Source of the DNA: Brevundimonas sp. PAMC22021
GTDB lineage: Bacteria; Pseudomonadota; Alphaproteobacteria; Caulobacterales; Caulobacteraceae
Direction: 5' to 3'
Assembly: GCF_019443405.1 (NCBI RefSeq)
Contig: NZ_CP080376.1
Coordinates: 744,001-808,000 of the forward strand
Length of the DNA: 64,000 bases
Numbering within the stretch: position 1 is the first letter of the stretch; each line of letters begins with the position of its first letter. The notes beneath the pieces were generated by a model. The model was not told the DNA's origin and did no database searches. It was given only the letters and a program-made list of their open reading frames with translations. Shown one piece after another: positions 1 to 64,000 of the stretch. The position numbers were made by a program, and so were the translations under genes.

Positions 1-44
1 CCCAATTCCCGTCTGTTCATACTCGAAGCTCTGGATCGACTCTT

Positions 45-66
45 GGCGTCCGCCGGTCGGGACGCC
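45..66. repeat. Short inverted repeat at window start
   Basis: GGCGTCC and GGACGCC arms of 7 bp flank an 8-nt spacer. No T-run follows on either strand, so it is not a convincing terminator. No gene is visible in the first 100 bases of the window. Confidence 0.3.
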
Positions 67-102
67 CCCGACGGGTCGAACGTGCGTGTATTATCGCCGT
101 TC

Positions 103-140
103 CGGACAAACAGAAAGCGCCGGCCTTGCGACCGGCGCTT
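103..140 (-). terminator. Intrinsic terminator of rpmE
   Basis: A perfect 9-bp stem, AAGCGCCGG with CCGGCGCTT, has an 8-nt loop. Read on the minus strand it is followed by TTTCTGTTTG. It lies about 40 bp downstream of the rpmE stop codon, as expected for a rho-independent terminator. Confidence 0.85.
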
Positions 141-178
141 GCAGTGACCTATTCGCCGCACCTGCGGCGAGCGGGCGC

Positions 179-403
179 TTACTTCTTGATGAAGCCGGCA
201 AACTTGTTGTTGAAGCGCGAAACGCGGCCGCCGCGGTCCATCAGCTGCTGGTTGCCGCCGGTCCAGGCCGGGTGCGTCGACGGATCGATGTCCAGGTTCA
301 GCGTGTCCCCTTCCTTCCCGTAGGTCGAACGGGTCTGGTAGGTGGAACCATCCACCATGGTCACGGTGATGAAGTGGTAGTCGGGGTGGGTATCCGCCTT
401 CAT
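179..403 (-). CDS. rpmE: 50S ribosomal protein L31, C-minus type
   Basis: This 74-residue protein is a small component of the large ribosomal subunit near the central protuberance. The start is the ATG giving [11 protein letters not shown], which is the conserved L31 N-terminus; longer in-frame extension upstream shows no similarity. The body carries the [21 protein letters not shown] and [11 protein letters not shown] segments of L31. The four cysteines of zinc-binding L31 are absent, so this is the zinc-independent (C-minus) form usual in alphaproteobacteria. It is divergent from the ABC exporter gene and ends in a good terminator. Confidence 0.95.
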
Positions 404-456
404 GGTCGTCGTCCGGTCTCTGGCGCGATGACGATGCCGACCGTCGCTGCGCATGC

Positions 457-488
457 AAAATGAGAAACCCGCCGAGGGCCCCGGCGGG
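457..488 (-). terminator. Minus-strand terminator-like hairpin upstream of rpmE
   Basis: CCCGCCG and CGGCGGG arms of 7 bp enclose a 7-nt loop. On the minus strand the tail reads TTTCTCATTTTG. It lies between the divergent rpmE and ABC exporter genes, so it could stop antisense transcripts of the exporter from running into rpmE. Alternatively it may be a structure in the exporter 5' leader. Confidence 0.45.
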
Positions 489-539
489 AAGAGGGCGGCG
501 TTTACACCGGGGGGCGATCCGGGGCAAGAGGCGCGGGCC

Positions 540-2390
540 ATGACCGACGCCGCGCCTTCCGCTCCCGCCCGCCCCGAAGCTTACGGTCGCCCCGGCGCCG
601 GCGCCTTGCTGATGGAGCAGATGGACGAGGCGGGCGGCAAGCGCGCCAAGACCCGCAACGTCCGGCCGCTGGCGCGCCTGATCCCCTATGCGATGCGGCA
701 CAAGGGGCATGCGTCGCTGGCGGTGCTGTGGCTGCTGGCGTCCACCGCGGCGTCTCTTGGCCTGACCGCCATGGCGCGGGGCGCCATCGACCACGGGTTC
801 GAGAACGGCGGGCGCGACCTGGACGTGTGGTTCCTGCTGCTCGGCGCCAACGCCCTGTTCCTCGGGCTGGCGACGGCGGCGCGCTACTTCTACGTCACGC
901 GTACGGGCGAGCGGGTCATCGCCGATGTGCGCAAGGGCCTGTTCGGCCGCATCCTGACGCTGGATCCCAGCTTCTACACCCACATGCGCACGGGCGAGGT
1001 GCTGTCGCGGCTGACCACCGACATCGCCCTGGTCGAGACGCTGATGACGACCTCGATCTCCTATGCGCTCAGGAACCTGCTGACGCTGATCGGGGGCGTG
1101 GCCCTGCTGTTTTTCGTCAGTCCCAAGCTGACGGGCATGGTGCTGCTGATCGTGCCGCTGCTGATCGTGCCGCTGTTCGTGTTCGGGCGTCGCGTCAGGA
1201 AGCTGACGGTGGCGTCGCAAGACCGATTCGCCAATGCCGTGGGCTTCGCCGGCGAAAGCGTGGACGCCATCGAAACGGTGCAGGCGTTCGGGCGTGAGCG
1301 CAGCGCGATCGACCGGTTCGGCTCGGCGGTCGAGGATGCGTTCGGCGCCTCGCTGATCCGCATGAAGGCGCGCGCCTGGATGACGGCCATGATCATCGTC
1401 GTGATGTTCGGCGGCGTGACGCTGGTGCTGTGGCTGGGGGCGCAGGACGTGATCTCGGGCGCCATGACGCCGGGCGCCCTGATCCAGTTCGTGCTGCTGT
1501 CGGTGTTTGCGGCCGGAGCGGTCGGCGCGCTCGGCGAAAGCTGGGGCGACGTGCAGAAGGCTGCCGGCGCCATGGAGCGGATCGAGGAACTGATGCGGTC
1601 CGAACCGGGGACCGCCGCGCCGGCTTCGCCTCGCGTCCTGCCATCGCCGCCGCGCGGAGAGGTGTCGATGTCCGGGGTGGAATTCGCCTATCCGGGACGC
1701 TCGGACCTGCCGGCGCTGAAGGGCTTTTCGCTTACGGTGCGGCCAGGCGAGACGGTTGCGCTGGTGGGGCCGTCGGGTGCGGGCAAATCCACGGTGTTCC
1801 GCCTGCTGCTGCGCTTCTACGACCCGAACTCCGGCTTGGTCTCGGTCGACGGCGTCGATGTGCGCGACGCCGATCCGGTGGAGGTGCGCAACCGCTTCGC
1901 CTGGGTGTCGCAGGAGACGCCGCTGTTCTCCGGCTCGGCCTTGGAGAACATCCGCTTCGGGCGCGAGGCGACGACGTTGGACGAGGCGCGCGACGTCGCC
2001 GGCAAGGCTCAGGCGCTGGGCTTCATCGACGCCCTGCCGCAGGGCTTCGACACCCCGCTGGGCGAGCGGGGCCGCAGCCTGTCGGGCGGACAGCGCCAGC
2101 GGATGGCGATCGCGCGGGCTCTGGTGCGCGACGCGCCGATCCTGCTGCTGGACGAGGCCACTTCAGCGCTGGACGCCGAAAGCGAGCGGCTGGTGCAGGC
2201 GGCGCTGGACCAGGCGATGGAAGAGCGCACCACACTGGTCATCGCTCACCGGCTGGCGACGGTGCTGCGCGCCGACCGCATCGTGGTCATGGAAGACGGC
2301 GCGGTGGTGGAAGAGGGGACGCACGCCGAGCTTACGGCGCGCGGCGGCCTGTATGCACGGCTGGCCGAGCTTCAGTTCCGTGGCGGCTGA
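540..2390 (+). CDS. ABC exporter, fused membrane and ATPase domains
   Basis: This 616-residue half-transporter of the MsbA/lipid-exporter type would dimerise in the inner membrane and use ATP to export a lipid or drug-like substrate. The N-terminal two thirds holds about six membrane segments (roughly residues 50-320). The nucleotide-binding domain has Walker [10 protein letters not shown] (about 410-417), signature LSGGQRQR (about 513), Walker [13 protein letters not shown] (about 534-541) and the H-loop IAHRLAT. The start was placed at the ATG giving MTDAAPSAP, because the upstream in-frame extension looks non-coding and crosses a hairpin. Substrate cannot be assigned. The 3' end overlaps the convergent GDPD gene by 19 bp. 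Confidence 0.9.
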
Positions 2391-3427
2391 GCGGCCGCGA
2401 CCACGATGGCTGGAAAGTCGCTGAACACCGCGTCCACATCCGCGTCGAGGATGGCTGCCGCATAGGCGGCAAGATCGCCGTGGGCGGCCGGATCGCTTCC
2501 GCGCCGGCGCTCCAGCGGCAGGAAGACGTTTTCGGCGCGCAGGGTCCAGACAACCACCTTCAGGCCTGCCGCGTGCGCGTGCCCGACAAGGGCGCTTTGC
2601 GCCTGCGACCGGCCGGCGGCGTCTCGCGGCAGGACCAGCGTCGCCTCCGGAGCGATCCAGTCGGCATAGCGACGGATCGCCGCCAGCCCTTCCGGCGTGA
2701 TCATCTGCGCATAGGCTTGAGCTGGTCTGTCGAACGGCGCGCCGGATGCGGCGACCAGCTGAACCAGAGGCGCGTCGATCTGCGCCGCGAGCCGCTCCAG
2801 CGGGCCGACCTCGAAGCACTGGATCAGGATCGGCGCATCCGCGCCCGTAAGGTTCAGCCGCTTCATCTCGGCAAGGAACGCCTGTTCCATGTCCAGGCCC
2901 AGCGACGCGAAATAGGAGGGATGCTTAAGCTCGGGCGCCACAAGGATCATCCGGCCGGCCCGGGCCGAACCCTCCTGCGCGATGGCCACGACCTCGTCGA
3001 ACGTCAGGATCGGCTCGCGGTCGTTATGGGCGACATTGCCCGGCCTGAGCTGTGGCAGCCGCTCACGCGCCTTCAGCGTCTTCAACTCTGCCAGCGTGAA
3101 GTCCTCGGTGAACCAGCCCGTGGTCTCGACGCCGTCGATCATGCGGGTGGTGCGCCGGCTCGCGAACTCGGGCCGTTCGGCAACGTCCGTCGTGCCGCCG
3201 ATCTCGTTCTCGTGGCGCACGATCAGCGCACCGTCTCGGCTCATCACCAGATCGGGTTCGATGACATGGGCGCCTTGCTCGATCGCCAGCGCATAGGCCG
3301 CGCGGGTGTGCTCGGGCCGCTCGCCAGAGGCGCCCCGGTGGGCGATGACCAGGGGCGTCCTGGCGAGGGTCTCGGACATGGCGGGCGTTCCTGTCAGCAG
3401 GAGCGCGGCAAGAACGGCGCGGATCAC
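2372..3427 (-). CDS. Glycerophosphodiester phosphodiesterase, exported
   Basis: A 351-residue GDPD-family enzyme that hydrolyses deacylated phospholipids to glycerol 3-phosphate and an alcohol. The N-terminus (MIRAVLAALLLTGTPAMSE) is a signal peptide, suggesting a periplasmic, GlpQ-like enzyme. The GDPD signature VIAHRGASGERPEHT is at about residues 27-41, with the metal-binding EPDLVMSRDG and second catalytic His in RHENEIGGTTDV downstream. It follows the suhB-like gene on the same strand after 41 bp and probably shares its transcript. The last 19 bp overlap the end of the opposite-strand ABC exporter. Confidence 0.88.
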   Translation of the reverse strand: MIRAVLAALLLTGTPAMSETLARTPLVIAHRGASGERPEHTRAAYALAIEQGAHVIEPDLVMSRDGALIVRHENEIGGTTDVAERPEFASRRTTRMIDGVETTGWFTEDFTLAELKTLKARERLPQLRPGNVAHNDREPILTFDEVVAIAQEGSARAGRMILVAPELKHPSYFASLGLDMEQAFLAEMKRLNLTGADAPILIQCFEVGPLERLAAQIDAPLVQLVAASGAPFDRPAQAYAQMITPEGLAAIRRYADWIAPEATLVLPRDAAGRSQAQSALVGHAHAAGLKVVVWTLRAENVFLPLERRRGSDPAAHGDLAAYAAAILDADVDAVFSDFPAIVVAAAQPPRN

Positions 3428-3468
3428 GCCGCTCGTCTACATGCCGACCGCGACGCGCCCGTGACGGT

Positions 3469-4275
3469 TCAGCTCGCCTGCAGCACCTTGCGCAGCTGCG
3501 GATGCAGGTCGGGATTGGCGGCGAGGATGCTTGAGCCGGTCTTGGCATCGCCGTCCTGGTCGATGGTGGTGACCAGGCCGCCGGCCTCGGTGACGAACAG
3601 CAGGCCGGCCGCCACGTCCCAGGGCTTCAGGTTGCGCTCATAATAGGCGTCATACCGCCCGGCGGCGACCCAGGCGAAATCCAGCGCGGCCGAGCCGAGC
3701 CGGCGGATGCCGGCGACGCGCTGGCCGATGGCGTGGATGTCCTTGATGGCCTGGGCATGGCCGGTCTTGCCGATGAAGGGCAGGCCGGTGGCGATCAGGC
3801 TTTCCGACAGGTCCTTGCGGCCGGCCACGCGGATGCGGGCGTCGTTCAGGTAGCAGCCCTTGCCTTTTTCGGCCCAGAACAGCTCGTTCATGACCGGGTT
3901 GTAGGTGACGCCCGCGACGATCTCGGACGAGCCGTCGGGCGCGCGGCGCTCCAGCCCCACCGTGATGGCGAAGTGGGGCATGGCGTGCATGAAGTTGGTG
4001 GTGCCATCGATCGGGTCGACGATCCAGGTGTGCGACTTGTCCGTGCCCTCGATCATGCCGCGCTCTTCGCCCAGGAAGCCGTAGCCGGGGCGGGCCTTCA
4101 TCAGCAGTTCGTAGAGTGTGTCCTCGGCCTTCAGATCGGCGGCGGTGACGAAATCGCCGGGGCCTTTGCGCGAGACCTGCAGCTGCGACACCTCGCCGAA
4201 GTCGCGCAGCATCGGGCGGGCGGTCTTGCGGACCGCGTCGATCATCACTTGCAGCAGGGCGGAGGCGAGGGCCAT
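3469..4275 (-). CDS. suhB: Inositol monophosphatase family protein (SuhB-like)
   Basis: A 268-residue Mg-dependent phosphatase of the IMPase/SuhB family, which dephosphorylates inositol monophosphates or related sugar phosphates. In enterobacteria SuhB also acts in rRNA antitermination. Metal-binding motifs are clear: GEE at 69-71, WIVDPIDGTTN at 84-94, and WDVAAG near residue 215. Length matches the family. It lies downstream of efp on the same strand, separated by a long imperfect inverted repeat. The exact substrate cannot be told from sequence. Confidence 0.88.
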   Translation of the reverse strand: MALASALLQVMIDAVRKTARPMLRDFGEVSQLQVSRKGPGDFVTAADLKAEDTLYELLMKARPGYGFLGEERGMIEGTDKSHTWIVDPIDGTTNFMHAMPHFAITVGLERRAPDGSSEIVAGVTYNPVMNELFWAEKGKGCYLNDARIRVAGRKDLSESLIATGLPFIGKTGHAQAIKDIHAIGQRVAGIRRLGSAALDFAWVAAGRYDAYYERNLKPWDVAAGLLFVTEAGGLVTTIDQDGDAKTGSSILAANPDLHPQLRKVLQAS

Positions 4276-4284
4276 GGCGGAACT

Positions 4285-4386
4285 CAGTGGCGAGTGGCTG
4301 GTGACGAGTGGCGAGCAGGAATACGGCGGCGAGGCGGGTGACCGACTGGCTCAATCTCTCGCCACCCGCCACACGTCACTCGCCGC
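4285..4386. repeat. Dispersed GTGGCGAGTG-type inverted repeat, copy A
   Basis: The left arm has tandem TGGCGAGTG/GTGACGAG units. The right arm has CTCTCGCCACCCGCCAC and GTCACTCGCC, the rough reverse complement, so the unit folds into a long imperfect hairpin. It lies between efp and suhB. A second copy with the same arms lies between rpoB and rpoC, so this is a family of intergenic repeats. It ends about 8 bp from the efp stop and 10 bp from the suhB start. Confidence 0.7.
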
Positions 4387-4393
4387 TTTGACC

Positions 4394-4960
4394 TTAGTCC
4401 GCGCGGCGGACGTATTCGCCGGTGGCGGTGTCGACGACGATGCGCTCGCCGGCGGACATGTAGGGCGGGATCATGATGCGCACGCCGTTGGAGGCGGTGG
4501 CGGGCTTGTAGGACGAGGAGGCCGTCTGGCCCTTCACCGTGGGCTCGGTCTCGGCGACTTCCAGCACGACCTGGTCGGGCAGGGACAGGCCGATCGGGCG
4601 ATCTTCGTGGCTTTCGATGACCACCTTCATGCCTTCTTGCAGGTAAGGGATGCGGTCCTCGCCGACCCAGTCCTTTTGCAGCTCGATCTGCTCGTAGGAC
4701 GCGTCGTCCATGAAGACCAGGCTGTCGCCGTTGTCGAACAGGTAGGAATAGTCCTTCTGCTCCAGCGTCACGCGCTCGACCTTGTCTTCCGAGCGGAAGC
4801 GTTCGTTCAGCTTGTTGCCGGTCTCGAGGTTCTTGGCCTCGACGTTGGCGAAGGCGCCGCCCTTGCCGGGCTTGACGTGGCTGGCCTTGGTGACGACCCA
4901 CAGGCCGCCGTTCACTTGCAGGACCATGCCGGGCTTGATGGTGTTGCCGTTGATCTTCAT
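4394..4960 (-). CDS. efp: Elongation factor P
   Basis: EF-P (188 residues) binds between the P and E sites and rescues ribosomes stalled at polyproline. The KOW-like N-terminal domain contains the conserved tip loop [10 protein letters not shown]. Its lysine (residue 33, equivalent to the modified Lys34 of E. coli) is present, consistent with the lysylated, EpmA-dependent subtype. The OB domains carry [17 protein letters not shown] at the C-terminus. No modification enzyme is encoded in the window. Length is standard. Confidence 0.96.
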
Positions 4961-5085
4961 GGGGTCACATCGAGGAAAGGAGAGGCGCGCGCCCGTCGTC
5001 GCGACGGCGCGTCAAATCGGCCGCGATCCCTAGAGGAAGCCCCGTCAAAGGGCAAGGCGGCCCCGCCGGAGCCGCCCGCCTGCGA

Positions 5086-5622
5086 TCACTTGGCCGCGTC
5101 GTCGGCCTTGTTGGCCAAGGCGACGCCGGCGCCGCGCGGGGCGGCCAGCTTGCCGGCGAGTTCGTCCAGCTTGCGCGCCTCATGGGCGAAGGCCGCGGCG
5201 AGCCCTGCGCTGGTCATGGCGGCGGCGACCTGCACGGCCAGGGTGGCCGGGCGATAAGCCAGCCACACCGCATTGACCGCCTGAGCGGCCGCCCACAGGC
5301 CCATGGCGCTTCGCCGCTCTGGCCGATCGGGCGCGTTCCATACCCGCACAGCCGACAGGGTCGTCGCCGAGAACACCGCGGGCAGGATCATGCTGAGCGG
5401 ACCCTTGGGACGTTCGGTGGTCGGCTTGGCGTTCTTGCGCAGGTGCTTCAGCTTGGTCGTCGGCGGCTTGATCGCCTGGGTGGCCAAGAGCGTCGCCAGT
5501 ATGGCGAAGCCCGCCGTGATGGCGATGCCCGTCGCCACATGGGTGGTCGAGCGGCCCTCGCTGTTCAGGAAGTCCACGGCGCGGTCGCGCACCTCGTCCA
5601 CGGCGTCGTCGATAGTGGTCAT
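5086..5622 (-). CDS. Small membrane protein, weakly TspO/MBR-like
   Basis: This 178-residue protein has about four hydrophobic segments (roughly residues 30-50, 76-95, 105-125, 125-145) and a basic, proline-containing loop after the first. The spacing of GLWAAAQAVNAVW recalls the TspO/MBR pattern of membrane helices 3-4. The diagnostic WNPP and WTPVFF-like motifs of TspO are missing, so the assignment is tentative. It may equally be an uncharacterised alphaproteobacterial membrane protein. It sits alone between efp and the GST gene, all on the minus strand. Confidence 0.65.
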   Translation of the reverse strand: MTTIDDAVDEVRDRAVDFLNSEGRSTTHVATGIAITAGFAILATLLATQAIKPPTTKLKHLRKNAKPTTERPKGPLSMILPAVFSATTLSAVRVWNAPDRPERRSAMGLWAAAQAVNAVWLAYRPATLAVQVAAAMTSAGLAAAFAHEARKLDELAGKLAAPRGAGVALANKADDAAK

Positions 5623-5681
5623 GCCAGCCCTCTTAAGCGTTGCCCTAAGAATGGCCGGCTTCCGCCACGGTTCCGGGCCTT

Positions 5682-6389
5682 TCAGCCGTCGAGTTCGGGA
5701 TAGTGGCGGAATATGCCCTCTTCGTTGAAGGGGATGCGGCGTTCGCTGGACAGATAGGCGGCGATGCGCGGCAGGGCGGCGACGCGGTCGCGGACCTGCA
5801 ACACGCCCGGCGTCCGCTGCAGCACGCGCGCTGTCGCTGTCGGAAAGGCGTAGCGCAAGCCTTCCACCACCTGGAACAGCGACAGGTCGGCGTAGGTGAG
5901 ATCGCGCCCCACCAGCCAGCCCGAGCCGGTGGCGTTGCGCGTCAGAACGCGTTCGGCCCAGGTCAGGAACTTCTCTATCCGCGCCTCTCGAAAGCCCTTG
6001 GCGCGGCGGGCGGCCTCCGGCCTCTGCTCGTCGTAGTAGGCCATCATGTCGACCGGGTGGTGGGTATCGTGCGCCTCCGCCACAAGGTCGGCAAAGGTCA
6101 GCTGAATCTGGTTCAGCCAGGCGCGGTCGGTGTCGCCAGCGGGCGCCAGGTTCAGCTGCGGCCCGATCCAGGCCAGAATGGCGGCGGTCTGGCCGATCGT
6201 GCGGTCGCCCAGCTTCAGAAACGGCGGCGCGAAGGCGGGAAAGGGCGCGTCCTCGATCAGCCGCTGCATCGCCTTGCCGCCGTCCTGGCGCGAGACGTCG
6301 ACGTAATCCGGGCCGGCCGCCTCGAGCGCCAGCCGCACGAACTCGCCGCGCCCCTGGATGGTCGGCCAGTAGTAGAGTTCATAGGCCAT
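5682..6389 (-). CDS. Glutathione S-transferase family protein
   Basis: A 235-residue cytoplasmic protein with the two-domain GST layout. The N-terminal thioredoxin-like half begins MAYELYYWPTIQGRGEFVRLAL, with the sigma/alpha-class Tyr-containing start (YYWP, RGE). The glutathione-binding segment is in GDRTIGQTAAILAWI (about residues 62-76). The C-terminal half is all-helical, with LTYADLSLFQVVEGL as the conserved GST_C core. Likely role is detoxification by glutathione conjugation, or a peroxidase-type activity. Substrate unknown. Confidence 0.85.
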   Translation of the reverse strand: MAYELYYWPTIQGRGEFVRLALEAAGPDYVDVSRQDGGKAMQRLIEDAPFPAFAPPFLKLGDRTIGQTAAILAWIGPQLNLAPAGDTDRAWLNQIQLTFADLVAEAHDTHHPVDMMAYYDEQRPEAARRAKGFREARIEKFLTWAERVLTRNATGSGWLVGRDLTYADLSLFQVVEGLRYAFPTATARVLQRTPGVLQVRDRVAALPRIAAYLSSERRIPFNEEGIFRHYPELDG

Positions 6390-6709
6390 GTGGCGGCTCC
6401 TTGCTTTCGGGGACGTGTGGCTGTAAGAGCGCCGCTTCCCGTCGTCGGTTCATTCCGGTGACGGTCCTGTCCGAGAACTTCGGGGAGCGGGGGCCGCCCG
6501 CTTCGTAACCGTCAGAGAGCCCTCTGGCGCCGTGGGGAGATGGGGACGCGACCCTGGCGGATGTTCGGCCCGTGATCCGGGATGGACATCGTCGGTTTGC
6601 ATCCTTCGGACAATACGACCGGCCGATGCGCCCGCAGCGATGCGGGAGCGGAAGGCCACACACGTCGTCGGGAATCCGCCCGGCGGCGAATACTGAACTG
6701 GAGACCGCA
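6390..6709 (+). promoter_or_regulatory. Intergenic leader region of rplJ
   Basis: This 320-bp gap separates the divergent GST and rplJ genes. I see no unambiguous -35/-10 pair. The part next to rplJ holds a stem CCCGCA/TGCGGG (6631-6646) closed by a GCGA tetraloop. It is nested in outer GGCC pairing, and a GGAG element precedes the rplJ ATG. In most bacteria the L10-L12 complex binds the rplJ leader to repress its own translation. This structure is a plausible but unproven site for that. Confidence 0.35.
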
Positions 6710-7225
6710 ATGGACCGCGCTCAAAAGGCCGAGTCGATCGAGACGCTGAAGGGCGTCTTCGCCGACGCCGGCTCCGTGGTCGTGACCCACAACCTGGGTC
6801 TGACCGTTGCGGAAATGGAAGATCTGCGTGGCCGTCTTCGCAAAGAAGGCGGCGCGTTCAAGGTGGTCAAGAACCGCCTGGCGCTGAAGGCGCTCGAGGC
6901 CGAGGACGGCAGCGACTACCACCCCCTGTTCAAGGGTCCGGTGGGCATCGCCTATGCCGAAAACCCCGGCACGGCCGCCAAGGTCGTCACCGATTTCGCC
7001 AAGGGTAATGATCGCTTCAAGATCGTTGGCGGCTTCATGGGTGACACCGTCGTCGATCAGAAGGGCGTGGAGGTTCTCTCCAAGCTGCCGACCCTCGACG
7101 AAATCCGCAGCCAGCTCATCGGCCTGCTCAACGCCCCGGCGACCAAGATCGCCGCCGTCGTTCAAGCGCCCGCCGGTCAACTGGCCCGCGTGTTCAACGC
7201 CTACGCCACCAAGGACGCCGCGTAA
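6710..7225 (+). CDS. rplJ: 50S ribosomal protein L10
   Basis: L10 (171 residues) anchors the L7/L12 stalk to 23S rRNA. The start at MDRAQKAESIETLKGVF has a nearby GGAG and matches the family N-terminus; in-frame codons further upstream are not L10-like. The L10 core VVKNRLALKAL and the C-terminal helix that binds L7/L12 dimers (…IGLLNAPATKIAAVVQAPAGQLARVF) are intact. rplL follows after 59 bp. Unusually, rplK-rplA are not immediately upstream but lie about 29 kb away. Confidence 0.97.
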   Translation: MDRAQKAESIETLKGVFADAGSVVVTHNLGLTVAEMEDLRGRLRKEGGAFKVVKNRLALKALEAEDGSDYHPLFKGPVGIAYAENPGTAAKVVTDFAKGNDRFKIVGGFMGDTVVDQKGVEVLSKLPTLDEIRSQLIGLLNAPATKIAAVVQAPAGQLARVFNAYATKDAA

Positions 7226-7284
7226 GCGGACCCGTCTTTCATCTCTGCACTCTCTGAACCTCATCCTCCGAAGGAAAACTGACA

Positions 7285-7668
7285 ATGGCCGACCTCGCCA
7301 AGATCGTCGAAGACCTGTCCGCGCTTACCGTTCTGGAAGCCGCTGAACTCTCCAAGCTGCTGGAAGAAAAGTGGGGCGTCAGCGCCGCTGCTCCGGTCGC
7401 CATGGCCATGCCGGCCGGCGGCGGCGCCGCTCCGGCTGAAGCCGCTGAAGAGCAAACCGAGTTCACCGTTGTCCTGCTGGACGGCGGCGACAAGAAGATC
7501 AACGTCATCAAGGAAGTCCGCGGCGTCCGTTCGGACCTGGGTCTGAAGGAAGCCAAGGACCTGGTCGAAGGCGCTCCGCAGAACGTCGTTGAGAACGTCT
7601 CCAAGCAACAAGCCGACGAAGTCGCCAAGAAGCTGACCGAAGCCGGCGCCAAGGTCCAGGTCAAGTAA
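7285..7668 (+). CDS. rplL: 50S ribosomal protein L7/L12
   Basis: A 127-residue stalk protein that recruits and activates translational GTPases. The N-terminal dimerisation domain, an Ala/Gly/Pro-rich hinge (about residues 36-52) and the C-terminal factor-binding domain ([20 protein letters not shown], then [14 protein letters not shown]) are all present. The start ATG has an upstream GAAGGA. It is cotranscribed with rplJ and ends in a strong terminator, so here rplL is the last gene of its operon and is not followed by rpoB. Confidence 0.97.
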
Positions 7669-7703
7669 GACCGACGACCTTCGGCCTATGCTGAAGATCA
7701 AGA

Positions 7704-7735
7704 AGCCCCGGAGGGAAACCTCCGGGGCTTTTTTT
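7704..7735 (+). terminator. Strong intrinsic terminator after rplL
   Basis: An 11-bp perfect GC-rich stem (AGCCCCGGAGG/CCTCCGGGGCT) with a GAAA tetraloop is followed directly by seven T residues. It closes the rplJ-rplL operon and isolates it from rpoB. Confidence 0.95.
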
Positions 7736-7955
7736 GTGCGTGGGTCACAATCCCGCTGCCGCAACGAAGACGCCGGCCCCGACATGTGGCGCTCTGACGG
7801 TTCACCAAAGGCCGCTTCCGACCCTGAGCGGAAGTTCCATGCGCCTGCTTTTGAGCGAGCCGGTTGGGCGTGCTCCCGGTCGGTAAAGCAGCAACACACA
7901 ACCGCTTGACGACGGAACACACTGAAGGCCTTCTTCGGCGAACAGAGGGATGCCA

Positions 7956-8456
7956 ATGATAAGATCAGCAATGTTTGCCACCTTCGTCGCTGTGTGCGCC
8001 CTCAACTCCGGATGCCAACCAGCGCCCCAGAAGGTGGAGACGGCCAATCAGGTGGCCGCGCCGCGCATCCTGGCGTCCTCGGACATTGAGGCCGGACGCT
8101 ATCGCGTCGCCACCAGCGGCTGCAACGACTGCCATACCCCGATGTACGCCCGCACAAACGGCGCGCAGCCACCTGAATCCGAATGGCTGAGAGGCAGCTC
8201 CGAGCCGCATACGGGTCCGTGGGGCACGAGCTACGGTAAGAACCTCCGCCTCACGGTCGCCGAGAACACTGAGGACGAGTGGGTAGAGTTGCTGAGCACC
8301 GGCTCAAGCCTCCCCCCGATGCCATGGCCGAGCGTGCGTAACATGTCGGACTACGACAAGCGCGCCATCTACCGTTACATCAGGTCCTTGCCTGGTGTCA
8401 TCGGTGAGCCCTCGCCGGCACCCTTGCCTCCGGGCGTTACACCGCCTCGCGGCTAA
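7956..8456 (+). CDS. Lipoprotein with a monoheme cytochrome c motif
   Basis: A 166-residue exported protein. The N-terminus is a lipoprotein signal with a lipobox ending at Cys20 (LNSGC). A CxxCH heme-binding motif, CNDCH, is at 56-60, and LPPMPW downstream offers a possible axial methionine. The rest (NLRLTVAENTEDEWVELL…MSDYDKRAIYRYIRSL) resembles small cytochrome c domains of dehydrogenase complexes. The second of two in-frame ATGs is chosen because the AGAGGG ribosome site sits 6 nt before it and directly abuts the first. Partner unknown. It is the only plus-strand gene between rplL and rpoB. Confidence 0.82.
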   Translation: MIRSAMFATFVAVCALNSGCQPAPQKVETANQVAAPRILASSDIEAGRYRVATSGCNDCHTPMYARTNGAQPPESEWLRGSSEPHTGPWGTSYGKNLRLTVAENTEDEWVELLSTGSSLPPMPWPSVRNMSDYDKRAIYRYIRSLPGVIGEPSPAPLPPGVTPPRG

Positions 8457-8581
8457 GCGTCGCCAGGAACGAAATGGGCCAGCGGAGCGTCACATGCGAG
8501 TTGTCTCGGTGGGACGCTGTATGTCCGCTTCCCCCCAAGATAGACGCCGGGAACGTCCGCTCTCGGCTCCAGTCTATCCGC

Positions 8582-9490
8582 TCACTCGCGCACGCGTCCG
8601 GCGAAGAAGGTCCACATGGCGTCGTTGTCGGCGACCCAACTATGGCCGCCGCCGCGGGTGATGCGGGCGAGGACGTCGGCGGCGGAGCGGCAGGCGGTGT
8701 AGCCTTCCTCGTAGACGTCGGGGGTGATCCAGCGGGTCGGGCGGACTTCGTTGCAGCCGTTCAGCTGGGCCCAGCGCTGTTCGGCGGCGTGCATGGCGTA
8801 GCGCCAATAGCCGGCGCCGCCCCCGTTGACCGGATTGGTGGTGTCGGCGTCGCCGGCGAAGGCGAGGACCGGCACGGGCCGCGATGGGCGGCAGGTGCGG
8901 GGATCGGGGCGGGCTGGGTCGTCTTCGTCGGGACGGCCGGCGCGCAGGCCCACCACCGGCGCGATGGCGGCGAAGCGGTCGGCGGCGGCGCACGCCAGCC
9001 AGGAGGCCATGCGGCCGCCGCCCGACAGACCGGTGACATAGACGCGCGACCGGTCCACGCACCCTTGCGCCGCCAGATCGTCGATGGCGGCCTTCAGATA
9101 GGCCGTGTCGTCCGCATCGCCGGGACCGGGGACCTTTCCGGTGACGGTCGGCACGCCAGGGATGTTCCAGACAAAGCCGCGCTCGACCGGAATGCCGGCG
9201 TCGGGCGCCGCGACGATGAAGCCGTGGCGGTCGGCGGTTTCGGCCAGGCGAGAGTCGCGCAGGATGTCGACGCCCGTCCCGCCGCTGCCGTGCAGCACGA
9301 ACACCAGCGGCGCAGGCGCGGCCGGATCGAGACTGCGCGGCAGGTGCAGCAGGAGGGGACGGCCGGCGCGGCCGATCTCCACCCGCTGCGCCGATCCTGC
9401 CGGCGCGAGATCGCACACCGCCCGCGCCGCCGCCGGGCTCCAGAGGAACAGCAGCAGAAGCGCGGGCAGCAGGCGCAGGGCGGCAGGCAT
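8582..9490 (-). CDS. Exported PHB-depolymerase/feruloyl-esterase-like hydrolase
   Basis: A 302-residue alpha/beta hydrolase with a signal peptide (MPAALRLLPALLLLFLWSPAAARA). It has the oxyanion-hole segment VFVLHGSGGTG and nucleophile motif TGLSGGGRMA (GxSxG), with His in RGGGHSW near the C-terminus. This pattern is typical of the PHB depolymerase/LpqC-type esterase family, so it probably cleaves polyester or acyl esters in the periplasm or outside the cell. The ATG overlaps the stop of the upstream M61 peptidase gene (TGATG), implying translational coupling. Confidence 0.85.
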   Translation of the reverse strand: MPAALRLLPALLLLFLWSPAAARAVCDLAPAGSAQRVEIGRAGRPLLLHLPRSLDPAAPAPLVFVLHGSGGTGVDILRDSRLAETADRHGFIVAAPDAGIPVERGFVWNIPGVPTVTGKVPGPGDADDTAYLKAAIDDLAAQGCVDRSRVYVTGLSGGGRMASWLACAAADRFAAIAPVVGLRAGRPDEDDPARPDPRTCRPSRPVPVLAFAGDADTTNPVNGGGAGYWRYAMHAAEQRWAQLNGCNEVRPTRWITPDVYEEGYTACRSAADVLARITRGGGHSWVADNDAMWTFFAGRVRE

Positions 9491-11454
9491 CAACGGCGAC
9501 GAGGAGCCAGGATGTCACCGAGGTAGTCGCGCGAGCCTTCGATCCGCTCCAGGCGCGGGTAGCGCAGGCCCTCGTGGTAGGGGAGGGCGACGGTGCGGAA
9601 TCGCTCCCCATTCTTCAGGATCAGGCGAATGGGCTCCGATCCGCCCTTGGCGGTCGTCACCGCGTCGCGCAGCGCCTTGGGCGAGGCGGCCATGTCGTTG
9701 ACGGCCACCAGCTCCCAACCCGCGCCAAGGCCCTGTTCGAACGCCAGACCGCCCCAGCGAACGCCGGTGATGCGGTTGGTCGGCCCCGCCAGCGAGAAAC
9801 CCAGCGAATACTGGAAGTCGTTCTCCCAAGTCGAGTTGATCTTCTTTTCGGCGTCGGACGGCGTATCGACATAGGCTAGGCGGTAGCCGCCGCGCTCCAG
9901 CCCGTCGAGGAACGGCGGGGCGTTGACCGCATCCAGGCGGGTGCGCAGGAAGGTCGCCCAATCGTGCGGATGCACGGCGTTGAGCGCGGCAACGACGTCC
10001 TCGAACGTATAGCCCTGCGGCAACCAGCCCTCGGCTTCGACGCCGAAGAAGCGTTTGGCGAAGTCGTCGAGTGACTTGCGGCCCCGCGTCTCGGCCCGGA
10101 TCAGGGTGTCGGCGTCCAGCCAGATCAGGCCGGATTCGCGATAGTAGTCGGTGCCGCGCGCAAAGGTCGGATAGGGGTTCGGCGCGCGATAGCCGAGGAT
10201 CGGGGTGTTGGTGGTGTCCTGGAGCGGGCGCCACTGACGACCCGCCTGGTTCTGGTAGGAGGCGGCGACGCCGGCCAGCACCGCCAGCGCCTCCTCCTTG
10301 GACACGAAGCCGGAGCGCGCGGTCAGGACGTCGCCCCAATACTGCGTCTGGCCCTCATAGACCCACAAGAGGCTGTTGGTCGTGGGCACGTTGTAGTTCG
10401 GGAACATCTGGTCCGCCGGGCGGCGGAACTTGCCGTTCCAGGAGTGGACGTATTCGTGCGGGATCACCGCCAGATCGCCGTAGGGCACCTTGCCCTCGCC
10501 GGTGAAATAGCCGGTGGCGACGGTGTTCTCCGAACTGCGGTGATGCTCCAGCCCGACATCGCCCAGAGTGTCGGTGACGCCGACCAGGAAGGTGTAGTGG
10601 TCGAAGTGGCGCTCGCCGCCGAACAGGCGGTCGGCCTGGACCACCAGGGCCTCCATCTGATCGACGCGGGCGTCGCCGCCTTCCAGCTGGATCGGCTTGT
10701 CCGCCACCACCGTCGCGCGCACGGGCTGGTCGCCGCCGCCGAGCGCGATCTCGCGGAAGTTGATCCCCGCGAACATGGGGCTGTCGACCAGGGTATAGAG
10801 GTCAGTCTGAGCGAAGCGCGCCAGGTCGTTGTCGAAGGACGCGGTCTCCAGCGCCACGCCGTAGCGCCAGCCGACCGGCAGCTTGACGCTGGGGACGACG
10901 GCGATGCCCTTGGCGTTGTAGCCTGCAGGGTAGAGGAGCGCCTTTTCCCACTGCAGGTTCAGCATCTCGGGCGTCTGCAGCCGGCGGCCCTGACCCTCGC
11001 CGGTGGGCGTCAGGGCGGTGAAGGCGACGTCGAGCTGGGTCGCGCCCTGCGGAACCTCGAGGTGGAAGGCCCAGGGATCGACCGGATCGCGCAGCCACTG
11101 CAGCGGCTGGCCGTTCGCCGTGATCGTCAGGCCGGTCAGCATCGAGATCGGACCGGTCGGCGCGTGGTTGCCCGGCAGGAACTTGGGATAGAGCAGGGTG
11201 ACTGAACCGGCCGAGACAGGGATCGTCTGGGTGACGTTCATCAGGCCGCGATCCACGTCGGAGGCGTCGACGTTCAGCGTGATCACGCCGGGATAGCTGG
11301 CGCTTGTCGGGGCCGGGATCGGCGGGACGGCGCGCGGCAGGGCCGCCGGGGCGATGACGTCGGCCGTGTTCGGCTGCTGCTGGGCGATGGCGTGGCCGGA
11401 CACGCTGGTCATCAGCAGGGCGAGGCAGGCGGCGGTCAGGCGAGTGCGCGTCAT
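9490..11454 (-). CDS. M61 family metallopeptidase with PDZ domain (copy 1)
   Basis: This 654-residue exported peptidase of the glycyl-aminopeptidase M61 family has a signal peptide (ends AIAQ, about residue 25). It then has an N-terminal beta domain, the zinc motif HEYVH at 333-337, and a downstream WVYEGQTQY segment supplying the third zinc ligand. The C-terminal PDZ-like domain (about 540-630) includes GLAFEQGLGAGWELVAVND. A paralogue of the same layout lies directly upstream on the same strand, and the esterase gene is translationally coupled downstream. M61 enzymes release N-terminal Gly/Ala from peptides. Confidence 0.92.
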   Translation of the reverse strand: MTRTRLTAACLALLMTSVSGHAIAQQQPNTADVIAPAALPRAVPPIPAPTSASYPGVITLNVDASDVDRGLMNVTQTIPVSAGSVTLLYPKFLPGNHAPTGPISMLTGLTITANGQPLQWLRDPVDPWAFHLEVPQGATQLDVAFTALTPTGEGQGRRLQTPEMLNLQWEKALLYPAGYNAKGIAVVPSVKLPVGWRYGVALETASFDNDLARFAQTDLYTLVDSPMFAGINFREIALGGGDQPVRATVVADKPIQLEGGDARVDQMEALVVQADRLFGGERHFDHYTFLVGVTDTLGDVGLEHHRSSENTVATGYFTGEGKVPYGDLAVIPHEYVHSWNGKFRRPADQMFPNYNVPTTNSLLWVYEGQTQYWGDVLTARSGFVSKEEALAVLAGVAASYQNQAGRQWRPLQDTTNTPILGYRAPNPYPTFARGTDYYRESGLIWLDADTLIRAETRGRKSLDDFAKRFFGVEAEGWLPQGYTFEDVVAALNAVHPHDWATFLRTRLDAVNAPPFLDGLERGGYRLAYVDTPSDAEKKINSTWENDFQYSLGFSLAGPTNRITGVRWGGLAFEQGLGAGWELVAVNDMAASPKALRDAVTTAKGGSEPIRLILKNGERFRTVALPYHEGLRYPRLERIEGSRDYLGDILAPRRR

Positions 11455-11468
11455 CGATGAGTCCGGAC

Positions 11469-11503
11469 AAAAAGAGAGGCGCGCAACCTCGGCTGCGCGC
11501 CTC
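11469..11503 (-). terminator. Terminator/attenuator between the two M61 genes
   Basis: A 10-bp perfect stem (GAGGCGCGCA/TGCGCGCCTC) with an 8-nt loop is followed on the minus strand by TCTTTTTG. It lies in the 78-bp gap between the tandem M61 genes, so it would end or reduce transcription from the upstream copy into the downstream copy. Confidence 0.8.
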
Positions 11504-11532
11504 CCTTACGTCAAGGTCGATGATGCGATGGT

Positions 11533-13500
11533 CTAGCGCCGTCGGGGCGTCAGAATGTCGCCGAGCCGGTCGGGCGCGCCGGCGATGCGCTCGAGCCGCG
11601 GGTAGCGGAGGCCGTCGTGGTAGTCGATGCGGACGGTGCGGTAGCGGTCGGCGTCCTTGAGGATCAGCTCCACCGCCGTGTTCGGGTCCTTGGCGGCCGT
11701 GATGGCGGCGGAGATCGCCTCGGCCGACGCCGCCTGTCCGTTCACCGCAACGATCTCCATGCCGATGGCCAGGCCGGCCTGGAAGGCGGGGCTGTTCCAC
11801 TGGACGCTGCGGATCACATTGCCTTCGCCGGTCTGGACGCCCAGCGAATAGGTGAAGTCGTTGCGCTTGTATTCGCCGTAGAGGGTCTTCTGCCAGTCGC
11901 TGGGCGTTTCGGCATACACCAGCCGGTAGCCGCCGCGCGTGAGCCCATCCAGCGGGGCGCCCGGCCCGTGACCGTCCAGGCGGGTGCGCAGGAAGTCGGC
12001 CCAGTCGTGGGCGACCACGCCGTTCAGGGTGCGGACCACGTCCTCGAAGGTGTAGGGCGCGGGCGTGTAGTCGCCGTCCTCGACGCCGAAAAAGGCGCGG
12101 GCGAAGTCGTCCAGCGACTTGCGGCCGCCCGACCGCTCGCGGATCAGGGTATCCACGTCCAGCCAGATCAGCTGGCCTTCCGAATAGTAGTCCTCGTCCC
12201 GCTGCCACGACAGCCAACCCTTGGGCTGGCGCTGGCTGATGATCGGGTCGTTGGTCGTGTCCTGCATGGCGCGCCACTGACGGCCGACTCGGGTGTCAAA
12301 GGTGGCGGCGGTCATGGCCAGGCTGTCCAGCGCCTGCTGCTTGCTGGTCAGGCCCGAGCGGGCGGCCAGCACCTGGCCGAAATACTGGGTCTGGCCTTCG
12401 TAGACCCACAGAAGGCTGTTCTGCAGCGGCGTGTTGAGGTTGGGGACCAACTGGTCCGCCGGCCGGCGCCACTTGCCGTCCCAGGAGTGGTTGTACTCGT
12501 GCGCCAGCAGGTCCCGATCACCGAAATGGGTGGCCCAGCCGGTGAAGAACTCGGGATCGACCGAGTTCTCGGAGGAGCGGTGATGCTCAAGGCCGATGCC
12601 GCCGAGCTTGTCGGTCATGGCGATCAGGAAGTCGTAGTGGTCGAAGTGGCGCGCGCCGTAGAGGCGATCGGCCTGGGTGATCAGGTTGCGCAGGATGTCG
12701 ATCTGCTCGTCGGTGGCCTCCAGGCTCTCGGGCTTGTCGGCGACGATGTTGGCGCGAACGGGCGAGCGGCCGTTCGGATCCAGGTCGATCTGGCGATAGT
12801 GGACGCCGGCGAACATCGGGCTGTCGACCAGAACCTCCAGGTTCACGGGCTTGAAAGTGGTGGCCGCTCCGGACGCGCTTTCCGGCTCCAGCGCCGTGCC
12901 GAAGCGCCAGCCGTCGGGCAGGGTGACGCTGGGCTGGACCGTGATGTTCCGCGACCAGCGGCCGGCGGGATACAGCAGCATCTTCTCCCACTGGATGTTC
13001 AGCATCTCGGCCGTCATGGTGACGCGACCCTGACTGGCGGTCGTGGGCGACAGGTGCTGGAAGCGGGCCGTGATCTCGGTCGCGCCCTGCGGCACGTCGA
13101 GGTGGAAGGCGAAGGGATGCAGGGTGTCGCGCACCCACTCGACCCGCTGGCCGTTGGCGGTGATCTCCAGCCCCGCCAGCTGGGCGATCGGCCCGACGGG
13201 GCCGTGGTTGCCGGGCAGCCACTCAGGGAAGAACAGCACCAGCGGACCGGAACGCTCGACCGGGATGGTCTCCGTGACGTCGAAGATGCGGCGGTTCAGG
13301 TCAGTGGCGTTCACCTGCAGCCGCACCACGCCCGGCCAGGGCGCGTCCTGGACCTGCGGCAGCGGCGGCAGCGCGACGGGAAGGGCAGGACCGGCGATGG
13401 CCGGGGAGGGCGCGGTCGCCTGCGCCAGGGCCGGCGGGGCGAGCGGGGACAGGACGATCAGGCTGGCTGCGCCAAGCAGCGCAAGACGGGCAGGAAACAA
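11533..13500 (-). CDS. M61 family metallopeptidase with PDZ domain (copy 2)
   Basis: About 655 residues, paralogous to the next gene downstream. It shares the blocks EMLNIQWEKMLLYPAG, DSPMFAGVHYR, LEHHRSSENS, the zinc motif HEYNH, LLWVYEGQTQYFG, and a C-terminal PDZ domain ending LGDILTPRRR. The start is set at a TTG giving MFPARLALLGAAS, because a GGAG lies 6 nt upstream and it begins a clean signal peptide. Another TTG 63 bp upstream would add an arginine-rich extension. It lies in one minus-strand run with the alpha/beta hydrolase. Probable role: exported aminopeptidase. Confidence 0.9.
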   Translation of the reverse strand: MFPARLALLGAASLIVLSPLAPPALAQATAPSPAIAGPALPVALPPLPQVQDAPWPGVVRLQVNATDLNRRIFDVTETIPVERSGPLVLFFPEWLPGNHGPVGPIAQLAGLEITANGQRVEWVRDTLHPFAFHLDVPQGATEITARFQHLSPTTASQGRVTMTAEMLNIQWEKMLLYPAGRWSRNITVQPSVTLPDGWRFGTALEPESASGAATTFKPVNLEVLVDSPMFAGVHYRQIDLDPNGRSPVRANIVADKPESLEATDEQIDILRNLITQADRLYGARHFDHYDFLIAMTDKLGGIGLEHHRSSENSVDPEFFTGWATHFGDRDLLAHEYNHSWDGKWRRPADQLVPNLNTPLQNSLLWVYEGQTQYFGQVLAARSGLTSKQQALDSLAMTAATFDTRVGRQWRAMQDTTNDPIISQRQPKGWLSWQRDEDYYSEGQLIWLDVDTLIRERSGGRKSLDDFARAFFGVEDGDYTPAPYTFEDVVRTLNGVVAHDWADFLRTRLDGHGPGAPLDGLTRGGYRLVYAETPSDWQKTLYGEYKRNDFTYSLGVQTGEGNVIRSVQWNSPAFQAGLAIGMEIVAVNGQAASAEAISAAITAAKDPNTAVELILKDADRYRTVRIDYHDGLRYPRLERIAGAPDRLGDILTPRRR

Positions 13501-13566
13501 GGCGGGCTCCGCGGGGAGGCTGGGGGAAGGTGCGACCCTCCGCCGCAGGGCGCCCCGCGTCAAGCG

Positions 13567-14577
13567 TCAGTCGCCCAGTGCGTCCAGCAGGGCGCGATGA
13601 AAGCGCGTGGGATCCTCGATCTGCGGCGCATGCCCAAGATCCTCGAACTCCACCAGGGTCGCGTTGGGAATGGCCTCGGCCGTGCGGCGGCCAAGCAACG
13701 GATAATCGCCCAGACGCGCCTGAATCTCGGGCGAGGCGCGATTCGCGCCCGGCGCCGTCCGATCGGTCTGACCGATGATCAGGGTGGTGGGCGCGGCGAT
13801 GCGGCCGAGTTCGTGCACAACCGGCTGGGTGAAGATCATGTCGGAGGTCTGCGCCTGGTTCCAGGCGACGCTTTCGCGTCCCAAACCCATGTACATGCCG
13901 GCCAGCATCTCGACGGGCGCGTCATAATCGGGCTTCCAGTCGCCGTCGTAGTAGAACCTGCGTTGGTACGCCTTGATGCTGTCGAGGCTGGTCTTCAGCT
14001 CGGTTTCATAGGCGGCGTCGAGCGGCGAATAGGGCACGCCCTCGGCCTGCCAGTCCTCCAGCCCGATTGGATTGACCAGCACCAGCCGCTCGACCGCTTC
14101 CGGATGCTGGATGGCGAAGCGCGCACCCAGCATGCCGCCCATGGAATGGCCGACGATCACCGCGCGCTCGACCTCCGCATGGGTCATCAGGGCGCGGGTG
14201 TTGGCCGCCAGTTGCGCTAGGCTGAACTGATAACCTTGCGGCTTGGAAGCCTTGCAGAACCCGATCTGATCAACGGCGAGGACGCGAAAACCTGCCTGCG
14301 ACAGCACCTCGATCGTCGGCGCCCAGGTGGCGGCGCAGAAGTTCTTGCCGTGCAGCAGCACAACCGTGCCGCCGTTCGCAGGGGCGCTGGGCGCCACGTC
14401 CATATAGGTCATCTCCAGCGGCTGGCGCTGCGAGGTGAAGGCGAAGGTCCTGACCGGGTGCGGGTAGTCGTAGCCTTCGAGACGAGGCCCGTAGGCGGGG
14501 CGGTCCTGCGCGGACGCGGCGGTCGCGGACAGAAGGGCGCAGGACAGGGCGATGGCGGCGGAGAAGCGATGCGTCAT
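13567..14577 (-). CDS. Exported alpha/beta hydrolase
   Basis: About 336 residues with a signal peptide (MTHRFSAAIALSCALLSATAASAQ). It has the alpha/beta-hydrolase hallmarks VVLLHGKNFCAATW (oxyanion hole), VIVGHSMGGMLGARF (nucleophile Ser in GHSMG), an acid region near LIIGQTDRTAPG, and catalytic His in DLGHAPQIEDP. The ATG start gives an ideal signal peptide; a GTG seven codons upstream is the alternative. The gene is followed closely by the M61 copy 2 gene. Substrate cannot be deduced. Haloalkane dehalogenase/epoxide hydrolase-like and ester hydrolase roles are both possible. Confidence 0.88.
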   Translation of the reverse strand: MTHRFSAAIALSCALLSATAASAQDRPAYGPRLEGYDYPHPVRTFAFTSQRQPLEMTYMDVAPSAPANGGTVVLLHGKNFCAATWAPTIEVLSQAGFRVLAVDQIGFCKASKPQGYQFSLAQLAANTRALMTHAEVERAVIVGHSMGGMLGARFAIQHPEAVERLVLVNPIGLEDWQAEGVPYSPLDAAYETELKTSLDSIKAYQRRFYYDGDWKPDYDAPVEMLAGMYMGLGRESVAWNQAQTSDMIFTQPVVHELGRIAAPTTLIIGQTDRTAPGANRASPEIQARLGDYPLLGRRTAEAIPNATLVEFEDLGHAPQIEDPTRFHRALLDALGD

Positions 14578-14627
14578 GACCGCCGAAGCGTAAGCCACCG
14601 CAGCCGGTTCCGCCCTGCGGCGAAGCG

Positions 14628-14891
14628 TCAGCAGTCTTCCAGGGCAATGTCGGGGGACAGGATCGTCACCGCCTCGTCAAACCCGAGAGTGAAGACAACC
14701 TGGCCGCTGCGATCTTCGGCCTCGATGCGAAAACGCAGATCCAGCCGGCCTTCCTTGATGTCCCAGGACATGGTGTCGCGCGCGTCGTGCAGGGCGGCGG
14801 CGCGAAGCGCCTCAAGGTCCCGAAACTCGGAGCCTTCGGTGTCCAGGAACGCCTCCGCGCCTCGGCGGAGATGTAGGAAATAGCGCGGCAT
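14628..14891 (-). CDS. DUF6894-like small protein
   Basis: An 87-residue cytoplasmic protein beginning MPRYFLHLRRGAEAFLDTEG, with LEALRAAALHDARDTMSWDI following. This pattern is shared by the DUF6894 family, common in rhizobial and caulobacterial genomes and of unknown function. The second of two in-frame ATGs is preferred, since AGGAAGG lies 6 nt upstream of it and abuts the first. It may head the minus-strand hydrolase run. Confidence 0.75.
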   Translation of the reverse strand: MPRYFLHLRRGAEAFLDTEGSEFRDLEALRAAALHDARDTMSWDIKEGRLDLRFRIEAEDRSGQVVFTLGFDEAVTILSPDIALEDC

Positions 14892-15032
14892 CGGCATCCT
14901 TCCTGCGACGCGCGGGGAGGCGCGTCCGGATTCCAGGAACGATGCAGAGCCGTTGCGGGGGTGTCCACAATGCAGGGTGGTTAACAGCCTCCGACCGCGC
15001 GCTTTTCCCCAACGACGGGCATAGCGCCGGTC

Positions 15033-15575
15033 TCAGCTGGCCGGCTTTACGTCCAGCAACTCGACGGTGAACAGCAGCGTGGAGTTCGGCGGCAGCTCGT
15101 CGCCGCCCACCCAGCGCGAGCCATAGCCGAGCGAAGCGGGGATGACGAACTCGAACGTCTCGCCCTGCCGCATCAGGGCCACGCCTTCGGTCCAGCCCTT
15201 GATGACGCGGTTCAGCGGGAACTCGGCCGGCTCGTTGCGGGCGTAGGAGCTGTCGAACTCGCGCCCGTCGATAAAGGTCCCGCGGTAGTGGACGCGCACG
15301 GTGTCGGTCGCGGCGGGTTGAGCGCCCTCGGGATGCGCCTTGCCGACACGGCGATACTGAAGGCCGCTTTCGGTGGTGGTCCAGCCGCGCCGGGCGCCGC
15401 TCCAGACCAGATAGGCGGCGTTTCCGGCGTCCCAGCCCTCCTGCGTGCCGGGCGTTGCGACATTGTCGGCGGCGCGGGCGGCGGCCAGCTGCGTCTCGGG
15501 GTAGGAGACGGGCTCGCGGTGGGCGCAGGCGGAGAGGGCGAGGGCGGACAGGGCGGCGAGGGCGATGCGGGTCAT
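15033..15575 (-). CDS. FKBP-type peptidyl-prolyl isomerase lipoprotein
   Basis: A 180-residue envelope protein. The signal peptide with lipobox LSAC (Cys about 17) implies lipid anchoring. The C-terminal FKBP domain (about residues 70-178) carries DTVRVHYRGTFIDGREFDSSY, VIKGWTEGVALMRQGE, IPASLGYGSR and LLFTVELLDV, covering the usual active-site positions. It should catalyse proline isomerisation during folding of exported proteins. ATG start chosen over a TTG two codons upstream. It is divergent from rpoB across a 397-bp gap. Confidence 0.9.
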   Translation of the reverse strand: MTRIALAALSALALSACAHREPVSYPETQLAAARAADNVATPGTQEGWDAGNAAYLVWSGARRGWTTTESGLQYRRVGKAHPEGAQPAATDTVRVHYRGTFIDGREFDSSYARNEPAEFPLNRVIKGWTEGVALMRQGETFEFVIPASLGYGSRWVGGDELPPNSTLLFTVELLDVKPAS

Positions 15576-15972
15576 GGGCAAGGCTTACGGCTGAGCTGCC
15601 GGTCCGTCCAGCCACCCTGCCTTTCTGCTCTCTGCCGCGTGGCGATGGGGACGAGCGGAACGGCGCCGCTTCATCACCATGCAAAAGGTTCCGCGCAGGG
15701 CCTTTATTTCGTCAAGGAAGCGAGTATATGTCCGCCTTCCGCAACACTCAGCCACGAGTCTGCGCGCAAGCGCCGAGGCCCGGTTCGTCGCCCTCCGACC
15801 GGTGCGAAGGCGCGGCTCCTTCCCAAGGGAGCCGGTTCATTTGAGGCGTCCAGGCCGTGATCCGGCCGAGGGCGGACGCCGAAGAAACAAGGCTGCGGAC
15901 GCCGAAAGGCGGGCCGTGGCCGCCGCATTTGACGCGGGGTCTGCCCGGACTTCGCGGATTGGGAAACATTGA
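15576..15972 (+). promoter_or_regulatory. rpoB upstream region (no gene)
   Basis: This 397-bp stretch between the divergent FKBP and rpoB genes probably holds the rpoB promoter and leader. A CGGCTCC/GGAGCCG hairpin (15813-15834) lies mid-way without a T-run. An AT-richer patch with GTATAT lies near 15724. I cannot assign a -35/-10 pair with confidence. Open frames here lack family similarity and look like chance. Confidence 0.3.
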
Positions 15973-20091
<4,119 letters not shown>

Positions 20092-20109
20092 GGCGCGTAG
20101 CGCGCCTCA

Positions 20110-20192
20110 GAGTGGCGAGTGACGAGTGGCGAGTGACGAGAAATCGTCGTCGCCCCTCGATCACCTCTCGCCACTAACCACTCGACACTATT
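20110..20192. repeat. Dispersed GTGGCGAGTG-type inverted repeat, copy B
   Basis: Tandem GTGGCGAGTGACGA units form the left arm. CTCTCGCCACTAACCACTCG forms the right arm, giving a long imperfect hairpin. It matches copy A near efp. It lies in the rpoB-rpoC intergenic space, upstream of the rpoC ribosome site, so it is transcribed within this essential operon. Confidence 0.7.
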
Positions 20193-20226
20193 TTCAAGCG
20201 GCCCTCGCGCCGCAGAAGGAATCAAG

Positions 20227-24420
<4,194 letters not shown>

Positions 24421-24443
24421 TCGGCTCAGGATCGTCCGAACGG

Positions 24444-24481
24444 AAGGAAGGCGGCGCTGGAAACAGCGCCGCTTTTTCCTT
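24444..24481. terminator. Intrinsic terminator after rpoC
   Basis: A 9-bp stem GCGGCGCTG/CAGCGCCGC with a GAAA tetraloop is followed by TTTTTCC and preceded by AAGGAAG. The symmetric tails make it potentially bidirectional. It would serve rpoC on the plus strand and the convergent gene ending at 24491 on the minus strand. Confidence 0.92.
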
Positions 24482-24490
24482 ATCGGGCGT

Positions 24491-25291
24491 CTATCTCGGC
24501 TCGCGCCCCGGGCCGGTCGAGCCGGGGACGAGCGGGGCTCCGGACGCCGGCGGGCCGTCGCGGCGCGTCTGGACGTTCCGGGTGGAATCGGGCCGCAGCG
24601 ACGGATCCAGATGGGCGCCCGCGACGCCGATGCCGAAGTTGGAGCCGACGCCCTCCTGAACGCCCACATTGCCGATGCCGCCGGACAGCGGCCGACGCCG
24701 GGCCTCCCACTCCTGCAGCTTGCGCGCGCCCTCGCGGGCGAAGCGGGAGTCGCGGCGAGCATTGCCTGTTCCGTCCAGCGGGGGCGCCCGCTCGGCGCGG
24801 TCGTTGAAGGACTGGCGGCAGGCCGCGCGATCGGCGTCGTTCAGCAGTTGCGACGAGGCGCAGCCGACCGGCCCTTGCCGCAGCGACCGGGCGAAAGCCC
24901 CGCCGTTTGGCCGCACGGCCCAGGGGCTGTCGGGCTGGGGCGTTCCTTGCGGCGCAGGCGCCGCCAGCCGGGGCGCCGGCGGGGAGGGCGGGGCGTTGCT
25001 CTGCGTGGGAGCAGCGGTCAAAGACGAGGGCCGGTTCGGCGCCGTCACATCCCGCCTCACCGGCGTCCGTACCGACGGCGAGATCGGCCGAGGCCGCTCG
25101 TCCGGCAGCAGCAGGCGAGGCTCGATGTCCATATAGACCGGCGGCGTCCAAGCGGCTGTCTGCCGCGCCCTCTGACCCAAATCCGCGATCGCCAGCAGGC
25201 CGATCATCCCGGCGTTGAGCAAGAGGGCGGCCGCCGCCAGCGACAGCTTGCGCCCGTCCAGGCTGCCGGTATCCGCCGCCAGAGCCGCCAT
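24491..25291 (-). CDS. Proline-rich single-pass membrane protein, unknown
   Basis: A 266-residue protein not recognised as any characterised family. A single hydrophobic segment (about residues 15-37) follows a short cytoplasmic start. The remainder is Pro/Ala/Arg-rich, disordered-looking and presumably periplasmic. Near residues 140-160 a CASSQLLNDADRAACRQ segment has two cysteines that could form a disulfide. The C-terminus is glycine-rich. The overall layout resembles TonB-like or envelope-spanning proteins but has no TonB C-terminal domain. Start chosen at MAALAADT, which is preceded by GAGGGAGAA. It is convergent with rpoC and divergent from rpsL. Confidence 0.75.
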   Translation of the reverse strand: MAALAADTGSLDGRKLSLAAAALLLNAGMIGLLAIADLGQRARQTAAWTPPVYMDIEPRLLLPDERPRPISPSVRTPVRRDVTAPNRPSSLTAAPTQSNAPPSPPAPRLAAPAPQGTPQPDSPWAVRPNGGAFARSLRQGPVGCASSQLLNDADRAACRQSFNDRAERAPPLDGTGNARRDSRFAREGARKLQEWEARRRPLSGGIGNVGVQEGVGSNFGIGVAGAHLDPSLRPDSTRNVQTRRDGPPASGAPLVPGSTGPGREPR

Positions 25292-25369
25292 GGGTTCTCC
25301 CTCGATCAGCAAGCTGAGCGGCAACTGAGGCGACTTTCAGGCGTGGAAAGCGCGTGGGAGCGCGGTCGC

Positions 25370-25398
25370 TTGACGAAATCGTCGATCGGACGTAGAAG
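25370..25398 (+). promoter_or_regulatory. Sigma70-type promoter candidate upstream of rpsL
   Basis: A TTGACG -35 hexamer is separated by exactly 17 bp from TAGAAG. The TTGACG and the following TAGAA context match the housekeeping promoter pattern reported for Caulobacter. It lies about 230 bp upstream of rpsL and ahead of the terminator-like hairpin in the same leader. Confidence 0.6.
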
Positions 25399-25470
25399 CC
25401 CCGCACTTTCGAGGATGGGCGGTTCGCCGCTTTCCGGGATCGTGACAATCGAACGGACGGGCTGTGCCCG

Positions 25471-25502
25471 CCGGAACGCCCGAAGCGCGCGTTCCGGTTT
25501 TT
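25471..25502 (+). terminator. Terminator/attenuator in the rpsL leader
   Basis: A 9-bp perfect stem CCGGAACGC/GCGTTCCGG with a 9-nt loop is followed by TTTTTCTGTTTG. It lies between the promoter candidate and rpsL, 127 bp before the rpsL ATG. Transcripts from the upstream promoter would stop here after about 95 nt, unless they read through. Confidence 0.75.
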
Positions 25503-25629
25503 CTGTTTGTGCGTCATGCGCCGGGTCTCGACAGCAGCCCGGGCGGCTCACGCGCCGTCCAAAAGAAGGTCCATGAGGCGCCCCGGCCGAAAGGCACACG
25601 CCTCCATCAGAAGTCGAGACGAGTCTCCA

Positions 25630-26004
25630 ATGCCCACGATCAATCAGCTGATCCGCAAGCCGCGCAAGCCCAAGCCCACCCGCAACAAGGTGCCGGCGCT
25701 CGAGGGTTCGCCGCAGCGTCGCGGCGTCTGCACCCGCGTCTACACCACGACCCCGAAGAAGCCGAACTCGGCTCTGCGTAAGGTCGCCAAGGTTCGCCTG
25801 GCCAAGAACGGCTACGAAGCCGTGTGCTACATCCCCGGCGAAGGCCACAACCTGCAGGAGCACTCGGTGGTCCTGATCCGCGGCGGCCGGGTCAAGGACT
25901 TGCCCGGCGTCCGCTACCACATCCTGCGCGGCGTGCTGGACACGCAAGGCGTCAAGGACCGCAAGCAGCGCCGTTCGCACTACGGCGCCAAGCGTCCGAA
26001 GTAA
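25630..26004 (+). CDS. rpsL: 30S ribosomal protein S12
   Basis: S12 (124 residues) controls decoding accuracy at the A site. The start is [13 protein letters not shown], the invariant N-terminus; in-frame codons upstream are leader sequence. The streptomycin-relevant lysines in [12 protein letters not shown] and in the second loop KDLPGVRYH region are wild type. It is the first gene of the str operon here, followed by rpsG after 36 bp. The 338-bp leader ahead of it carries a promoter and a terminator-like hairpin. Confidence 0.98.
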
Positions 26005-26040
26005 GCCTTCGCGCCCAGTCAGATTTAAGAGGATACACCT

Positions 26041-26514
26041 ATGTCCCGTCGTCACCGCGCCCAGAAGCGCGACGTCCTGCCGGATCCCAAGTTCGGCGAC
26101 CTGGTCGTCACCAAGTTCATGAACTACGTCATGTACGAAGGTAAGAAGGCCGTCGCCGAGAACATCGTCTACGGCGCCTTCGACATCCTGGCCGACAAGA
26201 AGAAGGACCAGGAACCGGTCGCCACCTTCCACGCCGCGCTGGACAACGTCGCCCCGGCGGTCGAAGTCCGCAGCCGCCGCGTCGGCGGCGCGACCTACCA
26301 GGTGCCGGTCGAGGTTCGTCCGGACCGCCGTCGCGCCTTGGCCATCCGCTGGCTGGTCAACGCCGCTCGCAAGCGCGGCGAGAACACCATGACCGAGAAG
26401 CTGGCGGCCGAGCTGCTGGACGCCTCCAACAACCGCGGCACCGCGGTCAAGAAGCGCGAAGACACCCACAAGATGGCCGAGGCGAACCGCGCCTTCAGCC
26501 ACTACCGCTGGTAA
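26041..26514 (+). CDS. rpsG: 30S ribosomal protein S7
   Basis: S7 (157 residues) nucleates the 30S head by binding 16S rRNA. It starts [20 protein letters not shown] and carries the conserved [21 protein letters not shown] segment and the [21 protein letters not shown]-terminus. AGAGGA precedes the ATG. It is cotranscribed with rpsL. A 13-bp hairpin lies between it and fusA. Confidence 0.98.
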
Positions 26515-26559
26515 GCGTCTTCAAAGCGCCATAGGGCGTCGCTATCTTGAGACTATCCG

Positions 26560-26590
26560 GCGCGGGCGATTTCCGTTAAATCGCCCGCGC
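26560..26590. other. Perfect 13-bp hairpin between rpsG and fusA
   Basis: GCGCGGGCGATTT pairs perfectly with AAATCGCCCGCGC around a 5-nt loop. Only TGTCTT follows, so it is a poor intrinsic terminator. It may tune readthrough, act as an RNA-processing or 3'-end-stabilising structure, or bind S7 (known as an operon autoregulator in E. coli, although at a different site). Confidence 0.55.
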
Positions 26591-26655
26591 TGTCTTATCC
26601 GACATATCCGGGGGCGCTTGAGGCGTCCCGCCAACGCACCCCACAGGGACGCACA

Positions 26656-28734
26656 ATGCCCCGCACGCATAAAATCGAAGACTACCGCAACTTCGGCATC
26701 ATGGCCCACATCGACGCGGGCAAGACGACGACGACCGAGCGGATCCTGTATTACACCGGCAAGTCCCACAAGATCGGCGAAGTCCACGACGGCGCCGCGA
26801 CCATGGACTGGATGGACCAGGAACAAGAACGCGGCATCACCATCACCTCGGCCGCGACGACCGCTTTCTGGAAAGAAAAGCGCCTCAACATCATCGACAC
26901 CCCCGGCCACGTGGACTTCACCATTGAAGTCGAGCGCAGCTTGCGCGTCCTCGACGGCGCCGTGACCGTGCTTGACGGCAACGCCGGCGTCGAGCCGCAG
27001 ACCGAAACCGTCTGGCGCCAGGCCGACAAGTACCGCGTGCCGCGCATCGTGTTCGTCAACAAGATGGACAAGATCGGCGCCGACTTCGACAAGTCGGTCG
27101 AGTCGATCCGCGACCGTCTGGGCGCCAAGGCCGTGCCGATCCAGTTCCCGATCGGCGCCGAGTCCAACCTGTCGGGCCTGGTCGACCTGGTCCGCATGAA
27201 GGCCGTGGTCTGGGACAACGACGCCCTGGGCGCGAACTTCCGCGACGAGGAAATCCCCGCCGACCTGCAAGCCAAGGCCAACGAAGCGCGCCAGTACCTG
27301 ATCGACAACGCCGTCGAGCTGGATGACGAGGCGATGGAAGCCTACCTCGAAGGCAATGAGCCTTCGGAAGAGACCATCAAGAAGTGCATCCGCAAGGCCG
27401 TGCTGACCGGCGCCTTCTATCCGATCCTGTGCGGCTCGGCCTTCAAGAACAAGGGCGTGCAGACGCTGCTGGACGCCGTCGTCGACTATCTGCCGTCGCC
27501 GGTCGACATCCCGCCGACGCCGGGCATCGACTACAAGACCGAAGAAGAAGTGGTCCGCCGCGCCTCGGACGAAGAGCCCCTGTCGGTCCTGGCGTTCAAG
27601 ATCATGGACGACCCCTTCGTCGGCTCGCTGACCTTCTGCCGCCTGTATTCCGGCAAGATGGAAACCGGCATGGGCCTGCTGAACTCGACCCGCGACAAGA
27701 AGGAACGCGTCGGCCGCATGCTGCTGATGCACTCCAACAACCGCGAGGACATCAAGGAAGCCTACGCCGGCGACATCGTCGCCCTGGCCGGCCTCAAGGA
27801 CACCCGCACCGGCGACACCTTGTGCGATCCGCTGAAGTCCCCGGTGATCCTGGAGCGCATGGAGTTCCCGGCGCCCGTGATCGAGATCGCGGTCGAGCCC
27901 AAGACCAAGGCCGACCAGGAAAAGCTGGGCGTCGCTCTGGCCAAGCTCGCTTCGGAAGATCCGTCCTTCACCGTGTCGACCGACCACGAGTCCGGCCAGA
28001 CGATCCTGAAGGGCATGGGCGAGCTGCACCTCGACATCAAGATCGACATCCTGAAGCGCACCTACAAGGTCGAGGCCACCATCGGCGCGCCGCAGGTCGC
28101 CTATCGTGAATCGATCAGCCGCAAGGCCGAAATCGACTACACCCACAAGAAGCAGACCGGCGGCACGGGCCAGTTCGCCCGCGTCAAGCTGGTGTTCGAG
28201 CCGGGCGAGCCGGGCACGGACTTCGTGTTTGAATCCGCCATCGTCGGCGGCGCGGTGCCCAAGGAATACATCCCGGGCGTCGAAAAGGGCCTGAAGTCGG
28301 CCAAGGACAACGGCCTGCTGGCGGGCTTCCCGGTCATCGACGTCAAGGCCACCCTGGTCGACGGCGCCTTCCACGACGTCGACTCCTCGGTTCTGGCGTT
28401 CGAAATCGCGTCTCGCGCCGCCTTCAAGGAACTGCGCGAAAAGGGCGGGCCCAAGCTGCTCGAGCCGATCATGGCCGTCGAGGTCGTGACCCCGGAAGAG
28501 TATCTGGGTTCGGTCATCGGTGACCTGAACGGCCGTCGCGGCATGATCCAGGGTCAGGACATGCGCGGCAACGCCACCGTCGTGAACGCCTTTGTGCCGC
28601 TGGCCAACATGTTCGGCTATGTGAACACGCTGCGCGGCATGTCGCAGGGCCGCGCCCAGTTCACCATGCAGTACGACCACTACGAGCCGGTGCCGCAGCA
28701 CGTCGCCGACGAAGTGATCAAGAAGTACGCCTAA
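26656..28734 (+). CDS. fusA: Elongation factor G
   Basis: EF-G (692 residues) is the translocation GTPase. It shows the P-loop [13 protein letters not shown] (about 17-29), switch region [19 protein letters not shown] (G3), [10 protein letters not shown] (G4), and domain IV/V segments including GKxG-type [14 protein letters not shown] and [11 protein letters not shown]. Length matches the canonical enzyme, and there is no sign of a fusidic-acid-resistance-type duplicate. tuf follows after 112 bp. Confidence 0.98.
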
Positions 28735-28765
28735 GCTTTTCCTTTCGGAGAAGCGGACCTACAAG

Positions 28766-28791
28766 CGCCCGGCCGGTGTCATGGCCGGGCG
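28766..28791. other. Hairpin between fusA and tuf
   Basis: CGCCCGGCC and GGCCGGGCG form a 9-bp stem with an 8-nt loop and no T-run. It is probably a structured intergenic spacer rather than a terminator. A small CCCC-GGTT-GGGG fold follows before the tuf ribosome site. Confidence 0.45.
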
Positions 28792-28846
28792 TCCCTAAAC
28801 CCCCAAACTGCAGGAACCCCCGGTTCGGGGACCTAGGAGCTAGAGA

Positions 28847-30037
<1,191 letters not shown>

Positions 30038-30065
30038 TCGCGATCGGTCTTGAGAACTGCAGAAG

Positions 30066-30095
30066 CGGCTCCGGGCTTGTCCCGGAGCCGTTTTT
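30066..30095 (+). terminator. Intrinsic terminator after tuf
   Basis: A 10-bp perfect stem CGGCTCCGGG/CCCGGAGCCG with a CTTGT loop is followed by TTTTTC. It ends the str operon. Confidence 0.93.
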
Positions 30096-30123
30096 CTTTG
30101 CCTGCAGCGCAGCTTGAGGCAAG

Positions 30124-31140
30124 ATGGGCGCACAAGGGGGATCACCGAAGTTGAACGCGGAAGCTATCCGGAGCCGGCCGGTGCTCGGCTATGGCCTGGC
30201 GATCGGCGCATGGCTGGCGGCCTTTGTGCTGCGCGTGGCGCTGGCCGACTGGTTTCCTCCAGGCTTTCCCTATCTGACCTTCTTTCCCGCCGTCGTGGTG
30301 GCCGCCTATTTCGCGGGACTGTGGCCGTCGATCCTGACGGCGGTGCTGTCGGGTCTCAGCGCATGGTGGTTCTGGATCGGCGCGCCGGGTTTCGACTGGA
30401 GCCCGGCCACGGCCGTGGCCCTGGTGTTCTTCGCCTTTGTGGTTGCGGTCGATATCTTCTTTATCGTCGGCATGACCTCGGCGCGGGGCAAGCTGGAGGC
30501 GGAGGCCGCCCGCAGCGCCGCCCTGGCCCAGAGCCGGGACCTGCTCTACCGCGAGGTCCAGCACCGCGTGTCCAACAACATCCAGGTGGTCAGTTCGCTG
30601 CTGAGGCTGGAAGCGGGCATGGCCAAGGACGGCGATGCGCGTCGTATCCTGACCGAGGCGGCCAGCCGCACGGCCCTGATCGCCAAGGTGCAGCGCGGCC
30701 TGTCCGACGCCGAGGGCCGCGCCACCCCGTTCGAAGCGGTGGCGCGCGATCTTTGCGCCGACGCCCTGGCCGCCGCCGCGCGAGAGGACGTCGCCCTGTT
30801 GCTGGACGGGGGGCAGCTGACGCTGACGGCGGAGGAGGCGACACCGGTCATGCTGATCCTGCTGGAGTGCGTGAACAATGCACTCGAGCACGGCCTGGCC
30901 GATCGCGAAGGCCGGATCGAGGTGGTGTTCGCCGAAACAGAGGGGCAGCGTCGGCTGACCGTGCGCGACGACGGCCGGGGCCTGCCGTCCGGCTTCGATG
31001 CGGGACGGCCGTCGAGCCTGGGCCTTCGGATCGTCCATGGCCTGGCCGGGCAGTTGGGCGGCCGCTTCGAGATGGAGCACGTTGATCCCGGCGTCCGCTG
31101 CGCGCTCGCCTATCCGATACCGAGGGATATCGCAGGCTGA
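30124..31140 (+). CDS. Membrane sensor histidine kinase, HisKA_2 (HWE-like) type
   Basis: A 338-residue kinase. The N-terminus has four membrane segments in a DUF4118/KdpD-like arrangement (about residues 20-118), including FPPGFPYLTFFPAV. The dimerisation domain carries REVQHRVSNNIQ with phospho-acceptor His147. The ATPase domain has LLECVNNALEHG (N box), DDGRGL (G1) and SLGLRIVHGLAGQLGG (G2). HisKA_2 kinases in alphaproteobacteria often feed the PhyR general stress pathway, but no response regulator is adjacent, so the partner is unknown. A GAGG lies 5 nt upstream of the ATG. Confidence 0.88.
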   Translation: MGAQGGSPKLNAEAIRSRPVLGYGLAIGAWLAAFVLRVALADWFPPGFPYLTFFPAVVVAAYFAGLWPSILTAVLSGLSAWWFWIGAPGFDWSPATAVALVFFAFVVAVDIFFIVGMTSARGKLEAEAARSAALAQSRDLLYREVQHRVSNNIQVVSSLLRLEAGMAKDGDARRILTEAASRTALIAKVQRGLSDAEGRATPFEAVARDLCADALAAAAREDVALLLDGGQLTLTAEEATPVMLILLECVNNALEHGLADREGRIEVVFAETEGQRRLTVRDDGRGLPSGFDAGRPSSLGLRIVHGLAGQLGGRFEMEHVDPGVRCALAYPIPRDIAG

Positions 31141-31229
31141 TCTTCGCGTGAGGCGCGAGAGAGCTTGCAAGCAACCGAACGGCGCCGCTTACGTTCGCTG
31201 TCTGGACGTTAAGCTTTCGGTAACCAACC

Positions 31230-31361
31230 ATGCGGCGCGCGCTTCACATCGGTCTGTTCATCGGCACCCTGATCGGCATGTCCGCCTGCGCCACCGCGTC
31301 TGACCATGGGTCCGGGCAGGCCGGCGCCTATGGCTCGGTGGACGTGGGTCGCAGCCGCTGA
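31230..31361 (+). CDS. Short lipoprotein (43 residues)
   Basis: This small open frame, MRRALHIGLFIGTLIGMSAC followed by a Ser/Gly-rich tail of 23 residues, has a basic start, hydrophobic core and lipobox (GMSAC) like a bacterial lipoprotein signal. The mature peptide would be only about 24 residues. The ribosome site is weak. It stands alone between the kinase and the CorC-like gene. Function unknown, and the call rests on the signal peptide alone. Confidence 0.5.
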   Translation: MRRALHIGLFIGTLIGMSACATASDHGSGQAGAYGSVDVGRSR

Positions 31362-31452
31362 CAACGAAATCGTGGCGAAAGGTCGCGTGATCTCGTAAGA
31401 TGACCGGTGCGGACGCCGGCTGTCGCGCCGCGTCGGTTCCAAAACCCCCTAG

Positions 31453-32787
31453 ATGTTACTGATCGCCATTGTCGTCGTTCTGCTCCTTGTGGTGCTCAAC
31501 GGCCTGTTCGCCATGACCGAGTTGGCGGTCGTCTCCTCTCGCAAGTCGAGGCTGCAAAGCCGGGCGGAGCGGGGCGACAAGGGGGCGCGCGCGGCGCTGA
31601 AGCTGGCGGAAGAGCCGACCCATTTCCTGTCGGCGGTTCAGGTCGGCATCACCTTGATCGGCATTCTGGCGGGCGCCTACGGTCAGGCGGCGATCGCGGG
31701 CGAACTGGACCGCATCCTGGAGGCGAGCTTTCCGGCGCTGTCGGCCTATACCGAGGTGTTCTCGACCCTGCTGGTGGTCATCTGCATCACCTATGTGTCG
31801 CTGATCGTCGGCGAGCTGGTGCCCAAGCGACTGGCCCTGATCTTTCCCGAATCGATCGCGGCCAAGATGGCGGCGCCGATCTCGACCCTGGCCATTGTGC
31901 TAAAGCCCTTCGTGCTGCTGCTGACGGCATCGACCTCGGGCATCCTCAAGCTGCTCGGCGTCAAGGATCGCGACGGCTCGGACGTGACCCAGGAAGAGGT
32001 CGAGACCATGATCGCCGAGGGCACATCGGCTGGTCTGATCGAGCCGGAAGAGCAGGAGATGATCGAGGAGATCCTGCGTCTGGGCGACCGGCCGGTGCGG
32101 GTGGCCATGACGCCGCGCACCGACGTCTATTGGGTGGCGCTGGACGACACGCCCGAGACGCTGCGCGAGGAAATCCGCCTGTGTCCCTATTCGCGCATCG
32201 TGGTCGCGCGCGACGGCGACCTGGATCACCCCGTCGGCGTGGTTCACAAGAAGGACCTGCTGGACGCTCTTCTGACGACCGGCGAGCTGACGGTCGAGGC
32301 GCACATCGCCACCCCGGCCTTTATTCCGCAGTCGACTTCGGTGCTGAAGGCGCTGGAGATCCTCAAGGGCTCCTTTGTCCACATGGCCTTCATCGTCGAT
32401 GAGTACGGCGCCTTTGAAGGCGTGGTGACCGCGACCGACATTCTCGAGATGATCGCCGGCGACTTCAACGAGGGCCACGACGAGCCGCACGCCTATGTCA
32501 CCCAGCGTTCGGACGGCAGCTGGCTGGTCGACGGGCGCACCGACCTGGACGAACTGTGCGACGTCCTGGGCGAGGACTTCGGCGAGAACGAAAGCTTCCA
32601 CACCGTGGCTGGCCTGATCCTGCACCAGCTGTCGCGCGTCCCGGACGAGGGCGAGGTGCTGCAGGTCGGACGCTTCGAGGTCGAGGTGATCGACATGGAC
32701 GACCGCCGCATCGACAAGCTGATCTTCCGCGAGGTGGTCAAGGCCGAGGACGAAAAGGACGCGGTGGCCGCCCACGTCGAGAGCTGA
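31453..32787 (+). CDS. CNNM/CorC-HlyC family membrane protein (DUF21-CBS)
   Basis: A 444-residue protein with a DUF21/CNNM transmembrane domain (about residues 1-190; NGLFAMTELAVVSSRKSRL and ELVPKRLAL are family hallmarks), two CBS domains (about 215-335; MTPRTDVYWV and GVVTATDILE) and a C-terminal CorC_HlyC domain (about 350-435; LVDGRTDLDEL). Related proteins are linked to Mg/Co export (CorC, PaeA) and were once named hemolysins. An ion-transport role is more likely than haemolysis. The ribosome site is weak. Confidence 0.9.
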   Translation: MLLIAIVVVLLLVVLNGLFAMTELAVVSSRKSRLQSRAERGDKGARAALKLAEEPTHFLSAVQVGITLIGILAGAYGQAAIAGELDRILEASFPALSAYTEVFSTLLVVICITYVSLIVGELVPKRLALIFPESIAAKMAAPISTLAIVLKPFVLLLTASTSGILKLLGVKDRDGSDVTQEEVETMIAEGTSAGLIEPEEQEMIEEILRLGDRPVRVAMTPRTDVYWVALDDTPETLREEIRLCPYSRIVVARDGDLDHPVGVVHKKDLLDALLTTGELTVEAHIATPAFIPQSTSVLKALEILKGSFVHMAFIVDEYGAFEGVVTATDILEMIAGDFNEGHDEPHAYVTQRSDGSWLVDGRTDLDELCDVLGEDFGENESFHTVAGLILHQLSRVPDEGEVLQVGRFEVEVIDMDDRRIDKLIFREVVKAEDEKDAVAAHVES

Positions 32788-32845
32788 CCCTGCGGATCGA
32801 TCCGAAGCCGAACCGCGTTAGCGGCCTTTCCCCTCGGAGAAGCTG

Positions 32846-33478
32846 ATGCGACTGCTCCAGCAACCTTGGCCCCTGAAGCTGATCTGGCTCGTGCTGCTGG
32901 GCGAAGCCTGCGCCGCCCTGCTCAACAGGGAATGGATCGTCGGTGCGGTCGCGCTGACGACATTCGGTCTGACCTTGCTTCCGCTCTATGTGGGACGGGT
33001 CTCGGGCGTGCACATCCCTTCGGGTTTCCTGGTGGCGATCGCGGTGTTCCTGATGGCGACCCTCTTTCTAGGAGAGATCAGGAATTTCTACGAACGCTTC
33101 TGGTGGTGGGACATCGTGCTTCACATCGGCTCCGCCGTGGCCTTTGGCCTGGCCGGGGTCGTGCTGATGCTGATCCTTGTGCGCGGCGAGCGATTGACCG
33201 CGGCGCCGATCACCGTGGCCTTTTTCGCCTTCTGCTTTGCGGTCACGGTGGGCGTGTTCTGGGAGATCATCGAGTTCACTGCCGACCAGACGCTGGGCAC
33301 GAACACCCAGCGGTCCGGGCTGATGGACACCATGTGGGACCTGATCGTGGACTGTCTGGGCGCGCTCGTGGGCGCCGCGGCCGGGTGGATCTACCTCCAG
33401 GGCGAGCAGGGCTGGGTCCTGACGGGAACGCTGCGCGAGTTCGTGCGCCGCAACGGACGACTGTTCAGCCCGCGCTGA
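32846..33478 (+). CDS. DUF2238/YjdF-like membrane protein
   Basis: A 210-residue integral membrane protein with about five or six hydrophobic helices. The conserved segments WDIVLHIGSAVAFGLAG, FWEIIEFTADQ and MDTMWDLIVDCLGAL match the DUF2238 (YjdF) pattern, with acidic and His residues embedded in helices. Function is unknown in the family. GGAGAAG precedes the ATG. It is 58 bp downstream of the CorC-like gene, possibly cotranscribed. Confidence 0.8.
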   Translation: MRLLQQPWPLKLIWLVLLGEACAALLNREWIVGAVALTTFGLTLLPLYVGRVSGVHIPSGFLVAIAVFLMATLFLGEIRNFYERFWWWDIVLHIGSAVAFGLAGVVLMLILVRGERLTAAPITVAFFAFCFAVTVGVFWEIIEFTADQTLGTNTQRSGLMDTMWDLIVDCLGALVGAAAGWIYLQGEQGWVLTGTLREFVRRNGRLFSPR

Positions 33479-33488
33479 CGCATCGCGC

Positions 33489-33517
33489 TTGAAAAGCGGA
33501 GCGGGGTGGGGCATACG
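33489..33517 (+). promoter_or_regulatory. Promoter candidate for trnW-secE-nusG
   Basis: TTGAAA is followed by a 17-bp spacer and CATACG, placing a transcription start about 35 bp before the mature tRNA. The hexamers are only moderate matches to consensus. Confidence 0.45.
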
Positions 33518-33558
33518 CGCCCCTCTGGCGAGAACGGCTTCACGGCCGCCTCTTGTCT

Positions 33559-33634
33559 AGGAGTTTAGCTCAGCTGGTAGAGCACCGGTCTCCAAAACCG
33601 GGGGTCGTGGGTTCGAGTCCCCCAACTCCTGCCA
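33559..33634 (+). tRNA. trnW: tRNA-Trp (CCA anticodon)
   Basis: A full cloverleaf is visible in 76 nt. The acceptor AGGAGTT pairs with AACTCCT and is followed by G and an encoded CCA end. The D-arm has GCTC…GAGC, the anticodon stem is CCGGT/ACCGG with loop CTCCAAA, and the T-arm carries GGTTCGAGTCC. The CCA anticodon reads UGG. Its position directly ahead of secE-nusG is conserved in many proteobacteria. Confidence 0.97.
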
Positions 33635-33639
33635 TTCCC

Positions 33640-33693
33640 CCTGTCGCCGCCGGATGGGACTTCCCATCTGCGGCGACAGGTTCAATTGTTTTG
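33640..33693 (+). terminator. Long hairpin with T-rich tail between trnW and secE
   Basis: An outer 11-bp stem CCTGTCGCCGC/GCGGCGACAGG and an inner 6-bp stem GATGGG/CCCATC are separated by small mismatches. They are followed by TTCAATTGTTTTG. It could terminate the tRNA transcript, attenuate secE-nusG, or guide processing of the tRNA 3' end. The secE ATG lies only 12 nt beyond. Confidence 0.6.
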
Positions 33694-33704
33694 AAGAGCA
33701 GCTG

Positions 33705-34001
33705 ATGGCCAAGGCCAAAACTCCCGGCAGGCGTCCCCAGATGGGCGCGGGGCCCCAGACGGTTCCGGCGGCCCAGACGATCGCCGTGGACGCGCCTGCG
33801 CCCAAGAAGAAGACCTCGCCCGGTCAGTTCTTCAGCCAGGTCCGCGCCGAGGGCCGCAAGATCACCTGGCCGAGCCGCAAGGAGACCTGGATCACCTCGG
33901 TGATGGTCTTCATCATGGTGCTGATCGCCTCGATCTTCTTCTGGATCGTGGACACCGGCCTGGGCTTCGCCTTCCGCTACATCATCGCTCTCGGATCCTG
34001 A
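33705..34001 (+). CDS. secE: Preprotein translocase subunit SecE
   Basis: This 98-residue essential SecYEG component has a basic, Pro/Ala-rich N-terminal extension. The amphipathic segment EGRKITWPSRKETW (about residues 50-63) is the family signature, and a single C-terminal membrane helix follows (about 65-90). The start was set at MAKAKTPG: an in-frame ATG 51 bp upstream lies inside the hairpin stem. nusG follows after 13 bp, the usual order. Confidence 0.95.
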   Translation: MAKAKTPGRRPQMGAGPQTVPAAQTIAVDAPAPKKKTSPGQFFSQVRAEGRKITWPSRKETWITSVMVFIMVLIASIFFWIVDTGLGFAFRYIIALGS

Positions 34002-34014
34002 GAAAGACGCGCCC

Positions 34015-34584
34015 ATGACCGATGCAGCGCCCGCCGCCAATCCGCGCCACAAGTGGTACATCATCAACGCCTATTCGAACTTCGAAAAGAAGGTCGCCGA
34101 GCAGCTGCGCGAGCAGGCTCGTCAGCGTGGGCTTGAGGACAAGTTCTCCGAAATCCTGGTGCCGACCGAGGACGTCGTCGAGATCCGCCGCGGCCGCAAG
34201 GTGAACTCCGAGCGCAAATTCTTCCCCGGTTATGTGCTGGTGAAGATGGAGATGACGGACGAGGCCTATCACCTGGTCAAGGACACGCCCAAGGTCACCG
34301 GCTTCCTGGGCGCAGCCGGCGGCACCAAGCCGCTGCCGGTCTCCGAACGCGAAGTGCAGAACATCATCGGCGCGGTGGAAGAGGGCGTGGAGCGTCCGAA
34401 ACCCACCATCCGCTTCGACATCGGCGAAAAGGTCAAGGTCACCGACGGCCCCTTCGCCAGCTTCGACGGCTCGGTCGAAAGCGTGGACGAGGACAACGCC
34501 CGCCTGCGCGTCGCCGTCTCCATCTTCGGCCGCGCGACGCCGGTCGATCTGGAATACGGCCAGGTGGAGAAGGTCGCGGGCTGA
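34015..34584 (+). CDS. nusG: Transcription termination/antitermination factor NusG
   Basis: A 189-residue RNA polymerase-associated factor. The NGN domain has KWYIINAYSNFEKKVAEQL and FFPGYVLVKMEM, and the C-terminal KOW domain has GEKVKVTDGPFASFDGSVE. It normally precedes rplK directly. Here a repeat-bracketed DUF559 gene of about 0.77 kb in total separates them. No clear terminator follows nusG itself. Confidence 0.97.
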   Translation: MTDAAPAANPRHKWYIINAYSNFEKKVAEQLREQARQRGLEDKFSEILVPTEDVVEIRRGRKVNSERKFFPGYVLVKMEMTDEAYHLVKDTPKVTGFLGAAGGTKPLPVSEREVQNIIGAVEEGVERPKPTIRFDIGEKVKVTDGPFASFDGSVESVDEDNARLRVAVSIFGRATPVDLEYGQVEKVAG

Positions 34585-34675
34585 TCGGCCGCTGACTACC
34601 AGAACCCCTTCGTCACGGTGCTGCGCGCCGCGCCCCCTCTCTATCCTCTATAGTTAGGGGAGTTGACCAAACCTC

Positions 34676-34745
34676 TTTTCTCCTCCCTGTTCGCGAAGCG
34701 AATGGGGAGGTGGATCGTCGGCATAGCCGACGAGACGGAGGGGTT
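34676..34745 (+). repeat. Two-hairpin dispersed repeat, copy L (left of DUF559 gene)
   Basis: The outer hairpin has CTCCC and GGGGAG arms around TTCGC-GAA-GCGAA. The inner hairpin is TCGTCGGC-ATA-GCCGACGA. The copy ends GACGGAGGGGTT. The same architecture occurs at four other sites in the window. The final GGAGGGG lies 4 nt from the DUF559 ATG and looks like its ribosome-binding site. Confidence 0.88.
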
Positions 34746-34747
34746 GG

Positions 34748-35098
34748 ATGCCGGCCGCCGCGAAGAGCTACGAACGCGCCCGCACCATGCGAAGGGCTTT
34801 GACGCCGCCAGAGGCTAGACTCTGGACGGCGATCAAGAACCAGCGGCTCGGCGTGCGCTTCCGCCGCCAGCATCCGATCGGCCCCTACATCCTCGACTTC
34901 TATTGCCCACAGGCGAAGGCAGCGGTCGAGGTGGATGGTCTCATGCACAGCGGCGCGGAACGCGCCGCACATGATGCGCGACGAACCGTCTGGCTGGCGC
35001 AGCAGGGTGTTCGCGTCATCAGGATCGAAGCCGTCGCAGTCAGAGACGATCTGCCGTCCGTGATCGACTTCCTTCAGGCCGAACTGACCGGTCGCTGA
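34748..35098 (+). CDS. DUF559 (Vsr-like fold) endonuclease-domain protein
   Basis: This 116-residue protein is nearly all DUF559 domain, a group related to the very-short-patch-repair endonuclease fold. Visible motifs are LTPPEARLWTAIKN, FRRQHPIGPYILDFYC and AAVEVDGLMH. The D…E-x-D arrangement suits a PD-(D/E)XK-type metal centre. The C-terminal GVRVIRIEAVAV strand is also typical. Biochemical activity is unproven for the family. The gene is hugged by inverted copies of a dispersed repeat, 2 bp from each end, and splits the nusG-rplK operon, which suggests it arrived as a unit. Confidence 0.85.
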   Translation: MPAAAKSYERARTMRRALTPPEARLWTAIKNQRLGVRFRRQHPIGPYILDFYCPQAKAAVEVDGLMHSGAERAAHDARRTVWLAQQGVRVIRIEAVAVRDDLPSVIDFLQAELTGR

Positions 35099-35100
35099 AG

Positions 35101-35165
35101 ACCCCTCCGTCTCGTCGGCTGCGCCGCCGATCCACCTCCCCATCTCTGCGCGATAGGGAGGAGAA
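35101..35165 (-). repeat. Two-hairpin dispersed repeat, copy R1 (right of DUF559 gene, inverted)
   Basis: It begins ACCCCTCCGTCTCGTCGGC and ends GGGAGGAGAA, the reverse complement of copy L with changes mostly in loops. It starts 2 bp after the DUF559 stop, so L and R1 form terminal inverted repeats of a single-gene unit. Confidence 0.88.
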
Positions 35166-35167
35166 GA

Positions 35168-35230
35168 TTTCTCCTCCCTATCGTCGATGGGGAGGTGGCG
35201 CGAGGCGTAAGCCTCGTGACGGAGGGGTTT
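35168..35230 (+). repeat. Two-hairpin dispersed repeat, copy R2
   Basis: Same orientation as copy L, with inner stem CGAGGC-GTAA-GCCTCG. It abuts R1 tail to tail: GATAGGGAGGAGAA and TTTCTCCTCCCTATC make a nearly perfect 14-15 bp palindrome at the join. The remaining approximately 125 bp to rplK contains only a possible promoter/leader and a GGAG ribosome site. Confidence 0.85.
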
Positions 35231-35356
35231 CCTTTTCCACATCCGTCCGCTATAGGCGCGCCTCCCGCGCATGCGGGGCAAATCCGTGGGAGGCAGCCAT
35301 GCCGGACCACGGCTCACCGGCCTGATCCCCGATCAGGTCATCCATAGGAGAGTTCA

Positions 35357-35788
35357 ATGGCCAAGAAGATTCTCGGCTACATCAAGCTGCAGGTGCCGGC
35401 CGGCTCGGCCACGCCTTCGCCGCCGATCGGCCCTGCGCTGGGTCAGCGCGGCGTCAACATCATGGGCTTCTGCAAGGAGTTCAACGCGCGCACGGAAAAG
35501 GAAGCCAAGGGCACCCCGCTTCCGACCGTGATCACCGTCTACCAGGACAAGAGCTTCACCTTTGTCACCAAGACGCCGCCGGCGACCTGGTTCCTGAAGC
35601 AGGCCACCGGCCTGAAGTCGGGTTCCAAGCTCGTGGGCCGCGAAACGGCCGGCAAGATCACGCAAACGCAACTGCGCGAGATCGCCGAAAAGAAGATGAA
35701 GGATCTCAACGCCAACGACATCGACGCCGCGGCGAAGATCATCGAAGGCTCGGCCCGCGCGATGGGCCTGGAAGTGGTGGAGGGCTAA
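35357..35788 (+). CDS. rplK: 50S ribosomal protein L11
   Basis: L11 (143 residues) forms the base of the factor-binding stalk with 23S rRNA. It starts [20 protein letters not shown] and has the [23 protein letters not shown] block and the C-terminal RNA-binding domain [21 protein letters not shown] precedes the ATG. rplA follows after 4 bp. Confidence 0.98.
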
Positions 35789-35792
35789 GCTC

Positions 35793-36482
35793 ATGGCCAA
35801 GCAAACCAAGCGCCTCAAGGCCCGCACCGGCGACACCCAGGTGAACATGCCGTTCGCCGACGCCATCAAGGCCGTCAAGGACAACGCCACCGCCAAGTTC
35901 GACGAGTCGATCGAGATCGCCGTCAACCTGGGCGTCGATCCGCGTCACGCCGACCAGCAGGTCCGCGGCGTGGTGAACCTGCCCTCGGGCACCGGCCGCG
36001 ACGTTCGCGTCGCCGTCTTCGCCAAGGACGCCCGCGCCGATGAAGCGCGCGCGGCCGGGGCCGAGCACGTCGGCGCCGAGGACCTGTACGAGCGCATCGC
36101 CGGCGGCTTCATGGAGTTCGACCGCGTGATCGCCTCGCCGGACATGATGGCCCTGGTCGGCCGTCTGGGTAAGGTGCTGGGCCCGCGCGGCCTGATGCCG
36201 AATCCCAAGGTCGGCACCGTGACCCCGAACGTCGCCCAGGCCGTCAAGGACGCCAAGGGCGGCGCGGTCGAGTTCCGTGTCGAAAAGGCGGGCATCGCCC
36301 ACGCCGGCGTCGGCAAGGCCTCCTTCACCCAGGAAGCTCTGGAAGCCAACGTCAAGGCGTTCGTGGACGCTCTGAACCGCGCCAAGCCGTCGGGCGCCAA
36401 GGGCACCTATGTGAAGCGCATCAGCCTGTCCTCGACGATGGGCCCGGGCTTCAAGATCGACCCAGCTTCGCTCGGCGCCTGA
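35793..36482 (+). CDS. rplA: 50S ribosomal protein L1
   Basis: L1 (229 residues) binds the L1 stalk of 23S rRNA and is usually an autoregulator of rplKA mRNA. Diagnostic segments are [36 protein letters not shown] and [16 protein letters not shown]. It is tightly coupled to rplK. A strong terminator follows, so rplJ-rplL are not downstream as they are in most bacteria. Confidence 0.98.
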
Positions 36483-36508
36483 GCCGCGGCGACCGCCACC
36501 GGGACGTG

Positions 36509-36546
36509 AAAGGGCGGCGACCTCAGGGTCGCCGCCCTTTTCTTTT
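36509..36546 (+). terminator. Intrinsic terminator after rplA
   Basis: A 14-bp perfect stem (AAAGGGCGGCGACC with its complement) closes on a TCAG tetraloop and is followed by TCTTTT. It ends the rplK-rplA operon. Confidence 0.93.
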
Positions 36547-36654
36547 CAGCGGCGATCAACAGCTGTTCGGACAAGCTGTGCCGTTTATTTTGACTGGATG
36601 CGAACGGCTGCGCCCGCGGCGCGTTGCACCGGTTCGGATCAAGATTGGGCGGCG

Positions 36655-37758
36655 ATGTTCGGATTTCTGAAGGCAAGGACACAGGGCGAGCCGCTGGACG
36701 GCGGTGATCCATGGAAAGGTCGTCTGGCCTTTGGCGCGATCGTGCTGGTGGCCGCCTATTTCACGGTGCAGCTGATTGTCGGGCTGCAGACGCTGTGGCT
36801 GCTGATTTTCGGGGCGATTGTCGTCGCCGTGGTGCTGCGGTCCCTGGCCGATCCCATCGTGCGCTGGCTGCGTCTGCCTGATCCCATGGCGGTGTTCGCT
36901 TCGCTGCTGATCGTGGTTCTTTTCATAGCCGGCGTGCTGTTCCTGTTCGGCACCCAGATCGCGCAGCAGATCGCCTCGCTATCGGCGGTGCTGCCCCAAG
37001 GCGCCGCGCGCGTTCAGGCCTACGTCCTGGCGCAGCCTTACGGGCCTCAGTTGCTGGAGCAGGTGCAGCACCTCGGCGACCGCGCCGGCCAGGCGCTGCA
37101 GGTCGCCCAGAAGTTCGCAATGGGCTTCGCCTCGGGCCTGACCACCCTGTTGCTGGTGGTGGTGGCAGGCGTCTTTCTGGCCATCGAACCGGCCAAGTCG
37201 CGCGAAGGCATGCTGTCGATCTTCCCGATGGATCGGCGTCCCCGTCTGCGCCAGGTGCTGAACACCTGCGGCATGGCGCTGAAGGGCTGGCTGAAGGCGC
37301 AGCTGTTCTCGATGGTCCTGGTGGGCACCCTGACCGGCGTCGGCCTCGCCGTCATCGGCGTGCCCTCGGCGCTGGCGCTGGGGCTGCTCACCGGTCTGGC
37401 GCAGTTCGTGCCGATCGTGGGGCCGATCGTCTCCACCGTGCCTGCGGTGCTGGTGGCCACGACCCAAGGGCTCGACACCGTGCTGCTGACGCTGGGCCTC
37501 TATCTTGTCGTGTCCCAGCTCGAGAGCAACTTCATCACCCCGATGGTGCAGAAGAACGTCGCCAACCTGCCGGTCGTGCTCGGCATCTTCGCGGTTGTCG
37601 GCATCGGCACGCTGTTCGGGCCGCTGGGCGTGCTGTTCGCCACGCCCCTGGCGCTCGTGCTGCACACCCTGGTGACCATGCTGTACCGCCAGGACGTGCT
37701 TGGCGATCCCGACGCCAAGGCTCACGGTGAGAAGGGACGCAAGTCCAAGAAGGAATGA
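36655..37758 (+). CDS. AI-2E family transporter (PerM-like permease)
   Basis: About 367 residues with roughly seven or eight membrane helices in the pattern of the AI-2 exporter (TqsA/PerM, DUF20) family. An N-terminal helix pair precedes a long extracytoplasmic loop (about 115-165). The family signature block GLAVIGVPSALALGLLTGLAQFVPIVGPI follows near 230-260, with QLESNFITPMVQKN downstream. The tail is lysine-rich. Substrate is unknown, and family members also include Na/H antiporters. The ATG giving MFGFLKAR was chosen; an ATG 57 bp upstream is possible. Confidence 0.85.
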   Translation: MFGFLKARTQGEPLDGGDPWKGRLAFGAIVLVAAYFTVQLIVGLQTLWLLIFGAIVVAVVLRSLADPIVRWLRLPDPMAVFASLLIVVLFIAGVLFLFGTQIAQQIASLSAVLPQGAARVQAYVLAQPYGPQLLEQVQHLGDRAGQALQVAQKFAMGFASGLTTLLLVVVAGVFLAIEPAKSREGMLSIFPMDRRPRLRQVLNTCGMALKGWLKAQLFSMVLVGTLTGVGLAVIGVPSALALGLLTGLAQFVPIVGPIVSTVPAVLVATTQGLDTVLLTLGLYLVVSQLESNFITPMVQKNVANLPVVLGIFAVVGIGTLFGPLGVLFATPLALVLHTLVTMLYRQDVLGDPDAKAHGEKGRKSKKE

Positions 37759-37843
37759 TCCGTGAACGGACGTCTTGACCCCGCCGCTCGAATGCCGTCT
37801 TCGGGCCCCTGAGACGAGGTGTCGCGTTGAAGGGCCCAAGCGT

Positions 37844-38305
37844 GTGACCAAGAGCAAGCGTTCAAGAAGCTCGGAAACTCGCCAGGTGGCGGCGCTGCCC
37901 TGGCGCAAGACCGACGATGGGCTGCAGGTCCTGATGATCACCTCGCGCGAGACCCGGCGCTGGGTCATCCCCAAGGGCGGTCGAATGATCGGCAAGACCG
38001 ACCATGAAGCCGCCGCGCAGGAGGCGCTGGAGGAGGCCGGCGTCCGGGGCGAGATCCATCCGGACGCGATCGGCTCATTTCGCTACGCAAAACGCCTGCG
38101 CACCGGCGCCGAGCGTCAGTGCGTGGTCGCCGTCTATCCGCTGGAAGTCTTGATCCAGCTGGGCGCCTGGCCCGAGGACGGCGAACGCCAGCGGCAATGG
38201 ATGATGCTCGCCCACGCCGCCGAGGCCGTGCATGAGACCGATCTCGCCGACCTGATCCGCCGCTTCGAACCGCCCGTAGCTGCACCGGACGCCGGCGAGG
38301 GGTAG
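37844..38305 (+). CDS. Nudix hydrolase
   Basis: About 153 residues. WVIPKGGRMIGKTDHEAAAQ, followed by EALEEAGVRGE, is a Nudix box. The EExG metal-binding core is intact, while the usual first Glu is Lys and the Arg is Gln, as in many alphaproteobacterial DIPP/diphosphoinositol-phosphate-type members. It likely cleaves a nucleoside diphosphate-linked substrate. The start is uncertain: a GTG with AAGGG upstream was chosen, and a TTG further 5' would add 23 residues. Confidence 0.82.
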   Translation: MTKSKRSRSSETRQVAALPWRKTDDGLQVLMITSRETRRWVIPKGGRMIGKTDHEAAAQEALEEAGVRGEIHPDAIGSFRYAKRLRTGAERQCVVAVYPLEVLIQLGAWPEDGERQRQWMMLAHAAEAVHETDLADLIRRFEPPVAAPDAGEG

Positions 38306-38336
38306 GGCAGGCGCATCGCGCCCGCCCCGTTCGGCG

Positions 38337-38843
38337 TCAGTTGCCCGACGCGCTCTTGTCCGGGCTGATCTCGGTCATGGCCGACTGCAGATAGTTCTGC
38401 TCGCCCAGTTGGCGGATCAGCAGGTGCTGGGTCTCGAGGAAGTCGATGTGCTCCTCGGTGTCCGACAGGATGTGGACCAGGATCTCGCGGCTGACGAAGT
38501 CGCGCGCCTCTTCGCACTGGACGATGGCGGGAAGCAGGGTCTCGCGGCTGCCCAGCTCCAGCTGCAAGTCGGCGCCCAGGCATTCAATGGCGTTCTCGCC
38601 GATGTGCAGCTTGTGCAAATCCTGCAGGTTGGGCAGGCCGTCCAAAAACAGCACGCGCTTGATCAGCATGTCGGCGTGCTTCATCTCGCCGATCGATTCC
38701 TCGTAGATCACCTGACCCAGGTGCTTCAGGCCCCAGCTTTCAAACATGCGGGCATGCAGGAAGTACTGGTTGACCGCCGTCAGCTCGTTGGTCAGCACCG
38801 CATTGAGGGTGCGGATGATCGCGGGATCGCCCTTCATGGCCAT
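38337..38843 (-). CDS. bfr: Bacterioferritin
   Basis: This 168-residue, 24-mer iron-storage protein has the ferroxidase ligands (Glu18, Glu51, His54, Glu94, Glu127, His130 equivalents) in NELTAVNQYF, EMKHADMLI and DTEEHIDFLETQ. The heme-ligating Met of E. coli Bfr (EMKHA, Met52) is present. bfd lies 128 bp upstream on the same strand, and a Fur-like box is in the gap, so storage and release genes are probably iron-regulated together. Confidence 0.96.
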   Translation of the reverse strand: MAMKGDPAIIRTLNAVLTNELTAVNQYFLHARMFESWGLKHLGQVIYEESIGEMKHADMLIKRVLFLDGLPNLQDLHKLHIGENAIECLGADLQLELGSRETLLPAIVQCEEARDFVSREILVHILSDTEEHIDFLETQHLLIRQLGEQNYLQSAMTEISPDKSASGN

Positions 38844-38941
38844 GGTCCTTTGTCCTGATCGCGCAACCGCGCCGTCAGAGGCTTCCTAGCACAGTAAAAG
38901 CGGCTGTGTTTACCTGCGACTATTTATCAGCGCGTTGATAA

Positions 38942-38957
38942 CGCGAACGATTGTCGC
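38942..38957 (-). promoter_or_regulatory. Fur-like box upstream of bfr
   Basis: On the minus strand the site reads GCGACAATCGTTCGCG and shares the 11-mer AATCGTTCGCG with the box upstream of bfd. Adjacent is a TTATCA-N6-TGATAA palindrome (38924-38941) that also contains a possible -10 sequence. It is about 100 bp before bfr. Confidence 0.5.
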
Positions 38958-38971
38958 TCGCTCTTTCTCTT

Positions 38972-39157
38972 CTACTCGGCTGCGAGCGCGAAGCTTTCGC
39001 GGCTGGACTGAATCATCTGGCGCATCTCGCAGACGCACTTGGCGCACTGCGCCTGGCACCCATGCGAGGCGAAGATGTCGCGGGGCCGCTCGGCGCCCGC
39101 TTCGATGGCCTGGGCCACGTCGCGGCGACGCAGGCCATTGCAGTTGCAGACATACAC
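38972..39157 (-). CDS. bfd: Bacterioferritin-associated ferredoxin
   Basis: This 61-residue [2Fe-2S] protein donates electrons to Bfr to release stored iron. It begins VYVCNCNGLRRRDVAQAI and has the four-cysteine arrangement CNC…CQAQCAKC (CxC and CxxC). It uses a GTG start. A second GTG five codons upstream is possible. It precedes bfr on the same strand and has a Fur-like box over its -35. Confidence 0.9.
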   Translation of the reverse strand: MYVCNCNGLRRRDVAQAIEAGAERPRDIFASHGCQAQCAKCVCEMRQMIQSSRESFALAAE

Positions 39158-39193
39158 GAGGCGAACACTCACGCAGGCGACTGATAATGGTTC

Positions 39194-39231
39194 GCTATAG
39201 CAGCCGTAGAGGCGATTGCAAATCGTTCGCG
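39194..39231 (-). promoter_or_regulatory. bfd promoter overlapped by a Fur-like box
   Basis: On the minus strand, TTGCAA and TATAGC are spaced by 16 bp and form a promoter candidate. The palindromic GCGAACGATTTGC (GC-n-AA-nnn-TT-n-GC) covers the -35, as expected for iron-dependent repression. The site also lies about 50 bp upstream of the divergent thiE gene. Confidence 0.5.
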
Positions 39232-39281
39232 GCGATGGATTGCCGTTGACGCGCGCGGCGCGCCGTCGCAGGTCCTCGGCC

Positions 39282-39950
39282 ATGGCTCGCCAACCTCTCG
39301 CTCCTGTCCGCCCGCCGTGCCGACTGTATCTCATCACGCCGCCGCACATCGCTCATCTGGACGCCTTCGCCGCGCAGCTGGAGCAGGCGCTGGATGCAGG
39401 CGACGTCGCGGCGCTGCAGATCCGGCTGAAGCCGGCGGAGGAAGGCGACATCCGCAACGCCGTGCAGCGGCTCTTGCCCATCGCGCGCGCGATGGGCGTG
39501 GCGGTGTTGCTGAACGACCGGCCCGACCTGGCGCGAACGCTGGGCTGCGACGGTGTTCACATCGGACAGGAGGACGCGCCGCTCGCCGAGGCGCGCCGCA
39601 TCCTGGGGCCTGACGCGATGATCGGCGTCACCTGCCATGCCGATCGCGACCTGGCCTGGGACGCGGCCGAGGGCGGAGCGGACTACGTCGCCTTTGGCGC
39701 CTTCTACCCGACCGCCACCAAGGAGACGGCTCACCGGCCGGAACTGGAGCTGTTGTCGACCTGGCAGGAGACCGTGGAGGTTCCCTGCGTCGCCATCGGC
39801 GGGATCACCGTCGACAATGCGGCGGCGCTCGCCCGCGCCGGAGCCGATTTCATCGCGGTCTCTGGCGGCGTCTGGGCCCACCCTGACGGTCCAGCGGTCG
39901 CCGTGTCGCGATTCGCAGCTGTGCTGGCGGCTGTCGCAGAGGAAATTTAA
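39282..39950 (+). CDS. thiE: Thiamine phosphate synthase
   Basis: A 222-residue TIM-barrel enzyme that joins HMP-PP and thiazole phosphate to give thiamine monophosphate. It shows [38 protein letters not shown], the GVTCH strand, [10 protein letters not shown] and [15 protein letters not shown], all typical of ThiE. The start is the ATG of [14 protein letters not shown]; in-frame sequence upstream overlaps the bfd promoter. No other thiamine genes are nearby. ThiE paralogues of the TenI type are a remote alternative. Confidence 0.88.
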
Positions 39951-39999
39951 CAAAGATAGGTTTTGTGGAGAATGTAGCCGCTTACCCAAGGCCCTCCCC

Positions 40000-41676
40000 A
40001 TGACCCCGAGCACCGCGCTCGACATCGCTGCTTCGAAGGTCCCGCGCTCGCGCAAGGCGCGTATCGAGCGAACCCGCGGGGCGGGCGGGCTGACGTGGAC
40101 GCTGGCGCCTATCCTCACCGGGGTCGGAGTGGTCGTTCTGATCGGCCTGGCCCTGTCGCTGGCGCGATCTGAGGGGACGGTCGCGGCTTTGTGGGGCGCG
40201 GGCGGTCTGGCGACGGCGGTCTGGCTTCGTCAGGGCGGCAGGGGGCGCTCTCTCGACACCGCCTTCTTCGCAGCCATGACCACGGCGATCATGGTCGGCG
40301 AACTGCTCGCGGGCAATCCGCCGGCGCTGTCGGCCTTCTTCACGATCGTCAATCTGATCGAGATCGTTGGCGCTGTGGCGATGGCGCGGCGGTTCGCGCC
40401 GGCTTTGTCGATGAACACCCTGGAAGACGCCGCGCGCTTGCTGGTCAGCACCGCCGTGCTGCCGCCGCTCGCCGCCGGCCTGGTCGCCTCGATCGGCCTG
40501 GGCCTCTTCACCGGCGCGCCGATCCTGCCGAGCCTTCAGACCTGGTGGTTGGGCCACGCCATGGGCATGGCGGTGATCTGCTCCACCGTTATCGCCGCCA
40601 CGTCGGTCAGCCTGCGCGTGCTCGCCAGGCCGCAACGCGCGCTGGAGGCGCTGGGTCTGCTGGTCGGCCTGGTCGCGCTTTGCCTGTTCGCCTTCACCGG
40701 CGGCATGCCGCTGGGCTTTCTGCTGCTGCCGGCGCTGGTTTTGATCGCGCTGCGCTTCCGGGTGCTCGGCGTGGCTGCCGCCATCTGCGTGATCGCCCTG
40801 GTCGCGGTAGGCTCTTCGCTGCTCGGGCAAGGTCCCTATCGCGCGGCCGGCGACCTGTCGCAGCAGGTGATGACGGCGCAACTGCTTGTGGTGGTCGGCT
40901 ATATGCCCTTCACCCTCCTGGCCAGCCTGATCGAGGAGCGGGCGGGGCTGGTCGCCGCCGCCCGACGGGCCCAGCGCCAGGCCGAGATGGCCTCGGCCGC
41001 CAAGTCGCGCCTGCTGGCCAATGTGGCGCACGAGATCAAGAGCCCGGTCGCGGGCGTGATCGGCATCGGCGAACTGTGGTCAAAGGGACAGCTGGGCCTT
41101 GTCACGCCTCAGCAGGTCGAGATGGCCGACATGCTGGTCCGCACCGCGCGCGAGGTCGAGACCCTGGCGCATGACCTGCTGGACGTGGCGCGCGCCGAGG
41201 CGGGGGCTGTCCGCGTCGATCTGCGTCCGACCGACATGTTCGGCGTCATGCAGGACGTTCGCCGCGCCCTGATCCTGCGGCCGGAAGCGCAGGACGTCTC
41301 GGTAGAGGTGCAGGGCGAGCCTTCCGCGGCCGTGGCCCTGGCCGATTCGCAGCGCATGGCGCAGGTGCTGACCAACCTGGGCGTCAATGCGATGAAGTAC
41401 GGTCGCTCCGGCGGACGCGTCATCCTGCGCGCCGTCCGCGAGGACGCCGCAGTTCGTGTAGAGGTGATCGACTTCGGTCCCGGCCTCAGCGCCGAGAAAC
41501 AGGCGCAGTTGTTCGAGCCCTTCAACCGGCTGGGACTGGAGCGTTCGACGATCGAGGGCCACGGCATCGGCCTGGCCTTGGCGCGCCGTCTGGTGGAGTT
41601 GCAGAACGGCGAGATCGGCGTGGTGTCTGAGCCGGGCGAGGGCGCCGCCTTCTGGGTCACCCTGCCGGGCGTCTAA
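40000..41676 (+). CDS. Membrane-bound sensor histidine kinase (MASE1-like)
   Basis: A 558-residue hybrid-free kinase. The N-terminal approximately 300 residues form eight or so membrane helices resembling the MASE1 sensory domain. HisKA carries LLANVAHEIKSPVAGVIG with phospho-acceptor His344. The HATPase domain has NLGVNAMKYGRSGG, DFGPGLS, FEPFNRLG and GHGIGLALARRLVE. No response regulator gene is adjacent, so it is an orphan kinase. The signal sensed is unknown. Confidence 0.88.
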   Translation: MTPSTALDIAASKVPRSRKARIERTRGAGGLTWTLAPILTGVGVVVLIGLALSLARSEGTVAALWGAGGLATAVWLRQGGRGRSLDTAFFAAMTTAIMVGELLAGNPPALSAFFTIVNLIEIVGAVAMARRFAPALSMNTLEDAARLLVSTAVLPPLAAGLVASIGLGLFTGAPILPSLQTWWLGHAMGMAVICSTVIAATSVSLRVLARPQRALEALGLLVGLVALCLFAFTGGMPLGFLLLPALVLIALRFRVLGVAAAICVIALVAVGSSLLGQGPYRAAGDLSQQVMTAQLLVVVGYMPFTLLASLIEERAGLVAAARRAQRQAEMASAAKSRLLANVAHEIKSPVAGVIGIGELWSKGQLGLVTPQQVEMADMLVRTAREVETLAHDLLDVARAEAGAVRVDLRPTDMFGVMQDVRRALILRPEAQDVSVEVQGEPSAAVALADSQRMAQVLTNLGVNAMKYGRSGGRVILRAVREDAAVRVEVIDFGPGLSAEKQAQLFEPFNRLGLERSTIEGHGIGLALARRLVELQNGEIGVVSEPGEGAAFWVTLPGV

Positions 41677-41727
41677 GGCGATGCGACGGGGCTTGTTCTC
41701 GACACAAGGGCGGGACAAGCTTCCGCA

Positions 41728-42312
41728 ATGATGTTGATCGCTCTTGTCTCCGCCTTTGCCGTCGCCGCGCCGTCCGGTCAGACCGCGCCGCGCCCGTCCA
41801 GCGACCTGACCCGCAGTCTGAACGGCGGACCGGCCGCTCAGTCCGCGGCGCCGGCGCCGGCGCCGACCCGCCCAGCCGCGCCGCCGGCGGCTGTGACGAC
41901 GCCCGCGCCTGTCGCTACGACTGCGGCCGCGCCACGTGCGCCGGAGGTTGCGCCGCTGAGCGCCGCCGCCATCGCCGCCCTGCCGTTCCGTGCGACCGTG
42001 CCGGCGGGCTTTCAGATGATCCAGCGTCCGTCGGGCGCGGACGCCAAGGTCTACGCCATCCAGCGCGGCGGCCAGACCTTTGTCACCGTCTATGCCGGCC
42101 CGGCGTCGCAGTTTCCGATCTATGACGGAGAGATGGTCCAGGCGGGCGGGCGCTCTTCGGTCGTGCTGACGGAGAACGGCCAGCGCACCGCCGCCGAGCA
42201 CCTGTTCCAGCGCCCCTCGGCCCCCAAGGAGATCCACGTCTGGATCGCCAGCCTCGACGGCGCCGACCGCGTCCAGGCCGAGGCGATCGGCCAGGGCGTG
42301 GAGCCGCGCTGA
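41728..42312 (+). CDS. Exported hypothetical protein with Ala/Pro-rich linker
   Basis: A 194-residue protein. An N-terminal signal-like stretch (MMLIALVSAFAVAAPSG) is followed by a low-complexity Ala/Pro/Thr linker (about residues 30-75). A compact C-terminal domain of about 115 residues follows (FRATVPAGFQMIQRPSG…). No family was recognised. Probably a periplasmic or surface protein. It lies 51 bp after the histidine kinase and could be cotranscribed. Confidence 0.7.
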   Translation: MMLIALVSAFAVAAPSGQTAPRPSSDLTRSLNGGPAAQSAAPAPAPTRPAAPPAAVTTPAPVATTAAAPRAPEVAPLSAAAIAALPFRATVPAGFQMIQRPSGADAKVYAIQRGGQTFVTVYAGPASQFPIYDGEMVQAGGRSSVVLTENGQRTAAEHLFQRPSAPKEIHVWIASLDGADRVQAEAIGQGVEPR

Positions 42313-42318
42313 TCGCCC

Positions 42319-42660
42319 TCAGCCCTCGGACCACACCGCCAGCTCGCTTCCGGCCGGGTCGCGGAAGTGGAAGCGCCGACTACCGGGGAAAGCATAGATC
42401 GCCCGCACGATGACGCCGCCGGCCGCCTCGACCCTGGCCTGCATGGCCTCCAGGTCATGGGCATAGAGGACGGGCAGGGGCTGCGGCGTGGCGGCGGTCG
42501 CATCGGCGTCGAAGCCGCCGTCCAACCCCTGCTCGAACGCGGCATAGCTCGGGCCGTAATCGACAAAGGTCCAGCCGAACGCCTCGCCGTAGAACGCCTT
42601 GGTCCGCGGCAGGACCCCGCCGGGCAGCTCCAGATAGTCCAGCTTGCCGTCTTCACGCAT
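42319..42660 (-). CDS. VOC (glyoxalase/bleomycin-resistance) family protein
   Basis: A 113-residue single-domain protein. It starts MREDGKLDYLELPGGVLPRTKAFY and contains AFGWTFVDYGPSYAAF, PLPVLYAHDLEAM and FHFRDPAGSELAVWSE, all typical of vicinal-oxygen-chelate proteins. Its activity cannot be specified (lyase, isomerase or dioxygenase are possible). It is convergent with the upstream hypothetical gene, 6 bp apart. Confidence 0.85.
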   Translation of the reverse strand: MREDGKLDYLELPGGVLPRTKAFYGEAFGWTFVDYGPSYAAFEQGLDGGFDADATAATPQPLPVLYAHDLEAMQARVEAAGGVIVRAIYAFPGSRRFHFRDPAGSELAVWSEG

Positions 42661-42757
42661 CGGTGACGCCCCTGTGGTCGGTGTGGTGATCGGTAGAGCT
42701 TGCACGATCTCCGACTCTGCGCAAACCTGAGACCGGTTCGCAATCGCAGGTGCGTTC

Positions 42758-42883
42758 ATGATCGTGATGACCACAGGATTGGCGAGTTTGGTGGCGCTGA
42801 TGCGCGATGCGGAACCCAGTCGCCGCACCCGTCCCGCGCCGCAGCCGTCAAAGCCGCAGCCGCGACGTCAATCGCCGACCTAG
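42758..42883 (+). CDS. Possible small protein (41 residues)
   Basis: This frame, [20 protein letters not shown] then an Arg/Pro/Gln-rich tail, has an AGG about 8 nt before its ATG. It fills the otherwise empty 219-bp gap between the divergent VOC gene and the aroC 3' end, overlapping the aroC stop by 4 bp on the other strand. The composition (hydrophobic start, then basic proline-rich tail) is protein-like but short. No family recognised. Confidence 0.25.
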
Positions 42884-43968
42884 CCGCCGATCTGCGCGCG
42901 GTGACGCAACAGGGCGTCGGCGAGCACGCAGGCGGCCATGGCTTCCACCACCGGCACGCCGCGCAGGGCGACGCACGGATCGTGCCGTCCCTTGGTGCGC
43001 AGGTCGGTTTCCTCGCCGTCGCGCGTGACCGTGCGCCGATGCGTCAGGATCGAGGAAGTCGGCTTGAACGCCACGCGCGCCGTCAGCGGCTGGCCGGTGG
43101 AGATGCCGCCCAGCACCCCGCCCGCATGGTTCGACAGGAACACCGGCCGCCCGTCGTCGCCTAGCCGCATCTCGTCGGCGTTGTCCTCGCCCGACAGCCC
43201 AGCGGCGCCAAAGCCTGCGCCGATCTCCACCCCCTTGACGGCGTTGATAGACATCAGGGCGGCAGCCAGCTCGGCGTCCAGCTTTCCATACAGCGGCGCG
43301 CCCCAGCCGGCGGGCAGGCCGGTGACCTCCAGCGCGACCACGGCGCCGATGGACGAGCCCGCCTTGCGCACCCCGTCCAGATTCGCCTCCCACTCGCCGA
43401 CGACCTCGGCCGACGCCGCGAACAGCGGATTAGCGTTGACGGCGTCGAAGTCGATGCGGTCGTCCGCGATCCGGTGCGGACCCAGCTGGACCACGCCGGC
43501 GCGGATGCGCACGCCGTCGCCGACGACCTTGCGGGCGATCGCCCCGGCGGCCACCCGACTGGCGGTCTCGCGCGCCGAGGATCGCCCGCCGCCGCGGTGA
43601 TCCCGCACGCCGTATTTGGCCTGATAGGCGTAGTCGGCGTGCCCCGGGCGAAAGGCGCGGGCGATCTCGCCATAGTCCTTGGAACGCGGGTCCTCATTGG
43701 GGATCAGGATCGAAATCGGCGTGCCGGTGGTCACCGGTCCCGCGCCGTCGTCGAACACGCCCGACAGGATCTGCGCCGTGTCGCTCTCGTTGCGCTGGGT
43801 GACGAAGCGGCTGCCGCCCGGCTTTCTCCGATCCAACCAGGGCTGTATGTCGGCCGCCGTCAGAGGAATGCCCGGCGGGCAGCCGTCGACGACGCAGCCG
43901 ATGGCCGGCCCATGGCTCTCGCCCCAGGTCGTCACGCGAAACAGATGGCCGAAGGTGTTGTGCGACAT
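42880..43968 (-). CDS. aroC: Chorismate synthase
   Basis: A 362-residue last enzyme of the shikimate pathway, which converts EPSP to chorismate using reduced FMN. It has [73 protein letters not shown] and TGRHDPC-like ([19 protein letters not shown]) signatures. The J-domain-like gene ends 9 bp upstream on the same strand, suggesting one transcript. Confidence 0.97.
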
Positions 43969-43977
43969 GGCTGACGC

Positions 43978-44700
43978 TTAGGCGGCGAGCCGCTCGGGCG
44001 TCCAGACCTTCGTGAACCGCAACAGGCGATCCTCGGCGGGCGAGGGCGCGTCGGAGGCGGGCGTCAGCGTCACGAACAGCCGGCCCAGCGGTCGCCCACC
44101 GCGCGCAGGCAGGCCAAGGCCGGGCAGGCACAAGCGTGCGGGTGCGCTCAGACCGGGCGTCACCCAGGCGGAGCGCGGCCCGGCATAGGTCTCCATCTCG
44201 ATGCGCCCGCCGTCCTCCAGCATCCTCGGCGGCGTCGGCCAGCTCATGAACAGGTCGTCGCCCAAAACCGACAGCCCATCGGCGGGCCGGATCAGCACCG
44301 ACACCAGATGGTCCGCGCCGCTGTCGCGCAGCCTCAGCCGCTCTCCGGTTCGGAGGCCAGCCGGCGCCTGAACCGCCAGCCGCCGGCCGCAGACCCGCGT
44401 CTGGACCGTCGCGCCCCAAAGCGCCTGCAGCGGCGTCAGCACCAGGATCGGCGGCGCCTCCGGCAAGGTGCGCTCAAGCGCAGCGATCGGCGCAGGTTCG
44501 GCCCTCTGCAGCAGGCGATAGGCCTCAATGACCTGGCGAAAGCGTTCCGCGTCGCCGCCCGCCTGATCCGGCCGCGCCGCCTTCACCGCCTGGCGGAACG
44601 CACCTTTCAGGGCCTGGCTGTCCGCGCCTTCCAGCAGGCCCAGCAGGGCCAGGGCGGCGCGCCGCTGGGCGAGATCGATCCGGGCGGGGGAGGCGGACAT
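43978..44700 (-). CDS. Degenerate J-domain/DnaJ C-terminal-like protein
   Basis: About 240 residues. The N-terminal approximately 65 residues resemble a J domain (LKGAFRQAVKAARPDQAGGD…FRQVIEAYRLL). However, the invariant HPD tripeptide is RPD at 43-45, so Hsp70 ATPase stimulation may be lost. The C-terminal part (LTPLQALWGATVQTRVCGRRLAVQAPAGLRTG…) follows the DnaJ C-terminal substrate-binding layout (LTLEEA…, VPAGVQTG). The Gly/Phe and zinc-finger regions are absent. It is immediately upstream of aroC. Possibly a CbpA-like relic or an Hsp70-independent chaperone. Confidence 0.75.
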   Translation of the reverse strand: MSASPARIDLAQRRAALALLGLLEGADSQALKGAFRQAVKAARPDQAGGDAERFRQVIEAYRLLQRAEPAPIAALERTLPEAPPILVLTPLQALWGATVQTRVCGRRLAVQAPAGLRTGERLRLRDSGADHLVSVLIRPADGLSVLGDDLFMSWPTPPRMLEDGGRIEMETYAGPRSAWVTPGLSAPARLCLPGLGLPARGGRPLGRLFVTLTPASDAPSPAEDRLLRFTKVWTPERLAA

Positions 44701-44843
44701 GTCCCAATGCTTGGGCGAACAGAGTCAAAGGCCGGTTAACCGTGATGATCGCGGTCGTTTTCACCCGCTTCGGGATTGGCCTAAGCGGTCTTCCTGCGAA
44801 GCGGCGAGGGGAGCCAACGGCGGCGGCCGCCGTTAGGTTCTGC

Positions 44844-45914
44844 ATGATCGGAGTCCTGGCCACCGCCCACCAGCCCCAGGTCGCGGCGGCGGAAGCGCTG
44901 AACGACGTGCTGCGTCAGGCCGATCGTGCGCGGCCGGTCGCGGTTCTCTGCCACTTCGACGCCGATGGTCTGGCGGCCGGCGCCATACTGGTGCGCGCCC
45001 TGTCGCGAGCGGGCTGGTCGGCCACGCCCCTGCCGATCGGCAAGGGCGAGACGGCCTGGGACGAGGCGGTGCGGCGGCGCATCTTGGCTCTCGCTCCGTC
45101 AGCCCTGATCGTCGCTGATCTTGGAACGCGCGCCGAGCCGGTGCTGGAGGGCGTGCAGACCCTGGTGGTCGACCACCATACGCCAACCGGAGAGCCCGCG
45201 GGCGCCGTCACCCTCAGCGGCCATGGCCTGGAGCCGGAGCCGACCACGGCCCTCTTGGCCTGGTGGGCGGCGGGCGCGCTGGGCGACCAGGCCGATCTGC
45301 TGTGGCTGGCCGCTGTCGGCCTGATCGGCGACATGGCCGAGGAACGCGGCTTTCCCGAGCTGGCGGAGGCGCAAGCTCGCTGGGGCAAGACGGCGCTGAG
45401 GGACGCGGTGTCCCTGATCAACGCGCCTCGCCGCACGGCCGCCGCCGATCCCTGGCCGGCGTTGAGGCTGTTGCTGAGCGCCGATGGTCCAAAGGCGATC
45501 ACCAAGGGTGAAGACGTCGACGCCCGCGCCCTGGTCGACGCCAAGCAAGAGGTGCGCGAGGCCATGGAGGCCGCCAAGCGCGTCGCCCCCAGGATCGTCG
45601 GCGACGTGGCGATGATCCGTTTTTCTTCCGGATGCCAGGTGCATCCGCTGGTGGCGCAGCAGTGGCGCGGGCGGCTGCGCGACAAGATCGTGCTGGCGGC
45701 CAACACCGGCTACCGCCCCGGCTGGGTGCATTTCGCCGCGCGCTCGGCGACGGGCCGCAACCTCATCGACTTCCTGGCCGAGCATCGGCCGCCCGGCGCC
45801 GACGACCGCTATGGCAATGGCCACGCCCAGGCGACGGGCGGCGCGCTGAGGATACCTGACTGGAACGCCTTCGTGGCCGATCTCGGCCTGCCCGATCAAC
45901 AAGTGGACGCATGA
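44844..45914 (+). CDS. DHH family phosphoesterase (RecJ-like)
   Basis: About 356 residues. N-terminal DHH motifs are visible: AVLCHFDADGLAAGAIL, ALIVADLG, and the eponymous DHH in LVVDHHTP. A DHHA1-like C-terminal region has RSATGRNLIDFL and GNGHAQATGG in place of the more usual GGHxxAxG. It may be a single-strand exonuclease or a small-oligonucleotide/cyclic-dinucleotide phosphodiesterase. The ATG giving MIGVLATAHQPQ was chosen over a distant GTG. Its stop overlaps the uvsE start (ATGA), implying a shared operon. Confidence 0.82.
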   Translation: MIGVLATAHQPQVAAAEALNDVLRQADRARPVAVLCHFDADGLAAGAILVRALSRAGWSATPLPIGKGETAWDEAVRRRILALAPSALIVADLGTRAEPVLEGVQTLVVDHHTPTGEPAGAVTLSGHGLEPEPTTALLAWWAAGALGDQADLLWLAAVGLIGDMAEERGFPELAEAQARWGKTALRDAVSLINAPRRTAAADPWPALRLLLSADGPKAITKGEDVDARALVDAKQEVREAMEAAKRVAPRIVGDVAMIRFSSGCQVHPLVAQQWRGRLRDKIVLAANTGYRPGWVHFAARSATGRNLIDFLAEHRPPGADDRYGNGHAQATGGALRIPDWNAFVADLGLPDQQVDA

Positions 45915-47074
45915 CCGACCCCGACCGACCGCTCCGCCTCGGCTTTCCCGTCAAGGTCATGGGCAAGCCCGACATGAAGACCCAAGACACCCGGCGCTGG
46001 CAGAAGAACCCCCACCTGAAGTGCTCGCTGGAGCTGCTGGACAAGGTGCTGGACTATCTGAAGTCGGAGCGGCTGGACATGTACCGCCTGTCATCGGACA
46101 TCGCGCCCTACGCCACGCACCCGGACATGCCGCAGTTCCACTCCATGGTGGCCGACAGTGATGCGGAGTTGAGGGCGTTCGGGCAAAAGGCGCGCGACTA
46201 CGACATCCGCCTGTCGTTCCACCCGTCGCAGTACATCCTGTTGAATGCGCCCAATCCCGAGCTGACCCGAAAGAGCATCTGGGATCTGGCCAGCCAGGCC
46301 GAGATGCTGGACCGCATGGAGCTGAACGACGAGGCGGTGATGATCACCCACGTCGGCGGCGTCTATGACGACCACGAGGCCAGTCGCGCCCGCTGGATCG
46401 ACGGCTGGAACCAGTGCCCGGAGCATGTCCAGCGCCGGCTGGTGCTGGAGAATGACGACATCCGCTTCTCGGCCGCCGACGTGCTGTGGATCCATGAGCG
46501 CACGGGCGTGCGTTGCGTCTTCGACTATCAGCACTTCTGGTGCCTGAACCCCGAGCGGGCGGACCTGCGTCAGACGCTGGAAGCCTTTATGCGGACGTGG
46601 CCGGCCGGGGTGCGTCCCAAGATCCACTTCTCTTCGCCCCGAACCGAGCTGCGCGAGATCAAGCAGAAGATCACGCCCAAGCAGCGCGAGGCCGCCGCCG
46701 CCGGCAAGTCCAGGTCGAAGAAGGGCGATGTGCTGAAGGCGTCGGTCAAGCCGACGGCGCGGATCCGCACGGTGCTGCGCCCGCCGATCTGGACGGGCCA
46801 TGCCGATTTCACCAATCCGTTCGAGTTCGCGACGTTCATGCGAACTGCGGAGGGGCTGGAGTTCGACGTGATGCTGGAGTCGAAGTCCAAGGACCTGAGC
46901 CTGCTGCGGCTGCGGGCGGACATGCTGAGGTATGCGCCTGACGTCGCGGCGCGGTTCGGCATCACCGCCGCCGATGCCCAGCGTCTGGCCGAGGACGAGG
47001 CGCTGGTCGATGAAGAGGCCGACAGCGAAGAGGGCGCCGACGTGGACGAAGGCGGACTGGCGGCGAACGGCTGA
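45911..47074 (+). CDS. uvsE: UV damage endonuclease UvsE/UvdE
   Basis: A 387-residue TIM-barrel repair enzyme that nicks 5' of UV photoproducts and some other lesions. Characteristic blocks are YRLSSDIAPYATHPD, RLSFHPSQYILLN, VMITHVGGVYDDHEA, RRLVLENDD, CVFDYQHFW and PKIHFSSPRTE, providing the His/Glu/Asp metal ligands. A Lys/Arg-rich insert (about 250-275) precedes HADFTNPFEFATFM, and the acidic tail is extended. Translation is coupled to the preceding DHH phosphoesterase by a 4-bp overlap. Confidence 0.93.
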   Translation: MTDPDRPLRLGFPVKVMGKPDMKTQDTRRWQKNPHLKCSLELLDKVLDYLKSERLDMYRLSSDIAPYATHPDMPQFHSMVADSDAELRAFGQKARDYDIRLSFHPSQYILLNAPNPELTRKSIWDLASQAEMLDRMELNDEAVMITHVGGVYDDHEASRARWIDGWNQCPEHVQRRLVLENDDIRFSAADVLWIHERTGVRCVFDYQHFWCLNPERADLRQTLEAFMRTWPAGVRPKIHFSSPRTELREIKQKITPKQREAAAAGKSRSKKGDVLKASVKPTARIRTVLRPPIWTGHADFTNPFEFATFMRTAEGLEFDVMLESKSKDLSLLRLRADMLRYAPDVAARFGITAADAQRLAEDEALVDEEADSEEGADVDEGGLAANG

Positions 47075-47098
47075 TCCGTCCGCCGCCTCGCGCAGGAG

Positions 47099-47956
47099 TC
47101 AGATGATCGGCTTGCCGCCGGTCACCGCGATGGTCGCCCCGGAAATGTAGCTGGCGTCGTCGGAGGCCAGCAGCACATAGGCGCCGGCCAGTTCCGCCGG
47201 CTGGGCGGGGCGGCCGAACGGCACCTGCGAGCCGAAGTTTTCGACCTTCTCGGCCGGCATGGTCGAGGGGATCAGCGGCGTCCAGACCGGGCCGGGGGCG
47301 ACGGCGTTGGCGCGGATGTGCTTTTCGGCCAACAGCTGGGCGAGGCCGCCGGTGAAGTTCTGGATCGCGCCCTTGGTGGTGGCGTAGGCCAGCAGCTGCG
47401 GGCTGGGCGTGTCGGCGTTGATCGAGGCCGTGTTGATGATCGATGCGCCCGGCGGCATGTGCGGCACCGCGTCCTTGGTGATGTAGAACATGGCCGAGAT
47501 GTTGGTGGCGAAGGTGGCCTCCCACTCCTCGTCGGGAATCTCGTCGATGCTGTCGTAGCTCATCTGGCGGGCGGCGTTGTTGACCAGGATGTCGATGCGG
47601 CCAAAGGCGTCCACCGCCCGGCGCACCAGCTCGCCGCAGGTCTCGCGCTTGGAGATGTCGCCGGCGAACAGCTCGCAGCGGCGACCCGCATCCTCGACCA
47701 GGCGACGGGTCTCGGCGGCGTCTTCCTCTTCATCGAGATAGGCGACCAGCACGTCCGCGCCTTCACGGGCGAAGGCCAGGGCGACCGCACGGCCGATGCC
47801 GGAGTCGGCGCCGGTGATCACCGCGACCTTGTCGGCCAGCCGGCCCGAGCCCTTGTAGGTGGCCTCGCCATAGTCGGGGACCGGGTCCATCGCCTCGCTG
47901 GAGCCGGGCCGAGGTTGCTGGGACGTCTTGAACGGGGGCTTGGGATAGTCGCGCAT
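47099..47956 (-). CDS. SDR oxidoreductase (YghA/general-stress type)
   Basis: A 285-residue NAD(P)-dependent short-chain dehydrogenase. The Rossmann motif TGADSGIGRA is near residues 49-58, followed by NNAARQ and the active-site YATTK. The long N-terminal arm (PPFKTSQQPRPGSSEAMDP…PDYGEATYKGSGRLADKVA) is typical of the YghA/YdaD group, linked to general stress in several bacteria. AGGAAA lies 8 nt before the ATG. A sigma-EcfG-like promoter precedes it. Substrate unknown. Confidence 0.88.
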   Translation of the reverse strand: MRDYPKPPFKTSQQPRPGSSEAMDPVPDYGEATYKGSGRLADKVAVITGADSGIGRAVALAFAREGADVLVAYLDEEEDAAETRRLVEDAGRRCELFAGDISKRETCGELVRRAVDAFGRIDILVNNAARQMSYDSIDEIPDEEWEATFATNISAMFYITKDAVPHMPPGASIINTASINADTPSPQLLAYATTKGAIQNFTGGLAQLLAEKHIRANAVAPGPVWTPLIPSTMPAEKVENFGSQVPFGRPAQPAELAGAYVLLASDDASYISGATIAVTGGKPII

Positions 47957-47994
47957 GGAAGATTTCCTGTGGGGAGCCTGAAAGAAGAAGGGGC

Positions 47995-48019
47995 AACCCA
48001 CAGATTCGATCGCGGTTCG
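47995..48019 (-). promoter_or_regulatory. Near-consensus sigma-EcfG promoter for the SDR gene
   Basis: On the minus strand, CGAAC-N16-GGTT differs by one base in each half from the alphaproteobacterial general-stress consensus GGAAC-N16/17-CGTT. The predicted start would give a leader of about 30 nt that includes the SDR ribosome site. Confidence 0.4.
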
Positions 48020-48056
48020 AGCTTGACCAGCGAATAAGGTGAATGCGTCGGGCGCA

Positions 48057-48082
48057 GGAACAACACCTCCGCGCACACCGTT
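48057..48082 (+). promoter_or_regulatory. Sigma-EcfG-type promoter for two small genes
   Basis: GGAAC-N17-CGTT matches the alphaproteobacterial general-stress (SigT/EcfG) promoter exactly. The predicted transcription start, about 7 nt downstream, falls at or just before the ATG at 48091, so the mRNA may be leaderless. Confidence 0.55.
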
Positions 48083-48090
48083 CGAGCGGG

Positions 48091-48309
48091 ATGTCAGACC
48101 CTGCGAACAAGACCAAGGACGCCGATCCACTCTACGCCGCCCAGACGCCGGGACGGATTCGGGGAGACTTCGCGCCGTCCGACGAACTGCTGATCGACGG
48201 GCAGGAGGAGGTCTTCTCTCGCGCCGAGGTCGAGAGCGGCCGGATCGAGCATCAGGCCGGAACGGACTCCCGGCCGGGGGAGGAGCCCGAAAGGGAGGAG
48301 TCGCGATGA
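48091..48309 (+). CDS. Small acidic hydrophilic protein, unknown
   Basis: A 72-residue protein (MSDPANKTKDADPLYAAQTP start) rich in Glu, Asp, Arg and Pro, with no membrane segment. It is likely intrinsically disordered and not recognised as a known family. The start sits immediately after a sigma-EcfG-like promoter. The stop overlaps the next gene by ATGA. Small hydrophilic proteins of this kind are frequent in general stress regulons, but function is unknown. Confidence 0.6.
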   Translation: MSDPANKTKDADPLYAAQTPGRIRGDFAPSDELLIDGQEEVFSRAEVESGRIEHQAGTDSRPGEEPEREESR

Positions 48310-48563
48310 CGCGCTTGTTCGTCGGCCTTGGCGCGGCGGCGATGGGCCTCTGCCTGTCCGCCTGCGATCGGGGAGAAACGCGCGAGGAGGCGCCCGGTCG
48401 CCGCAGCGCCGATCCCAGCGCAAACGTCGGCGGCGCCCTGACCGGACCCAAGCCGACGCCGCAGGTCGCCACGCCGGCGCGCAAACCCTTGGCCAATCAG
48501 CCGGAACACAGCGGCGACACGGACCAGGAAGCGCGGCGAGACGAGAAGCGCCCCGCCGAGTAG
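48306..48563 (+). CDS. Small lipoprotein, unknown
   Basis: An 85-residue protein with a clear lipoprotein signal (MTRLFVGLGAAAMGLCLSAC, lipobox at Cys20). A polar, proline-containing, unstructured-looking mature part follows and ends in charged residues. AAGGGAGGAG precedes the ATG, which overlaps the preceding small gene by 4 bp, so the two are translated together. It is convergent with the pectate lyase gene. Function unknown. Confidence 0.7.
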   Translation: MTRLFVGLGAAAMGLCLSACDRGETREEAPGRRSADPSANVGGALTGPKPTPQVATPARKPLANQPEHSGDTDQEARRDEKRPAE

Positions 48564-48579
48564 CGCGTCCCGCCCAGGA

Positions 48580-49653
48580 TCAGCGGGCCAGCCCCGCCTT
48601 CCAGCGAGGATAGTCCCGCGTCAGCAGCGCCTCGGGCCAGGTCCCGACGTAGTGGTAGCCGTTGCGGCGCTCGAACTCGATGTCCTCCAGCCGTTCATGG
48701 GGAACCGAGTCGCGACCCATGTAGACCGGCCGATTGGTCTGCAGATCATAGAACCGCGCCCACAGGCGCTCGCCCGGCGCCGCGATCAACTGGCGGTCCT
48801 CGCGTCCGTCCGCGAGTTCGATGGTCTCCAGCCGCAGATCGGGAATGGCCGAGGCCTGGAACCAGGCGACGGCGCCGTCCACCGCCGCGATCATCTCGGG
48901 CGACGGATCGGGTCGGCTCATCAGGAAGCGGACGATGCCGACGCTTTCGTTTCCCGAGAGGGATGGCGGTTCGAACCGGCGCGCCCATGCGGGCTCGAAG
49001 GTCCGCTCGTCGTGCTGGGCGCACCATGCGGTCAGGACGCCATCCTTGCGGATCTGAGTTTTCAGGATGACGTCGATGCCGGCCTGCACCGCACGTCCGG
49101 CCTGATCGCGGCGCTCTGCGTCGACAAAGGCGTAGGGGTCAGCGCCTCGCGCCACATCGCTGAGCAGCGTCAGGATGTGGACCATGGCGTCGTCATTGAA
49201 GGTGATGTGGTCGTAGTAGCCGCCGCGCAGCGGATAGAACTGCGGCCAGCCGCCGTGCGGTTGCTGGGCGGCCAGCACATAGTCCAGCCCGCGCAGGAAG
49301 GACGCCTCGACCGCCGCATCGTCGCTGGCGCTCGCGACACGAGCCAGGAACGCCATCGGCTGGGTGGTGCCGTTGTTGTCGAAGGTGGGCTCGCTGTGCT
49401 CGGCCGAGGCCGACGGAGGGCGGGCAAGGTCGCTGTTCTTGGGCCAGCCGCCTTCCGGCGATTGATGCAGCATCACCGTGCGCGCCATCGCCAGCGCCTG
49501 AGGCGAGGCGTACCAGCCAGCCTTCTGCCGCAGCACGGACGAACCCCAGGCGGGCGTTTGCGCGGATGCGCCCACCGACGCCGACAGGATTGCGCCCGCG
49601 GCGATCAGCGCGAGCATGACGGACTGCATCTTCATCATCCTCGCAGACAGCAT
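48580..49653 (-). CDS. pelA: Pectate lyase, polysaccharide lyase family 10
   Basis: A 357-residue exported enzyme with a signal peptide ending about ASVGASA. PL10 signatures are plain: GGWPKN, TFDNNGTTQPMAFLA, QQPHGGWPQFYPLRGGYYDHI, TFNDDAMVHIL, and the catalytic region TAWCAQHDERTFEPAWAR…SLSGNES. It cleaves polygalacturonate by beta-elimination with calcium. Several ATGs lie at the N-terminus, so the start is uncertain by up to eight residues. It stands alone in the window, without other pectin genes, and has a palindromic operator candidate about 70 bp upstream. Confidence 0.92.
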   Translation of the reverse strand: MLSARMMKMQSVMLALIAAGAILSASVGASAQTPAWGSSVLRQKAGWYASPQALAMARTVMLHQSPEGGWPKNSDLARPPSASAEHSEPTFDNNGTTQPMAFLARVASASDDAAVEASFLRGLDYVLAAQQPHGGWPQFYPLRGGYYDHITFNDDAMVHILTLLSDVARGADPYAFVDAERRDQAGRAVQAGIDVILKTQIRKDGVLTAWCAQHDERTFEPAWARRFEPPSLSGNESVGIVRFLMSRPDPSPEMIAAVDGAVAWFQASAIPDLRLETIELADGREDRQLIAAPGERLWARFYDLQTNRPVYMGRDSVPHERLEDIEFERRNGYHYVGTWPEALLTRDYPRWKAGLAR

Positions 49654-49720
49654 TTGAGAGACGCCCTCGCCACCGGAGATTGGTCCCAGGACTCAGGATC
49701 GGCGAACTTCGACCGGAAGC

Positions 49721-49734
49721 GACACCGGTGTCAA
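49721..49734 (-). promoter_or_regulatory. Palindromic operator overlapping a -35 upstream of pelA
   Basis: GACACCGGTGTC is a perfect 12-bp palindrome with the central CCGG typical of LacI-family operators. On the pelA strand it reads TTGACACCGGTGTC, so it overlaps a consensus TTGACA -35. This suggests sugar-responsive repression of the pectate lyase. Confidence 0.45.
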
Positions 49735-49889
49735 CTCGGTCTGACATGAGGCCTTGGCGCGGCCTGAGCCTGTGACTTTATTCAACCTCCAGCTTTGCCG
49801 TTCTTAAAGCGTTGTTCAACATCGCCATCCAGGCTGCTCGGCGTCCGGGGCGAGACGATCCCGGCCGGAATCAGCTTCGGGGGAAGCGA

Positions 49890-50075
49890 ATGGGACGTCG
49901 GAACGCGATCGATCGCGCGTTCGAACTGGCGCGCACCGGCGCCTATGCGATCGCAAGCGACATACGCTCTGCCCTATCGGGAGAGGGCTATTCTCCGGCG
50001 CAGCTGGAGCCGCTGCGGGCGCCCGGTCTCAGGCGAGACCTGATCCGCGTCTGTCGCGAGGCCGTTGGGAACTGA
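49890..50075 (+). CDS. Small hypothetical protein (61 residues)
   Basis: MGRRNAIDRAFELARTGAYA begins a basic, helical-looking 61-residue protein with IRSALSGEGYSPAQLEPL in the middle. GGGGGAAG lies 5 nt before the ATG, the best evidence that it is real. No family recognised. It precedes the polysaccharide operon by 88 bp, but no functional link is evident. Confidence 0.6.
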   Translation: MGRRNAIDRAFELARTGAYAIASDIRSALSGEGYSPAQLEPLRAPGLRRDLIRVCREAVGN

Positions 50076-50163
50076 GCGCCATCCGGCGTGGTAAGCACAC
50101 GAACGACTTGCACCCCAACGGTTAAGCTGCTGTCCTCCTGCCGGGGACGGGGGAGCGGGCGGC

Positions 50164-51396
50164 ATGATCGCAGGTCGATCGAGGGCGGGCCGGCGTCGGC
50201 CCGCCGGGATGACGTCGCACCCTGACCAGACGGATCTGGAATCCGCGCCTCGCGTGCTGATCCTGGGCAAATACTATCACCCCTGGCCGGGCGGCATCGA
50301 GCATGTCACCCAGGTGCACGCCGAACATCTGGCCACGCGTTGCCGGGTTGAGGTTCTGGTCAATGCAGGCCGAGGCGAGGCTGCGGGCGAGGATCACGTC
50401 GGCGGCGTACGGGTGCGCCGGATGCGGACCCAGGCCGTGGTGATGTCCCAGCCCCTGGCGCTGTCGCTGTTGTGGATGATGCGTCCGGCGGACCACGACG
50501 AGGTGCATCTGCATGCGCCCAACCCCTACGCGGCGACGGTGCTGTGGCTGAAACGGCTGGCCACGCCCAGAGCGAAACAGCCTCGCCTGTTCGTGATCCA
50601 TCATGCGGACGTGCAGGGGCGGAGGTTCCCGCGGATGGTGCTGATGCCTCTCTACCGCGCATTGGCACGGGCCGCCGAGCGGGTGGTCGTCACCTCCATG
50701 AGGAACTTCGAGGCCTCGCGCGACCTGCCTCGCGACGTCCGAATCGCGGTTCTGGCGCCGTCGGCGAAGCTGGACCAGCACCCGGCCAGCGAAGCGGAAA
50801 AGGCTGAAGCGTACGCTTGGCGTCGGGCGCGTTTCGGGGGTCATCCGCTTGTGGGATTTGTGGGGCGGCATGCGCGCTACAAGGGGTTGGAGGTGCTGAT
50901 CCGGTCGATTGCGATCATGCCCGACGTTCGCGTGGTGATCGCGGGGGATGGACCCTGTCGCGCGCAGGCGGAAGCCTTGGCCGCCGATCTAGAGGTGGCG
51001 GACCGCATCGACTTTCTCGGCGAGGTCAGCCACGCCGACAAGGTGCGGCTTCTGCTGGCGGTGGACGTGCTGGCCTTTCCCTCCACCGACAACACCGAGG
51101 CGTTTGGCGTGATCCAGCTGGAGGCCATGCTGCTGGGCGCACCTGTCGTCGCCACCCGCCTGCCCACGGGCGTGGCGGACGTGGCGATCGACGGCCTCAC
51201 GGCCCTGACCTGCGCGCCGGGCGATCCGGACGATCTGGCCGCACGGCTGCGACAGGTGCTGGACGATCCGCTTCTGGCCGAGCGGCTGCGCCGCTGTGCC
51301 CGTGCGCACGTGCTGGAGCGGTTCAGCGAGGCCGTTATGCTGACCAAGCTGGATCAGCTGCTTGGCCGGACGCCGGCCCGCAGGACGGCGGCGTGA
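50164..51396 (+). CDS. Glycosyltransferase, GT4-like (operon gene 1)
   Basis: A 410-residue GT-B enzyme. The N-terminal domain starts VLILGKYYHPWPGGIEHVTQ, the Gly-rich motif of GT4 enzymes. The C-terminal donor-binding domain has VGFVGRHARYKGLEVLI, VVIAGDGP, FLGEVSHADKVRLL and the E-x7-E element EAFGVIQLEAMLLGAPVV. It probably adds a sugar to a lipid-linked oligosaccharide on the cytoplasmic face. GGGGAG lies about 9 nt upstream of the start. A second ATG lies 45 bp further in. The stop overlaps the flippase GTG. Confidence 0.88.
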   Translation: MIAGRSRAGRRRPAGMTSHPDQTDLESAPRVLILGKYYHPWPGGIEHVTQVHAEHLATRCRVEVLVNAGRGEAAGEDHVGGVRVRRMRTQAVVMSQPLALSLLWMMRPADHDEVHLHAPNPYAATVLWLKRLATPRAKQPRLFVIHHADVQGRRFPRMVLMPLYRALARAAERVVVTSMRNFEASRDLPRDVRIAVLAPSAKLDQHPASEAEKAEAYAWRRARFGGHPLVGFVGRHARYKGLEVLIRSIAIMPDVRVVIAGDGPCRAQAEALAADLEVADRIDFLGEVSHADKVRLLLAVDVLAFPSTDNTEAFGVIQLEAMLLGAPVVATRLPTGVADVAIDGLTALTCAPGDPDDLAARLRQVLDDPLLAERLRRCARAHVLERFSEAVMLTKLDQLLGRTPARRTAA

Positions 51397-52655
51397 GCGT
51401 CCGGCGCGGGCTGGCGGCGGCGTCGGTCTGGCAGATCGCCAACTACCTGCTGCCGTTGATCACCTTTCCCTATCTGGCGCGCGTGCTCGGAGCCGAAGGG
51501 TTTGGGTTGATCGGCATGGCGGCGGCCCTCACCGGGTATGCACTGATCCTCGTGGATTGGGGCTTCTCGTTGAGCGGGGCGCAGGCGGTGGCGCGGATGC
51601 GGGACGACGCTCGCGCGACCAGCCATCTGATCTGGGCCACGGTGCTGGCCAAGGCGTGGCTGTGTGCAGCAGGACTGGCCGCGCTGGCCGTCGTGGCGGC
51701 TCTTGCGCCCGCCGATCTGCGGCTCGTGTTGCTCGCCTGGGCGCTCGCGGCTCCGGCGGCGGTGCTGAACCTCGACTGGGCGCTGAAGGGGGCGGAGGCG
51801 CTGGGGCGCTTCGCCTGGACGTCGGTGGCCGGCCGGCTGCTCGCCTTTCCCTTGGTGTTTCTGTGGGTTCGGGACGCGGGCGATGCGGCGCTGGCGGCGC
51901 TGTGCGTCAGCATCGGCGCGCTGGCGACGGCGATGCTGACGCTGTGGCAGGCCCGGGCGATCGGCCTGCTGCGTCGCCCACATCTGGATGCCTGTTCAGC
52001 TTGGCGGCAGTTGAAGAGCGGCGCCCATGTGTTCGGCTCGACGGCGGCGATCTCGCTCTACACCAACACCCTGTCCGTCGGACTGGGCCTGATCTCGGGC
52101 GCAGGCCAACTGGGCCTGTTCGCCATGGCCGAGCGCATTCGCCGCTCGGCGCAAGGGGCGCTGTCGCCGATCATGACAGTTTTTTTCCCGCGCATGAGCG
52201 CGCTGCACGCCAGCGACCCGGCGGCGGCGGGCAGGCTGGCGAAACGTTTGCTGCTGACGCAGGGGGGCTTGGCCGCAGTGCTGGCGCTGCTGCTCGCCGT
52301 CCTTGCGCCGGCGCTGGTGCGACTGTTGGCCGGGCCCGGGGCGGACGGGGCCGTGCCGGTCCTGCGGGCCATGGCGCCGCTGATCTTTCTGGTGGGCCTC
52401 AACAATGCGCTGGGCGTCATGATCCTGCTGCCGTTCGGGCTGAAGCGTGCGTTCACCAGCGCCATTCTGGCCGGCGGGGCGGTGGGGCTGATCCTGCTGT
52501 GGCCGCTGGCGACACGGTATGGCGCGGTGGGGGCGGCCCTGACGGCGGTCGCGGCAGAGGTGGTCGTGGCGGCGGTGATGGGCTGGGCGGCGGCGCGGCG
52601 GCTGGGCGAGCTTGGCCTGCGCGATCCGAAGTGTGCCGCCGAGCGAGCGTCGTGA
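51393..52655 (+). CDS. Polysaccharide flippase (Wzx-like)
   Basis: A 420-residue membrane protein with about 12 helices. It begins [38 protein letters not shown] (in two parts), the N-terminal hallmark of the polysaccharide synthesis/MOP flippase family. A second conserved stretch is near [20 protein letters not shown]. It would flip the lipid-linked repeat unit to the periplasm. GTG start inside a GTGA overlap with the previous gene. Next gene overlaps likewise. Confidence 0.88.
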   Translation: [420 protein letters not shown]

Positions 52656-53596
52656 GCCTGACCGTTTCGGTGATCGTGCCGACCTGGCGTCGGCCATCCG
52701 ACCTGCGCCGATGCCTGACCGCGCTGGCCAATCAAACGCGAGCGGCCGACGAGGTGCTCGTCGTCCACCGGGCAGAGGACGCCGAGACCGTGCGAGTGCT
52801 GGAGGAGGCGCCGGCCGGCCTGTTGATCCGAGGCGTGGTCGTGGTGACCGCTGGACAGGTGGCGGCGCTGAACCGGGGGCTGGATCAGGCGCGCGGGCAG
52901 GTGATCGCCATCACCGACGACGACGCGGTGCCGCGGGCGGACTGGCTGCTGCGCATCGTCCTGGCCTTCGAGGGTGATCCGACGCTGACGGGCATGGGCG
53001 GTCGCGACTGGCTACATGTCGACGGCCGGCCGGAGACGGGTGAACGCCGCGAGGTCGGGCGGGTGCAGGGCTGGGGGCGATGTATCGGCAATCATCACCT
53101 CGGCGCGGGCGGGCCGCGCGAGGTCGATATCCTGAAGGGCGCGAACATGAGCTTTCGCCGCGCCCATCTCGGCGACCTGCGCTTCGATGCGCGGATGAGA
53201 GGCGAGGGCGCGCAGGTATGCAACGACATGGCCTTCTGCCTTGCCCTGCGACGTGCAGGGCGTCGGCTGGTCTATGATCCGGCCGTGGCTGTCGACCACT
53301 TTCCCGGCGTCCGCCATGACGCCGATCAGAGACGGGGCTTCTCGGCGGAGGCGCAGGCGAACCGGGCGCACAACGAGACCCTGGCGCTGCTGGCGTTCCT
53401 GCCGCGAGGAAGACGGGCGGTGTTCCTGGTCTGGGCGCTGCTGCTCGGCACGCGGGCCAATCCCGGGCTGCTGCAGGGGCTGAGGTGGACGCTGTGGGCC
53501 GGACCTCGTCAAGCGGCGGCGCGAGTGAGAGCGACCGTCGCTGGCCGCGTCGCCGGCTGGCGGACATGGCGCGCCTCATCGAGGGAGGCGGCGTGA
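52652..53596 (+). CDS. Glycosyltransferase family 2 protein (operon gene 3)
   Basis: A 314-residue GT-A enzyme. LTVSVIVPTWRRPSDLRRCL is the nucleotide-binding start, ITDDDAVPRADWL carries the DxD motif (about residues 88-90), and LKGANMSFRRAHL plus DARMRGEGAQVCNDMAFCLAL follow as the acceptor/ED-like region. The C-terminus has a hydrophobic stretch. GTG start overlaps the flippase stop (GTGA). Sugar specificity unknown. Confidence 0.86.
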   Translation: MSLTVSVIVPTWRRPSDLRRCLTALANQTRAADEVLVVHRAEDAETVRVLEEAPAGLLIRGVVVVTAGQVAALNRGLDQARGQVIAITDDDAVPRADWLLRIVLAFEGDPTLTGMGGRDWLHVDGRPETGERREVGRVQGWGRCIGNHHLGAGGPREVDILKGANMSFRRAHLGDLRFDARMRGEGAQVCNDMAFCLALRRAGRRLVYDPAVAVDHFPGVRHDADQRRGFSAEAQANRAHNETLALLAFLPRGRRAVFLVWALLLGTRANPGLLQGLRWTLWAGPRQAAARVRATVAGRVAGWRTWRASSREAA

Positions 53597-54966
53597 AGGC
53601 GCGGTCGGAATGGCTGGCCGCGATGCTTCCGCTGGGTCTGACGGCGGCGATGGTCGCGGCCGGGCTCGGGGGGTGGCTGACGTGGGTCTTCACGCCCGTG
53701 GCCCTGACGGTCGGGCTTTGGCTGTACGAGCGGGCGCCGTCTCGGGGGTTCCTGCGCTTCTGCTATGTGCTGTGGATGGTCGCGCCGTTCGTGCGGCGGC
53801 TGGCGGACTGGCAGGGCGGGCGGCACGACCTCAACCCGATCATGCTGGCGCCGGCGCTGGTCACCGGGCTCGGCCTGCTCAGCGCCCTGCGCGCAGGACC
53901 ACAACTGTTCGGTCGCGGATTTCTGCCGTTCAGCGTGGCGGCGCTGGCATGCCTGTACGGCGGGGCGCTGGGGCTGTCGCAAGGCCTGGGTGCGGCGGCG
54001 CTGTTCGGCCTGCTGAACGCCTTGGCGCCGGTCGCCCTGGCCATCCACATCCTGGTGCTGAGGCGCGACGCCGATCATGCGGCGGCGGCCGTGTTCAACA
54101 CGCTGGCATGGGGCGGGATGGCGATGGGCGCTTACGCCGTTCTTCAATACCTGTCGCCGCCCCCTTGGGACGTGGCGTGGATGCGCACGGCCGAGATCGC
54201 CTCCATCGGCCGCCCCGAGCCACTCCAGGTGCGGGTGTTCGGGACGATGAACGCGCCGGGGCCATTCGCCGTGATGATGTCCGCCTGTGTTCTGGCCATG
54301 CTGGCGGGCGCCGGTGGGCGCGCGCGGTGGCTGGGCGGGCTGGCGGGCGGCGCCGCCCTGGTGCTGTCGCTGGTGAGGTCGGCCTGGGGCGGATTGATCG
54401 TGGGCGTCGGCGTACTGGCCGCATTGGGTTCGGCGCGGCGACGGTTGCGGTATCTGGCGGCGGGAGGCGCGCTTCTGGTCGTCGGGACGGCGCTGCTGGC
54501 TTTCGGACCGGGCGAGGGGGTGAGGAGCCGGATCGGCGGGCTGGCGCGGCTGGACCAGGATGTCAGTCTTCAACAGCGCGCGACCTTCCATGCCGAGATG
54601 ACGATGGAGGTGTTGGCCAACCCGGTCGGGCGTGGGCTCGGCGGCACCGGCGTGGCGACGCGGTTGAGCACGGAGGGCGCGGAGCTCGGCGCGCGGGGGT
54701 CTTTCGACAGCGGCATACTGGATCTCCTGTTCACCTATGGCTGGGCGGGGGCGGTGATGTTGGCGGCGGTGGTCGCGATTGCGGTCGGGGCGCTCCGGTC
54801 GGGCGGGAGCGGCGCGGGGGCGCAGCTTGCTGCGGCGATCGTGATCGAGACCACGGTGCAGCTGTTGTTCTTCAACGTCCTGGGCGGGGCGACAGGCATG
54901 CTGGTGTTCCCCGTCGCCGCTCTGGCCTTGGCGCTCGCCGACCCAGAATGCGGGGCGCGGGCGTGA
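53593..54966 (+). CDS. O-antigen ligase/polymerase-like membrane protein
   Basis: A 457-residue integral membrane protein with about 10-12 helices and a long periplasmic loop region. FGTMNAPGPFAVMM and SLVRSAWGGLIVGVGVL correspond to the Wzy_C/WaaL pattern in which a conserved Arg follows a helix (LxRSA). It likely polymerises or ligates the repeat unit in the periplasm. GTG start, GTGA overlap on both sides. Which of Wzy or WaaL it is cannot be decided from sequence. Confidence 0.78.
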   Translation: MKARSEWLAAMLPLGLTAAMVAAGLGGWLTWVFTPVALTVGLWLYERAPSRGFLRFCYVLWMVAPFVRRLADWQGGRHDLNPIMLAPALVTGLGLLSALRAGPQLFGRGFLPFSVAALACLYGGALGLSQGLGAAALFGLLNALAPVALAIHILVLRRDADHAAAAVFNTLAWGGMAMGAYAVLQYLSPPPWDVAWMRTAEIASIGRPEPLQVRVFGTMNAPGPFAVMMSACVLAMLAGAGGRARWLGGLAGGAALVLSLVRSAWGGLIVGVGVLAALGSARRRLRYLAAGGALLVVGTALLAFGPGEGVRSRIGGLARLDQDVSLQQRATFHAEMTMEVLANPVGRGLGGTGVATRLSTEGAELGARGSFDSGILDLLFTYGWAGAVMLAAVVAIAVGALRSGGSGAGAQLAAAIVIETTVQLLFFNVLGGATGMLVFPVAALALALADPECGARA

Positions 54967-56087
54967 GGACGCTGCAGATCGGGCTGGAATGGTTGCCGGA
55001 GCGTGCGGGCGGGCTGCCGCGCTATTTCCACGATTTGATGAGGGCCGCGCCCGGACATTTCGAGGCGACGGGTCTGGTTGTGGGATCAGCCGAGGTCGCG
55101 AGAGCGACCGGCGGTCGGGTGCGGAGTTTCGCACCCGCGTCGGCCTCGCTGCCGATGCGGCTGCTGGGCGCGCGGCGGGCGATCGCAGCGGCCATGCGCG
55201 ACGATCCGCCCGATCTCGTCGCCAGCCACTTCGCGCTCTCGGTGCTGACGGCGCTGGACAAGATTCGCATTCCGCATGTCGTGCATTTCCACGGACCGTG
55301 GGCGGCGGAGGGCTTGGCGGAAGGACAGGGCGTGTGGCGGCGCGAGGCCAAGCGAGCCCTGGAGCAGACGGTTTATTCCCGCGCCGACGCCCTTGTCGTG
55401 CTTTCCGAAGCGTTCGGGCGGGTGCTGCACGAGGATTATGGGGTCGCGGCCGGGCGCATTCACGTCGTGCCCGGCGGGGTGGACGCCGCGCGCTTCGACG
55501 TGGCTGAGAGCCGCGCGGAAGCGCGCTATCAGCTCGGCTGGCCAAGGGATCGGCCGATCCTCTTGACGGTGCGGCGGCTGGTGCGGCGCATGGGGTTGGA
55601 GGTGCTGATCGAGGCGATGGCGGAGGTCGTGCATCGCCACCCGGACGTGTTGCTGCTGATCGCCGGGCGAGGCCCGTTGGAGGCGGAACTGCGGGCGCGG
55701 ATCGAGGCGAAGGGCCTATCGGCGAACGTGCGGCTGATCGGCTTTCTGCCGGAGGAGGCGCTGCCGTTCGCCTATCGCGCGGCCGATGTCGGCGTCGTGC
55801 CCAGTCAGGCGCTGGAAGGATTCGGCCTGGTGGCGCTGGAGTGTCTGGCGGCGGGGACGCCGGTGGTGGTGACGCCGGTCGGCGGCCTGCCGGAGGCTGT
55901 GGGGCCGTTAACTTCGCTGGTGTGCGAGGATGCGAGCGCGGGAGCCTTGGCCGAGCGGATCGAGGCGATGGTCGAGGGCGTGGGGCGACCCAGCGCCGCC
56001 GCTTGCCGCGCCCATGCCCAGGCGCACGACTGGGACGTGATCGCCGGACGGGTGGCGGAGGTCTATCGCAAGGTGCTGGCGCGATGA
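54963..56087 (+). CDS. Glycosyltransferase, GT4-like (operon gene 5)
   Basis: A 374-residue GT-B enzyme. The N-terminal domain has LEWLPERAGGLPRYFHDLMR and VVHFHGPWAAEG. The C-terminal domain has PILLTVRRLVRRMGLEVLIEA, LLLIAGRGPLEAELR, RLIGFLPEEALPFAY and the EGFGLVALECLAAGTPVV donor-binding element. GTG start in a GTGA overlap; the stop overlaps the following ATG. Sugar specificity unknown. Confidence 0.88.
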   Translation: MRTLQIGLEWLPERAGGLPRYFHDLMRAAPGHFEATGLVVGSAEVARATGGRVRSFAPASASLPMRLLGARRAIAAAMRDDPPDLVASHFALSVLTALDKIRIPHVVHFHGPWAAEGLAEGQGVWRREAKRALEQTVYSRADALVVLSEAFGRVLHEDYGVAAGRIHVVPGGVDAARFDVAESRAEARYQLGWPRDRPILLTVRRLVRRMGLEVLIEAMAEVVHRHPDVLLLIAGRGPLEAELRARIEAKGLSANVRLIGFLPEEALPFAYRAADVGVVPSQALEGFGLVALECLAAGTPVVVTPVGGLPEAVGPLTSLVCEDASAGALAERIEAMVEGVGRPSAAACRAHAQAHDWDVIAGRVAEVYRKVLAR

Positions 56088-57250
56088 GGCCGCCCGCCGT
56101 GCTGTTCGTGGACCAGTCGGGCGAGCTGGGCGGGGCCGAGCTGTCGCTGCTCGACATCGTGCGGGGGCACCACGGGCTTTCGGTGGTCTGTCTGTTCGGC
56201 GACGGGCGGTTCGGAGATCGGCTGCGCGAGGCGGGCGTGCCGGTGCGTACTATCGGTCTGGGCGCGGCGGCGAACGTCCGGCGAAGGTCGGGCATACGCG
56301 CGCTGCTGGCGGCGCCCGCGCTGATGGCGGCCGTGATCCGGCTGGCCTGGATGGCGCGGGCGTTCGAGGTGATCCACGCCAATACGATGAAGGCCTTTGT
56401 GGTGGCGGCGCTGGGGCGGCCGCTGCACCGGCGGCCGGTGGTGTGGCATCTGCGCGACCTGCTGACGGACGAGCATTTCGGAGGGCTGACGCGGCGCGGC
56501 GTGGCCCGGTTGGGGCGTATGGCCGCCGCCGAGGTCATCGCCAACTCGACCGCCACGGCCGAGGCGCTGAGGCAGGCGGGCGGGCCGCGCGCCCGCGTGA
56601 TCCACAACGGCGTGGATGCGAGCCTGTTCGAGAGCGGGAATCGCGTCTCGGCGCGGAAATCGCTGCTGGCGGACACGGGCTTGGCGGCCGGCCAGCCGAC
56701 CGTCGGCATCTTCAGCCGACTGGCCGAGTGGAAGGGGCAGGCGGTGCTGCTGGAGGCGCTGGTTCGCCTGCCGGACGTTCAGGCGATCCTGGTCGGCGGG
56801 CCGCTGTTCGGGGAAGAGGCCTATGAAGCCGAGCTGAGATCGGTGATCGCAACGAGGGGCCTGGGGGCGCGCGTGCGGATGCTGGGCTTTCGGTCGGACG
56901 CGCCCCGGCTGATGGCGGGAGTGGATGTGGCGGTGCACGCCTCGGTGGCCGCCGAGCCTTTTGGACGCGTCATCGTCGAGGCCATGCTGGCGGGAACGCC
57001 GGTGATCGCGACGCGCGCAGGAGGGGCGATTGAACTGGTCGAGGACGGCGAGACGGGTCGGCTGGTCGCGCCAGGCGATCCGGAAGCGCTGGCGGCGGCG
57101 ATAGGGGCGCTGGTGGACGATCCGGCGCGGGGGCGACGAACGGCGGATCGGGCCAGAACGGCGGCGCGGGCGCGGTTCTCGCTGCAGCCCTGCCTTGAAG
57201 CCGTCGAAGCGGTCCTAGCGGAGGTCCGGGACGACAAGCGGAGCCTTTAG
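56084..57250 (+). CDS. Glycosyltransferase, GT4-like (operon gene 6)
   Basis: A 388-residue GT-B enzyme. It opens AVLFVDQSGELGGAELSLLDI (Gly-rich loop) and has VIHANTMKAFVVAALG, VVWHLRDLL, IANSTATAEAL, VIHNGVD, VGIFSRLAEWKGQAVLLEA and EPFGRVIVEAMLAGTPVI. It is the last gene of the overlapping polysaccharide operon (ATGA junction). No terminator is obvious in the 40 bp before the next gene. Confidence 0.88.
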   Translation: MRPPAVLFVDQSGELGGAELSLLDIVRGHHGLSVVCLFGDGRFGDRLREAGVPVRTIGLGAAANVRRRSGIRALLAAPALMAAVIRLAWMARAFEVIHANTMKAFVVAALGRPLHRRPVVWHLRDLLTDEHFGGLTRRGVARLGRMAAAEVIANSTATAEALRQAGGPRARVIHNGVDASLFESGNRVSARKSLLADTGLAAGQPTVGIFSRLAEWKGQAVLLEALVRLPDVQAILVGGPLFGEEAYEAELRSVIATRGLGARVRMLGFRSDAPRLMAGVDVAVHASVAAEPFGRVIVEAMLAGTPVIATRAGGAIELVEDGETGRLVAPGDPEALAAAIGALVDDPARGRRTADRARTAARARFSLQPCLEAVEAVLAEVRDDKRSL

Positions 57251-57290
57251 CCGGCTTGGCCGTTAAGCGACGGAACCGTGGAGCCAGACC

Positions 57291-58199
57291 ATGCGCCGTC
57301 GCCTTGTTGTTCTGCTGTCCGCCAGCGCGCTTCTATCGGCCTGCGGCGCGCCTGAGCCGGAAGGTCCGGCGCCGGTCGAGCCCTCGGCCGCTCCGCCGCC
57401 GGGAGCAGCCGTCGCCGCGTCTACAGGGGCGGTGACCTACGCCTGCGAAAGCGGGCAGGCCGTGACCGCGACCTATCCCAACGCCGACAGCGCACAGGTG
57501 GCCTATGGCGGTCGGACCTATGCGACGCGCAGCGTGCAGGCCGCCAGCGGCGCGCGCTACGTCGGTGAAGGCGTCGAGTGGTGGACGGCCAGCCGCGACG
57601 GGCAGGAGAGCGCGACGCTGAGCCGCCTGGGTCCGGACGGACAGACGGCGGTGGCGGTGCTGGAGCGTTGCACGCGGCCGACGGCGGGCGCGGCGCCGCA
57701 GACGCCGCCCGGACAGACACCGGTCGTCGCCGTCACGCCGGGGCAAGCCGGGTCGGCCGCGCCCTGTCGCGCCGCGCAACTGCGACTGTCGGAGGACGGC
57801 GGCGATGCGGGCATGGGGCATCGTGTCAGCATCGTCGGCGTACAGAACACCGGCGCCCAGCCCTGCAGCCTGCTCGGCTATCCGACGGTAACGCTGCAGG
57901 ACGCGCGTGGGGGGCCCTTGAGCCAGGTGCGCGCCCAGCAGAACCCCGGCAGCTATCTGCGGGCGGGCCAGTCGCCCGGTCCGGTGACGCTGGCGGCGCA
58001 AGGAAAAGCCTTCTTTGACCTCGCCTGGACCGTCGTGCCGAACGAAGGCGAGGGCGAGACGACCTGTCCCGGCGCCGCGCGCGTGCGGGTCGCCGTGCCG
58101 AACGATGCGACGCCGCTGAGCCTCGACAAGAGCTTCACGCCGTGCGGCCGCAAGATCGAGGTCAGCCCCTTCCGTGCGGAGGCCGAGCCGGATCGCTGA
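57291..58199 (+). CDS. Lipoprotein with MliC-like and DUF4232 domains
   Basis: A 302-residue lipoprotein (signal and lipobox LLSAC, Cys about 18). Residues about 48-125 (VTYACESGQAVTATYPN…ATRSVQAASGARYVGEG…) resemble MliC, the membrane-bound inhibitor of C-type lysozyme, including the SGxRY motif. Residues about 155-295 (CRAAQLRLSEDGGDAGMGHR…NTGAQPCSLLGYPTVTL…) match the DUF4232 pattern with paired cysteines. It may protect the envelope against host lysozyme. The combination of the two domains is unusual. Separate promoter not evident, and readthrough from the polysaccharide operon is possible. Confidence 0.8.
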   Translation: MRRRLVVLLSASALLSACGAPEPEGPAPVEPSAAPPPGAAVAASTGAVTYACESGQAVTATYPNADSAQVAYGGRTYATRSVQAASGARYVGEGVEWWTASRDGQESATLSRLGPDGQTAVAVLERCTRPTAGAAPQTPPGQTPVVAVTPGQAGSAAPCRAAQLRLSEDGGDAGMGHRVSIVGVQNTGAQPCSLLGYPTVTLQDARGGPLSQVRAQQNPGSYLRAGQSPGPVTLAAQGKAFFDLAWTVVPNEGEGETTCPGAARVRVAVPNDATPLSLDKSFTPCGRKIEVSPFRAEAEPDR

Positions 58200-58247
58200 C
58201 GATCGGCCAAGCTGGAAACGTCGCGCGTTTCGGCGTAACCCGCGCCC

Positions 58248-59441
58248 ATGACCAGCGGATTCCAAGCGCGCGTCGCGCAAGAGCTTTCAGACATCAACGC
58301 GCAGGGGTTGACCAAGCCCGAGCGGATCATCGCTTCGCGCCAGGGCCCGGCGATACAGGTGAACGGGCGCGAGGTGCTGAACTTCTGCGCCAACAACTAC
58401 CTGGGCCTGGCCGGCGACGAGCGGGTGACGCAGGCCGGGATCGCGGCCGCCGAGCGTTGGGGCGCAGGGACCGCCTCGGTGCGCTTCATCTGCGGCACGC
58501 TGGAAATCCACAAGGAGCTGGAGGCGGCGATCGCCGCCTACCTGGGCTTCGAGGACGCGATCCTGTTCGCCGCCGCATTCGACGCCAACGGCGGGCTGTT
58601 CGAGCCGCTGCTGGGGGCGGAGGACGCCATCGTCTCCGACAGCCTGAACCACGCCTCGATCATTGATGGGGTCCGGCTGTGCAAGGCCAAGCGCTATCGC
58701 TTCGCCAACTCCGACATGGACGACCTGGAGACCCAGCTGAAGCAGGCCCGGGCGGACGGGGCGCGCGACATCATCATCGCCACCGACGGCGCCTTCTCCA
58801 TGGATGGCTATATCGCCCGCTTGGACGAGATCCGGTCGCTGGCAGATCGCTATGATGCACTGGTCATGGTGGACGACTGCCATGCCACGGGGTTCCTGGG
58901 ACCGCAGGGACGGGGCTCGTTCGCGCACCACGGCGTCAAGGTCGATTTCGTCACCGGCACCTTCGGTAAGGCGCTGGGCGGGGCCATGGGCGGCTTCATC
59001 TGCGCGTCGAAGCCGGTGGTGGAGCTGTTGAAGCAGCGGGCGCGGCCGTATCTGTTCTCCAACGCATTGGCCCCGGCGGTGTGCGGATCGAGCCTGGAGG
59101 CCATCCGCATCGCGCAAGGGGCGGAGGGCGACCGGCTGCGCACGCGCCTGTCGGCCAATGCGCACCGCTATCGCACCGCCATGACGGACGCGGGATTCAC
59201 CCTGCTGCAGGGCGAGCACCCGATCATCCCGGTCATGCTGGGCGACGCCAAGCTGGCGCAGGACCTGGCCGCGCGGATGCTGGAGCTCGGCGTCTATGTG
59301 ATCGGCTTTTCCTTCCCCGTCGTGCCCCGCGGGCAGGCGCGCATCCGCACCCAGATGTCGGCGGCGCATACATTCGAGCAGATTGATCAAGCGGTCGCGG
59401 CTTTCACGACGGCCGGCAAGGAACTGGGAGTGATCCAATGA
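58248..59441 (+). CDS. kbl: Glycine C-acetyltransferase (KBL)
   Basis: A 397-residue PLP enzyme that converts 2-amino-3-ketobutyrate plus CoA to glycine and acetyl-CoA, the second step of threonine catabolism. It shows EVLNFCANNYLGLAGD, SVRFICGTLEIHKELE, TDGAFSMDGYIARLD, MVDDCHATGFLG and the PLP lysine in TGTFGKALGGA (Lys241). The stop overlaps the tdh start (ATGA), the classic kbl-tdh operon. Confidence 0.96.
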   Translation: MTSGFQARVAQELSDINAQGLTKPERIIASRQGPAIQVNGREVLNFCANNYLGLAGDERVTQAGIAAAERWGAGTASVRFICGTLEIHKELEAAIAAYLGFEDAILFAAAFDANGGLFEPLLGAEDAIVSDSLNHASIIDGVRLCKAKRYRFANSDMDDLETQLKQARADGARDIIIATDGAFSMDGYIARLDEIRSLADRYDALVMVDDCHATGFLGPQGRGSFAHHGVKVDFVTGTFGKALGGAMGGFICASKPVVELLKQRARPYLFSNALAPAVCGSSLEAIRIAQGAEGDRLRTRLSANAHRYRTAMTDAGFTLLQGEHPIIPVMLGDAKLAQDLAARMLELGVYVIGFSFPVVPRGQARIRTQMSAAHTFEQIDQAVAAFTTAGKELGVIQ

Positions 59442-60484
59442 CGCAGACCATGAAGGCCCTGGCCAAGACCGGGCCCGTGCAGGGGCTGGAGCTGATCGAC
59501 GCGCCGGTGCCGGAGGCGGGGCCGGAGGACGTGCTGATCAAGGTGCACCGGGCCGCCGTCTGCGGCACCGACATCCACATCTGGAACTGGGACGAGTGGT
59601 CCCAGAAGAACGTGCCCACGCCGATGATCACCGGGCACGAGTTCTCGGGCGAGATCGTCGCGATCGGCGCCGAAGTCGATCGCCGGCTCAAGGTCGGCCA
59701 GCGTGTCTCGGCGGAAGGCCATGTCATCGACCTGAACTCGGAAGCGGCGCGCGCCGGGCATTTCCACCTAGATCCCAAGACGCGCGGCATCGGCGTGAAC
59801 CGCCAGGGCGCGTTCGCCGAATACGTTGTGGCGCCCGCCTTCAACGTGATCGAGCTGCCGGACGAGGTGCCCTACGAGATCGGCTCGATCCTGGATCCGT
59901 TCGGCAACGCCGTGCACACGGCGCAACAGTTCGACCTGCTGGGCGAGGACGTGCTGGTCACCGGCGCGGGGCCGATCGGCATCATGGCGGCGGCGGTGGC
60001 GCGGCATGCGGGCGCGCGCACCGTGGTGCTGACCGACATCAACGACTATCGGCTGGAGCTGGCGCAGAAGGTCGCGCCTGGCGTGCGCACGGTGAACACG
60101 ACGCGCGAGGATCTGCACGACGTGATCCACGAACTGGGCATGAAGGTCGGCTTCGACGTCGCGCTGGAAATGTCCGGCTCGCCCATCGCCTTCAAGCAAT
60201 GCGTGGACACCCTGATCATGGGCGGCGGGCTGGCGCTGCTGGGCATCCCGTCCAGGCCGATGGAGACGGACTGGGGTTCGATCATCCTGAAGGCGCTGAC
60301 CATCAAGGGCGTCTACGGCCGCGAGATGTTCACGACCTGGAGGAAGATGCTGGGTCTGCTAAAGGCCGGCCTGGATCTCAAGCCGCTGATCACTCACCAG
60401 ATGAGCTACGAGAACTACCGCGAGGGCTTTGAGGCGATGCGATCGGGCAAGTCCGGCAAGGTGGTGCTGGACTGGGCGGCCTGA
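59438..60484 (+). CDS. tdh: L-threonine 3-dehydrogenase lacking structural-zinc cysteines
   Basis: A 348-residue medium-chain dehydrogenase that oxidises threonine to 2-amino-3-ketobutyrate for KBL. Catalytic zinc ligands are kept: Cys42 in VCGTDIHIWNWDEW and His67-Glu68 in GHEFSGE. The NAD fold has VLVTGAGPIGIMAAAVA. In residues 94-117, where E. coli TDH has four cysteines binding a structural zinc, the sequence is GHVIDLNSEAARAGHFHLDP and contains none. The flanking GIGVNRQGAFAEYV is normal. The lobe is therefore probably stabilised without zinc. Coupled to kbl. Confidence 0.93.
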   Translation: MTQTMKALAKTGPVQGLELIDAPVPEAGPEDVLIKVHRAAVCGTDIHIWNWDEWSQKNVPTPMITGHEFSGEIVAIGAEVDRRLKVGQRVSAEGHVIDLNSEAARAGHFHLDPKTRGIGVNRQGAFAEYVVAPAFNVIELPDEVPYEIGSILDPFGNAVHTAQQFDLLGEDVLVTGAGPIGIMAAAVARHAGARTVVLTDINDYRLELAQKVAPGVRTVNTTREDLHDVIHELGMKVGFDVALEMSGSPIAFKQCVDTLIMGGGLALLGIPSRPMETDWGSIILKALTIKGVYGREMFTTWRKMLGLLKAGLDLKPLITHQMSYENYREGFEAMRSGKSGKVVLDWAA

Positions 60485-60499
60485 TCGGGTAAGCCCTTA

Positions 60500-60563
60500 T
60501 TCTCCTCCCTGTTCGCTTAGCGAATGGGGAGGTGGCGCGGCGCATCGCGCCGTGACGGAGGGG
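60500..60563 (+). repeat. Two-hairpin dispersed repeat, copy E1
   Basis: The outer hairpin has CTCCC-TG-TTCGC-TTA-GCGAA-TG-GGGAG arms, the inner hairpin is CGGCGC-ATC-GCGCCG, and it ends GACGGAGGGG. It is the same family as the copies around the DUF559 gene and starts just after the tdh stop. Confidence 0.88.
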
Positions 60564-60585
60564 GGAGTGGCGTCGGCCGGCCTTT

Positions 60586-60653
60586 ACCCCTCCGTCTCGT
60601 CGGCTTCGCCGCCGATCCACCTCCCCATCCGCCGCGCGGTCGGGGAGGAGAGG
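60586..60653 (-). repeat. Two-hairpin dispersed repeat, copy E2 (inverted)
   Basis: It begins ACCCCTCCGTCTCGTCGGC and ends GGGGAGGAGAGG, inverted relative to E1, with only 22 bp between the two inner ends. The pair therefore forms a REPIN-like doublet with no gene inside. It ends 2 bp from the topoisomerase IB stop codon. Confidence 0.88.
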
Positions 60654-60655
60654 GC

Positions 60656-61678
60656 TTATTGCGCCTTCAGGAGCTTCATCAGCGCGGGCTCGAATCCCTT
60701 GGTCTCGGAGCCGGGCAGGACCTCGGCGATGCGGCCGGCTTCGTAGAGTTCGACCACCACCGGGTGGACATAGGACGACCGGCACACCGTGGGCGTGTTG
60801 CCGAGCAGGCCGGACACGGCCTTCATGCACACGGTAATCTTGCGCCGTCCGTCGGTCGGCGAGGTCGGCGCCTCCATGTCGCGGAACGCGCGCGCGGCGG
60901 AAATCGTGCCGGCCCAGGTGCGGAAGTCCTTGGCCGAGAAACCTTCGCCCATGGCCTCGCGGATGTAGGCGTTCACGTCGTCCGAGGTGAGGGGACACAA
61001 GGTCCCGTCGACCGTGCGGTATTTGAACAGCTGCTGGCCCGGAAGTTCCTCCAGCGTGCGGACGACGCGCGCCAGGCGGCGGTCTCGGACGCTGACCTTG
61101 TGCTCGACGCCGCTTTTGCCCTTGAACTCGAACGTCATGGCCGCGCCGTCCACGTCGAGGTGGCGCTTGTTCAGCGTGGTCAGGCCGTAGGAGCGGTTCT
61201 GCTTGGCGTAGGTCGCATTGCCGACGCGGATCAGGGTGATTTCGAGCAGGCGTACGGCGGTGGCCAGAACCTTGTCTCTGCATGTGCCCTTGAGGCCGAG
61301 GTCATGCTCGACCCGCTCGCGCAGCTTGGGGAGGGCGCGGGCGAAGGCCGGCAGCTTGTCGAACTTGTGCTCGGACCGGGCCGTGCTCCAGTCGTTGTGA
61401 TAGCGGTACTGCTTTCTGCCCTTCACGTCGCGGCCGGTGGCCTGGATGTGGCCGTTGGCGCGCGGGCAGATCCAGACATCCGTCCAAGCCGGCGGAATGG
61501 CCAGCATGCGGATGCGATCCAGCACCTTGGGGTTGGTGATCACTGCGCCCTTGCTGTCGCGGTAGGAAAAGCCCTTGCCGGCGCGCCTGCGGGTGATGCC
61601 GGGAGTGTCGTCATTGCACCACGACAGGCCGGCGGGCGCTTCGGGATCGACCTCGAAGGTCGGGGCGCCATCGGCCAT
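60656..61678 (-). CDS. DNA topoisomerase IB
   Basis: A 340-residue poxvirus-type (TopIB) enzyme that relaxes supercoils via a 3'-phosphotyrosine. It has an N-terminal domain with DRIRMLAIPPAWTDVWIC and GRDVKGRKQYRYH. The catalytic residues are in RVGNATYAKQNRSYGLTTL (Arg), the FKGKSG (Lys) loop, KDFRTWAGT (Arg) and CRSSYVHP (Tyr303). The ATG overlaps the stop of the preceding small gene (TGATG). The 3' end abuts a repeat doublet. Confidence 0.92.
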   Translation of the reverse strand: MADGAPTFEVDPEAPAGLSWCNDDTPGITRRRAGKGFSYRDSKGAVITNPKVLDRIRMLAIPPAWTDVWICPRANGHIQATGRDVKGRKQYRYHNDWSTARSEHKFDKLPAFARALPKLRERVEHDLGLKGTCRDKVLATAVRLLEITLIRVGNATYAKQNRSYGLTTLNKRHLDVDGAAMTFEFKGKSGVEHKVSVRDRRLARVVRTLEELPGQQLFKYRTVDGTLCPLTSDDVNAYIREAMGEGFSAKDFRTWAGTISAARAFRDMEAPTSPTDGRRKITVCMKAVSGLLGNTPTVCRSSYVHPVVVELYEAGRIAEVLPGSETKGFEPALMKLLKAQ

Positions 61679-62028
61679 CAGGCGGCGTCCTTTTGGTCGT
61701 CGAGCTTGCCGTGCAGTCCGTCGATCCACTTGCGGCCCGGATCGCCGCCCCAGAGCAGCCAGGCGATGTAGCCGGCCGAGGGCTTGTCCGCATCGCCCCA
61801 GTTCTTGCCGCGCTTGTCCACGTCGTGGCGGGCGAAGTAGCTGTACATCGACTTGATGTCGCCCTCGCTGACGGGATGCTGGCCCTTCAGCTGTTCGGCG
61901 CGCCGGCGGCCGACGTCGGTGCCGCCCCGGCCATGCTGTTCACGCAGCTCCAGCCCCTTGGCCGCGCAGTCGGCGACGCCCTTGGGCGGGGTGCGTTGCT
62001 TGTCGGAGAGGGCGGTCTTGGAAGCCAT
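61678..62028 (-). CDS. Small protein coupled to topoisomerase IB, unknown
   Basis: A 116-residue basic protein. The N-terminal half (SKTALSDKQRTPPKGVADCAAKGLELREQ in two parts) is polar and helical. The C-terminal half has MYSYFARHDVDKRG and PSAGYIAWLLWGGDPGRKW, a Trp/Gly-rich block that I have seen in uncharacterised, sometimes phage-associated proteins but cannot name. Its stop overlaps the topoisomerase IB start, suggesting joint function in DNA metabolism. Function not assigned. Confidence 0.7.
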   Translation of the reverse strand: MASKTALSDKQRTPPKGVADCAAKGLELREQHGRGGTDVGRRRAEQLKGQHPVSEGDIKSMYSYFARHDVDKRGKNWGDADKPSAGYIAWLLWGGDPGRKWIDGLHGKLDDQKDAA

Positions 62029-62118
62029 GGCGCGGGTCCGTGTGAAGCCTGCGACGAACGCCGGTGCAAAGGCGCGAGTTCCGCTTGACCCCCGGGCCGG
62101 AGCAGGGGACGAGGCGGC

Positions 62119-62910
62119 ATGAACTATCGCCACAGCTTCCACGCCGGGAACTTCGCCGATCTGGTCAAGCATGCGCTGCTTCTGTGGCTGCTGGATGAGC
62201 GGCGGGCTCGCGGCAAGGTCGAGGTTCTGGACACCCACGCGGGCGCCGGGCTGTACGACCTGACCGGCGATGCGGCGCGCTCGAAGGAGGCGGAAGCCGG
62301 GGTGCAGCGGCTGATGACCGCCGGCGATCTGCCGCCGACGATGCAGGCGCTGGCTGATGAGGTGCGCGCGATCAATGCGGCGGGCGAGACGCGCTTCTAT
62401 CCGGGATCGCCGTTGCTGGTCGCGCGATCGCTGCGGAAGGGCGACGCCTACGCGGGTTACGAGCTGAACCCGCCGGTGCTCGGGCTGCTGGAAGAGGCGT
62501 TGACCGCATGGCCGACGGCGAAGGCGCATGGCGGCGACGGCTATGCAGCGGCGTCGTCCGTCGCGTCCGGCTCGCTGGTGCTGATCGACCCGCCGTTTGA
62601 GCGGCCGGACGACTATGTGCGCTCCGCCGAGGCCGCCATGGCCGCGGCGAGGCAAGGCGCGGTGGTCGCGGTGTGGACGCCGCTAAAGGACATGGAGACG
62701 CTGGACGGATTCCTGCGCCGTCTGTCCGGGCCAGTGCTGGTTGCCGAGGCGCGGCTGCGGCCCCTGGTCAATCCGATGAAGATGAACGGCTGCGCCATGG
62801 TGGTTCTGAACCCGCCCGAGGGGGCGGACGCCGCCGCGCGCGAGATCTGCGGCTGGGTGGTCGAGGCGCTGGGCGATGCCGGCGGCAAGGCCGAGGTGTG
62901 GCGCCTGTAG
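62119..62910 (+). CDS. rlmJ: 23S rRNA (adenine(2030)-N6)-methyltransferase
   Basis: A 263-residue SAM-dependent RNA methyltransferase. The N-terminus MNYRHSFHAGNFADLVKHALL is diagnostic of RlmJ (YhiR). The SAM-binding VLDTHAGAGLYDL (about 36-48) and catalytic LIDPPFE (DPPF, 157-160) are present, with MNGCAMVVLNPP near the C-terminus. It is divergent from the topoisomerase IB pair across a 90-bp gap that contains a TTGACC element. Confidence 0.93.
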   Translation: MNYRHSFHAGNFADLVKHALLLWLLDERRARGKVEVLDTHAGAGLYDLTGDAARSKEAEAGVQRLMTAGDLPPTMQALADEVRAINAAGETRFYPGSPLLVARSLRKGDAYAGYELNPPVLGLLEEALTAWPTAKAHGGDGYAAASSVASGSLVLIDPPFERPDDYVRSAEAAMAAARQGAVVAVWTPLKDMETLDGFLRRLSGPVLVAEARLRPLVNPMKMNGCAMVVLNPPEGADAAAREICGWVVEALGDAGGKAEVWRL

Positions 62911-62933
62911 GCGGGCGTGCTTAGGTCTGGCGC

Positions 62934-63659
62934 ATGAAGCCCATCGCCATTCTGGAAACCGGTCAGCCGCCCGAGACGCTGCGCGACGCGTTCGACGACT
63001 ATCCGGCCCGGTTCCGGGCGCTGCTGGGCGAGGGCGTGCCCACGGTGCGCTTCGACGTCCAGGCCGGGCGGCTGCCGGACGATCCGTCCGACTTCGCCGG
63101 CGCCATCGTCACCGGTTCGGCGGCGGGGGTGTACGACGACCTGCCCTGGATACGTCCTCTGCTGGACTGGATCCGGAACGCGCGAGGCAAGACGCGGCTG
63201 GTCGGCATCTGCTTCGGGCATCAGGCCATGGCTCAGGCTTTGGGCGGCGACGTGGAGAAGTCCGAGCGCGGCTGGGGCGTCGGCCTGCACCGCTACCAAG
63301 TGTCAGGGCTCGAGGATTGGATGCATCCGCGCGCCGACAGCATCGCCATTCCCGTGTCCCACCAGGATCAGGTGGTGGTGCAGCCTCCGGGATCGCGCGT
63401 GATCGCATCGAGCGCCTTCACGCCGTTCGCCGGGCTGGCGTGGGATGATGCGGTGTCGTTCCAGTGCCATCCGGAGTTCGGCCCCGACTACGCCGCCGCC
63501 CTGGTGGAAGGCCGGCGCGACCGTATTCCGGAAGGTGTCGCCGAGGAAGCGCTCGAGAGCCTGAAGCGGCCCAACGATCGCGCGGTCCTGACCGCCTGGA
63601 TCCGGAGTTTCCTGTTGCTGACCCCGCCGCCGACTGAGGAAAGCGGCAGCGGCATCTAG
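62934..63659 (+). CDS. Class I glutamine amidotransferase-like protein
   Basis: A 241-residue stand-alone GATase1 domain. Nucleophile Cys93 is in GICFGHQAMAQALGG, and the His179/Glu181 pair is in FQCHPEFGPDY. AIVTGSAAGVYDD and WIRPLLDWIRNA precede it, as in the GuaA-N-like/YfeJ group of unknown acceptor specificity. It lacks a synthetase domain, so it either transfers ammonia to an unidentified partner or acts as a gamma-glutamyl hydrolase. It follows rlmJ by 23 bp. Confidence 0.85.
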   Translation: MKPIAILETGQPPETLRDAFDDYPARFRALLGEGVPTVRFDVQAGRLPDDPSDFAGAIVTGSAAGVYDDLPWIRPLLDWIRNARGKTRLVGICFGHQAMAQALGGDVEKSERGWGVGLHRYQVSGLEDWMHPRADSIAIPVSHQDQVVVQPPGSRVIASSAFTPFAGLAWDDAVSFQCHPEFGPDYAAALVEGRRDRIPEGVAEEALESLKRPNDRAVLTAWIRSFLLLTPPPTEESGSGI

Positions 63660-63663
63660 GCGG

Positions 63664-64000
63664 TCACGGCCACTTCACCACCGGCGGCATGGAGCTGAGG
63701 ATCGAATCGACGTTGCCGCCGGTCTTCAGGCCAAATGTGGTGCCGCGGTCGTAAAGCAGGTTGAACTCGACGTAGCGGCCGCGCTGGACCAGCTGCTTCT
63801 CGCGCTCGGCCTCGTTCCAGGGCTCGACCATGCGGCGGGCGACGATTTCGACATAAGCGTGCAGGAAAGCCTCGCCCACGTCGCGGGTGAAGGCGAAGTC
63901 GCGCTCATAGTCGCCGCTGTCGTGATGGTCGTAGAAAATGCCGCCCGTGCCGCGCGGCTCGTTGCGATGCGGCAGAAAGAAGTAGTCGTCGCACCAGGCC
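63664..64000 (-). CDS. hemF: Aerobic coproporphyrinogen III oxidase, C-terminal part
   Basis: The last 112 residues of HemF; the gene runs off the window edge at its 5' side. The fragment reads [20 protein letters not shown], then [16 protein letters not shown], then the family C-terminus [20 protein letters not shown] and [13 protein letters not shown]. HemF decarboxylates coproporphyrinogen III using oxygen in heme synthesis. It is convergent with the amidotransferase gene, 4 bp apart. Confidence 0.96.

Follow-up and report, generated by a model that had tools for sequence, protein, structure and literature searches.

In the nusG-rplK junction of Brevundimonas sp. PAMC22021, a short DUF559 gene is flanked by two copies of a two-hairpin repeat that are inverted relative to each other, and genes of the same family are bracketed by inverted repeats far more often than control genes are. 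With moderate confidence, we read the segment as a nuclease/repeat pair that would act in the manner of a REPtron, but through an unrelated PD-(D/E)XK enzyme. To our knowledge, DUF559 is a widespread bacterial family; its members are annotated as Vsr-like endonucleases, and for most of them no role has been tested. Many genomes also contain dispersed small hairpin repeats, rich in GC, for which no mover is known. If DUF559 proteins and repeats belong together, a small protein and a few short oligonucleotides would make both questions testable at one time, and a REP-like system independent of an HUH transposase would be at hand.

Results

Anatomy of the cassette and of its repeats

The window is the whole stretch of 64,000 nucleotides that was analysed, and the features found in it are collected in Table 1. 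An earlier note on this DNA had placed a DUF559 gene of 116 codons between the inverted repeats L and R1 and had described a third copy (R2), which adjoins R1 in tail-to-tail orientation. The sequence confirms this arrangement: the ATG at 34748 follows L after a gap of 3 bp, and the stop codon (35096-35098) is separated from R1 by 2 bp. The anatomy extends further than described, since a fourth, decayed copy is present at 34603-34645 with its tail towards the tail of L, giving the order b'-a-DUF559-a'-b. The arms at 34702-34744 and 35101-35143 comprise 43 nt each and are 93% complementary. GGAGGGG, which had been proposed as the ribosome site of the gene, indeed ends 4 bp 5' of the ATG; its position is as claimed and its role is putative. 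Neither an intron nor an intein was seen at the nusG-rplK junction.

Table 1 Features of the window; positions are counted from its first letter unless given as genome positions
Feature	Position	Strand	Remarks
nusG, left neighbour	34015..34584	+	
Decayed fourth copy, type b	34603..34645	-	AACCCCTTCGTCACGG...GCGCC; head at genome 778605
Repeat L, type a: tail hairpin, second hairpin, head GACGGAGGGGT facing the gene	34677..34744	+	sequence; fold z -5.7
GGAGGGG, repeat head at the place expected for a ribosome site	34737..34743	+	4 bp to ATG; putative role
DUF559 gene, Vsr-fold PD-(D/E)XK nuclease, 116 codons	34748..35098	+	
Repeat R1, type a, in the orientation opposite to L, head facing the gene	35101..35166	-	sequence, fold; begins 2 bp past the stop codon
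Repeat R2, type b, joined to R1 tail to tail	about 35167..35229	+	sequence
rplK (L11), right neighbour	35357..35788	+	
Dispersed miniature unit, type b and type a head to head, 22-bp spacer	60502..60645	.	heads at genome 804554 (+) and 804587 (-)

The repeats have two types of end, a (GATCGNCGGC..) and b (GCGCGGCGC..), and both terminate in GACGGAGGGG. Folding of the single-stranded DNA gave z-scores of -5.7 for L, -2.2 for R1 and -4.3 for R2. When 28 copies from the same genome were compared with the two-hairpin structure, 95.7% of the cells were paired, compared with 44.5-59.7% when the structure was slid, and 6 of the 15 base pairs had changes on both sides among these copies. Covariation and folding thus support a two-hairpin structure of the repeat.

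The genome has 45 exact matches to the head ACGGAGGGGT and none to the reversed control. At 30 loci that were read we found 39 heads, of which 30 form 15 inverted pairs, nine head to head and six tail to tail. Every inverted pair combines one a end and one b end (types assigned by eye), and the heads of head-to-head pairs in this genome are 18-35 bp, mostly 18-22 bp, apart. One such unit of 145 nt had a fold z-score of -8.6. In their layout these paired units resemble REPINs or miniature transposons, and the head-to-head units with their tails outward have terminal inverted repeats, as MITEs do. No target-site duplication was seen at the orthologous sites that were read, the flanks of which have diverged. 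The dispersed unit at 60502-60645, which is of the same repeat family, has a dehydrogenase-like ORF (by eye) on one side and on the other an ORF of the opposite strand. At locus L072, a miniature unit combines an F4-type with an F3-type end (by eye), and families can apparently share units. Rfam returned matches to microRNAs only, all below threshold, which we took as chance. A composition measure of repeat orientation was dropped because heads and tails of palindromic hairpins were indistinguishable to it.

The DUF559 protein

The ORF belongs to DUF559 (PF04480, 98 bits) and has the Vsr fold of the PD-(D/E)XK nuclease type, in which the catalytic domain has the fold known from homing endonucleases. 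PDB profile matches with E above 0.3 were regarded as chance, and the best PHROGs match (E 1.3e-6), a family of unknown function, adds nothing. Of the 121 genomes of the genus, 114 have DUF559 and the present genome is among them, and dN/dS was 0.07-0.21 across 10 DUF559 pairs.

One of the three DUF559 genes of this genome is without a detectable bracket, and this is the fusion to RecQ. A RecQ helicase of 743 aa with RQC, HRDC and C-terminal DUF559 domains lies at L103:7989-10220 (minus strand; G000:C1 near 2251872). Such a protein combines a nuclease of the DUF559 family with a helicase for the unwinding of structured DNA.

Known REP elements are moved by RAYT, and the earlier note had stated that the cassette holds no such protein. 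This stands for the whole genome, in which no Y1_Tnp match was found; across the genus, 4 of 121 genomes have one. A RAYT as mover of the repeats in this genome was rejected on this ground.

DUF559 genes are bracketed far more often than control genes

The earlier note had proposed to look for the association between DUF559 genes and repeats in other genomes, and there it is far above chance, recurrent and follows the DUF559 clade. As a bracket score we used the inverted-repeat match between the two 320-bp flanks of a gene, which needs no preselected motif. A score of at least 22 was reached by 20 of 40 DUF559 genes and by none of 383 control genes from the same loci of about 16 kb each; at a score of at least 20 the numbers were 23/40 and 1/383. 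Control genes shorter than 700 nt gave 0/147 at score 20. Two of the 40 loci are from this genome and the 38 others were hand-picked for long contigs; one locus, L051, was left out of a scoring of brackets for its short flank. The DUF559 and the nusG-rplK locus sets consist of best-scoring matches and are not random draws.

A count of heads gave the same picture: within 80 bp, 29 of the 40 DUF559 genes have a head pointing inward (9 on both sides), compared with 5 of 434 controls (none on both sides); the head motifs had been picked after the loci were viewed, and identical motifs were applied to the controls. When another 60 loci from the genus were examined, 35 had an inward head and 14 had one on both sides.

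In the genus, 66 of 115 DUF559 genes score at least 20, corresponding to 29 of 50 clusters at 70% identity, and 49/115 are without a detectable bracket (score below 20). At the level of class and phylum, 15 of 56 genes (14 of 51 clusters) are bracketed and 41/56 are not. Among named loci the bracket was found in 11 of 75 (9 of 45 clusters) and was below the cut-off in 64/75, and control genes gave 0/96. The 11 bracketed named loci include MAGs of Nitrospirota, Chloroflexota and Actinomycetota. Five of 80 named loci were left out for short flanks, L191 was left out of the scoring outside the genus as it belongs to the same genus, and L042, L100 and L146 were removed as duplicates. The DUF559 gene at L200 (G456, another family of the class) has about 100 bp of near-identical inverted flanks and a score of 98.5. 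A weaker bracket in a Truepera MAG (L316, score 18.5) fell under the counting cut-off.

Repeat families follow the gene

The head of family F2, GGGAGGGTGWGGGG, is a low-copy one, with 54 copies across 121 genomes. At least 16 of these 54 are no more than 300 bp away from a DUF559 match, compared with 0.06 expected under uniform placement (calculated with 472 DUF559 genes; 440 were counted), and 13 of them lie 21-25 bp from the domain match. Uniform placement underrates the expectation for repeats that avoid genes, yet not by the factor needed. The F2 head is carried by 9 of the 21 genomes with a DUF559 protein at least 58% identical to that clade and by 17 of the 100 others (p 0.013).

Mapped onto a tree that comprises 97 DUF559 proteins from the genus, the family labels change 19 times, compared with a mean of 55.9 after shuffling, and none of 200 shufflings gave a number as low; the labels were five repeat families plus 'none', with motifs selected after the flanks had been viewed. 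Near copies contribute to this clade signal and therefore a comparison within genomes was added. There, the left flank of a DUF559 gene matched its own right flank (score at least 20) in 39 of 67 cases, whereas the left flank of one gene matched the right flank of another in 9 of 172. In G037, five of the eight DUF559 loci read score at least 20, with five different families (by eye). The two-hairpin family GCTCTCCGCCCC..GGGCGGAGACAGG..AGAGGCGGGC brackets DUF559 genes in two genomes, G037 and G049 (L334, L348). The match of repeat families to the family tree of the gene suggests that the enzyme may act on the repeats.

Gain and loss of repeat units

Repeat units appear and disappear between near species, and this is seen at orthologous loci. 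A complete head-to-head unit of family F1 is present in G061 (L089) and the orthologous site is empty in G009, G039 and G079, with a net difference of 141 bp. This is a multiple of three, and the unit is perhaps within an ORF. At a second site G061 has the full unit (L067), G039 (L065) and G028 (L072) have a single hairpin, G002 (L099) has nothing and G107 (L069) has a different insert. Also 5' of a DUF559 gene, G074 (L064) and G086 (L058) have the full unit and G088 (L068) has one hairpin; 3' of the gene, all three retain a unit that begins 1 bp past the stop codon. The direction of these changes between near species is what we infer from such comparisons.

Movement of the cassette as one unit, which the earlier note had proposed, was not borne out: close pairs are syntenic and no target duplication was seen. 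Of the DUF559 pairs with at least 90% identity and with flanks available, 28 of 29 have at least one flank in common. At 75-90% identity, 20 of 48 pairs are without a common flank, and change of place would therefore occur over longer times and, if it occurs, slowly. A recently multiplied IS-like element was not supported either: in three genomes with 8, 6 and 6 copies, the best within-genome DUF559 identities are 58, 63 and 69%, a reading that covered 20 of the 25 DUF559 genes counted. The copies within each of these genomes are old paralogues.

The earlier note had set out beforehand that repeats at similar density in genomes without any DUF559 gene would speak against a link, and repeat number indeed does not depend on DUF559: the median number of ACGGAGGGGT copies is 3 in the 7 genomes without and 4 in the 114 with such a gene (p 0.89). 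There is no clear dependence on an F4-type DUF559 either, with a median of 5 in 14 hand-picked genomes that have one, compared with 4 (one-sided p 0.08). There are 36 copies of ACGGAGGGGT in G011 and 20 in G028, both without a close relative of this DUF559 protein.

The nusG-rplK junction in relatives

A search for the junction matched 127 of 131 genomes. Among the matches listed, only G035, besides the own genome, matches across the cassette, and the DUF559 proteins of the two are 72% identical. From the best 30 matches of the genus, 29 junctions were parsed (L246 was not): the cassette is present in two (own genome and G035), a single repeat in one (G096) and another ORF in four (by eye), and the remaining 22 measure 178-381 bp.

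G096 is without a DUF559 match, and its solo repeat shares the right boundary with G035. In a tree of nusG and rplK, a clade of the own genome and G035 is rejected (p-AU 0.0016), as is one of the own genome, G035 and G096 (p-AU 0.0085); a clade of G035 and G096 is compatible with the tree (64/65). Since G035 is not the sister and yet has the cassette in the same junction, the history there is no clean single insertion. Two related cassettes in one junction may be either old, with many losses, or the outcome of a transfer that included the flanks, or they may have arrived independently in a place to which repeats are drawn.

At L224, L226, L229, L233 and L239, another inverted repeat (CGTCATCCTCGGGCTTGACCCGAGGATC and variants) is found in the nusG-rplK junction. 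L225, L243, L244 and L245 have a different ORF there (by eye, two kinds), and the spot apparently accepts various inserts.

Discussion

How might nuclease and repeats work together? In the reading that we favour, the DUF559 protein would recognise the head or the hairpins of its own repeat family and would cut at hairpins when these are extruded or single-stranded, for example at a replication fork. Repair of the cut would then copy or remove the unit, and a collapse between the two outer hairpins could leave a single-hairpin scar. The gene itself would be a nuclease gene that is inherited mostly vertically and maintained by purifying selection, like domesticated TnpA-REP genes. We prefer such a REPtron-like pair over a free-jumping insertion sequence because repeat number is independent of DUF559, flanks are shared, the paralogues are old and a target duplication was not seen at the orthologous sites. 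It is tempting to go further and to speculate that a lone PD-(D/E)XK DUF559 protein of about 115 residues cuts the two-hairpin repeats specific for its clade and so copies, excises or homes them in several bacterial phyla, partly in domesticated form (as in RecQ-DUF559); to this wider proposal we give only tentative credence.

The fold of the catalytic domain also brings homing to mind. The DUF559 gene would then be a Vsr-type homing endonuclease gene whose product cuts gene-free repeat pairs or solo repeats, upon which repair inserts the gene; the repeats would serve as target and homology arms and would be moved by something else. Homing alone leaves the match between repeat family and clade unexplained, unless the enzyme has a further part in spreading or selecting the repeats, and the picture at nusG-rplK is equally given by an ancient insertion with losses or by transfer of the whole junction. 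We regard homing as unlikely, and about as unlikely is the idea that the repeats are passengers, spread by another host process and settling near DUF559 genes because the genes lie in spots that are tolerant and were acquired laterally, or because the gene is insulated by hairpins. The independence of repeat number from the presence of DUF559 is what passengers would show, the junction in relatives hosts other inserts as well, and an expectation of 0.06 is too low for repeats that favour intergenic DNA. However, tolerant spots do not account for control genes that are unbracketed even when short (0/147 below 700 nt at score 20), for at least 16 of the 54 F2 head copies in 121 genomes lying at DUF559 genes, or for a repeat family that is matched to the clade and, inside one genome, to the gene.

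Still less probable is a pure repair or defence function, with DUF559 as a VSP-type mismatch or phage-defence nuclease and with flanking hairpins that merely regulate or terminate its transcript. A regulator needs neither the same repeat in inverted orientation on both sides, nor families that follow the clade, nor dispersed copies. A role in repair or defence and a role at the repeats are not mutually exclusive.

Comparison with known systems

The Vsr mismatch-repair endonuclease nicks T:G mismatches at the motif of a cytosine methyltransferase. Vsr of E. coli has the same fold as the DUF559 protein described here, and the likeness is one of fold only. TnsA of Tn7 works with a DDE transposase, and such a partner is not in the DUF559 cassette. 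I-Bth0305I (3r3p) is a homing endonuclease of the Vsr fold; the DUF559 gene differs in that it lies between hairpin repeats. If the dispersed units are compared with MITEs, DUF559 is a candidate for the autonomous partner by association only.

Caulobacter VsrA is a DUF559 protein, and the DNA damage response of cells lacking the methyltransferase ScmA depends on it (PMC12907096). It belongs to the same family as the protein described here, but the available part of the VsrA account has no repeat bracket (PMC12907096). The Caulobacter CIR elements are intergenic alphaproteobacterial repeats with two arms and no known mobiliser (PMC2229807). They are about 110 bp long and have GANTC at a loop (PMC2229807), whereas L, R1 and R2 are without GANTC. 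In titles and the beginnings of abstracts of the open-licence literature, a link between DUF559 and hairpin repeats was not found.

The closest likeness is to REPtrons, in which a coding sequence is bordered by palindromes, tnpA-REP genes are housekeeping-like and gene groups and repeats co-evolve (PMC8266576), and to REPINs, which are dispersed inverted doublets with singlets as remnants (PMC3116915). Here too a nuclease gene, as a coding sequence, is bordered by inverted palindromic repeats, and the dispersed repeats are mainly inverted doublets (45 exact heads; 30 of the 39 heads read fall in 15 inverted pairs). As for the GTAG or CGTC tag that REPs have at one end of the palindrome, CCGTC adjoins hairpin 2 of F4 copies when the opposite strand is read, and the heads of other families (GATGAGGGG, GGTGGAGGGG) are without it. 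The difference lies in the enzyme and in the build of the repeat: the gene is PF04480 with the Vsr fold of PD-(D/E)XK nucleases and not an HUH (Y1) transposase of the IS200/IS605 type, and each repeat has two hairpins and one of two types of end.
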